From the NCBI GenBank assembly GCA_013001575.1, contig JABDMI010000008.1, positions 1 to 38,044 on the forward strand: a DNA stretch of 38,044 nucleotides, in the 5' to 3' direction. Of the stretch, positions 1-38,044 are shown in pieces (position 1 is the first letter of the stretch; each line of letters starts with the position of its first letter). This DNA is from Gammaproteobacteria bacterium. GTDB taxonomy: Bacteria > Pseudomonadota > Gammaproteobacteria > Steroidobacterales > JABDMI01. Below the pieces are notes generated by a model. That model made no database searches. It worked only from the letters and a program-made list of their open reading frames with translations, and had not been told where the DNA came from. The position numbers were made by a program, and so were the translations under genes.

Positions 1-372
1 GAGCTGAATAATCTTGATGTAACGATTGTTGCTCAGGTACCTCACGTCATGGAACATTCAGACGCAATTCGTAAATCCATAGCAACAATTTTCAGCTGCG
101 AAATAGACCGGATCAATATTAAAGCAACATCAACAGAGAAACTTGGTGCGATTGGGCGCAAGGAAGGTATATCAGCGCATGCAGTAATTTCAATCATAGG
201 CAAAACCCAGCAAGACGAAAAACTAGAAACTCTGCTTGAAGATACAGCAACATTGCAAACTGTGAATGAGATAACTATAGGAAATATAGATGGTGATGAC
301 GAGATTGATCTCAGTCAGGAAATCGATATTCGTGAATTCAATTTTGATGACATCGATGATGACGCCGTCTAG
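1..372 (+). CDS. ispF: 2-C-methyl-D-erythritol 2,4-cyclodiphosphate synthase, C-terminal part (5' end outside window)
   Basis: The reading frame is open from base 1, so the start lies upstream. IspF cyclises CDP-methylerythritol 2-phosphate with loss of CMP in the MEP isoprenoid pathway. The visible part begins with the strand LDVTIVAQVPHV and continues with IKATSTEKLGAIGRKEGI, which matches the conserved family C-terminus (KATTTEKLGFTGRGEGI in well-known members). Family members normally stop about ten residues after this motif. Here the protein continues for about 55 residues in a strongly acidic tail rich in Asp and Glu, ending FDDIDDDAV. TruD follows after 16 bases, as in the classic ispF-truD-surE order. 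The identity is secure; the tail's role is unknown. Confidence 0.93.
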   Translation, partial: ELNNLDVTIVAQVPHVMEHSDAIRKSIATIFSCEIDRINIKATSTEKLGAIGRKEGISAHAVISIIGKTQQDEKLETLLEDTATLQTVNEITIGNIDGDDEIDLSQEIDIREFNFDDIDDDAV

Positions 373-388
373 AATCTGAATCTCCGGT

Positions 389-1438
389 TTGAATCAATTC
401 GCCACTGCGCAAGGCGCCCCCAAACTGATATCACCCTACAAAGAATTCTGTGGCCATGCAGATTTCAAAAAATTCCCGCAAGACTTTACCGTCGACGAGA
501 TGCCCTCCTATACACCTTGCGGTAAAGGAGAGCATGTCTGGCTGCACATTCGCAAGACCGGTGCCAACACCGCCTGGGTTTCTGAGCAACTGGCGACTTG
601 GTCTGACATTAAAATACGTGACATCAGTTATGCTGGTCGCAAGGATAAACAGGCAGTCACAACGCAATGGTTTTCCATATATGACCCAAAACGTAAATGC
701 GATGGAAAGGAATTTGCGATTCCCGGTTGTGAACTGTTAACCTGTTCCCGGCATACCCACAAATTACGCCCGGGTAATCTTGTTGGCAATCAATTTGCAA
801 TTGTCCTTAGAGATTTTCACGGCGATAAACAACTCTTGCAACAACGGATACTGGATATTGCTAGCAATGGTTTTCCAAATTATTTTGGACCACAACGCTT
901 TGGCTATCAATCCAAAAACCTAGCGAAGGCAACTCATTGGGTACAACAAGGCGGAAAGCGAATTCGCCGAGAACAACGCAGTTTGTATTTTTCTGTTTTG
1001 CGCAGTTTTTTATTTAACCTGATATTGGCCGAACGAGTTAAAAGTAAAAATTGGAATAAAGTACTTGATGGCGAGGTTATTCAACTGGATGGTTCAAAAT
1101 CAGTGTTTTTGTATGACGGGCAGTCAGAGACTAAAGAATCCATTGATCAGCGTTGTGAAATTCTAGATTTGCATCCAACGGCGCCCTTGTTTGGAAAAGG
1201 TGAGATGTGGGCCGTAGCAGAAGCGGGAAAGTATGAGAAATTGATAGCGCAAACCTATTCCGTAATCGTGGAATTTTTGGGACAACATGCGCAACTGGCC
1301 AGGCGAGCATTGCGCGTAATTCCGAATAACATGAGCATGCAAGAGCATGACAACAACGTGGTGCTGTCTTTTAGTTTACCTGCAGGATGCTACGCTAGCG
1401 TGCTTGTTGAATTGTTGGTCACAGTCAAAACGGATTAA
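389..1438 (+). CDS. truD: tRNA pseudouridine(13) synthase TruD
   Basis: TruD converts uridine 13 of certain tRNAs, notably tRNA-Glu, to pseudouridine. The 349-residue length fits the family. The catalytic motif GRKDKQAV puts the essential Asp at residue 86, and NYFGPQRFG, a second family signature, lies near residue 168. The end of the TRUD domain is recognisable in SLPAGCYASVLVELL. The start is a TTG at 389, chosen because it leaves a normal N-terminal length before the FPQDFTVDE strand; no in-frame ATG fits, and no strong ribosome-binding site is visible. The gene follows ispF by 16 bases and is probably co-transcribed with it. A diguanylate cyclase gene and a reversed smr gene separate it from surE, its usual downstream neighbour. 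Confidence 0.95.
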   Translation: MNQFATAQGAPKLISPYKEFCGHADFKKFPQDFTVDEMPSYTPCGKGEHVWLHIRKTGANTAWVSEQLATWSDIKIRDISYAGRKDKQAVTTQWFSIYDPKRKCDGKEFAIPGCELLTCSRHTHKLRPGNLVGNQFAIVLRDFHGDKQLLQQRILDIASNGFPNYFGPQRFGYQSKNLAKATHWVQQGGKRIRREQRSLYFSVLRSFLFNLILAERVKSKNWNKVLDGEVIQLDGSKSVFLYDGQSETKESIDQRCEILDLHPTAPLFGKGEMWAVAEAGKYEKLIAQTYSVIVEFLGQHAQLARRALRVIPNNMSMQEHDNNVVLSFSLPAGCYASVLVELLVTVKTD

Positions 1439-1559
1439 CTAATTCAAATATTTTGTTAACTTTTGTAGATACATGGATCAATTAGCGTTATATACTTGCC
1501 TAGAGCCTATACTTTCCTAGCATTTAAAACCTTTGTTATGCGTCACTATCTAAATACAT

Positions 1560-3200
1560 ATGACCACACCCGCAGTAAATTCACTGAATTCGGCAAATTC
1601 GACTGGCAAAATTGTCCGGGTTAGACGTTATTTGCTGTATGTGCTTGCTTTTTTGCCTGGCATGATGGTCATGGGGCAAATGTTTATTTCCAATTTAAAC
1701 TACAATCAGGTAATTTCCGGTGAAGCACGGGCTATTCTTGAAAATACAACGACTGAATCTCTAAGACACGCACACAAATTCCTGAAAGTGGCTGAAAACC
1801 AGGCTGCTTTAACTGCCGACGCGGTGAGTAAATTTGTCATCGCGGCAAATGACCTTGATGCCCAAGAAGAATACTTTGTGTCGCAACTGGATCTTTACCC
1901 CGATTTCGCCGGTGTTTATTTCGCAAATAATCAGGGCAGCTTTTTTTATGTTTCCCGTTCTGACGAGCCCACCGCCAAATACCGGGTAAAATTTAAAAAT
2001 AACACCACAACCGAATCCACAACCACGGTTTGGTGGCGTAACTCGGAACGCGAAAAACTGGATTACCAGGAGATTGAAGATGATTTTGAGGCGCGTTCCA
2101 GACCCTGGTATATAAAAAGTACGACACAAAAAGCACAGATCTGGACGGAACCCTATGTGTTTTTCACAACCCAGCGATTAGGCGTAACCACAGCGGTTCC
2201 GATAATTGATGACAGCGGCGAAATCCTCGGTGTGATTGGAGTTGATGTCGAACTTACCGAGCTGGCTGATTTCTTGAGTGAGCTCGAGATCAAGCGATTT
2301 GGTTCAAGTTTTATTACAACCATGGATGGAACACTGATAGCGGAACCTTCGTTGTATGACCAGTATCTGAAAAAATCCGAAATGGAAAAGGCAAGTTTAT
2401 TAAATGTAATGGGTTCAAATGATGAGCTGATGAAGCTTGCTTTTCAATCGGCAATGAGCCTGACTGGAGAACCTGAGTTTTTGCATAATAATTCCAGATA
2501 TCTGGTTGAAGCGATGCCGATACCGGTCACTGGAAGTACGTCCTGGGAGATCGTTTCTTATGGTGACAGTAAAGAGTTCCTTTCATCAATTCGCAACAGT
2601 GAAGAATCTAAATACTGGTTTGCAGGTTTTATAATTGTTGCATCGATATTTTTAGGGTGGTATCTGGCGCAAACAGCCTGGAAACCTATGGCGCAATTGC
2701 AAAATGCTGCACATATTGACCAATTGACCCAGCTGCATAACCGTCGCTATTTGATGCCACGAGCCAATCGGCTGGTTAAAACCGCATATATCGGAAAACA
2801 GCCTTTATGTGTTGTAATTATAGATATCGATCATTTTAAAGATATCAATGACACTTACGGCCACGCTATTGGTGACAGAGTCTTGAAAATATTTGCCAAC
2901 CGTTTAACCAACCAGCAACGTAAACTGGATGTTGTGGCGCGACTGGGCGGGGAAGAATTTGTTTGTGTGCTCCCAAATACCACCGCCGAGATTGCTAAAT
3001 CGATAATTGATAACGAACGCGCGATTATGAGTGGTCGTTTGTACGACATTGACGATTTTGTATTAAGCGTTACATTCAGTGCGGGTATAGCCGACCTCAA
3101 CGAAGAACGACATACCTTCGAAGAACTTTTGAGTGCAGCGGATAAAGCCTTATACCAGGCTAAACAGCAGGGTCGCGATCAGGTACGTTTAGCCGTTTAA
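1560..3200 (+). CDS. Membrane-bound diguanylate cyclase with periplasmic dCache sensor
   Basis: The 546-residue protein has a membrane segment at about residues 24-44, a long periplasmic region to about 348, a second membrane segment at about 350-370 and a C-terminal GGDEF domain. The periplasmic part has dCache_1 hallmarks: RPWYIKS, then WTEPYVFFTT and GVIGVDVELTEL. The active-site loop reads GGEEF (residues 463-467), an active variant. The inhibitory I-site RKLD (454-457) sits five residues before it, so product inhibition by c-di-GMP is likely. The protein should make c-di-GMP from two GTP in response to an extracytoplasmic ligand that I cannot identify. It lies alone between truD and the convergent smr gene, and 121 bases upstream of it are non-coding, enough for its own promoter. 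Confidence 0.93.
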   Translation: MTTPAVNSLNSANSTGKIVRVRRYLLYVLAFLPGMMVMGQMFISNLNYNQVISGEARAILENTTTESLRHAHKFLKVAENQAALTADAVSKFVIAANDLDAQEEYFVSQLDLYPDFAGVYFANNQGSFFYVSRSDEPTAKYRVKFKNNTTTESTTTVWWRNSEREKLDYQEIEDDFEARSRPWYIKSTTQKAQIWTEPYVFFTTQRLGVTTAVPIIDDSGEILGVIGVDVELTELADFLSELEIKRFGSSFITTMDGTLIAEPSLYDQYLKKSEMEKASLLNVMGSNDELMKLAFQSAMSLTGEPEFLHNNSRYLVEAMPIPVTGSTSWEIVSYGDSKEFLSSIRNSEESKYWFAGFIIVASIFLGWYLAQTAWKPMAQLQNAAHIDQLTQLHNRRYLMPRANRLVKTAYIGKQPLCVVIIDIDHFKDINDTYGHAIGDRVLKIFANRLTNQQRKLDVVARLGGEEFVCVLPNTTAEIAKSIIDNERAIMSGRLYDIDDFVLSVTFSAGIADLNEERHTFEELLSAADKALYQAKQQGRDQVRLAV

Positions 3201-3215
3201 ATATTGGCAATATAT

Positions 3216-3746
3216 TTATTTCAACAAGACCACCACAGCACCGGTTCCGCCGTCCTGTATTCTAGCGCTGTGGAATGCCACCACATGATCCCAGACGCGT
3301 AACCATCGATTCACTTTAGGTTTAATAACAGGACCTTGGTGGCCAGATCTCAGTCCTTTGCCGTGGATCACACGCACACAACGAATGCCATCATCCTGAC
3401 ATTCTTGCATAAAGCGCGACAAGATTAGTTTTGCACTGGCCACGGTTTCGCCATGCAGATCACAGACGCGTTGCACAGAATAATCACCGCGGCGTAAACG
3501 TCGTATTACCGACTTTTGAACCCCGGGTCTCGCATAAGACAATATTTCACCAGACTCAAACTCGGCTTCCTGTACATCCGTCTCCAATGCCTCTAAAAGT
3601 GCCCGGCGTTCATCAGCCCGCGTAAATTTCGCTTTTGCGCGGGGCTTTGGAAGGCCCACATCGGCTTGATTGTGTACTATTGGTTTGACCGCCCGCATGG
3701 CCTTATTTAAGGCTTTGCGGTCGTCATCTGAAGGTTTATCAGACAT
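3216..3746 (-). CDS. Smr-domain protein (SmrA/SmrB-like endonuclease)
   Basis: This 176-residue protein has a charged, Lys/Arg-rich N-terminal half and a C-terminal Smr domain with CDLHGET, VIHGKGLRSG and the closing GGTGAVVVLL. Preceding these is a short ARPGV...LRRGDY segment also found in E. coli SmrB. In SmrB the DLHG and HG motifs form the site that cleaves mRNA at collided ribosomes; both are intact here. The sequence mixes SmrA and SmrB features (its HGKG motif is more SmrA-like), so I do not assign a symbol. It is the only minus-strand gene in the ispF-nlpD block and interrupts the usual truD-surE adjacency. It converges on the diguanylate cyclase gene with only 15 bases between their stop codons. 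Confidence 0.88.
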   Translation of the reverse strand: MSDKPSDDDRKALNKAMRAVKPIVHNQADVGLPKPRAKAKFTRADERRALLEALETDVQEAEFESGEILSYARPGVQKSVIRRLRRGDYSVQRVCDLHGETVASAKLILSRFMQECQDDGIRCVRVIHGKGLRSGHQGPVIKPKVNRWLRVWDHVVAFHSARIQDGGTGAVVVLLK

Positions 3747-3780
3747 ATTTTGCTCGAATAAGTCTTAGTCTCTGAAATTA

Positions 3781-3810
3781 TTGAAAATTTTACTCAAAAA
3801 AGCCTCTAAT
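3781..3810 (+). promoter_or_regulatory. Candidate sigma-70 promoter for surE operon
   Basis: TTGAAA at 3781-3786 and TCTAAT at 3805-3810 each match five of six consensus bases, with an 18-base spacer. The site lies about 110 bases before the surE start in the divergent gap between smr and surE. A promoter is expected here because the reversed smr gene cuts surE off from truD transcription. It is a pattern match only. Confidence 0.4.
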
Positions 3811-3917
3811 TTATACGGCTGGCAAGGATTATTTGTTACCATTTGGACACTGTAGAGGAAGAACAATTCGGGCAGTGATGTATTTCCACTAATTCTAAAT
3901 ATTAAAAGCAGAATCTA

Positions 3918-4670
3918 TTGAAAATTCTAGTCAGTAATGACGACGGCTACCGCGCCGCCGGTATCCAGACCCTTGCACAAGCATTGCGACCTTTGGGCAG
4001 TATCACAGTGATCGCGCCGGATCGTAATCGATCGGGCGCCAGTAACTCGTTGAGTCTTGAGCATCCCTTACGAGTACAACGAGAACAAGGGCCATTGGAC
4101 GAGGAACACTTTTCGGTAAATGGCACCCCCACCGATTGTGTGCATTTGGCCATCACCGGCTTATTGCAAGAAGAACAGGACATGGTAATCTCCGGAATTA
4201 ATCACGGGGCAAACCTGGGCGACGATGTGTTGTATTCGGGAACTGTTGCAGCCGCAATGGAAGGGCGCTTTCTCGGTCTGCCCGCTATCGCCATTTCACT
4301 GGTTTCACAACGTCCCGACAATTTGGTATGCGCTGCCAAAGTGGCCTATGAACTGGTCAGTAAACTGGCTTCACATGAATTATCCGGCGACACTATTTTA
4401 AATGTGAATGTTCCTGACCTTCCCTACGAAAAAATCAAAGGTTTTCAAGTCACCCGACTGGGAAATCGCCATCGTTCGGAACAAGTCATTCCTACTCAGG
4501 ATCCCAAAGGGTCAACACTGTACTGGATCGGCCCGGTGGGCGAGGAAGGCGATGCCGGTGACGGCACGGATTTTTTTGCAGTGAATAATGGTTATGTGTC
4601 GATCACGCCTATTCATACCGACTTGACCCAGCATGCTGCTATCGGCGAATTGCAAAGTTGGCTCGCATGA
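3918..4670 (+). CDS. surE: 5'/3'-nucleotidase SurE
   Basis: SurE is a metal-dependent phosphatase acting on nucleoside 5'- and 3'-monophosphates and short polyphosphates. Metal ligands are visible as SNDDG (Asp8, Asp9), Ser39 in NRSGASNS and Asn95 in [10 protein letters not shown]. The 250-residue length is typical. The start is TTG at 3918, set by the invariant family N-terminus [10 protein letters not shown]. The stop codon overlaps the pcm start in an ATGA, which implies translational coupling, as in many gammaproteobacteria. Confidence 0.97.
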
Positions 4671-5347
4671 GTAAGCAACGTCTGGGAGTGCCCTTGAGTT
4701 TACGCGGAATAGGCATGACTTCACAGCGCACCCGCGAACGCCTGTTGCAACGTTTATACGACCAGGGCATTCGTGATGAAAAAGTGTTAAAACAAATTGG
4801 CTTGGTGCCCCGGCATTTGTTTATGGATGAAGCTTTGGCCAGCCGCGCCTATGAAGACACGGCCTTGCCGATTGGTCATGGGCAAACGATTTCGCAACCT
4901 TATGTGGTCGCTAAAATGACCGAAGCCATATTACGTGATGGTCCATTGCATAAAGTGTTGGAGATCGGCACGGGTTGCGGTTACCAAACCGCCGTGCTTG
5001 CGGGTCTGGTCAAGCAGGTTTATAGCATTGAGCGGCATTTACCCCTGAATACCATGGCTCGCAATATCCTTCGCCAATTACGCATTCAAAACACCAGTTT
5101 GTTACACGGTGATGGCTGGAAAGGCTGGCCGGCGAGGGCGCCGTTTGACGCAATCATTGTTACCGCGGCACCCGATAAGTTACCCGAAGCCTTGCTGGAA
5201 CAGTTGGCGGTCGGCGGGCGTCTGGTCATTCCGGTTGGGCCACAAGGGCGTCAGGACCTGTTACTCATCACGCGAGAGGAAGAAGAATTTGTAACCGAGA
5301 ATTTGGGTGCTGTGAGTTTTGTTCCTATGCTGCATGGCAAAAGATAG
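4667..5347 (+). CDS. pcm: Protein-L-isoaspartate O-methyltransferase
   Basis: Pcm methylates isoaspartyl residues formed by protein ageing, using S-adenosylmethionine, and so starts their repair. The SAM-binding motif [16 protein letters not shown] and the family segment [20 protein letters not shown] are intact, as is [21 protein letters not shown] place the start at the ATG (4667) that overlaps the surE stop as ATGA, giving 226 residues. The usual family start lines up with the internal ATG at 4715, so about 16 residues may be an extra N-terminal segment. A TTG nine bases further upstream is less likely. Confidence 0.95.
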
Positions 5348-5362
5348 AGCATTTCGCTTAAT

Positions 5363-5944
5363 ATGAGAATTTTCACAGGATTGTATGAACGGGTGTTGCA
5401 ATGGTCGCGACACCGTCACGCGCCGGCATATTTGTCTGGACTGAGTTTTGCCGAATCGTCTTTTTTCCCGATCCCGCCGGATGTCATGCTCGCACCAATG
5501 GCGTTGAGTCAGCCACACAAGGCCTGGTATTTTGCATTTCTGACAACTGTATTTTCAGTGCTAGGCGGAATTGCCGGATACGCGATTGGCATGTTTGCCT
5601 TTGGCAGTCTGGAACCCTGGTTACTTGAACACGGCTATGCTGAGCGTCTGACTAAAGCACAAAACTGGTTTGATGCATACGGCTTATGGGTGGTTCTTGC
5701 GGCTGGATTCTCACCGATTCCCTACAAGATATTCACCATTACAGCCGGTGCTTTGGCATTGTTTTTCCCAAGCTTTGTAATCGCCTCGGTCATTGGTCGC
5801 GGTGCCCGGTTTTATCTGGTCGCGGGTCTGATCAAGGCGGGCGGTGTCAGAATGGAAGAAAAAATTCGAAAACATGTGGAAATAATTGGCTGGATCGTTG
5901 TCGTACTCTTGGCGCTCCTGATATGGTTAATCTCCAGACATTGA
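5363..5944 (+). CDS. YqaA family membrane protein (VTT/DedA superfamily)
   Basis: This is a 193-residue inner-membrane protein with four or five hydrophobic segments. It carries the VTT/SNARE-associated signature in LSFAESSFFPIPPDVMLAP near the N-terminus and FSPIPYKIFTITAGAL in the middle. The superfamily includes DedA proteins, linked to lipid-carrier recycling and proton-dependent homeostasis; the specific role of YqaA is not established. It lies 15 bases after pcm and overlaps the start of nlpD, so it belongs to the surE-pcm-nlpD transcription unit. The last residues LLIWLISRH form the final helix. Confidence 0.87.
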   Translation: MRIFTGLYERVLQWSRHRHAPAYLSGLSFAESSFFPIPPDVMLAPMALSQPHKAWYFAFLTTVFSVLGGIAGYAIGMFAFGSLEPWLLEHGYAERLTKAQNWFDAYGLWVVLAAGFSPIPYKIFTITAGALALFFPSFVIASVIGRGARFYLVAGLIKAGGVRMEEKIRKHVEIIGWIVVVLLALLIWLISRH

Positions 5945-6693
5945 TTCGTTATTTGCAAATGATACTCACCGGGTTTTTGCTGTTGGCAATACTTTGGTTA
6001 CAAGCTTGTAGCTTGGCGTGGAACGACAGCAAGTCAAAAGCTCCCACATCCAGTTCACGCACCACCACACCCAGAGCGGGTACACCACGACCGACCGGTA
6101 AGCGTCCGGTAACCCATACTGTGCAATCGAGCGAAAACTTTTCTGTGATTGCCAGGCGTTATGGCATTAAATATCAAGACCTGGCGGCCTGGAATAATAT
6201 GAGTGTAAATGACATTATTTTCAAAGGCATGAAGTTAAAACTGTATCCGCCAGCTGGATATACTCACGGCTCAAATACATCGAGAAGTAGTAATGGTTCA
6301 GGGCCAACGATACCGACAGTAGCATCCCTAAAATTAGACTGGCCTTTGCGTGGTCGTATTATCAATAATTTTAACGCTCAGGACCGAACCATCAAAGGTA
6401 TCGATATTGCCGGGGTTAAAGGTCAGCGTATCAAAGCCGCGGCCTCCGGAAAAGTGGTTTATGCAGGGAGTGGCTTGGTGGGATTGGGTAATGTGGTGGT
6501 GATTAAACACAATGATACGTACTTAACCGCGTATGGGTACAATGAAAAGATATTGCTCAGTGAAGGTGAGAGTGTTGAGCAAGGTCAGGAAATTGGCATA
6601 ATTGGTTTGGGTTTAAACAATCAGCGCATGTTGCATTTTGAAGTCAGGAAGAATGGGAGTCCGGTGGATCCGCTAGCGTATTTACCCAAATGA
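5923..6693 (+). CDS. nlpD: NlpD-like murein hydrolase activator lipoprotein (LysM plus degenerate LytM)
   Basis: The protein has a lipoprotein signal ending LLAILWLQAC (lipidated Cys29 from the 5923 ATG), a Thr/Pro-rich linker, a LysM domain (about residues 65-110) and a C-terminal LytM/M23 domain (about 150-250). Three zinc-site positions of active M23 peptidases are changed: HxGxD is IKGID, the YxH motif is YGYN, and HxH is MLH. NlpD and EnvC are likewise inactive and act by switching on cell-division amidases, so that role is inferred. The start is uncertain: ATG 5923, TTG 5941 (a TTGA overlap with the yqaA stop), or ATG 5959. The frame extends further upstream only as an overlap with yqaA. 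The usual next gene, rpoS, is absent. Confidence 0.88.
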   Translation: MVNLQTLIRYLQMILTGFLLLAILWLQACSLAWNDSKSKAPTSSSRTTTPRAGTPRPTGKRPVTHTVQSSENFSVIARRYGIKYQDLAAWNNMSVNDIIFKGMKLKLYPPAGYTHGSNTSRSSNGSGPTIPTVASLKLDWPLRGRIINNFNAQDRTIKGIDIAGVKGQRIKAAASGKVVYAGSGLVGLGNVVVIKHNDTYLTAYGYNEKILLSEGESVEQGQEIGIIGLGLNNQRMLHFEVRKNGSPVDPLAYLPK

Positions 6694-6774
6694 TGAAATG
6701 AAGATAAAACCAAACAAGCATCCCCTTATACTGCAGAAGCACTTTCATTGCCTCACGCTGTAGCTTTTTCATTC

Positions 6775-7146
6775 TCAAACCAACAACGCCGCCACCACAT
6801 TTCTTCCTTCACTGCGCAATACATTAAATGTGCGGGATGCTGCAGAGGTATCCATGACTTCGAGGCTTAGTTTGTGTTCTCTGAGGTCGCGTATGATGGA
6901 AAAATCCGGGAATTGCAGGCTTGGACCCGAGCCAAAAAGTAATATTTCCGGTTGCCATTCCAGCGCCAGGGCAAAATCCTCTGTAGTCAATTCTGTGAGC
7001 GCTTTAGTCGTCCAGTTTTCCGCCAGCTCGCCAGCTCTCACGAGGATAGGACTTGTGTATACTTCCTCACCCAGATGTAATGCTCCTTGCTTGTAAGCCG
7101 AAATAATATAACCGCTGTCGTTGCTGTGGCGCGTTAGAATAGTCAT
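6775..7146 (-). CDS. Mth938-like domain protein (DUF498, NDUFAF3-related)
   Basis: The 123-residue protein spans the whole Mth938-like fold. Family marks are PEILLFGSGPSLQFPD and the C-terminal MDTSAASRTFNVLRSEGRN, where members usually read MDTxAACRTYNxLxxEgR. The Cys of that motif is Ser here. Mitochondrial NDUFAF3 helps assemble complex I, but the bacterial role is not established. The gene converges on nlpD and diverges from the RpfE-like gene with 31 bases between start codons. The 81-base gap to nlpD shows no clear terminator. Confidence 0.85.
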   Translation of the reverse strand: MTILTRHSNDSGYIISAYKQGALHLGEEVYTSPILVRAGELAENWTTKALTELTTEDFALALEWQPEILLFGSGPSLQFPDFSIIRDLREHKLSLEVMDTSAASRTFNVLRSEGRNVVAALLV

Positions 7147-7177
7147 AAATCCAAATTAATTTTATAAAAACATAACA

Positions 7178-7954
7178 GTGCGTATTGTAATCTTTATTAA
7201 TCGTTCACAACAGGACATCACCGATGAACTGCGCAATACCTTATTGCAAGCTTGCTTGAAGCGCTCCAGTGTAAATGCCGTTGAGCATGCAGCTTTCTGG
7301 CCAAATTTGCTGAATTTGCTGGATTGGGACCTGGTCAGTGACCCCAGGGAGTTTCATGTAGTGCCGGTACGCGTTGAAGTGGGAATGCGCGACAGCATTT
7401 GCTATCCATTGCCGGCTCAAGATTCGGTGATCAGTGCCGATCAGTTAGTTGCTTTCAATCAATTTTTTGAGAATGATTTTGTTTTGCATAAAAACAATAA
7501 AAACGCATATATCCTGAAATTTATTAAGCCATACCGCTTTAATCTTGCCCCTCGTTATTGGCCGCCGTATTTCGCCGATTACCGAGTGCAAGTACAGGCC
7601 GCGTCGGGCGAATTGAAAAAGCACTTGTCGGAAATGCAGGCCTGGTGTTATCAACAAAACAGTGTTTGGAATGCTTTGTATTTATGGCCACTTCTAGAAA
7701 ATAAGACAGCACGCATTATTGATTACACCCGTGATAAACACTTTTCCGACTTGAATTATATACACGATGAAAATGCCAGCGACCGGGTGTATTTACTTGA
7801 AGAGCCACAAGCATTTGATTCTGTCTATGCAGACTTGAAAACCAATGTGAAAAACATCGATGCTATTCATATCAGATTTGCCGATTCGAAGATATATGAG
7901 TTAAAGCCGAATAAGTTATTGGCTTGGTGGCAACGGTTTTTCGATAAATCTTAA
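7178..7954 (+). CDS. RpfE-like / recJ-linked phosphoglycerate-mutase-family protein, distant
   Basis: I do not recognise this 258-residue protein with certainty. It starts with GTG, lacks a signal peptide or membrane segment, and ends 24 bases before recJ. The pattern SDPREFHVVPVRVEVG followed by a region like LSxEEAxxLxxxLNxHF (here ISADQLVAFNQFFENDF), then EMQ...NSVW, resembles the family next to recJ in Xanthomonadales. There it is called RpfE or annotated as a cofactor-independent phosphoglycerate mutase. The NSLWFWGGG-type motif expected after NSVW is eroded to ALYLWP. No metal-binding Asp/His set of an active mutase is obvious. The assignment rests on remembered family pattern plus position, so treat it as a hypothesis. 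Confidence 0.5.
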   Translation: MRIVIFINRSQQDITDELRNTLLQACLKRSSVNAVEHAAFWPNLLNLLDWDLVSDPREFHVVPVRVEVGMRDSICYPLPAQDSVISADQLVAFNQFFENDFVLHKNNKNAYILKFIKPYRFNLAPRYWPPYFADYRVQVQAASGELKKHLSEMQAWCYQQNSVWNALYLWPLLENKTARIIDYTRDKHFSDLNYIHDENASDRVYLLEEPQAFDSVYADLKTNVKNIDAIHIRFADSKIYELKPNKLLAWWQRFFDKS

Positions 7955-7978
7955 TCTACAAAGTTATAATTTACTTGC

Positions 7979-9703
7979 ATGTCTAATTCCGTTAAAAAAA
8001 CTATAATACGTAGACCGGTTCCCGAGCACCAATTGCCGGACACACTACATCCCGCAATTCAACGCATTTACGCCAGTCGAGGCTTGACCCGTGACAATGA
8101 GCTCGACCTATCCTTGCAAAATTTGATACCGGTTAGTGAGTTTAAGTCCGCATTGGTCGCTGCCAAATGCCTGGCTGATCATTTGGAAAAACAAAGCCGT
8201 TTGATCATCATTGGCGATTACGATGTCGACGGAGCAACCAGCACGGTCATCGCTCTGGAAGTCTTGCGTGCCTGTGGATGGATAAATTTGTCTTACCTGG
8301 TGCCTGATCGCTTTGTATATGGCTACGGCCTGAGTGAAGGCATTGTTGAGGAGGCGATTGCCGAAGGCGTGGACGTGATCATGACCGTTGACAGCGGCAT
8401 CAGTAGTCACGCTGGGGTGTTGGCGGCTCAAAAAGCCGGCGTTGAAGTCATTATTACCGATCATCATTTACCACCCGCCGAATTACCCACTGCTAATTGC
8501 ATTGTGAATCCAAATTTACCGCAGGAAAATTTTTCCGCAAAAACATTATGCGGAGCTGGGGTGGTGTTTTATTTAATGTCGGCACTTTTGGTTGAGCTGG
8601 AGTCACGCGGCTGGTTTAGCGGGCAAAAAATCCGTAAACCTAAAATAACCCGTTGGCTGGATTTGTTGGCTCTGGCGACTATCGCGGATGTTGTGCCTAT
8701 GCATTACAACAATCGCATTTTAGTTTCTCAAGGATTGGCCCGTATACGTGCCGGGCAAACGCGTCCCGGTATCAAAGCCTTGTTTCAAGTAGCCAAACGT
8801 GAAAGCTGCCTTGCCTCCAGTCAGGACATGGGGTTTGCCGTAGCGCCGCGTGTAAATGCCGCCGGTCGCCTTGATGATATGACCATTGGCATTGAGTGCT
8901 TGCTCAGTCAGAACATGAGTAAGGCCTATGAGCTTGCCGAAGCCTTAAATGAGATCAATAATGAACGCCGCGCAATACAAGCCAATGACAGAGCAGAAGC
9001 AGCTAAGGCATTACAGAACAATAAGCTCGAGCATTCCAGCAAGGCCAGCATTTGTTTATACAGTGAAGACTGGCATCAAGGTGTGGTTGGATTGGTCGCT
9101 TCCGGTTTAAAAGAAAAACATCATAAACCGGCGGTGATCTTTGCCAAAGTGGATGACGTTACACTCAAAGGATCAGCTCGATCGATCGAGGGGTTGCACA
9201 TCAAACACTTACTCGATGGTATAGCTGCAGCACACCCGGGGGTGTTAAGTAAATACGGGGGACACGCTATGGCAGCGGGTATGACACTGGAAGTTGAAAA
9301 TTTTCAGAAGTTTTCCGAGGCATTTGAACAAGCCGTTGATGAAATATTGCAACCCGAGCAACGCGAGGCACTCACCTGGAGTGACGGGGAAATAATGGCG
9401 GATGATTTTAATATGCAATTTGCCCGGCAATTGGAAAATAGTGGTCCTTGGGGTAATGGATTTGCCGAGCCATTGTTTGACAACAACTTTGAACTCGTGC
9501 AGCAAAGCCTGGTAGGACAAAAACATTTACGTCTTAAATTACGTCATGCACAAAGTGGTCAAACCATTAACGCCATTGCCTTCAATCAAGAGTTGTTAGA
9601 GGCAGTGGCAAATGATGAGTTGCATGTAGTCTATGAACTGAATGTAAACCGTTTTCGCGGCAGTGAATCCTTACAATTGCTGGTGCGCCAGATTTCTGAT
9701 TAG
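7979..9703 (+). CDS. recJ: Single-stranded-DNA-specific 5'-3' exonuclease RecJ
   Basis: RecJ degrades single-stranded DNA 5' to 3' in RecF-pathway recombination, mismatch and base excision repair. The DHH metal-binding motifs are all present: DYDVDGATST (Asp80, Asp82, Asp84), TVDSG (Asp138) and TDHHLPP (Asp161, His162, His163). The DHHA1 motif KYGGHAMAAGMTL follows near residue 425, and an OB-fold C-terminus completes the 574 residues, the normal bacterial length. The start is the ATG at 7979, which follows the RpfE-like gene closely. Its 3' end is separated from the convergent ompA-like gene by a hairpin terminator. In related bacteria recJ usually precedes prfB directly; here the ompA-like gene is inserted in reverse. 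Confidence 0.97.
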   Translation: MSNSVKKTIIRRPVPEHQLPDTLHPAIQRIYASRGLTRDNELDLSLQNLIPVSEFKSALVAAKCLADHLEKQSRLIIIGDYDVDGATSTVIALEVLRACGWINLSYLVPDRFVYGYGLSEGIVEEAIAEGVDVIMTVDSGISSHAGVLAAQKAGVEVIITDHHLPPAELPTANCIVNPNLPQENFSAKTLCGAGVVFYLMSALLVELESRGWFSGQKIRKPKITRWLDLLALATIADVVPMHYNNRILVSQGLARIRAGQTRPGIKALFQVAKRESCLASSQDMGFAVAPRVNAAGRLDDMTIGIECLLSQNMSKAYELAEALNEINNERRAIQANDRAEAAKALQNNKLEHSSKASICLYSEDWHQGVVGLVASGLKEKHHKPAVIFAKVDDVTLKGSARSIEGLHIKHLLDGIAAAHPGVLSKYGGHAMAAGMTLEVENFQKFSEAFEQAVDEILQPEQREALTWSDGEIMADDFNMQFARQLENSGPWGNGFAEPLFDNNFELVQQSLVGQKHLRLKLRHAQSGQTINAIAFNQELLEAVANDELHVVYELNVNRFRGSESLQLLVRQISD

Positions 9704-9731
9704 ATACACTATTCTTACTTATTCACAGATA

Positions 9732-9762
9732 TAAAAAAAGCCCCGCATGTGCGAGGCTTGTT
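9732..9762 (-). terminator. Rho-independent terminator of the ompA-like gene
   Basis: Arms AGCCCCGCA (9739-9747) and TGCGAGGCT (9750-9758) pair over nine positions with one C-A mismatch. Read on the minus strand, the hairpin is followed by a run of seven T, the classic intrinsic terminator. On the plus strand the trailing TTGTTTC is weaker, but it may also help end recJ transcripts. Confidence 0.85.
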
Positions 9763-9780
9763 TCAGATCTGGAAGATGGT

Positions 9781-11079
9781 TTATTTAACCACATTCAGAT
9801 CCACGCGGCGATTGGCTTTGCGGCCTTCTCGAGTTGAATTGTCGGCAATCGGCTGGCTTTCACCATAGCCTTTTGAGGTCAGGCGCGAACCTGCAATACC
9901 TTTAGAGATGAGATACTCTTTCACGGCCATGGCACGTTTGTCCGAGAGCCACAAGTTGTATTTCTCGGAGCCAGTGGCATCAGTGTGACCGGCAACTTCG
10001 GCATTGATGTCCTGATACTTGTTCAGTGTTTCAACTGCGCCATCCAGGATACTCAACGAACCAGAGGTTAATTTGGCTGAGTTAAGCTCAAAGTATATTT
10101 CGGGTAATGAAATAACAACTTTTATCTCGCAGCCCTTGAAATCTATGCGCACACCTTGCGCAGAATCTGGACATTGATCCTTGCTGTTTGGCACGCCATC
10201 ATTGTCATCGTCACCGTCAAGTGGGCAACCCATTTTGTTTACCGCAGTACCAGCTGGAGTATCCGGGCACTTGTCATTTGCATCATTAACGCCGTCACCA
10301 TCAGAATCTACCGGGCAGCCACGTGCATCCACAGCTAAACCATACTTGGTGCTAGGGCAATCGTCTTTACTGTCAACAACGCCATCCCGGTCAGAATCTA
10401 TCTCACAACCGAATGAATTCACTTGAGTACCAGCAGGTGTGGCTGGACATTTATCGTCTGAATCGTTTACACCATCTCCATCGCTGTCTTTGTCTAAAAC
10501 TTTAGGTGCAGCTTTGGAACTTGCACCAAAAGGAATTTGCACTCCGGCTCTTAGCAAAACATCGTCATGAATGTAATCGCTTGAATCGTACTCTTGCTGG
10601 AAACGAACCTCGGTACGAAATTTGGCTTCATCCAGAAATGCAACATCGGTCATTAACCCCAGTCCAGCAGACCAGCTTGCGTTGGTATCGTCGGTCTCAC
10701 TGGTATTGAACATGCCAATACCTGTTGCGAGATAAGGAGAAATAGCACTGTCACGATTGAAAAAATACAAGGCATCGAGTTCTAGTCCGACTTGTTCAAG
10801 GTCAGTCATGCTTGGGCGATCAAAACGATTCACGTCAAGACCCAGCTCGAGGTTTAAATTGTCGGTAATGGCTTTACCCAGACCAAGGCGGTAGTTATAT
10901 CCGCTATCATCTGTCAGTCGGCTTTGATCGGATTTGATGTAGGAGCCCAACGGACTAATGTACCAATCACTGGCGTCCGAATTGTTTGATTCCGCGGCAA
11001 ATGCGTTTAAGCTTATGAGTGCACTCAGACCCAGTGCAAGGATTTTTGTTGATTTGTTCATATTGTTCAATTTGTTCAT
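9781..11079 (-). CDS. OmpA-family outer-membrane porin with thrombospondin type 3 repeats
   Basis: A signal peptide (cleavage likely after LISLNAFA) leads into an eight-strand-type beta-barrel to about residue 185. Four Asp-rich repeats of the DSDGDGVNDxxDKCP type follow at about 195-310, each with Cys pairs, as in OprF-like proteins; these bind calcium. The C-terminal OmpA domain contains AGHTDATGSEKYN and GYGESQPIADNSTREGRKAN, the peptidoglycan-binding loop, so the protein ties the outer membrane to the wall. The 432-residue length fits OprF/OmpA relatives. The start is the ATG at 11079 or the one six codons later (11061). It is read opposite to its neighbours and has its own -10 element and terminator. 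Confidence 0.93.
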   Translation of the reverse strand: MNKLNNMNKSTKILALGLSALISLNAFAAESNNSDASDWYISPLGSYIKSDQSRLTDDSGYNYRLGLGKAITDNLNLELGLDVNRFDRPSMTDLEQVGLELDALYFFNRDSAISPYLATGIGMFNTSETDDTNASWSAGLGLMTDVAFLDEAKFRTEVRFQQEYDSSDYIHDDVLLRAGVQIPFGASSKAAPKVLDKDSDGDGVNDSDDKCPATPAGTQVNSFGCEIDSDRDGVVDSKDDCPSTKYGLAVDARGCPVDSDGDGVNDANDKCPDTPAGTAVNKMGCPLDGDDDNDGVPNSKDQCPDSAQGVRIDFKGCEIKVVISLPEIYFELNSAKLTSGSLSILDGAVETLNKYQDINAEVAGHTDATGSEKYNLWLSDKRAMAVKEYLISKGIAGSRLTSKGYGESQPIADNSTREGRKANRRVDLNVVK

Positions 11080-11122
11080 TAGTTGTAAACATCCTGTTAA
11101 TTAAAATTAGAATATGTCCGAC

Positions 11123-11128
11123 ATTATA
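11123..11128 (-). promoter_or_regulatory. Candidate -10 element for the ompA-like gene
   Basis: A perfect TATAAT lies on the minus strand 43 bases upstream of the 11079 start codon. No good -35 hexamer is seen at 16-18 bases spacing, so it may be an activator-dependent promoter or chance in AT-rich DNA. Confidence 0.4.
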
Positions 11129-11173
11129 AGCTAAAATTGGTTTTATTGATACAAAAAATAAAATGCAAATACT

Positions 11174-12269
11174 ATGGAAATCAACAGTTTAGAAACTAAC
11201 GTAAATGATTTGTTGCAAAGAACCGACGCGCTGCGGAGGTTTCTTTGACTACGACATCAAAAAAGAACGTCTTGAAGAGGTGGTTTTAGAGCTGGAAAAC
11301 CCCGATGTTTGGGGAAATCCCGATACTGCACAAGCCTTGGGAAAGGAACGGGCCGCGCTGGAAAGCATTGTGCAAAATATAGACGAGTTAAGCCGTGGCC
11401 TCTCGGATACTCGAGATCTACTGCAAATGGCGGCCGAAGAAAATGATGAAGAAACCGTCATTTCATTGATCAGCGATATTGACACCTTTACCAACAGGGT
11501 CGAAGAGCTCGAATTCAGGCGAATGTTTTCCGGCGAACTGGATGCGAATAACGCCTTTTTGGATATACAGGCAGGCGCCGGTGGAACCGAGGCCCAGGAC
11601 TGGTCAGAAATGTTATTGCGCATGTACCTACGCTGGGCCGAAAAACACGGGTGGAAAACCGAATTGATCGAAGCCTCGCCGGGTGATGTGGCCGGAATTA
11701 AAAGCGCTACCGTTAAAATTACCGGCGATTATGCCTTTGGTTGGTCGAAAACCGAGACCGGGGTACATCGTTTGGTGCGTAAATCGCCCTTTGATTCCAG
11801 TAACAAACGCCACACTTCATTTGCCTCGGTGTTTGTTTCACCCGAAATTGATGATTCATTCGAAGTCGAGATTGATCCATCTGATCTGCGCATTGATGTG
11901 TACCGTGCTTCTGGCGCTGGAGGTCAGCACGTTAACAAAACCGAATCGGCAGTACGTATCACGCACGAGCCCTCGGGTATTGTGGTGCAGTGTCAAAACG
12001 GGCGCTCCCAGCACCAGAATAAAGCCACAGCAATGACCCAGCTAAAAGCCAAATTGTATGAACAGGAAATGCTTAAGCGCAATGCTGAAAGTCAGGCCAT
12101 GGAAGACAGTAAGTCCGATGTGGGTTGGGGCAGCCAGATCCGCTCCTATGTGTTGGATCAATCTCGAATCAAAGACTTGCGTACCGGCGTTGAAAACTCG
12201 AATACCCAGTCGGTATTGGATGGTGATCTGGATAAATTTGTCGAGGCCTCATTAAAACAAGGTCTTTAA
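11174..12269 (+). CDS. prfB: Peptide chain release factor 2, made by programmed +1 frameshift
   Basis: RF2 terminates translation at UAA and UGA. The frame from ATG 11174 encodes 24 residues ending RRFL, then meets TGA at 11246-11248. Translation resumes in the +1 frame from GAC 11247, giving 364 residues in total, close to E. coli RF2 (365). The codon-recognition tripeptide SPF lies at residues 204-206 and the catalytic GGQ at 249-251 ([10 protein letters not shown]). Annotation of the second frame alone, from an internal start at 11205, would miss the true N-terminus [18 protein letters not shown]. The gene leads into lysS 76 bases later, the usual prfB-lysS pair. Confidence 0.97.
11235..11249 (+). 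promoter_or_regulatory. prfB programmed +1 frameshift site
   Basis: The slippery CTT at 11243-11245 is followed by in-frame TGA and then C. A Shine-Dalgarno-like GGAGG (11235-11239) lies three bases before CTT, matching the spacing in E. coli prfB. When RF2 is scarce, the ribosome slips by one base and makes more RF2, an autoregulatory loop. Confidence 0.95.
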
Positions 12270-12345
12270 TAACAAGATCTTTAAAGTGGGATTCGCGTAA
12301 AATTCGCAGTCAATAAAAACTAAATTTAATAAAACGAAATAAACT

Positions 12346-13848
12346 ATGTCCGAAAATCTTGATGAGAACCAATTAATTGCTGAGCGTCGCCGTAAACTAA
12401 AAGAGTTACGTCAAACCAGTGCTGCTAATCAGAAGACTGCATTTCCGAATCAGTTTAGACGTAATGCTTCAGCCGAAGAACTGCATGCCTTGTATGAGAA
12501 CCGTGACAAAGCAACGCTGGAGGAATTGGGCGTGGAAGTGGCTGTGGCGGGTCGCATTATGGCCAAACGTGTCATGGGAAAAGCCAGCTTTGTGCATATT
12601 CAGGATCACACCGGTCGTATTCAATTGTATCTGCGGCGCGATGACCTGCCTGAAGGCGTGTATGCCGATTTCAAGACCTGGGATATTGGTGACATTGTAG
12701 GTGGCAAAGGCAAATTATTTAAAACCAATAAAGGCGAGTTGTCGGTGCATTGTGACAATATTGAATTACTGACCAAATCTCTGCGACCCTTGCCGGAAAA
12801 ATATCATGGCCTGACCGATACGGAAACCCGCTATCGCAAGCGTTATGTAGACCTTATTATGAATCAGGAATCGCGTGCGGTTTTTCAAAAACGCACACGT
12901 ATAATCGCGCATATTCGCGGCTTGTTGAACGCGCTGTCTTTTATGGAGGTCGAAACCCCGATGATGCACCCGATTCCGGGTGGAGCAGTAGCAAGGCCTT
13001 TTAAAACCCATCACAACGCATTGGACATGCAATTGTATTTACGCATTGCACCTGAGTTGTATTTGAAACGTCTCACCGTGGGTGGCTTTGAAAAGGTGTA
13101 CGAGATCAATCGAAGCTTTCGTAATGAAGGCCTTTCTACCCGTCACAATCCCGAATTCACAATGTTAGAGCTGTACTGGGCCTATGCCGATTTTAATGAT
13201 CTCATGGATCTGGTTGAGCACATGGTGCGTAGCCTGGCTACTATGTTATTTGGAGATGGCAAGGTTGTGAATGATGGAAAAGAATTTGATCTGAGCAAAG
13301 CCTTCACTCGCTTGACGGTCGCTGATTCAATATTGCAATATAACCCGGATTTCGACGCAGAAAAAATTCGCGATCGTGATTACCTTGTGTCTTACTGTGA
13401 AAAATTAGGCATCTCGACCAAGGATTCGTTTGCACAAGGCAAGCTTCAAATTGAAATATTTGAAAAGACGGTTGAAGATCGTTTGATCGAACCCACTTTC
13501 ATCACCATGTATCCAACGGAAGTCTCGCCACTGTCACGACGTAATGATGCTGATCCATTTTTAACCGACCGTTTTGAATTTTTCATCGGTGGACGTGAAC
13601 TCGCTAATGGCTTCTCCGAGTTGAATGACGCCGAAGACCAGGCCGAGCGGTTTAAGGCGCAAGTGGAACAAAAAGATGCCGGCGATGATGAAGCCATGTT
13701 TTACGATGCAGATTATGTTGAGGCACTTGAATACGGTATGCCACCAACCGCAGGACTGGGTGTAGGAATAGACAGACTGGTTATGTTCTTAACAGACTCG
13801 GCATCGATCCGGGATGTATTGTTGTTTCCATTGATGCGACCCGAGTAA
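12346..13848 (+). CDS. lysS: Lysyl-tRNA synthetase, class II
   Basis: LysRS charges tRNA-Lys. The 500-residue protein has an N-terminal anticodon-binding OB fold ([20 protein letters not shown]) and a class II catalytic core. Motif 2 is visible in [20 protein letters not shown] and motif 3 in [15 protein letters not shown]. The family end LLFPLMRPE is intact, so the protein is full length. It is the expected partner of prfB. No clear terminator follows within the 79-base gap to the next gene. Confidence 0.97.
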
Positions 13849-13927
13849 TGATGGATAATTTAACTCACTGCGTAATTAAACAGCTTAAACGAGCGATTTC
13901 TGGTTTGAAAACCCTTATATTAAAAGA

Positions 13928-14221
13928 ATGAAATATTACGGCAACAAAGGCATTTTGAACAAGCTCATTGCTTTGATCTTGTTACTGCTTTGTACCCAGC
14001 TGTCTTATGCAGCGCATTCGCACGATGTTGACGATTTAAGTTTTGAGTCCTGCGCGACATGCCTGATGGCTGAAAATATCGAGCTTGATGATGTCATTTT
14101 GTCACCGTCAACAAAATTTATATCGCCAGAGTTTACCTCAGTTGAATCTCTAGCGATCACCTTCCTTGAACTATCGAAAAACAGATCTCGCGTATTATAT
14201 CTCCGCGGCCCACCCGCATAA
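13928..14221 (+). CDS. Small exported Cys/His protein upstream of TonB receptor (DUF2946/DUF2607-like)
   Basis: This 97-residue protein has a Lys-bearing N-terminus, a hydrophobic core LIALILLLLCTQ and a likely cleavage after SYA (about residue 28). The mature part starts AHSHDVDD, carries a CATC pair (Cys42, Cys45), and ends in RGPPA. A short exported protein with His, a Cys pair and a C-terminal R-x-P-P motif, next to a metal receptor gene, recalls the DUF2946/DUF2607 type. Those are often in zinc- or copper-controlled operons. I cannot confirm the family, and no function is known. It lies 71 bases before the receptor gene, with a hairpin between them. Confidence 0.7.
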   Translation: MKYYGNKGILNKLIALILLLLCTQLSYAAHSHDVDDLSFESCATCLMAENIELDDVILSPSTKFISPEFTSVESLAITFLELSKNRSRVLYLRGPPA

Positions 14222-14242
14222 TCACAACGTATCTCTTGGTTC

Positions 14243-14275
14243 ACACGTCGCCGACGTGTTTCTTTTATTTTCTTA
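14243..14275 (+). terminator. Hairpin with T-rich tail between small exported protein and TonB receptor genes
   Basis: ACACGTC (14243-14249) and GACGTGT (14253-14259) form a perfect seven-pair stem with a three-base loop. A T-rich stretch (TTCTTTTATTTTCTT) follows. It resembles an intrinsic terminator, leaky or regulated because a gene starts 18 bases after it. The T tract is broken by C and A, so strength is uncertain. Confidence 0.5.
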
Positions 14276-14292
14276 ATAATGAGAATGTGATT

Positions 14293-16383
14293 ATGAATAT
14301 TTCAATTAAAACCCCCGGTCGATCCGTATTATTACTATGTATTGTTGTTCTTTTTTCTTTTTCAGTCGTATACGCACAGGATGGGACTCATGAAGAACAT
14401 ACCGAGCATCATAATATTGAAGAAGTTGTTGTTACCGGGGTATTGAACAAATCTCAAAAAGAGACTGTTGCCCCTATTGCTGTGCTTGATCAAGAGGCAC
14501 TGCGCGAAAATGCCGCCAGTACAATTGGAGATATGCTGAAATCTCAGGTTGGGGTCAATTCGGTTTCATTTGGACCCGGAGTTGGTCAACCGGTGATTCG
14601 GGGGCATGGCGCCAACCGAGTGCAGGTATTACAAAATGGCAGTGGTGCATTAGATGCCTCAAATACCAGTCAGGATCATGCCAATGCAATCGAAGGTATG
14701 CTTGCAGAACGCATAGAGATAGTACGTGGACCATCAACTTTACTATATGGTAATGGTGCAATTGGCGGGGTTGTTAATGTGATTGATAAACGCATTCGTT
14801 CTGATCTGCCGGAAAGTACTTCAGGTGCCCTGGAATTTCGAAAAAATGACGTCAATAATGGAAACACGGGGGTTGCCATGCTCTCCGGAGCGGCTGGTAA
14901 TTTTGCCTGGCATGTTGATGGCGTTCTTCATTCGAATGACAATGTGTCAATTCCAGGTTTTGCACTCAAGGACTCTGCTGAAATGAGCAGTTTTGGTATT
15001 CTGGAAAATTCAGACAGTGAAAAGCGTGTTTATGGTGCCGGACTGACATTCATCGCTGATGCCGGGTACATAGGCTTGTCAATTAATGACATCGACAATC
15101 AATATGGCTTGCCACCCGGTGCACATGAGCATGAGGAATCACACGCAGACGAGGATGAGGAATTTACCCGCCTGGATATGCAACAAACCCGAGTAGACCT
15201 CAAAGCCGAATATTCACCGCTTTCGTCATGGGTAAATAAGTATTCAGCGAGTTTAACACTCAATGATTACATGCATAGTGAACTGGAAGGCGAGGAAATT
15301 GGAACGGTTTATGACAATCAAGGTCAAGAATTGAGAGTTAATGCACATCATCAAGGTGTATCAACTGACCTGAACGGGTCGCTGGGTTTGCATTATGTGA
15401 ATCGGGATTTTGTGGCAAAAGGTGAAGAAGTTTTTATTCCGGAGGCAAATATCAATGCTTTGGGCATCTACCTGATCGAGAGTTTAACTTTGGATAAATT
15501 AACATTTGAAGGTGGAATTCGTCTAGATCAACAACGAATCGATATTAATAGTCATTGTGATCCGCGCCATAATTCAATTTCATCAAATCTGGGCTTGATA
15601 TGGAATGTAAACAGCCAAGGAAGTTTGCATTTTTCTATTAGTCGCTCACAACGGGCGCCTGCCGTCGAAGAACTTTTTTCCAATTTTCAAAGTACTGGTT
15701 GCAACCCAAGTAGTAATTTACCTAATCCTGATGCGCTAGTGGAGCATGCCGCAACCAGACGTCTTGAAATTGGTGATCCAGGTTTACAAAAAGAGACTTC
15801 GTTGAATTATGAAATTGGCTATCGTCATCACCAAGGCCGAATTACTGGCGAAGCAACAACCTACATTAATGCTATAGATGATTATATCTATCTATCCGAC
15901 ATTGCAGATTTTGATGATGCAATTATCAGCCGTTATCTTCAGGAGGACGCCCGTTTCATAGGTGCTGAAGCAGATATTGATGTACTGCTATTTGAGACTG
16001 GCCGGGGCAATAAAGTTAATTTTTCTATATTTGGCGAGTATGTGGCAGCGGAGTTGCTTCGCGGACCTTATGTGCCAAGAATTCCACCACAACGAAGCGG
16101 AATTGAATTAAGTTTCACTGGACAAGACTGGAGTGTAAAAGTCAGAGACACTTTGGTTTATTCACAGAAAAAACTGGCGGCCAGGGAATCAAAACATTAT
16201 TCCTATAAGCGCATTGATGTTTATGCGGATTATCATTGGCATGTTGGAGATAAGCAATTTCAGTTTTTTGCCAATGGGCGCAATTTAAGTAATGAAGAAA
16301 TTCGTAATCATGCATCGTTTACAAAAGAATTTGCACCTGAGCCCGGGCGTTCAATTGAATTGGGTGTTCGTTACGTTTTTTAG
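14293..16383 (+). CDS. TonB-dependent outer-membrane receptor, ZnuD-like (probable zinc uptake)
   Basis: A signal peptide (cleavage likely after VVYA, residue 28) precedes a His-rich stretch EEHTEHH and a TonB-box-like IEEVVVTG. The plug domain contains GQPVIRGHGANRVQVLQNG and VRGPSTLLYGNGAIGGVVNV. The barrel ends in the outer-membrane signature GVRYVF. An extracellular-loop candidate near residues 276-291 is His/Asp/Glu-rich (HEHEESHADEDEE), and two Cys lie near residues 421 and 469; both features occur in Neisseria ZnuD. Zinc as substrate is therefore an inference; copper is possible. I chose ATG 14293 (696 residues) rather than the TTG at 14236 because it gives a proper signal peptide and has GAGAA upstream. 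Confidence 0.88.
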   Translation: MNISIKTPGRSVLLLCIVVLFSFSVVYAQDGTHEEHTEHHNIEEVVVTGVLNKSQKETVAPIAVLDQEALRENAASTIGDMLKSQVGVNSVSFGPGVGQPVIRGHGANRVQVLQNGSGALDASNTSQDHANAIEGMLAERIEIVRGPSTLLYGNGAIGGVVNVIDKRIRSDLPESTSGALEFRKNDVNNGNTGVAMLSGAAGNFAWHVDGVLHSNDNVSIPGFALKDSAEMSSFGILENSDSEKRVYGAGLTFIADAGYIGLSINDIDNQYGLPPGAHEHEESHADEDEEFTRLDMQQTRVDLKAEYSPLSSWVNKYSASLTLNDYMHSELEGEEIGTVYDNQGQELRVNAHHQGVSTDLNGSLGLHYVNRDFVAKGEEVFIPEANINALGIYLIESLTLDKLTFEGGIRLDQQRIDINSHCDPRHNSISSNLGLIWNVNSQGSLHFSISRSQRAPAVEELFSNFQSTGCNPSSNLPNPDALVEHAATRRLEIGDPGLQKETSLNYEIGYRHHQGRITGEATTYINAIDDYIYLSDIADFDDAIISRYLQEDARFIGAEADIDVLLFETGRGNKVNFSIFGEYVAAELLRGPYVPRIPPQRSGIELSFTGQDWSVKVRDTLVYSQKKLAARESKHYSYKRIDVYADYHWHVGDKQFQFFANGRNLSNEEIRNHASFTKEFAPEPGRSIELGVRYVF

Positions 16384-16448
16384 AGAGATTGATAAACTAT
16401 TGACTGTGAATTGTGTCAAAATCAGATAATTGGAACAGGAGGGTTGTT

Positions 16449-17012
16449 ATGCAATTATACGTTCGTCTTTTAAGCGTGCTCATGGTGTTTTCATTTGCGG
16501 CTTGCGCAACAACCCAAGGTAGTTCACCTGCAGAAAAGCGTCAATCCGTGCAGCAAATGAAATCTCAAGTATTGCAGGATCTTTATAAGGTCAAACCTGA
16601 TGTACGAAATCAGGTAAGTAGTGCACCAGGCTATGCTGTTTTTAGCAATGCAAACGTAAATCTGGTTCTGGCCAGTTTCGGCGGTGGTTATGGTGTGGTG
16701 CACAATAATCGTTCTGGTCAAGACACCTACATGCGAATGGGTGAAGTGGGTCTGGGATTGGGTTTGGGACTAAAGGATTTTCGAGCTGTTTTTGTGTTTC
16801 ATACTGAAAATAGTCTGAAACGCTTTGTCGATGAAGGCTGGGCATTCGGGGCACAAGCTGATGCCGCGGCTAAAGCAGCGGATAAAGGTGCCGCCGTCGG
16901 TGGTGAACTGACTGTGGATAATATTACTATTTACCAGTTAACTGAAACGGGATTGGCCTTGCAGGTCACGGTCAAAGGCACTAAATACTGGAAAGATCCT
17001 GACCTGAATTAA
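16449..17012 (+). CDS. YSC84-related domain lipoprotein
   Basis: The signal peptide ends SFAAC, a lipobox, so the 187-residue product should be a lipoprotein. The mature part carries the YSC84/SH3YL1-type domain (lipid-binding in eukaryotes): GYAVFSNANVNLVLASFGGG, then GLGLGLGLKDFRAVFVF, and an Ala-rich AQADAAAKAADKGAAVGGE. The bacterial role is unknown. A strong AGGAGGG (16436-16442), six bases before ATG 16449, fixes the start against a longer in-frame reading from 16413. It lies 65 bases after the receptor gene, so it could be co-transcribed or independent. Confidence 0.85.
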   Translation: MQLYVRLLSVLMVFSFAACATTQGSSPAEKRQSVQQMKSQVLQDLYKVKPDVRNQVSSAPGYAVFSNANVNLVLASFGGGYGVVHNNRSGQDTYMRMGEVGLGLGLGLKDFRAVFVFHTENSLKRFVDEGWAFGAQADAAAKAADKGAAVGGELTVDNITIYQLTETGLALQVTVKGTKYWKDPDLN

Positions 17013-17106
17013 GCTAAACTGATAAGTGATTCCCACAATATGGGCAATCTGCCAATTATGATAAGTTATATGTCAAAACCTGTTGAATTAACAACAAGGA
17101 TTTGTA

Positions 17107-18075
17107 ATGAAAACGCCACCACGACCGATTAATGAGATCTCACGACTCGAGACCTTGCAATCGTTAAAAATTCTGGATACCCCGCCGGAAGAACGCTTTG
17201 ATCGTTACACGCGTCTGGCCTCGAGTATTTTTGATGTACCGATCGCCCTGGTTAGTCTGGTGGACAGCCATCGCCAATGGTTCAAATCCTCATGCGGTCT
17301 CGACGTAAGCGAAACGCCTCGCAGTGTGTCGGTGTGTGGCCATGTAATTAACCAAAATGACATCTTTGTGGTTGAAGACCTGACCAAGGATGACCGCTTT
17401 TTTGATAACCCCCTGGTATCCAATGACCCCAAATTGCGTTTCTACGCAGGCGTTCCATTACAACCATTAAATGGATACAAGCTGGGCAGTTTTTGTGTAT
17501 TGGATTATGAGCCTCGCTCTTTTACAGACAAAGATCGCAAAGACCTTCTTGATCTGGCCTCCATGGTTTCTGATGAGCTGGTGTTATATGTCGATGAATT
17601 AACCGGTCTGACAAATCGGCGCGGCTTTAACATGATCGCACAGACAGTACTTAGTGCTGCACACCGCTCCAAAAACATTGTTTCTGTGGTCATGCTGGAT
17701 ATGGACCATTTCAAATATATAAATGATCAATTCGGACATATTGCGGGTGACAGGGCGTTGAAAATATTTGCCGATTGCATGACCCAGGTGTTTAGAGAGT
17801 CCGATGTGATCTCGCGATTTGGCGGGGACGAGTTTTGTGTGCTGCTCTCAAATACCAGCAAGCAGGACGCGGTAACCGGACTTGAACGCTTGCGTGAATT
17901 GCTCGATGAAGCAAACGCAAATCCGCAAAACGAGTTTCAATTGGCCTTTAGCGCGGGTGTGGTTGAGAGTGGCATGTTTGGCGCTCCGTCGATTGAAAAC
18001 CTCATGAGCGAAGCCGACCGATTGCTCTATGCTGAAAAGTCGCCAAAACAGAAGATGACCCAAAGTATTCTTTAG
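17107..18075 (+). CDS. Soluble GAF-GGDEF diguanylate cyclase
   Basis: The 322-residue protein is cytoplasmic, with no signal or membrane segment. An N-terminal GAF domain (about residues 25-160) has the often-seen pattern RHRQWFKS-like SHRQWFKSSCGLD and SVCGHVI. A GGDEF domain follows directly (ELTGLTNRRGF at 164-174). The active loop is GGDEF (239-243), with an intact I-site RESD (230-233) five residues before. It should synthesise c-di-GMP and be product-inhibited. Its ligand is unknown; this GAF subtype is common in proteobacterial signalling proteins. It converges on ygfZ with eight bases between stop codons. AAGGA precedes the ATG at a good distance. Confidence 0.93.
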   Translation: MKTPPRPINEISRLETLQSLKILDTPPEERFDRYTRLASSIFDVPIALVSLVDSHRQWFKSSCGLDVSETPRSVSVCGHVINQNDIFVVEDLTKDDRFFDNPLVSNDPKLRFYAGVPLQPLNGYKLGSFCVLDYEPRSFTDKDRKDLLDLASMVSDELVLYVDELTGLTNRRGFNMIAQTVLSAAHRSKNIVSVVMLDMDHFKYINDQFGHIAGDRALKIFADCMTQVFRESDVISRFGGDEFCVLLSNTSKQDAVTGLERLRELLDEANANPQNEFQLAFSAGVVESGMFGAPSIENLMSEADRLLYAEKSPKQKMTQSIL

Positions 18076-18083
18076 CTTTAGTG

Positions 18084-18947
18084 TCAGTCCAGATTGTAGG
18101 GCATAGGTAATTTGTGCATGCCTATCTCGTTCAAGTCTATATTTTCAAGCTTATCAAGCTGCACTACCGCAAGAACATAGATTGCTTCTGCATAAGTGCT
18201 GGCACTCACAATTTCCCCAAAAACTGTTTCACCTCGAATCAATTTTTCACCAGGATCTATTTTAAGCTCACTGTTCGACTGGTCTATTTTCAATATCAAC
18301 ATGCGACGTTTGATCCTGCCGAGATGTTGCATGCGTGCAATCACTTCCTGGCCTGTATAACATCCTTTGTTAAAACTCACGGCTTGTAAAACATCAAGAT
18401 TCAACATTTGTGCCACGAAATGCTCACTGGTCTTGGAAAATACATCGGGAATAGCATGAAATATTTTCTGTAAACGCCAGCCTGACTCAGTGCGGAGATG
18501 GTTTGGCAATTGTTCATCGCTGCTGATATGCATGCGCAGATTGCAATGATCTGCCAGACCAAAAGACCCCAACTCTTGCTTAAGAAGACTGTCCTCAATA
18601 TTCCAGCTTGCGTAAATCTTTAAATCATCGCGAACCTGGAGAGTAACTTTTGCGCGCATCACATATTTTTGTAAATGCGCCCGTACACTTTCTATTATCG
18701 AAACGGGTAAGCACAGCAAAAAGTCATCATTGTCGGCTCTGTATACAAACGGCGTTGCCAATAATCGGCCTTTGGGATTGCTCAGGCCCGATAATTTTGC
18801 CGAGTGCATTTCGATGGATCGGATGTCTTGAGTTAATTGTCCCTGTAAAAAATCCTCGGCATCTGCGCCATTGACCTGAACAATGCCGCTCTGGCTTAAT
18901 AAAGCGCAACCGGGTTCGCTGCGTATAAGTGTTGAAAAATCGTCCAT
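18084..18947 (-). CDS. ygfZ: tRNA-modifying/Fe-S assembly protein YgfZ (GcvT-fold)
   Basis: YgfZ is a folate-binding protein that supports Fe-S enzymes such as the tRNA methylthiolase MiaB. The diagnostic KGCYTGQEVIARMQHLG is present, with the conserved Cys at about residue 196. The N-terminal part (VNGADAEDFLQGQLTQDI, GLSNPKGRLLA) matches the GcvT/YgfZ fold. I start at ATG 18947 (287 residues); a TTG at 18998 would add 17 residues with no family support. In many gammaproteobacteria ygfZ lies near sdhE and ygfX, and here it diverges from the sdh block that ends with those genes. Confidence 0.92.
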   Translation of the reverse strand: MDDFSTLIRSEPGCALLSQSGIVQVNGADAEDFLQGQLTQDIRSIEMHSAKLSGLSNPKGRLLATPFVYRADNDDFLLCLPVSIIESVRAHLQKYVMRAKVTLQVRDDLKIYASWNIEDSLLKQELGSFGLADHCNLRMHISSDEQLPNHLRTESGWRLQKIFHAIPDVFSKTSEHFVAQMLNLDVLQAVSFNKGCYTGQEVIARMQHLGRIKRRMLILKIDQSNSELKIDPGEKLIRGETVFGEIVSASTYAEAIYVLAVVQLDKLENIDLNEIGMHKLPMPYNLD

Positions 18948-19169
18948 ATGAATTTTGTCTTGGGTGGTTTGACTTAGTATAGAGCTATAAACAGCCAATT
19001 AGTTTAGAACCTTGATTAATACGATATTAGTCGTCCAATTTAAGTGTGACGCGATACCTGTATTTACAATTGCTAAGCACTACTGATTCAGCGACAATAT
19101 ACAGATAATTCAATTAGCTACAACGAATTTTGTGGCTACTCAATTCACATAATCGTACAAAGCAATTCC

Positions 19170-19376
19170 ATGAAATCAGCACAGCAACCTGAAAATTCAA
19201 GCACACTTGGTTCCATAAATATTGTGGTTGAAAGCGATAAAAACAAGAGCGTGTCAAAAGAAAACCCAGACCAAACTAAAAATACACCTAAAAAGCAAGA
19301 ATTCGGTGGTCGAGGAGGCCTGGAACCAACGCGTTATGGTGATTGGGAAAAAAACGGACGCTGTATCGATTTTTAA
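19170..19376 (+). CDS. SdhAF4-like succinate dehydrogenase assembly protein (DUF1674)
   Basis: The 68-residue protein has a polar, low-complexity N-terminal half and a conserved C-terminal block: EFGGRGGLEPTRYGDWEKNG then RCIDF. This block is the DUF1674/SdhAF4 signature. In mitochondria SDHAF4 (yeast Sdh8) binds the flavinylated SdhA subunit and protects it before it joins SdhB. The bacterial equivalence is inferred from homology and from position 41 bases before sdhC. The 222-base gap upstream to ygfZ is the likely promoter region of the whole sdh block, but I found no convincing sigma-70 match in it. Confidence 0.9.
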   Translation: MKSAQQPENSSTLGSINIVVESDKNKSVSKENPDQTKNTPKKQEFGGRGGLEPTRYGDWEKNGRCIDF

Positions 19377-19417
19377 TTTCCCTTACCTAAGCTACATTTA
19401 CACTACAAGGTAAATAC

Positions 19418-19807
19418 ATGAAACAAATTGACAGACCATTATCTCCACATCTGGGGATCTATAAATGGCAAATCACAATGACATTGTCCATATTGCACCG
19501 CATGACGGGTGTGTTTCTGAGTATCGGATTGTTGATGTTGACTTGCTGGCTTTTGGCAATTGCAAGCGGTGGTGAGCAATACGCGCAGGTAATGGATTTT
19601 TTCCGTGCACCGTTTGGTCGTTTGTTAATGATTGGCTGGTCATACGCATTTTTCTATCACTTCTGTAACGGTATTCGACATTTGTTTTGGGATACCGGCA
19701 AGGGGTATGAAATAGACCAGGTCAAAAGCTCGGGTGTTTTTGTGATAATTGTATCGATATTGATTACTGCGGGTGTCTGGTATCTGATCCTGGGTGGTGC
19801 AGCATGA
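19418..19807 (+). CDS. sdhC: Succinate dehydrogenase cytochrome b556 subunit SdhC
   Basis: SdhC anchors complex II in the inner membrane and helps bind heme b and ubiquinone. Family motifs are RPLSPHLGIY (residues 6-15), SILHRMTGV (24-32) and YHFCNGIRHLFWDTG (80-94); His81 is the probable heme ligand. Three membrane segments span the rest of the 129 residues. Its stop overlaps sdhD by an ATGA. Confidence 0.96.
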   Translation: MKQIDRPLSPHLGIYKWQITMTLSILHRMTGVFLSIGLLMLTCWLLAIASGGEQYAQVMDFFRAPFGRLLMIGWSYAFFYHFCNGIRHLFWDTGKGYEIDQVKSSGVFVIIVSILITAGVWYLILGGAA

Positions 19808-20187
19808 GTCTGGATTTGAAAAAAACCCCTTTGGGTACGGCACAAGGACTGGGTTCGGCAAAAGATGGCACCGGTCACTGGTGGGCACAACGCGTAAGCG
19901 CCGTATTGATAATCCCCTTGGCCATTTATTTACTGTTTACTTTTTTAGGCCTGCAATCCTACGATCACATCACCGTAAAAATGTGGCTGCAGCAACCCTA
20001 TGTGGCAGCGAGCATGTTGATGTTCGTGTTGAGTATCTTTTTTCATTCCGAACTGGGTATACAAGTGGTTGTTGAAGACTATGTGGGTGGCCGATTAAAG
20101 GTAATCTCATTATTGCTGCTTAAATTCATTCATATTCTTGTTGCTGTTGTGGCGGTAATCTCGATATTGAGGATTTATTTGGCATGA
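19804..20187 (+). CDS. sdhD: Succinate dehydrogenase membrane anchor subunit SdhD
   Basis: This is the second membrane anchor of complex II, 127 residues with three membrane segments. Family motifs are GHWWAQRVSAVLIIPL (24-39) and FHSELGIQVVVEDYV (80-94), with the heme-side His81 and the quinone-site Asp92-Tyr93. The start overlaps the sdhC stop (ATGA), so the two anchors are made in coupled amounts. Confidence 0.95.
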   Translation: MSLDLKKTPLGTAQGLGSAKDGTGHWWAQRVSAVLIIPLAIYLLFTFLGLQSYDHITVKMWLQQPYVAASMLMFVLSIFFHSELGIQVVVEDYVGGRLKVISLLLLKFIHILVAVVAVISILRIYLA

Positions 20188-20250
20188 TCGTTTGATATAA
20201 AACAAACCAATTAAAAATTTTTTGAATACACATTTACAAGGCATGGTGCA

Positions 20251-22044
20251 ATGACCAAAGCTTATGAAATAATCGACCACACATTTGATGTGGTTATCGT
20301 CGGTGCCGGTGGTGCCGGACTACGGGCAACTCTCGGAATGGTCGAGCAGGGCTTGTCTACAGCCTGTATTACCAAGGTTTTCCCCACCCGCAGTCATACG
20401 GTTGCCGCTCAAGGCGGTATTTCTGCTGCACTGGGCAACATGGGCAAGGACGATTGGCGCTGGCATGCTTATGACACTGTGAAAGGCTCCGACTGGTTGG
20501 GCGATCAAGACGCGATCGAATATTTGTGTAAAGAAGCCCCGGATGCAGTGATCGAACTTGAACATTACGGCGTGCCGTTTTCACGAACTGAAGAAGGCAA
20601 GATCTATCAACGACCATTCGGTGGCATGACCACGGAATATGGCGATGGTCCTGCGGCTCAACGAACTTGTGCTGCTGCAGATCGGACCGGACACGCCATG
20701 TTGCATACCTTGTATCAACAATCGCTTAAGCACAACGCGCAATTTTTTATTGAATACTTCGCCCTGGATCTGATCATGGAGAATGGGCGCTGCGTCGGAG
20801 TCATGGCCTGGAATCTGGAAGACGGTACTTTGCATCGTTTTCGTGCCCAAATGGTGGTCTTGGCCACGGGTGGTTACGGCCGTGCATTTTTCTCCTGTAC
20901 TTCCGCACATACTTGCACCGGAGACGGCAATGGCATGGTGCTGCGTGCGGGATTGCCTTTGCAAGATATGGAGTTTGTACAGTTTCACCCAACCGGTGTT
21001 TACGGTGCCGGCTGTCTGATCACCGAAGGGGTGCGGGGTGAGGGCGGTTATCTTACCAATTCCAAAGGTGAACGCTTCATGGAACGTTATGCGCCCAGTG
21101 CCAAAGACCTGGCGTCACGTGATGTGGTTTCGCGTTCTATGACCATGGAGATCCGTGCGGGTAACGGGGTTGGCGATAATGCCGATCACATTCATTTGAA
21201 CTTGATGCATTTGGGGCGCGAAGTTATCGAAGAACGTTTACCCGGGATTGCTGAAACCGCGAAAATTTTTGCCAATGTAGACGTGACCAAAGCACCGATT
21301 CCGGTATTGCCAACCGTGCATTACAACATGGGTGGTATTCAAACCAATTACAACGCCGAAGTCGTCACACTTAAAGACGGTAATCCAGATCATGTTGTTC
21401 CAGGCCTAATGGCCGTGGGTGAGGCGGGCTGTGTTTCGGTGCATGGGGCTAATCGTCTTGGTTCCAATTCCCTGCTCGATCTGGTGGTCTTTGGACGCGC
21501 AGCAGCAATACACGCCGGTAAGATTATCCAAGCCGGGGCACGCCAACCGGAACTTGGCAGCACTGCCGGAGAGAACGCCATTAGCCGCCTAGACAAGATC
21601 CGACACGCCGATGGCGATCAACCCACAGCGGTAATCCGCGATAATATGCAACGCACCATGCAAGATCACGCGGCGGTGTTCCGTACTGGCGAGGTTATGC
21701 AAGAAGGCATTGAGAAACTCGCCGATGTGGTCGAGTCATTCAAGCATGTGAAAGTCAGTGACAAGTCCATGGTCTGGAATACAGATCTGTTGGAAACCCT
21801 GGAATTGGAGAATCTTCTGGGCAATGCCAGCTGTACTTTGATCGCAGCAGAAAACCGAAAAGAAAGTCGCGGCGCGCATGCGCGGGAAGATTTTAAAGAC
21901 CGAAATGATGCAGAATGGATGAAACATACCTTGATCTGGTATGAGCGTGAAAATAACCGGGCGAAAATAGATTATCGCCCTGTACACATGGAAACCCTGA
22001 CAGATGACTTGGCTGTAATACCGCCCAAGCAGCGCGTTTACTAA
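20251..22044 (+). CDS. sdhA: Succinate dehydrogenase flavoprotein subunit SdhA
   Basis: SdhA oxidises succinate to fumarate using covalently bound FAD. The nucleotide fold begins [13 protein letters not shown] (residues 14-26). The FAD-linking His49 is in [11 protein letters not shown], and catalytic and substrate-binding segments include [17 protein letters not shown] and [19 protein letters not shown]. The 597-residue length is typical. FAD attachment would be assisted by SdhE, encoded 3' of sdhB. Confidence 0.98.
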
Positions 22045-22095
22045 TAAATTTTTTATTTTTTGATTCAATTTAACTGATAAAGATCGAGAATCCAC

Positions 22096-22881
22096 ATGGC
22101 AGAATTTCGTTTACCTAAAAACTCACGCATTAATAAAAAAGGTAAAACTTTTGCGGCGCCTGAAGGCAGCAAGAATGTTCGCAATTTCAAGGTGTATCGT
22201 TATGATCCAGACAGCGGCGAGAACCCGCGAATTGACCAATACCAGCTGGATATGGACAAATGCGGGCCAATGGTTCTGGATGCCTTGATCAAGATCAAGA
22301 ACGAGATCGATCCTACCCTGACATTCAGAAGGTCGTGTCGGGAGGGCATTTGTGGTTCCTGCGCGATGAATATTGACGGGACCAATACTCTGGCCTGTAC
22401 CAAAGCCTGTGACGATGTAAAAAAAGACGTGAATGTTTATCCATTACCGCATATGCCGGTGGTCAAGGACTTGGTTCCGGATCTAACCAACTTCTATGCG
22501 CAATACGCTTCAATCAAGCCCTGGTTACGCACAACCAGTCCGGCGCCAATTGGAAAAGAACGCTTACAGAGCAAAGAGGACCAGGAAAAGATCAATGAGC
22601 CGTCGGCGTGTATTCTATGCGCCTGTTGTTCGACCGCCTGTCCAAGTTACTGGTGGAACAGTGATCGCTATTTGGGACCAGCCATACTCATGCAAGCTTA
22701 TCGCTGGATCGTGGATAGTCGCGACGAGTCAACCGGTGAACGACTGGATGACCTTGAGGACCCTTTCAAGCTTTACCGTTGTCACACCATCATGAATTGC
22801 ACGCGCACTTGCCCGAAAGGACTGAATCCGGCCTTGGCGATCGCCGAAACCAAAAAACTTCTGGCGGATCGCCGGCATTGA
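22096..22881 (+). CDS. sdhB: Succinate dehydrogenase iron-sulfur subunit SdhB
   Basis: SdhB passes electrons from FAD to ubiquinone through three clusters. The [2Fe-2S] ligands are Cys81, Cys86, Cys89 and Cys101 ([12 protein letters not shown]). The [4Fe-4S] motif [12 protein letters not shown] begins at Cys172. The [3Fe-4S] motif [14 protein letters not shown] begins at Cys229. The 261-residue protein is complete, with an N-terminal stretch of about 25 basic residues longer than the E. coli form. Confidence 0.98.
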
Positions 22882-22882
22882 T

Positions 22883-22905
22883 CCGGTATTGAGCTGGATT
22901 ACCGG
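22883..22905 (+). repeat. Short inverted repeat between sdhB and sdhE
   Basis: CCGGTA (22883-22888) and TACCGG (22900-22905) can pair across an 11-base loop immediately after the sdhB stop codon. No T run follows, so it is not a typical terminator. It could lower expression of sdhE relative to sdhB or stabilise the upstream message, or it may be chance. Confidence 0.3.
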
Positions 22906-22920
22906 TTAAGGTTGTAAGAA

Positions 22921-23172
22921 TTGTCTGACACACATTCGTTATCGCGTTTGCGTTGGCATTGTCGGCGCGGTATGCGAGAATTAGACGTCTTACTGGAGCA
23001 ATACCTGGATCAAATATTTCCAATCGCATCGGCAACTGAACAACAAGGATTTGTTGACTTATTGGCACTGGAAGATCCGGTTCTCTTTGGGTACATCATC
23101 GGCAGGGAGCAGCCATCCAATGAAACCATGCAAAAACTCGTTATCACCATCCGCAATATCCGCGAAACCTAA
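22921..23172 (+). CDS. sdhE: FAD assembly factor SdhE
   Basis: SdhE (formerly YgfY/CptB) promotes covalent flavinylation of SdhA and is the bacterial relative of mitochondrial SDHAF2. The invariant RGMRELD motif lies at about residues 16-22, and the 83-residue helical protein carries LLALEDPVLFGYIIGRE, also typical. The start is TTG at 22921, with TAAGG nine bases upstream. In E. coli sdhE is far from sdhCDAB and pairs with ygfX; here it follows sdhB by 39 bases and is likely in the same operon. Confidence 0.95.
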   Translation: MSDTHSLSRLRWHCRRGMRELDVLLEQYLDQIFPIASATEQQGFVDLLALEDPVLFGYIIGREQPSNETMQKLVITIRNIRET

Positions 23173-23239
23173 TTCTGTAAAAAGCGAACAAGGTGTCGCT
23201 AATTCTTCGTTGACAAGTCAGACAGCATTCTCGACGGCA

Positions 23240-23665
23240 ATGCAAACTACGCTTGAACCGGCCACAGTTGAGTTTGTGCTACACATAGTTTGTTTACTGG
23301 CGGCATTTGGATTAGTGGCTTCTCTGGCATTGGCAAAACGGTATCAAGCGTTGCTTTATGGCTTGCTTATTGCAATGGGTGCGTTTGAGATTGTGCGATC
23401 ACATCGCAACAGAGTCAGAGATGATTTTTGCAAAATTCTGGTTATTCATCATCAGTGGTATTTGCAACAAAGCCTGGGAAATCGTGTAGCCGTGACGTTA
23501 AATTCAATGGCGACGATTTTCGGCCTCGGATATAGCCTGCGATTCAGCGATAAAAATCAAGCTCAGGATTATGTGCACAAGATTTGGTGTTTTTCCACAA
23601 ATCAGGATTTTATACGCTATTGTCAACAAATCAGACAGCATGGAATACCGGCAGAAAATCGATAA
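23240..23665 (+). CDS. ygfX: YgfX (CptA) family membrane protein
   Basis: The 141-residue protein has two adjacent hydrophobic segments near its N-terminus (about residues 10-30 and 36-50) and a soluble C-terminal half. The pattern AFEIVRSHRN after the second segment and later WYLQQSLGN fit the YgfX family, which partners sdhE in many gammaproteobacteria. In E. coli it has been described as the toxin-like CptA acting on FtsZ and MreB, a role still debated. The start is uncertain. ATG 23240 matches family length; ATG 23120 would overlap sdhE by 53 bases and add 40 polar residues. Confidence 0.72.
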   Translation: MQTTLEPATVEFVLHIVCLLAAFGLVASLALAKRYQALLYGLLIAMGAFEIVRSHRNRVRDDFCKILVIHHQWYLQQSLGNRVAVTLNSMATIFGLGYSLRFSDKNQAQDYVHKIWCFSTNQDFIRYCQQIRQHGIPAENR

Positions 23666-23671
23666 TTATCA

Positions 23672-23699
23672 GGAACCCGTGTAAAGCAAAATAGTCTAA
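23672..23699 (+). promoter_or_regulatory. Sigma-E-type promoter of rpoE
   Basis: GGAACCC (23672-23678) and TCTAA (23695-23699) are separated by 16 bases, matching the sigma-E/AlgU pattern (GGAACTT, about 16 bases, TCTGA/TCTAA). It lies about 70 bases before the rpoE start, which suggests rpoE drives its own transcription, as in E. coli and Pseudomonas. Confidence 0.8.
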
Positions 23700-23770
23700 A
23701 CGCAGATAAATCGAATAACATACTGCAGTCTGGCCTGATAGAATTACCCAACAGTCCAGCTGCATAACAG

Positions 23771-24448
23771 ATGGACAATCACACAATGAGTAAATCCGCA
23801 TTGGCATCAGTAGACAATAATACTTCGGTATCTCAACTTGAGAAAAGCAGTGATAAAAGTCGAGTAGTCACCGATCTTGATCTTGTACGACGTGTGCAGG
23901 CTGGAGAAAAAGCAGCTTTTGATATTCTGGTACTTAAGTATCAGCACAAGATCATCAAATTGGTAATGCGTTTTTTGTCTGATCATTCCGAGGCTCACGA
24001 CGTAACCCAGGATGCTTTCATTAAGGCCTATAAGGCATTGCCGAAATTTCGTGGCGATAGCGCGTTCTATACCTGGTTATATCGTATTGCAGTCAACACC
24101 GCCAAGAATTATCTGGTCGCACGCGGGCGTCGTCCCAGAAACTACAGTGGCATCAATCTCAAACATGACGATAATGATGCTTTTGATCCCTCCTTACTAT
24201 TAACCTCAATTGATACGCCAGACCGGCTTGCCATGAAAGAAGAATTGCGAAAGGGCATTCATAATGCCATTTCTTCTTTGCCTGAGGATCTTCGCGTAGC
24301 AGTGAGTTTGCGTGAATATGAGGGCATGAGCTACGAAGACATTGCCAGAATAATGAACTGTCCGATAGGTACGGTGCGCTCTCGCATTTTCAGGGCGCGA
24401 GAAGCCATAGAAAAACAGATCCACGACTTACTGGAGAACACCGAATAA
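23771..24448 (+). CDS. rpoE: RNA polymerase sigma-E factor (RpoE/AlgU)
   Basis: This ECF sigma factor directs the envelope-stress response. The core is very close to E. coli RpoE: FRGDSAFYTWLYRIAVNTAK in region 2, SLPEDLRVAVSLREYEGMSY and IGTVRSRIFRAREAIE in region 4. The 225 residues include about 30 extra N-terminal residues, polar and Ser-rich, before the usual start near VTDLDLVRRVQAGEKAAF. ATG 23771 and ATG 23786 are both possible starts, so part of the extension could be a start-site error. The factor should be held inactive at the membrane by the downstream RseA. Confidence 0.96.
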   Translation: MDNHTMSKSALASVDNNTSVSQLEKSSDKSRVVTDLDLVRRVQAGEKAAFDILVLKYQHKIIKLVMRFLSDHSEAHDVTQDAFIKAYKALPKFRGDSAFYTWLYRIAVNTAKNYLVARGRRPRNYSGINLKHDDNDAFDPSLLLTSIDTPDRLAMKEELRKGIHNAISSLPEDLRVAVSLREYEGMSYEDIARIMNCPIGTVRSRIFRAREAIEKQIHDLLENTE

Positions 24449-24513
24449 TTTAGGAGTTAGGCGAGATCTGTCAAATATACAAGTGTATCTGCACTGTATA
24501 AAAATATTTTCCC

Positions 24514-24556
24514 AGACAGGGAACGCTGACTCGTCAACCTGTCTAAGCAACAGGTT
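24514..24556 (+). repeat. Overlapping inverted repeats in the rpoE-rseA gap
   Basis: AGACAGG (24514-24520) pairs with CCTGTCT (24538-24544). AACCTGT (24536-24542) pairs with ACAGGTT (24550-24556). Both pairs are perfect over seven bases and share CCTGT, so only one can form at a time. Neither has a T run after it. They overlap the candidate sigma-E promoter, so an operator is as plausible as an RNA switch. Confidence 0.5.
24520..24546 (+). promoter_or_regulatory. Second sigma-E-type promoter, upstream of rseA
   Basis: GGAACGC (24520-24526) and TCTAA (24542-24546) are 15 bases apart, the same pattern as before rpoE (both have GTCTAA as the -10). It lies about 70 bases before the rseA start. 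It would let sigma-E raise its own inhibitor separately from rpoE. Confidence 0.6.
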
Positions 24557-24616
24557 ATCCGAAGAGATAAACCATTAATATTTTCATCAGTTGGTCAAGC
24601 CAATGTTGAGGAAACT

Positions 24617-25483
24617 ATGTCAGAGCAAATCAGTGAACAATTATCAGCCCTGCTGGATGGCGAATTGCCAGAAGCGGAACTCTCGCTATTGTTGCGCCAA
24701 ATAGAGAAACAACCCGAAATGTTGCTACAGGCGCAGTGCGTTCAGCAAGCGCGAGTTTGTGTGCAAGGGGAACAGCCCATCTCAAGTATCTCTGACACCA
24801 TACGCTTGAGCGCAAGTATTCAAAGTGCAATTCGGGATGAACCGGCTTACCCAAGTTATGATTTGACCAATAAGCAACGCTTGTCTCAGCAGCTAATATC
24901 CGGGCTTGAGAATCAGGCCGATACGCTTCCGACTGCGGGTTTAACTCCGTCGCACTCTTCGCCCACACAAAAAAACAACCTTAAATCGAGCGCACTTACT
25001 ACGTCTCCGGGCAATGATCGTTGGAAGCCTTTGATCGGCACCGGGATTGCCGCTGCCGTGGCTTTATTTGCAGTAAGCACTTGGCAATTGCAAACCAGTC
25101 AGCCGGATCTGCTCAATACCCCATTTGCCGTGCAAAATAATCCGGATTTGATTTCTGACTCTGCACACCAGTCTTTACTTTCCAGTGGCCAGCAAACGAA
25201 TCAAGGAAATGTAACTGCAGGGGAAATTGAGGCACAATCGTTACCAAAAACGGTTCCAAACATTAGTGAGCTAAGTTTCGCTGAACCGTTTAATCCGAAT
25301 AACGGCTCGCGTCAGGTGAAATACAGCGATTTCTTGTTACAAAATCAGGTTGCACCCAATAGCACAGCCACTCAGTTAACCCAGTTGGCTGATGAGTTAC
25401 GCGCTACCCAATCCCAACAAGTCTTCTATGATCCGCGCACAGGCAGAATTGTGATGACAATTCGTCCTATAGACAGACCATAA
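24617..25483 (+). CDS. rseA: Anti-sigma-E factor RseA/MucA
   Basis: The N-terminal cytoplasmic domain (about residues 1-75) has the sigma-binding family opening EQLSALLDGELPEAELSLLL. A single membrane segment lies at about residues 138-156 (IGTGIAAAVALFAVSTWQL), and the remaining 130 residues are periplasmic. The C-terminal part (VKYSDFLLQNQ) resembles the RseA/MucA C-terminal domain. RseA binds sigma-E until DegS and RseP cut it under envelope stress. The protein is 288 residues, longer than E. coli RseA (216), with a long Ser/Thr/Gln-rich linker on both sides of the membrane. It is 168 bases after rpoE, with its own promoter candidate. RseB, the usual periplasmic partner, is not encoded next. 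Confidence 0.87.
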   Translation: MSEQISEQLSALLDGELPEAELSLLLRQIEKQPEMLLQAQCVQQARVCVQGEQPISSISDTIRLSASIQSAIRDEPAYPSYDLTNKQRLSQQLISGLENQADTLPTAGLTPSHSSPTQKNNLKSSALTTSPGNDRWKPLIGTGIAAAVALFAVSTWQLQTSQPDLLNTPFAVQNNPDLISDSAHQSLLSSGQQTNQGNVTAGEIEAQSLPKTVPNISELSFAEPFNPNNGSRQVKYSDFLLQNQVAPNSTATQLTQLADELRATQSQQVFYDPRTGRIVMTIRPIDRP

Positions 25484-25509
25484 AGCTCTATTTAGAGAGT
25501 CTCTAAGCC

Positions 25510-26007
25510 GTGATCATTGAGCAGGGCATCGTAAAATTCATTGACTCCAGTCGAGTCACGGTTGAGTGTCGCTCGCGACTGGATTGTATACGCTGCGCCC
25601 AGGGTAAAGGTTGCGGAGGTGGCATTTTATCTCGCTGGCTGGGTAACCGCCAGTTTCAGATCAAAGCGTATTATGATTCCGGGCAGGTCAGGCCACAGAT
25701 TGGCCAGGTAGTGTCAGTAGGATTTCCAGCAAGTCGACTCGTACACCTGGCTGCCATTATGTATGGGTTACCATTACTGCTAGTAATTCTATTTTTGGGT
25801 GTGCAAGTCAGTCTATTTCCAGACAGTTCAGAATTTGTCAGTATTTTGCTGGCCACGCTTGCTCTTTTGGCTGGTTTTAAAACTGCGTCAATGTTTGTGA
25901 AAAATGCAAATACCAAGGGTAAATTACTGCCATCAGTTTTAACTGGCTCTTCTGACAACCTGGCCGGCGAGCTTGCTTGCAGCGCTAAAATGGCCAATTC
26001 TTCCTGA
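25510..26007 (+). CDS. rseC: SoxR-reducing/RseC-type membrane protein
   Basis: RseC/MucC is a two-helix inner-membrane protein with an N-terminal Cys cluster. Four Cys are visible: Cys20, Cys26, Cys29 and Cys35, in DCIRCAQGKGCGGG. Membrane segments lie at about residues 77-100 and 109-130. E. coli RseC is reported to help keep SoxR reduced and to affect sigma-E weakly; a role here is inferred. The start is GTG at 25510. The stop codon lies one base before the start of the thiol protein gene, so the two are coupled. Confidence 0.9.
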   Translation: MIIEQGIVKFIDSSRVTVECRSRLDCIRCAQGKGCGGGILSRWLGNRQFQIKAYYDSGQVRPQIGQVVSVGFPASRLVHLAAIMYGLPLLLVILFLGVQVSLFPDSSEFVSILLATLALLAGFKTASMFVKNANTKGKLLPSVLTGSSDNLAGELACSAKMANSS

Positions 26008-26008
26008 T

Positions 26009-26248
26009 ATGAATAAGTTACGTCTTTTTTATCGAGAAGGCTGTCATTTATGCGAGGTGATGTTGGATGATCTGCATCCTTATTTGCAAAGCGATGACGT
26101 GGCCTTAGAGCGTGTGGACATTGATGAGCACCCTGAATGGCTGGCTTTATACAACACGATGGTCCCTGTCTTGCACGTGAATGACGAGCCATTGTGTAAA
26201 TTTCACTTAAATACAGAGCGTTTGCTCCAGGCGCTGGTCAGTCCATAA
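26009..26248 (+). CDS. Glutaredoxin-like thiol protein (DUF836)
   Basis: The 79-residue protein has a thioredoxin-fold start LRLFYREGCHLCEVMLDDL with a CxxC pair (Cys12, Cys15) and a cis-Pro-type VPVLHVND near residue 52. This fits the DUF836 glutaredoxin-like family, whose targets are mostly unknown. The ATG at 26009 comes one base after the rseC stop. An upstream in-frame start at 25973 would overlap rseC and lacks family support. Its pairing with the Cys-rich RseC suggests a shared redox task, but this is only positional. Confidence 0.85.
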   Translation: MNKLRLFYREGCHLCEVMLDDLHPYLQSDDVALERVDIDEHPEWLALYNTMVPVLHVNDEPLCKFHLNTERLLQALVSP

Positions 26249-26304
26249 GCTAAATTTGAATCACACAATTTGTGAAACGTCCAACCAGGCGGGTCACGCT
26301 TGGT

Positions 26305-26310
26305 TATAAT
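26305..26310 (+). promoter_or_regulatory. Candidate -10 element before lepA
   Basis: A perfect TATAAT lies 25 bases before the lepA ATG. No clear -35 hexamer is found 16-18 bases upstream, so the evidence is weak. Confidence 0.3.
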
Positions 26311-26335
26311 GCCATTTTTCCAAGTACTATCATGT

Positions 26336-28126
26336 ATGTCACGAATCCGAAATTTCTCCATTATTGCCCATATTGACCATGGCAAATCCACCATTGCCGA
26401 TCGCTTTATTCAGGTCTGCGGTGGTTTGGAAGAGCGCGAAATGGAAGCCCAGGTGCTGGATTCGATGGATATTGAACGTGAACGAGGCATCACCATCAAG
26501 GCCCAAAGTGTGTCTCTGGATTACACCGCCAGTGACGGTGAAACTTATCAGTTAAATTTTATTGACACACCGGGTCATGTGGACTTTTCCTACGAAGTTT
26601 CACGTTCTCTAGCGGCCTGCGAAGGAGCGTTACTGGTTGTTGATGCCGCACAGGGCGTAGAGGCGCAGAGCGTGGCAAATTGTTATACCGCCATCGATAT
26701 GGGCTTGGAAGTCATCCCGGTGCTGAATAAGATCGACTTGCCCTCGGCCGAACCTGAGCGCGTCAAGCAAGAGATTGAGGAAATTATTGGTATCGACACC
26801 TCAGAGGCTTTGTTGGTTTCTGCCAAAAGCGGACTTGGGATCAAAGAATTACTGGATCAGATCATAGAAAAAGTACCACCACCGCAAGGAGCAGTTGATT
26901 CACCCTTGCAGGCGCTCATCATTGACTCCTGGTTTGATAACTATGTTGGTGTCGTTTCCCTGGTTCGTGTGATGCAGGGTACTTTGAAAAAGCGCGAAAA
27001 AATTAAAGTTATGTCCACAGGCGATGTTCATTCAGCCGATCGTGTCGGTATATTTACGCCAAAAATGAAAGACACAGATGAGCTCAAGGCGGGTGAGGTG
27101 GGATTTATTATCGCGGGGATCAAGAACATTCATGGTGCTCCGGTCGGCGATACTATCACTCACGAAAAACAGTCGGCACAGGAAGCACTGGAAGGTTTTA
27201 AAGCCGTGCAACCGCGAGTATTTGCCGGTCTGTTCCCTGTTAGTACCGACGATTATGAGAATTTTCGTGATGCGCTGGCGAAATTGACCTTGAATGACGC
27301 TGCTTTGCAGTATGAACCAGAGAACTCTTCAGCTCTGGGTTTCGGTTTCCGCATCGGCTTTCTGGGAATGTTGCATATGGAAATTGTGCAAGAGCGTCTG
27401 GAACGGGAATACCAACTCGATCTGATCACAACAGCGCCCACTGTAATTTACGAATTAGAGCTTACCGATGACAGTGTGATCAAGATTGATAACCCGGCCA
27501 AACTGCCTGCGGTAAATCACATTAAAGAGATCCGCGAGCCAATCATTGCGGCCTCTATATTGGTGCCTCAAGAGTATATCGGTGCAGTCATTAAATTATG
27601 CGTTGATAAGCGTGGTGTGCAGAATGGTATGCAATACCTGGGCAATCAAATATCACTGCAATATGATCTGCCACTCAGTGAAGTGGTATTGGACTTTTAT
27701 GACCGCCTTAAATCAGTCAGCCGGGGATTTGCATCCTTTGATTACGTTTTGAAGGACTTCGAACCGGCTCCCATGGTTAAACTGGATATTCTTATCAACG
27801 CTGAAAAGGTCGATGCCTTGTCATTGATCGTGCATAAAGATCGCGCCTATGCACGTGGGCGTGAGTTAACCGATAAAATGAAAGAATTGATACCGCGCCA
27901 GATGTTCGAGATCGCCATTCAAGCCGCCATCGGGAATCATATTATCGCCCGAACCAGTATCAAGGCCTTGCGTAAGAATGTCACGGCAAAATGCTACGGC
28001 GGCGATATCTCAAGAAAGCGAAAATTGCTGGAAAAGCAAAAAGCCGGTAAAAAACGCATGAAACAGGTGGGTCGGGTGGAAATTCCCCAAGAGGCCTTTT
28101 TGGCAGTTTTGAAGGTAGAGTCGTAA
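26336..28126 (+). CDS. lepA: Elongation factor 4 (LepA)
   Basis: LepA is a ribosome-bound translational GTPase that assists translation, proposed to act on initiation or back-translocation. GTPase motifs are [17 protein letters not shown] and NKIDLP. The LepA C-terminal domain ends with [20 protein letters not shown], the family hallmark. The start is ATG 26336 ([16 protein letters not shown]), giving 596 residues; the in-frame TTG-type start at 26300 adds 12 residues absent in the family. Signal peptidase gene lepB usually follows; here it does not. Confidence 0.97.
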
Positions 28127-28202
28127 AAAAGCCCAATTTTCATAGTAAAATAGGCGTTTACCGCTTAGGTAATCTATAAATATATTTAGTAGAGGTGCGA
28201 AA

Positions 28203-28577
28203 ATGGTATTAGCAAAACAACAAAAAGGCATGACATTTATCAGTCTGGTAATTTTGTTCATTTTTATAGGGATGTTGGCACTGGCTGGCTTAAGAATATT
28301 CCCTTTGTATTATGAAAATAACGGTATGAATAAAGCGCTAGAAGGATTTGTGGAGGAATATAATGACAAGCCTAGTATGACTATAAATGAAATGAGGCAT
28401 GCATTACAACGCCGAATGGATGCACAGGAAGTTTTTTCAGTTAAAGCTAATGACATTGAAATAAAGAAATCGAGAAATGGCTATACAATAGATGCCTCTT
28501 ATAAGCCTGTTACAAATTATGTTGGCAATTTAAGCTTTATGCTCGAGTTCGAACACATACTGACACTTGAAAAATAA
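28203..28577 (+). CDS. DUF4845 membrane protein between lepA and rnc
   Basis: The 124-residue protein has one N-terminal membrane segment (FISLVILFIFIGMLALAG, about residues 12-29) followed by RIFPLYYENNGMNKAL and a soluble domain. This is the DUF4845 protein found between lepB and rnc in many gammaproteobacteria, including Pseudomonas. Its function is unknown. It has a pilin-like opening (QQKGMTFISLV), but lacks other pilin marks. It overlaps rnc by 11 bases, so it is translated together with the RNase III operon. Confidence 0.9.
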   Translation: MVLAKQQKGMTFISLVILFIFIGMLALAGLRIFPLYYENNGMNKALEGFVEEYNDKPSMTINEMRHALQRRMDAQEVFSVKANDIEIKKSRNGYTIDASYKPVTNYVGNLSFMLEFEHILTLEK

Positions 28578-29268
28578 TCAAGCACAACAATTTTGCAAGG
28601 ATCATAACTTGCAACAACTTGATCAAGGCTTGCTTAGGCAAGCCTTTACTCATTCCAGTGCGGGCAAACCCAATAACGAGCGACTGGAATTTTTAGGCGA
28701 TGCCGTACTTGGATGCGTTATTGCAGAATTGCTTTTTCAAGCCTTACCCAATGCAAAAGAGCATTACCTGACCCGCTTAAGGGCACATTTGGTAAACAAG
28801 CAGTCTTTATCAATACTGGCTGAGTCTCTGAATTTTTCCGACATGGTGATCCTTGGTCAAGGTGAACGATCCACGGGTGGAAAACATCGTCGCTCAATAT
28901 TGGCAGACGCACTTGAAGCGGTTATTGGTGCAGTTCATCTGGACATGGGCTATCAGGCAGTAACCGATTTTGTGCGGGCAATTTTTACTGATATGCTCAA
29001 TGACCTGCCGACTGAAGAGGATTTGAAAGACCCTAAAACCCGTTTACAGGAATGGTTGCAAAAACGCGGGCAGCCCATACCGGAATATGCCATTGTGGAT
29101 GAAACAGGAAAAGCCCATGCTAAAACTTTCACGGTAGAAGCGAAAATTGAAATAAAGAACAAAGCCAGGACTGAATCATTTAGTCAGCAGGCAAGGGGCA
29201 GCAGTCGACGTGCGGCCGAGCAACAAGCGGCCAATGATCTGTTGGAACAAATTCGTCAAAATTTATAA
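28567..29268 (+). CDS. rnc: Ribonuclease III
   Basis: RNase III cuts double-stranded RNA in rRNA and mRNA maturation. Catalytic residues are visible in NERLEFLGDAVLG (Glu41, Asp45) and DALEAVIGA (Asp114, Glu117), the same positions as in E. coli. A C-terminal double-stranded RNA-binding domain ends with SSRRAAEQQAANDLL. The start is TTG at 28567, inside the DUF4845 gene. The 233 residues match the family, and era follows three bases later. Confidence 0.97.
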   Translation: MKNNQAQQFCKDHNLQQLDQGLLRQAFTHSSAGKPNNERLEFLGDAVLGCVIAELLFQALPNAKEHYLTRLRAHLVNKQSLSILAESLNFSDMVILGQGERSTGGKHRRSILADALEAVIGAVHLDMGYQAVTDFVRAIFTDMLNDLPTEEDLKDPKTRLQEWLQKRGQPIPEYAIVDETGKAHAKTFTVEAKIEIKNKARTESFSQQARGSSRRAAEQQAANDLLEQIRQNL

Positions 29269-29271
29269 TTT

Positions 29272-30207
29272 ATGTCTAATCTTGAAATGCAGAATAACAA
29301 TAATCCAAACACACAATTCCGTTGTGGCTATGTTGCCTTGGCTGGACGACCGAACGTGGGTAAATCCTCCTTGCTAAATGCCTTGTTGGAAACACGCTTG
29401 AGCATTATCTCTCCTAAAGCTCAAACAACCAGACACCGCATCCTAGGGATCAATAACCGTCCGGAAGCGCAGATTCTGTATTTGGATCTGCCCGGGATCC
29501 ATCAAGCCAAACAATACAAACAATTAAACCGGGTAATAAATAAAACCGCGTTACAGTCAAGCAGTGACGCCGATGTGCTCTTGCTGGTCGTACAGGCCGA
29601 TAAGTGGACCAAAGACGATGAGGCGGTTTTGCGTCATTTAAAAGCATTGAATGTACCAATAATAGCTGTGATCAATAAAATTGATCTGTATAAAAGTCGT
29701 GAACAAGTTTTGCCTTTCATCACCAAATTACATTCATTGCATGATTTTGCCGAGATCATTCCGGTTTCAGCCTTAAAAAAACTGAATGTTTCACATCTCG
29801 AAGATGAACTTATCAAGTACTTGCCTGAGCAAGATGCTTTTTATGGACCAGATGAGATAACAGACCGTTCAGAGCGGTTTTATGTGACCGAGATCATCAG
29901 AGAAACTTTATTTTACAAGTTACAGCAGGAATTACCCTACGGAGTAGAGGTGATGATCGTGGATTGGGATGACGGGGAAACAAAAACTCATTTAGAAGTG
30001 GATATCTGGATTGCAAAAGCTTCCTATAAGCCAATACTTCTAGGGAAAAAGGGCACCAAACTCGCCGAAATACGCAAGAACGCAGAAAAAAAAGTAAGCG
30101 ATTTTCTGCAACGCGAGGTTAAATTACATTTCCGGCTGAAATTGGTCAAAGACTGGTCAACGCATGCGAAATTACTACAAGAACTCGGGTACGAAATAAA
30201 TTCATGA
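29272..30207 (+). CDS. era: GTPase Era
   Basis: Era is an essential GTPase that binds 16S rRNA and helps 30S maturation. The P-loop GRPNVGKSS (Lys31), the DLPGIH switch (DTPG in most members), NKID and SALK are all present. A C-terminal KH domain follows, with LLGKKGTKLAEI as its GxxG loop. The 311 residues are normal. A short Asn-rich N-terminal tail of about 16 residues is extra. The stop overlaps recO as ATGA. Confidence 0.97.
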   Translation: MSNLEMQNNNNPNTQFRCGYVALAGRPNVGKSSLLNALLETRLSIISPKAQTTRHRILGINNRPEAQILYLDLPGIHQAKQYKQLNRVINKTALQSSSDADVLLLVVQADKWTKDDEAVLRHLKALNVPIIAVINKIDLYKSREQVLPFITKLHSLHDFAEIIPVSALKKLNVSHLEDELIKYLPEQDAFYGPDEITDRSERFYVTEIIRETLFYKLQQELPYGVEVMIVDWDDGETKTHLEVDIWIAKASYKPILLGKKGTKLAEIRKNAEKKVSDFLQREVKLHFRLKLVKDWSTHAKLLQELGYEINS

Positions 30208-30923
30208 GAAAATTCATGCTTGAACAAGCGCCTGTGTATTGTTTGCATATTCGCAAATATAAAGAAACATCGGTGATACTCGAATGCTTTAGTAAAAACT
30301 TCGGTCGAGTTGATATGTTGGGCAAGGGCTTATTGCGACCAAAAAACAAGAATGATCTTCCCGAATATTTTCAAGAATATCATCTCAGTGGCATCGGGCG
30401 AAGTGAATTGGGTGTTTTGACCGGCCTGGATCTGATAGCAGGCAAAGCAAAATTATATGGTGAAGCATGGCTGGTGGCTTGTTACTGTAATGAATTGCTG
30501 CTTAAATTTCTCCCGCGACATGAGCCCGTGGATACTTTGTATATTGCCTATCAAAGTATTTTGCATAAGCTTCAAAGTAATAAGAATTATCACCTCGAGT
30601 TACTTTGGTATGAGAAAACATTATTGGAATGCCTGGGTTATGGCATAAATTTCTATTTCGATGCAAAAACAGATGATGCGATCGAAAGTGAGCGGTTTTA
30701 CTTATTTGATGTTGCATCAGGTTTTCGTATATGTAGCAGTCAAAATGAGCATGCGATTCCAGGTTTTGTTATATATGCACTTGCCGAAAATTCATGGAAC
30801 GACGCATACGAAAAATACTTCCCTGCAATCAAAAAAGTGATTCGAAGTGCATTAAAATATCAATTAGGTGATATGCAATTAAAAACCGTTGCAGTGAGTA
30901 ATGATCTCAAGCAGTTTGTTTAA
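30204..30923 (+). CDS. recO: DNA repair protein RecO
   Basis: RecO helps load RecA on SSB-coated single-stranded DNA in the RecF pathway, in which RecJ, encoded earlier in the window, also acts. The 239-residue protein shows the N-terminal OB fold (YCLHIRKYKETSVILECFSK, then GRVDMLGKGLLRPKN) and a helical C-terminal part. The order rnc-era-recO-pdxJ-acpS is the usual one. Its sequence is less conserved than its neighbours', as is normal for RecO. Confidence 0.92.
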   Translation: MRKFMLEQAPVYCLHIRKYKETSVILECFSKNFGRVDMLGKGLLRPKNKNDLPEYFQEYHLSGIGRSELGVLTGLDLIAGKAKLYGEAWLVACYCNELLLKFLPRHEPVDTLYIAYQSILHKLQSNKNYHLELLWYEKTLLECLGYGINFYFDAKTDDAIESERFYLFDVASGFRICSSQNEHAIPGFVIYALAENSWNDAYEKYFPAIKKVIRSALKYQLGDMQLKTVAVSNDLKQFV

Positions 30924-30950
30924 CTTTAAATCAATTTATGAGGATTACGT

Positions 30951-31676
30951 ATGACTCGTCTTGGTGTCAATATAGATCATGTTGCTACATTACGTGAAGT
31001 ACGTCACGCAAGTTACCCCAGTGTAGTGGAGGCAGCAAGTGCCGCGATTCGTGGCGGGGCTGATGGGATCACCGTTCATTTACGCGAGGATCGACGACAT
31101 ATTCAAGACCACGATGTCAGTGAGCTTAAAAACATGCTTACGGTGCCAATGAATCTTGAGATCTCGATTTCCCCGGAAATGGTTGACCTGGCCTGTGAAT
31201 ATTTACCTGAACACGTCTGTCTTGTTCCGGAACGACGTGAGGAATTAACCACGGAAGGAGGTCTGGATGTATTGGCCTATACACAGCAAACCGAAAAGGC
31301 AATTCAGCGCTTGCAAAAGGAAAAAATCCAAGTCTCTTTATTTATCGATCCGGATCTCGCACAGATCACACAGGCTGCACGCATTGGAGCAGATGTGATC
31401 GAGATACATACCGGTCATTATGCGAATACGTCAAATAAAGCCGGATTTCTGGCATTAATGGAAAAAGCTGTAGCGCATGCCATTGCTCTTGGCCTGGAAG
31501 TTCACGCTGGGCATGGTCTCACGCTGGAAAATTTACCGCCTTTGGCGAGCATGCCGGAGATCGCAGAATTCAATATTGGTCATGCAATTGTTGCCCGTGC
31601 ATTGCAAAATGGGCTTGAACAGGCGGTTCGGGACTATAAACAGTGCATAGTTAAACATGCGGTACGCAGCCTATGA
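30951..31676 (+). CDS. pdxJ: Pyridoxine 5'-phosphate synthase
   Basis: PdxJ condenses 1-deoxyxylulose 5-phosphate with aminoacetone-type phosphate to give pyridoxine phosphate, the last step of the DXP-dependent vitamin B6 route. Family motifs are GVNIDHVATLREVRH, ITVHLREDRRHIQD and CLVPERREELTTEGGLD. The 241-residue TIM barrel is complete, ending EFNIGHAIVARA near the phosphate site. It overlaps acpS by four bases (ATGA). Confidence 0.97.
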   Translation: MTRLGVNIDHVATLREVRHASYPSVVEAASAAIRGGADGITVHLREDRRHIQDHDVSELKNMLTVPMNLEISISPEMVDLACEYLPEHVCLVPERREELTTEGGLDVLAYTQQTEKAIQRLQKEKIQVSLFIDPDLAQITQAARIGADVIEIHTGHYANTSNKAGFLALMEKAVAHAIALGLEVHAGHGLTLENLPPLASMPEIAEFNIGHAIVARALQNGLEQAVRDYKQCIVKHAVRSL

Positions 31677-32047
31677 TAATCGGGGTTGGCACAGATATGT
31701 TGGAAATTGACCGGGTTCGCAAAGTATACGCTCGCACTGGTGAGCGTTTTATCCAGAGAATCCTGACTCACAATGAACAAAAAGAGTTACACAATCGTAT
31801 TGATCCGGAAAATTATCTGGCTAAACAATTTGCCGCAAAAGAAGCCATTGCCAAAGCCCTTGGTACCGGAATCGGGCAAGTCAGTTTTCAGGATATTGAA
31901 ATATTGCGAAATAGGAAAGGGCAGCCACAAGCCAGTTTACTTAACGATAAAGTTAAACGGGCAATTAATTGTGTTGTGCATTTGAGTCTTAGCGATACTG
32001 ACAAAGTTGTTATCGCATTCTGTGTTATTGAAAAGAAAAACGAATAA
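31673..32047 (+). CDS. acpS: Holo-[acyl-carrier-protein] synthase
   Basis: AcpS moves the phosphopantetheine arm of coenzyme A onto acyl carrier protein for lipid synthesis. The 124-residue protein has the metal-site motif GVGTDMLEIDRV (Asp8) and FAAKEAIAKALGTG with the second metal ligand Glu. The end HLSLSDTDKVVIAFCVIE is the family C-terminus. It ends 11 bases from the convergent kinase gene, with no clear terminator between. Confidence 0.96.
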   Translation: MIIGVGTDMLEIDRVRKVYARTGERFIQRILTHNEQKELHNRIDPENYLAKQFAAKEAIAKALGTGIGQVSFQDIEILRNRKGQPQASLLNDKVKRAINCVVHLSLSDTDKVVIAFCVIEKKNE

Positions 32048-32058
32048 ACATAATCCTG

Positions 32059-34752
32059 CTATTCAAGTCTGGTTTTTTCTTCAAGTAAAGGCAATATCTC
32101 CTGGATTAATAGTTCTGCCTGACTTAGTTGTTTGGCAAGTGTGTCGTTAACCTCATCTTGTATAGACCAGAGCATCGGGTTTATTAAATTTTCAATCTTG
32201 ATTACTTCATTTTGGAGTTCTTTAAAGCTTGTCATGCTTAAGGTTCCATTGAGTTTATGTATTTCCTGAAACATCACGTTTTGTTTATCTGCTGTGTTGG
32301 GATGGTTCGAATCCATGATTATTTTCAAGGCCTGTATGTGTTTTTTGATTGAGTCCTTACTCAGTAGATCAATTCGGCCCTGGATAGTATTTTCGGTTAA
32401 TTGATCTGCCGTGTGCGAGGATTCAGACTCGGCTCGTGCCGGATTTTCTGACTGAATGTCTGTGCGAGAAAAACGCACAATGCTTTCGATTAATTGTTTG
32501 TCTTGTAATGGTTTGATCAGACAATCTGTCATTCCTGAACGAATGAAATGTTGATATTCAACGGATGAAGTACTGGCTGTAATACCTATGATCGGGGTTT
32601 CATTGTCAGAGAAGTCTCGTCTAATTATTTCGGTCAATTCTATGCCACTAATTTTTGGCATGTGTGCATCCATCAATATAGCACTGTATTTTCGAGCTTT
32701 ATATAATTCTAAGGCAGCACTTCCATCGGGACAGCTAATAACCTGTGCGCCAAAACTGTTTAATCGCTCTTCAATAATTTTACGATTGAGGTCATTATCT
32801 TCAGCCAAAAGAAGTACATAAGGGCTTAGTGGTTTGTCACTGACAAGGCTGGAAGGCCGATTTTCAGGGGTTGCGTGCTCGGAAATGCTTTTTGAAAGGT
32901 CAAAGTTGCTCAAGTTTGTTGGCAACAAAATAAAACGATCTAAAAGCCTGATCTGTGCTGTTGACAATAGATCAAGTGGCGCACAAATAATCACGTTATC
33001 GGCAAATTTTTGCAGCTTTGCAGCCCACTTATGCAAGTCTTCGATATCGTCATAATCCAAAATAACCAGGATGCGTTCATTGCTACCTAGCACATGGTCT
33101 TGAGTAAATTCGGCTAAATCATTTTTCGAATGATTCTGAATCGTGATGTCTAATGGTGACAACCACTCATCAATATAGTCGTCAATTTTGTTTATGCAAT
33201 TGAATATATGTAAATGGTAGCCAAGATTAACGAATGCATACTTTTGATCATTGTGATGCGAGCGAAGTTTAGTGGTCATGTCAATTGTGAAGTTACTGCC
33301 TATATTCTCTTCACTGGTGACGGATAGTTTGGCGCCAATAATTTCACATAATTCTTTGCAGATACCCAGACCAAGGCCGGTGCCATGAATAAGCGTTTTA
33401 TCGCGATTCAAGCGTGTATATGGATCAAAAATTGTGTTTAGATCTTTTTCCGGGATACCTTTTCCTGTGTCTACAACAGAAATGCTGATCGCAAGAGTAT
33501 CATCACCAATGCGCCGCGCGCTAATGCGTACATAGACAACACCATCATAAGTATATTTAACCGCATTTGAAATTAGATTGGCGAGAATTTGACGTAATTT
33601 AATTGCATCTGTTTCAATGAAATCCGGTAAAGTTTCTGACACGTCAATTATAAAGTGATTGCGATGTTCAATAGTAAGAAATGAAAGACCCAAAGCAATC
33701 TCTTCAAGCAATTTTCTGAGGTCAAGATCACTATACTCAAGCTCGATCTTTCCGGCCTCAAGTCGAGACAAACTTAAAAAATTTGACACCAGTTCCAGTA
33801 AATTGGCATTTGCAGTCTGGATTGCATTTACATGGCTTAATTGATTGCGTTGCAACTCGGTTTCAAGTAATAAACGACTGTAACCGTCAATGGTATACAA
33901 GGGTGTACGGAAATCATGACTAAGGTTTGCAAAGAATGAGGACTTGAGGGTGGTCTGACGATTCAGTTCTTTATTACGAATGGCAAGATGGGCATTGCGC
34001 TCTTCAAGATCAATAAAGTTTTTCTCTAGTCGATTTATGTAATCGGGATCAATTCTTTCATTTAATTCTTTTGTATCATCGATAAACTGAATAATCCTTT
34101 GACCTTCCTCTTCAAGAATTGCCTGGATACTTTCTGCCTCTTCCAGAGTATTGTTATTTTCACCATGCTCGCGTTGACTTACTAATGAGAAAAAGCGTAA
34201 CAAACGATTTTTATCTTTGTTGCGTTCACTACTAATTCGAAACATGAACAATACCGGTAAACCGGAAATTAACAAACTGGTGAGACTTGCCCAGAGAAAT
34301 TTCCCGGCCGTCGGTAAAAATAAGCTTGTGATTTTTAATTGATATTTTGAAACCGGAGAGGCCGGACTTACAGCGTCAGGAATCGAACAAAAATGATCAA
34401 CTTCAAAAATATTCTTAAAAACATTGTGTTTGTGTTTAATTTCCTCAGCAGTAACCTGCCGCTCGGCAAACACTGTCCAATGCACCAGTCGGATGTCTGA
34501 TAGTGCAGGATTATTGAGTTTGTTTTCTTCCACGTCAAAAAACCGTGACAAACTAGGTCTGCTGTTATAACTGACATCGCTACTGATCATCAAAGCGAGG
34601 TTTGAACATTGGTAACGGGTATTGTCAACATGATTAAGGTAATATCCGCTTAGTTGTACCAGCAATACCGCAAAAAAGAACATAATCGCGTAAAGCCACA
34701 TGCCCATGATACGTGTGTATCGTTTTTCGCTTTTGTTATAATCTGTGGTCAT
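32059..34752 (-). CDS. Hybrid sensor histidine kinase, BarA/GacS-like, with REC and HPt
   Basis: The 897-residue kinase has membrane segments at about 16-36 and 153-172, with a short periplasmic region between. A coiled-coil stretch (about 205-265) leads to the HisKA domain with His279 in ANLSHDFRTPLYTI. HATPase motifs are NLISNAVKYT, DTGKGIP and GTGLGLGI. A middle region (about 505-620) looks like a decayed receiver, and an intact receiver follows with EDN at 651-653, Asp695 (LMDAHMP) and Lys747. A C-terminal HPt domain has His832 (EIHKLNGTLSM). The architecture matches BarA/GacS, whose partner is UvrY/GacA and the CsrA small RNAs. Position near rlmD, as in E. coli, supports this, but the partner gene is not in the window. 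Confidence 0.85.
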   Translation of the reverse strand: MTTDYNKSEKRYTRIMGMWLYAIMFFFAVLLVQLSGYYLNHVDNTRYQCSNLALMISSDVSYNSRPSLSRFFDVEENKLNNPALSDIRLVHWTVFAERQVTAEEIKHKHNVFKNIFEVDHFCSIPDAVSPASPVSKYQLKITSLFLPTAGKFLWASLTSLLISGLPVLFMFRISSERNKDKNRLLRFFSLVSQREHGENNNTLEEAESIQAILEEEGQRIIQFIDDTKELNERIDPDYINRLEKNFIDLEERNAHLAIRNKELNRQTTLKSSFFANLSHDFRTPLYTIDGYSRLLLETELQRNQLSHVNAIQTANANLLELVSNFLSLSRLEAGKIELEYSDLDLRKLLEEIALGLSFLTIEHRNHFIIDVSETLPDFIETDAIKLRQILANLISNAVKYTYDGVVYVRISARRIGDDTLAISISVVDTGKGIPEKDLNTIFDPYTRLNRDKTLIHGTGLGLGICKELCEIIGAKLSVTSEENIGSNFTIDMTTKLRSHHNDQKYAFVNLGYHLHIFNCINKIDDYIDEWLSPLDITIQNHSKNDLAEFTQDHVLGSNERILVILDYDDIEDLHKWAAKLQKFADNVIICAPLDLLSTAQIRLLDRFILLPTNLSNFDLSKSISEHATPENRPSSLVSDKPLSPYVLLLAEDNDLNRKIIEERLNSFGAQVISCPDGSAALELYKARKYSAILMDAHMPKISGIELTEIIRRDFSDNETPIIGITASTSSVEYQHFIRSGMTDCLIKPLQDKQLIESIVRFSRTDIQSENPARAESESSHTADQLTENTIQGRIDLLSKDSIKKHIQALKIIMDSNHPNTADKQNVMFQEIHKLNGTLSMTSFKELQNEVIKIENLINPMLWSIQDEVNDTLAKQLSQAELLIQEILPLLEEKTRLE

Positions 34753-34782
34753 CGTTGTAATGATTAATTTATATATACTGAT

Positions 34783-34816
34783 AAAGCAAGTCTCTAATAT
34801 TATTCATTCTTGCTTT
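34783..34816 (+). repeat. Inverted repeat in divergent kinase/exonuclease gap
   Basis: AAAGCAAG (34783-34790) and CTTGCTTT (34809-34816) are perfect inverse copies, 18 bases apart, within the 86-base gap between two divergent start codons. An operator, or the stem of a weak terminator (two further T follow), are both possible. No function is proved. Confidence 0.45.
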
Positions 34817-34838
34817 TTAGTCTTTGGAATTTTATCCC

Positions 34839-35615
34839 ATGCATACCATTCTTGCCTTTGATATTGAAACCATACCAGATATTGATAGTGCAAAACACTA
34901 TCTTGAGCTGGATGCCCTGGACGATAAATCTGTGGCCGAGATTATGTTTACCCGGGCCAGGGAACGCAGTGGCTCGGATTTTCTGGCTCTGCATCTGCAT
35001 AAAATTGCGGCTATTTCAATTACCCTGAAACGAGGTAATCAAGTAACGGTCTGGTCACTGGGCGATGAAAGCTCCAGTGAGAAAGAAATAGTGCAACGTT
35101 TTTTTGACGGCATCGAAAAATATCAGCCAACCCTGGTGAGCTGGAATGGTTCCGGTTTTGATCTGCCGGTTCTGCATTATCGCGCCTTGTTGCATGGCAT
35201 CCAGGCACCAGTATATTGGGAGGTCGGGGATAATGTACGTGAAGCCAAATACAATAATTATCTGGGCCGATTTCACTGGCGTCACATCGACCTCATGGAT
35301 GTTCTTGCAGCGTATCAAATGCGCGGACGCGCACCCCTCGATGAGATTGCTGTGATGCTAGGTTTTCCGGGCAAGCTTGGCATGTCCGGCGACAAGGTGT
35401 GGGGTGCATTTTTGGATGGCAAGCTTAAAGAGATCCGGGAATATTGTGAAACGGATACCCTGAATACTTATCTGGTTTATTGTCGTTTTGAATTAATGCG
35501 GGGCAATCTGGATATGCAGGGTTACGAATTGGAGTGTCAACGTGTGCGGGACTTTTTACAAGAATCCGGAGAGCCACATTTTCTGGAATTTTTAAACGCC
35601 TGGACAACACGCTAA
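34839..35615 (+). CDS. PolB-type 3'-5' exonuclease (DnaQ-like DEDD fold)
   Basis: The 258-residue protein contains the three exonuclease motifs of the DnaQ superfamily: FDIETIPD (ExoI) near the N-terminus, SWNGSGFDLPVL (ExoII) near residue 110, and YCETDTLNTYLVY (ExoIII) near residue 205. It is the stand-alone exonuclease related to the proofreading domain of B-family polymerases; its substrate in the cell is not known. ATG 34839 is chosen over an upstream TTG because the family starts just before the DIET motif. The stop codon overlaps the rlmD start (TAATG), implying coupled translation. Confidence 0.88.
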   Translation: MHTILAFDIETIPDIDSAKHYLELDALDDKSVAEIMFTRARERSGSDFLALHLHKIAAISITLKRGNQVTVWSLGDESSSEKEIVQRFFDGIEKYQPTLVSWNGSGFDLPVLHYRALLHGIQAPVYWEVGDNVREAKYNNYLGRFHWRHIDLMDVLAAYQMRGRAPLDEIAVMLGFPGKLGMSGDKVWGAFLDGKLKEIREYCETDTLNTYLVYCRFELMRGNLDMQGYELECQRVRDFLQESGEPHFLEFLNAWTTR

Positions 35616-36934
35616 TGGCGCGCTCAAATGCCTGGCGTAAACCATTTGTCACCACAGTCGAGGACTTGTCGCACGATGGTCGCGGGGTTGCAAAAGTTGA
35701 CGGCAAAGTGGTGTTCATTCCTGGTGTATTGCCAGGAGAAACCGTTGAAGTGCAACGTGTAAGACGTTCTAAAAAACACGAAACGGCCAAATTATTGAAA
35801 TTGATCACACCTTCAGAGCAACGAATCGCGGCAAAATGCCAAAGTTTCGAAGTTTGCGGCGGTTGTTCACTTCAGCACATATCGGCTTCTGACCAGATTC
35901 AGTACAAACAACAGCAATTATTGGAAAACCTGCAGCGCATTGGCAATGTTGTTCCCAAGCAGGTTTTGGAGCCCTTGAGTGCGGATGAATGGGCCTATCG
36001 TCGCCGGGCCCGTTTGGGTGTGCGATATGTGCATAAAAAAAATCGCGTTTTGATCGGTTTTAGAGAAAAATTCAGTAATTACATTACCGACATGCCGGGT
36101 TGTGAAGTCATCGATGCCCGGGTCAATCAATTACTGCCGGACTTGGTCGAGTTGATCTCTGCTTTAGAGTGTAAACGCGAAGTGCCCCAGATTGAAGTCT
36201 CTGCAGGCGACAATATGGTCGCGTTGGTGTTTCGCCATCTGGTTGATTTGAATGACGCCGACTCACAACAATTTACAGATTTTGCGCTCAAGCATGCTGA
36301 CATTCAGGTGTATTTGCAACGCGGTGGACTGGATACAGTGACGCCATTGCAAAAATACCCGCCCTTAAGCTATGCACTTGGTGATGATCTGGAACTGGAA
36401 TTTGAACCAATCGATTTTGTGCAAGTAAATGCCGGCTTAAACAAACTTATGATTCGGCGCGCGCTTAAGTTTTTGCAAGTTCATAAAAACAATAAAGTTC
36501 TGGATCTGTTTTGCGGTTTGGGCAATTTCACCTTGCCATTGGCCAAACAGGCAGGGCAGGTGGTCGGGGTTGAGGGTGATGCCGGCCTGGTGCAACGAGC
36601 CAGGGATAATGCCAGGCGTAATGCCTGCGACAATGTTGATTTTCATGTAGCAAATCTGTTTGAAGACTTTAGTCAGGCAGACTGGGCCAAAGAGACATAT
36701 GACTTGTTATTGATCGACCCGCCGCGTGCCGGCGCCGAACAGGTGGTGCAAACCAAGGGAATGTTTGGCGTTGAACGCATTGTGTATATATCCTGTCATC
36801 CCGGAAGTCTGGCGCGTGATGCCGGTCATCTGGTGCATCAGCAGGGTTTTACTTTAAGCCACGCCGGGGTTATGGACATGTTCCCGCATACCGGTCATGT
36901 GGAATCCATCGCGGTATTTGAACGTCATGTCTGA
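35615..36934 (+). CDS. rlmD: 23S rRNA (uracil-5-)-methyltransferase RlmD
   Basis: RlmD methylates U1939 of 23S rRNA. An N-terminal TRAM domain (about residues 10-65) is followed by the [4Fe-4S] Cys set Cys75, Cys81, Cys84 and Cys163 (AAKCQSFEVCGGCSLQH). The SAM site is LDLFCGLGNFTLPLA, and IDPPRAGA and the catalytic Cys394 (YISCHPGSLARD) complete the methyltransferase. At 439 residues it matches E. coli RlmD (433). The ATG at 35615 overlaps the exonuclease stop by one base; longer in-frame starts inside that gene are rejected. In E. coli rlmD is divergent from barA; here the exonuclease lies between. Confidence 0.95.
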   Translation: MARSNAWRKPFVTTVEDLSHDGRGVAKVDGKVVFIPGVLPGETVEVQRVRRSKKHETAKLLKLITPSEQRIAAKCQSFEVCGGCSLQHISASDQIQYKQQQLLENLQRIGNVVPKQVLEPLSADEWAYRRRARLGVRYVHKKNRVLIGFREKFSNYITDMPGCEVIDARVNQLLPDLVELISALECKREVPQIEVSAGDNMVALVFRHLVDLNDADSQQFTDFALKHADIQVYLQRGGLDTVTPLQKYPPLSYALGDDLELEFEPIDFVQVNAGLNKLMIRRALKFLQVHKNNKVLDLFCGLGNFTLPLAKQAGQVVGVEGDAGLVQRARDNARRNACDNVDFHVANLFEDFSQADWAKETYDLLLIDPPRAGAEQVVQTKGMFGVERIVYISCHPGSLARDAGHLVHQQGFTLSHAGVMDMFPHTGHVESIAVFERHV

Positions 36935-37988
36935 ACCAGTAAAACAATTAGGGCCATTAATGGTGGACGTGGAAGGCGTATCACTTACTGCTGAAGATCA
37001 ACAGGTCTTTTCGCACCCCTTGGTGGGTGGCGTTATTTTATTTACACGTAATTATCAAAACAAAGCCCAGTTGCTGACTCTGGTGCGTGAGATTAAAGCC
37101 TTGCGTAAACCGGAGTTAATTATAGCTGTTGATCACGAAGGTGGCCGGGTCCAGCGTTTTCGTGATGGTTTTACTGTTTTGCCGCCAGTTGCGAACATTT
37201 GTACGACTGAAAGTGTGGATGAAGAGTCATTACATCGAGCACGTCAACACGCATGGTTAATGGCAGCCGAGGTTTTAGCGTGCGGCATCGACATCAGTTT
37301 TGCCCCGGTGCTTGATCTGGATTGGAAACTCTCCGAGGTCATTGGCGATCGTGCCTTTCATCAGTATCCCAAAGCGGTTTCCAAATTGGCAACGGCGTAT
37401 ATCGAGGGCATGCATGCTGCCGGAATGGCGGCGACTGGCAAGCATTTTCCAGGTCATGGTTCAGTCGAGGCGGACTCGCATGTGGCCTTACCGGTTGACC
37501 GTCGGCCTTTGGAGGCAATACGTGTGGACATTTCGCCATATCGTGCCCTGATCGATAATGGACTAGAAGCGGTAATGATGGCGCATGTGATCTATAACAA
37601 ACTGAATCGCTTACCGGCCGGTTTCTCTGAATACTGGATCCAGCAAGAATTACGTGGTCGCCTCGAGTTCGATGGGGTGGTCTTTACTGACGATCTAAGC
37701 ATGGAAGCGGCGGCCTTTGTGGGCGATATGCAGGAACGAGTGCATTTGGCCTTGCATGCAGGCTGTGATATGGCTTTGGTATGCAACAATCGGCCCGCAG
37801 TTTTGAAATTACTTGATGGCCTGTCAGAGCGTGTATGGCAATTGCATAATTCACCCGAGATCCAGTCACGCTTGCAGCGCTTATACGCCAAACCAAAATT
37901 TGATGTCCACCAGCTAGAGCAATTGGATGAATGGCATGCCGCGCGTGCAATAACCCTGGAATTGAATGAAAATGGAAAATTGGCATGA
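36927..37988 (+). CDS. nagZ: Beta-N-acetylglucosaminidase NagZ
   Basis: NagZ removes GlcNAc from anhydro-muropeptides in the cytoplasm during wall recycling, releasing signals that can induce AmpC in some species. Glycoside hydrolase family 3 motifs are VDHEGGRVQRF, KHFPGHGSVEADSHVALP (acid/base loop, His177) and FTDDLSMEAA (nucleophile in Asp255-Asp256). The 353-residue single-domain length is typical of gammaproteobacterial NagZ. ATG 36927 overlaps the end of rlmD by eight bases; an earlier in-frame start at 36897 is less likely. Confidence 0.95.
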   Translation: MSEPVKQLGPLMVDVEGVSLTAEDQQVFSHPLVGGVILFTRNYQNKAQLLTLVREIKALRKPELIIAVDHEGGRVQRFRDGFTVLPPVANICTTESVDEESLHRARQHAWLMAAEVLACGIDISFAPVLDLDWKLSEVIGDRAFHQYPKAVSKLATAYIEGMHAAGMAATGKHFPGHGSVEADSHVALPVDRRPLEAIRVDISPYRALIDNGLEAVMMAHVIYNKLNRLPAGFSEYWIQQELRGRLEFDGVVFTDDLSMEAAAFVGDMQERVHLALHAGCDMALVCNNRPAVLKLLDGLSERVWQLHNSPEIQSRLQRLYAKPKFDVHQLEQLDEWHAARAITLELNENGKLA

Positions 37989-38044
37989 TCGCCTGGCAAA
38001 ATATTATTCAACACGCCGAGTGCGTAGCAACCCGTAAACAAATA
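37985..38044 (+). CDS. Start of an unidentified gene after nagZ (partial, runs off window)
   Basis: An ATG at 37985 overlaps the nagZ stop as ATGA and opens a frame that stays open to the end of the window (20 codons: MIAWQNIIQHAECVATRKQI). This geometry is like other coupled genes here. In Pseudomonas a phosphoribosyltransferase or purine phosphorylase gene is found near nagZ, and the N-terminus is compatible with a hypoxanthine phosphoribosyltransferase, but 20 residues are too few to say. Confidence 0.55.
   Translation, partial: MIAWQNIIQHAECVATRKQI

Follow-up and report, generated by a model that had tools for sequence, protein, structure and literature searches.

The locus analysed here raises the question of what a 97-residue exported protein is doing directly ahead of a TonB-dependent receptor. 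It lies in a 38,044-nucleotide stretch of a gammaproteobacterial genome of the order Steroidobacterales (contig JABDMI010000008.1), hereafter referred to as the window. An initial annotation had described the small protein as bearing HSH, a CxxC and a terminal RGPPA, and the receptor as carrying HEEHTEHH near its N-terminus, and these features were confirmed in the translations (Table 1); HEEHTEHH occupies residues 33–40 of the receptor and HEHEESHADEDEE residues 278–290. The upstream open reading frame (uORF) begins 79 bp after lysS, has a lysine-rich and hydrophobic N-terminus that by inspection resembles a signal peptide, and is separated by 71 nt from the receptor, whose start is most likely the ATG at 14293 rather than the TTG at 14236 of the listed ORF. 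Directly 3′ of the receptor, at 16413–17012, lies a gene for a SYLF/Ysc84-domain lipoprotein with no evident metal link.

Table 1. Predicted features of the uORF–receptor locus, in window coordinates
Feature	Position	Strand	Basis
uORF, 97-residue exported arrest-leader peptide, CruR/CutF-like (predicted)	13928..14221	+	ORF translation; 72 relatives aligned
uORF signal-peptide part, residues 1–29	13928..14014	+	by inspection
uORF HSH, residues 30–32	14015..14023	+	alignment of 73: H30 invariant, H32 at least 90%
uORF CATC (CxxC), residues 42–45, proposed metal site with His	14051..14062	+	translation; CxxC spacing comparison
uORF RGPPA, residues 93–97, putative arrest motif	14204..14218	+	translation; PMC12992588
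5′ arm CAUAAUCACA, from the end of the uORF's last codon through its stop codon to 4 nt beyond, within the predicted ribosome footprint	14217..14226	+	folding prediction
Hairpin ACACGUC-GCC-GACGUGU with U-rich tail, terminator-like	14243..14275	+	folding; rarely shared
3′ arm UGUGAUUAUG, includes receptor start codon 14293–14295	14286..14295	+	folding prediction
ZnuD-like TonB-dependent receptor, 696 aa	14293..16383	+	Pfam, NCBIfam and PDB matches; ligand alignment

The receptor contains the plug (PF07715) and barrel (PF00593) domains, both above cut-off. Its best NCBIfam model out of 35 families was ZnuD NF038289 with 335.5 bits, a score below the 950-bit cut-off of this model, which is of the ‘exception’ kind; TonB-hemin followed with 139.7 bits. 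The best PDB match was likewise ZnuD (4rdr, E 2.7e-54; next match 3.4e-14). The zinc ligands named for Neisseria ZnuD are D99, H100, E340 and H499 (PMC4557270), and in the 4rdr alignment, on which this numbering was placed with an offset of 14, they correspond to D128, H129, E330 and H485. Thus resembling ZnuD of Neisseria meningitidis in its best structural match and in all four ligands, the receptor is supported as being of the ZnuD-like zinc type suggested in the initial annotation, with a predicted role in transport.

Apart from the window's own, the receptor was located at 76 places in 69 genomes of the order (E ≤ 1e-60), and at this threshold a ZnuD-like receptor was present in 70 of 296 genomes, the window's included; it was absent from both other genomes of the genus at E ≤ 1e-20. 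A class-level search added 31 places in 28 genomes, for a total set of 108 ZnuD-like receptors from 98 genomes. A uORF was defined as an ORF of at least 55 aa with CxxC or CC and with a [RHK][AGS][PS][PG] tetrapeptide no more than 9 residues from its end. Such an ORF occurred on the coding strand in 69 of the 108 receptor-upstream stretches (68 with fixed spacing) and on the reverse strand in 0/108. Extending the upstream stretch for receptors that were only partly matched raised the count to 73/108, comprising 61 of the 76 receptors of the order, 11 of the 31 outside it and that of the window. Twelve other TonB receptors were found in the window's genome, of which seven had a locus, and none of these seven contained such an ORF on either strand. 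The pairing of uORF and receptor is more frequent than chance would give, and the conserved co-occurrence with ZnuD-type receptors that had been surmised for the two genes is borne out in other genomes.

The C-termini of the 73 uORF peptides read RAPP in 46, RGPP in 23, RASP in two and RSPP in two, and CxxC was present in 72, the remaining peptide having CC. All 72 CxxC motifs stand 43–47 residues ahead of the C-terminal motif, with a gap of 44 residues in 49 and of 45 in 18 (67/72) and of 47 in the window. Each of these 72 peptides has at least two His within the 22 residues before CxxC. His makes up 13% of the residues in that stretch and 3.4% of the 44 that lead up to the C-terminal motif; the peptides had been selected for CxxC or CC, not for His. 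In the alignment of all 73 peptides H30, C42, C45, R93 and P96 are invariant, an invariance that is partly chosen since Cys and RxPP were selection criteria. Four uORF pairs with more than 50% identity vary most at third codon positions, the pattern that translation of the ORF would leave. RGPP leaders with this layout were also seen before a further putative exported protein, whose N-terminus is coiled-coil-like (L015, L019, L021, L022 and L031), for which no match was found in NCBIfam (four tested) or Pfam (three tested).

Leaders of this kind are known from copper systems. CruR, the leader of bfrG/crtA in Bordetella pertussis, is an exported DUF2946 protein with CxxC, 45 residues and RAPP; when copper is low, the ribosome is proposed to halt at RAPP and keep Rho off, until copper releases it (PMC9426467). 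RAPP and RGPP are described as robust arrest sequences refractory to EF-P that are over-represented among small secretory proteins whose genes precede those of TonB receptors, CruR itself arresting in vitro with its two Pro codons in the P- and A-site according to toeprinting (Fujiwara et al. 2025, PMC12992588). The uORF product resembles the peptides of the latter report in its C-terminal RGPP, its small size, its predicted secretion and the location of its gene ahead of that of a TonB receptor. With CruR it shares the place of a small exported ORF heading a TonB-receptor operon, as predicted for the uORF from its distance of 71 nt to the receptor. It differs from CruR in having RGPP, added His and a gap of 47 residues, and CruR is reported to tolerate two more residues in this spacing. 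Neither Pfam nor NCBIfam gave a match to the window peptide, PF11162 (DUF2946) included, and the peptide is therefore CruR-like by layout and not by that model. As in an arrest peptide, RGPP sits one residue from the end, with RGP/P three codons ahead of the stop. By analogy with the CruR toeprint, the P-site would be on CCA 14210–14212 and the A-site on CCC 14213–14215. We regard control of the receptor by a predicted arrest leader as highly probable.

For the small protein the initial annotation had offered two roles, a periplasmic metal chaperone or a regulator of the receptor. As a chaperone, the finished peptide would carry zinc in the periplasm and hand it to or from the receptor, and it is indeed predicted to be exported, bears His and Cys and adjoins the receptor gene. 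The metal site and arrest tail are its only conserved parts, however, at a mean column identity of 23%; a carrier has no need of a C-terminal RGPP or of a stop codon that pairs with the start site downstream, and CruR was reported as undetected in proteomics. A carrier thus appears scarcely credible, and the regulator fits best. A leader of the SecM type, which would monitor protein export and not metal, with Cys and His mattering for folding only, is very unlikely as well: SecM-type leaders likewise combine an arrest motif with a signal peptide and a masked start site, but His and CxxC are conserved at a fixed distance and always beside a zinc receptor (the set was built so), and no Sec gene was found after the uORF in the window.

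The leading edge of a ribosome lies about 15–17 nt beyond its P-site, and hence a ribosome arrested as proposed above would cover the 5′ arm of a ten-base pairing that, by folding prediction, is possible in the window between the uORF end and the receptor start (Table 1). Masking of this footprint reduced the cost of opening the receptor start by 5.39 kcal/mol, a drop reached by 10 of 1000 shuffles (0/100 in a smaller shuffle set). In 61 loci a receptor start was assigned, at a distance of 50–134 nt from the uORF (median 82); here the mean drop in opening cost was 4.57 kcal/mol as compared with 0.05 in shuffles (Wilcoxon p 2e-10), and 43 of the 61 were below p 0.1 in the single-locus shuffle test; one locus with no start codon at 40–140 nt (L097) had been dropped from the RNA tests. 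The gain was at least 2 kcal/mol in 45/61 loci and less than 2 in 16/61, some being negative. A scan of the masked edge gave a cost of about 10.3 on the upstream side; counted from the P-site, it was 10.6 at +3, 6.7 at +12 and 5.8 at +15, remaining flat thereafter, with the largest step between +6 and +15 in 41/61 loci. Chimeras with arms from other loci gained 1.64 kcal/mol against the real 4.57 (p 7.5e-9), and the real pairing surpassed every one of its own chimeras in only 15/61 loci.

Eleven class-level loci showed a drop of 3.30 kcal/mol versus 0.82 in chimeras. Of the 18 DUF2946 loci of the order, 14 were scored and gave 3.35 versus 0.80, with at least 2 in 10/14; three (L232, L235 and L239) had been left out before scoring, and one (L230) was without a start. 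The DUF2946 leaders (L224–L241) precede other receptors and membrane proteins, several of them OprC-like and one ZnuD-like by eye. Covariation was examined in 23 chosen sister pairs: pairing was retained in 334 of 388 pair cells, compared with 128–172 in slid controls, and among the 80 changed cells 54 were broken, 18 changed on one side and eight on both. Covariation support for the helix between footprint and ribosome-binding site (RBS) is weak.

In CutF of Rhodobacter capsulatus, the leader of cutO, a stem-loop hides the next start site (PMC9973294), and in the window a predicted stem-loop similarly shields the start site of the next gene. The uORF is also like CutF in being a putative exported sensor leader with a proline-rich C-terminus and a predicted stem-loop over the next Shine-Dalgarno sequence, and the layout as a whole is that of a SecM/CutF-like switch, in which the stretch covered by the arrested ribosome pairs with the receptor RBS. 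Judged from the folding predictions, RNA masking is probably a main route of receptor control. Neither the arrest nature of RGPP nor the RNA pairing had been recognized in the initial annotation.

Alternatively, control could be transcriptional, by attenuation: once the ribosome is released, Rho or the U-tailed hairpin in the intergenic region would end transcription before the receptor. CruR works via Rho, and the window does contain the hairpin with its U-rich tail; on the other hand, terminator-like sites were found in only 7/61 intergenic regions, five such sites against 2.9 expected were found in the stretch of the window that was scanned, and the pairing of footprint and RBS is far more widespread. 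Attenuation in place of masking is therefore unlikely, although both could work together. An intrinsic terminator was set aside as a common mechanism on the basis of the 7/61 loci, and the hairpin may be a second, transcriptional control layer in the window's lineage.

The initial annotation had suggested a search for Zur sites upstream of 13928 in related strains. In the window none was found there, the best match having 7/10 fixed bases (p=0.945), where a Zur-like box was defined as at least 9/10 bases of GTTATnnnATAAC. Related uORF-bearing loci do contain such boxes, in the order as a minority: 6 of 62 uORF-bearing receptors (expected 0.29) and 9 of 14 uORF-less ones (expected 0.05) had a box, and the corresponding numbers in the class set were 6/11 (expected 0.16) and 7/20 (expected 0.23). 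As 13/20 uORF-less receptors outside the order and 5/14 within it have no box of 9/10, uORF and Zur box are no strict either/or. A quick receptor tree (Zur box at 8/10, no bootstrap, the broken receptor L089 dropped, and the window's branch long and of unsure placement) required at least 16 changes for uORF presence and at least 17 for Zur-box presence, suggesting alternation of uORF and box within a single receptor family.

The zur gene was called with model NF008646 at E ≤ 1e-20, none of the matches being above the model cut-off; they formed two groups, of 76–128 bits and of at most 49 bits, the latter including the Fur of the window's genome. All 15 Zur-boxed receptors of the order are in genomes with zur. 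Genomes in which no zur was found hold 41 of the 62 uORF-bearing receptors of the order, the window's included, as against 2 of the 14 uORF-less ones (p 6e-4, uncorrected for relatedness and in draft genomes, where absent genes may be missed); one locus (L137), whose upstream region was cut by the contig end, had been dropped from this comparison. In profile searches of the window's genome, which is 96% complete, Fur and an IrrA-like protein were present and no Zur or ZnuA match was found. Zur control was accordingly rejected for the window, there being no box and the sole NF008646 match in the genome (48.5 bits) falling on the Fur gene. This is in contrast to N. meningitidis ZnuD, which is Zur-controlled. 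The IrrA-like protein, the second FUR-family member of this genome, scored 120.3 bits, below the cut-off of 150, and its gene (L223:734–1159, C71) adjoins a tRNA-like gene.

A zur gene was located no more than 7 kb from the receptor on seven contigs, in four cases a uORF-bearing receptor (G112, G104, G108 and G172) and in three a uORF-less one (G120, G243 and G006). A gene for the zinc-uptake protein ZrgA follows one uORF-less receptor, and an ABC ATPase comes after uORF-bearing and uORF-less receptors alike. The four zinc ligands are complete in 66/73 uORF-bearing and 33/34 uORF-less receptors, the other eight having gaps. With Zur boxes and neighbouring zur occurring at both kinds of receptor, the regulatory context is, as read from the sequences, that of zinc.

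These data bear on the choice between zinc and copper, which the initial annotation had left undecided. A leader sensing copper in the manner of CruR, with a receptor serving copper, would agree with CruR, CrtA/BfrG and CutF all being copper systems, with the ability of CxxC to bind Cu(I), and with the weak matches of DUF2946 to 28 of the 73 leader peptides (E ≤ 0.1; best 1.7e-6). Against it stand the ZnuD-type receptor with all four zinc ligands, which scored only 59.9 bits with the copper-receptor model, and the Zur boxes and nearby zur genes of uORF-bearing relatives. Copper is less likely than zinc as the metal, and the copper version is, in our view, quite unlikely; zinc is the likely ligand of the leader.

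We infer the arrest of the uORF peptide, zinc as its ligand and the direction of the response as follows. Under zinc shortage, translation of the leader would halt at RGP/P with the front of the ribosome over the 5′ arm, leaving the receptor start region free and allowing synthesis of the receptor. With enough zinc in the cell, the metal would bind the His and CxxC 47 residues behind the arrest motif, a distance placing the metal site near the exit of the tunnel or translocon; the zinc-bound nascent chain would fold or be pulled, the arrest would end, and the helix would close over the start codon and stop receptor translation. The predicted direction, with the receptor on at low zinc, is taken from the layout, in which arrest would free the start site, and from repression by Zur under ample zinc. 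That a zinc-uptake receptor is governed by its own upstream arrest peptide, through a start-site helix kept open by arrest until zinc ends it, seems reasonably likely in its main lines taken jointly.

The kind of control is known from the copper leaders, while the zinc target, the added His, the pairing of footprint and RBS across the family and the relation to Zur are new. CruR acts on copper, by Rho-dependent termination and across a 162-nt intergenic region, whereas here the receptor is of zinc type, 71 nt away, with its start codon masked by predicted RNA pairing. CutF has CxxxC, so that this copper motif is lacking in the uORF with its CxxC, and copper raises stalling on it and turns a multicopper oxidase on, whereas here the expected sign is reversed and the target is an uptake receptor. 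The portion of PMC12992588 drawn on here mentions neither zinc nor an RNA switch nor a relation to Zur, the features proposed for the uORF, and metal-sensing nascent chains in the cited papers concern copper only, with hints for nickel/cobalt. In the open-licence literature, we found no report on a uORF of ZnuD or on zinc-linked RAPP or nascent-chain arrest before TonB receptors.

More generally, zinc-sensing nascent chains with His and CxxC, about 45 residues and R[AG]PP may act on receptor translation via pairing of footprint and RBS and replace Zur for outer-membrane zinc uptake where Zur is absent, a proposal that we consider evenly poised. If true, the zinc version would explain how a zinc receptor is controlled in bacteria without Zur, and one RNA-level mechanism would apply to many RAPP/RGPP leaders.
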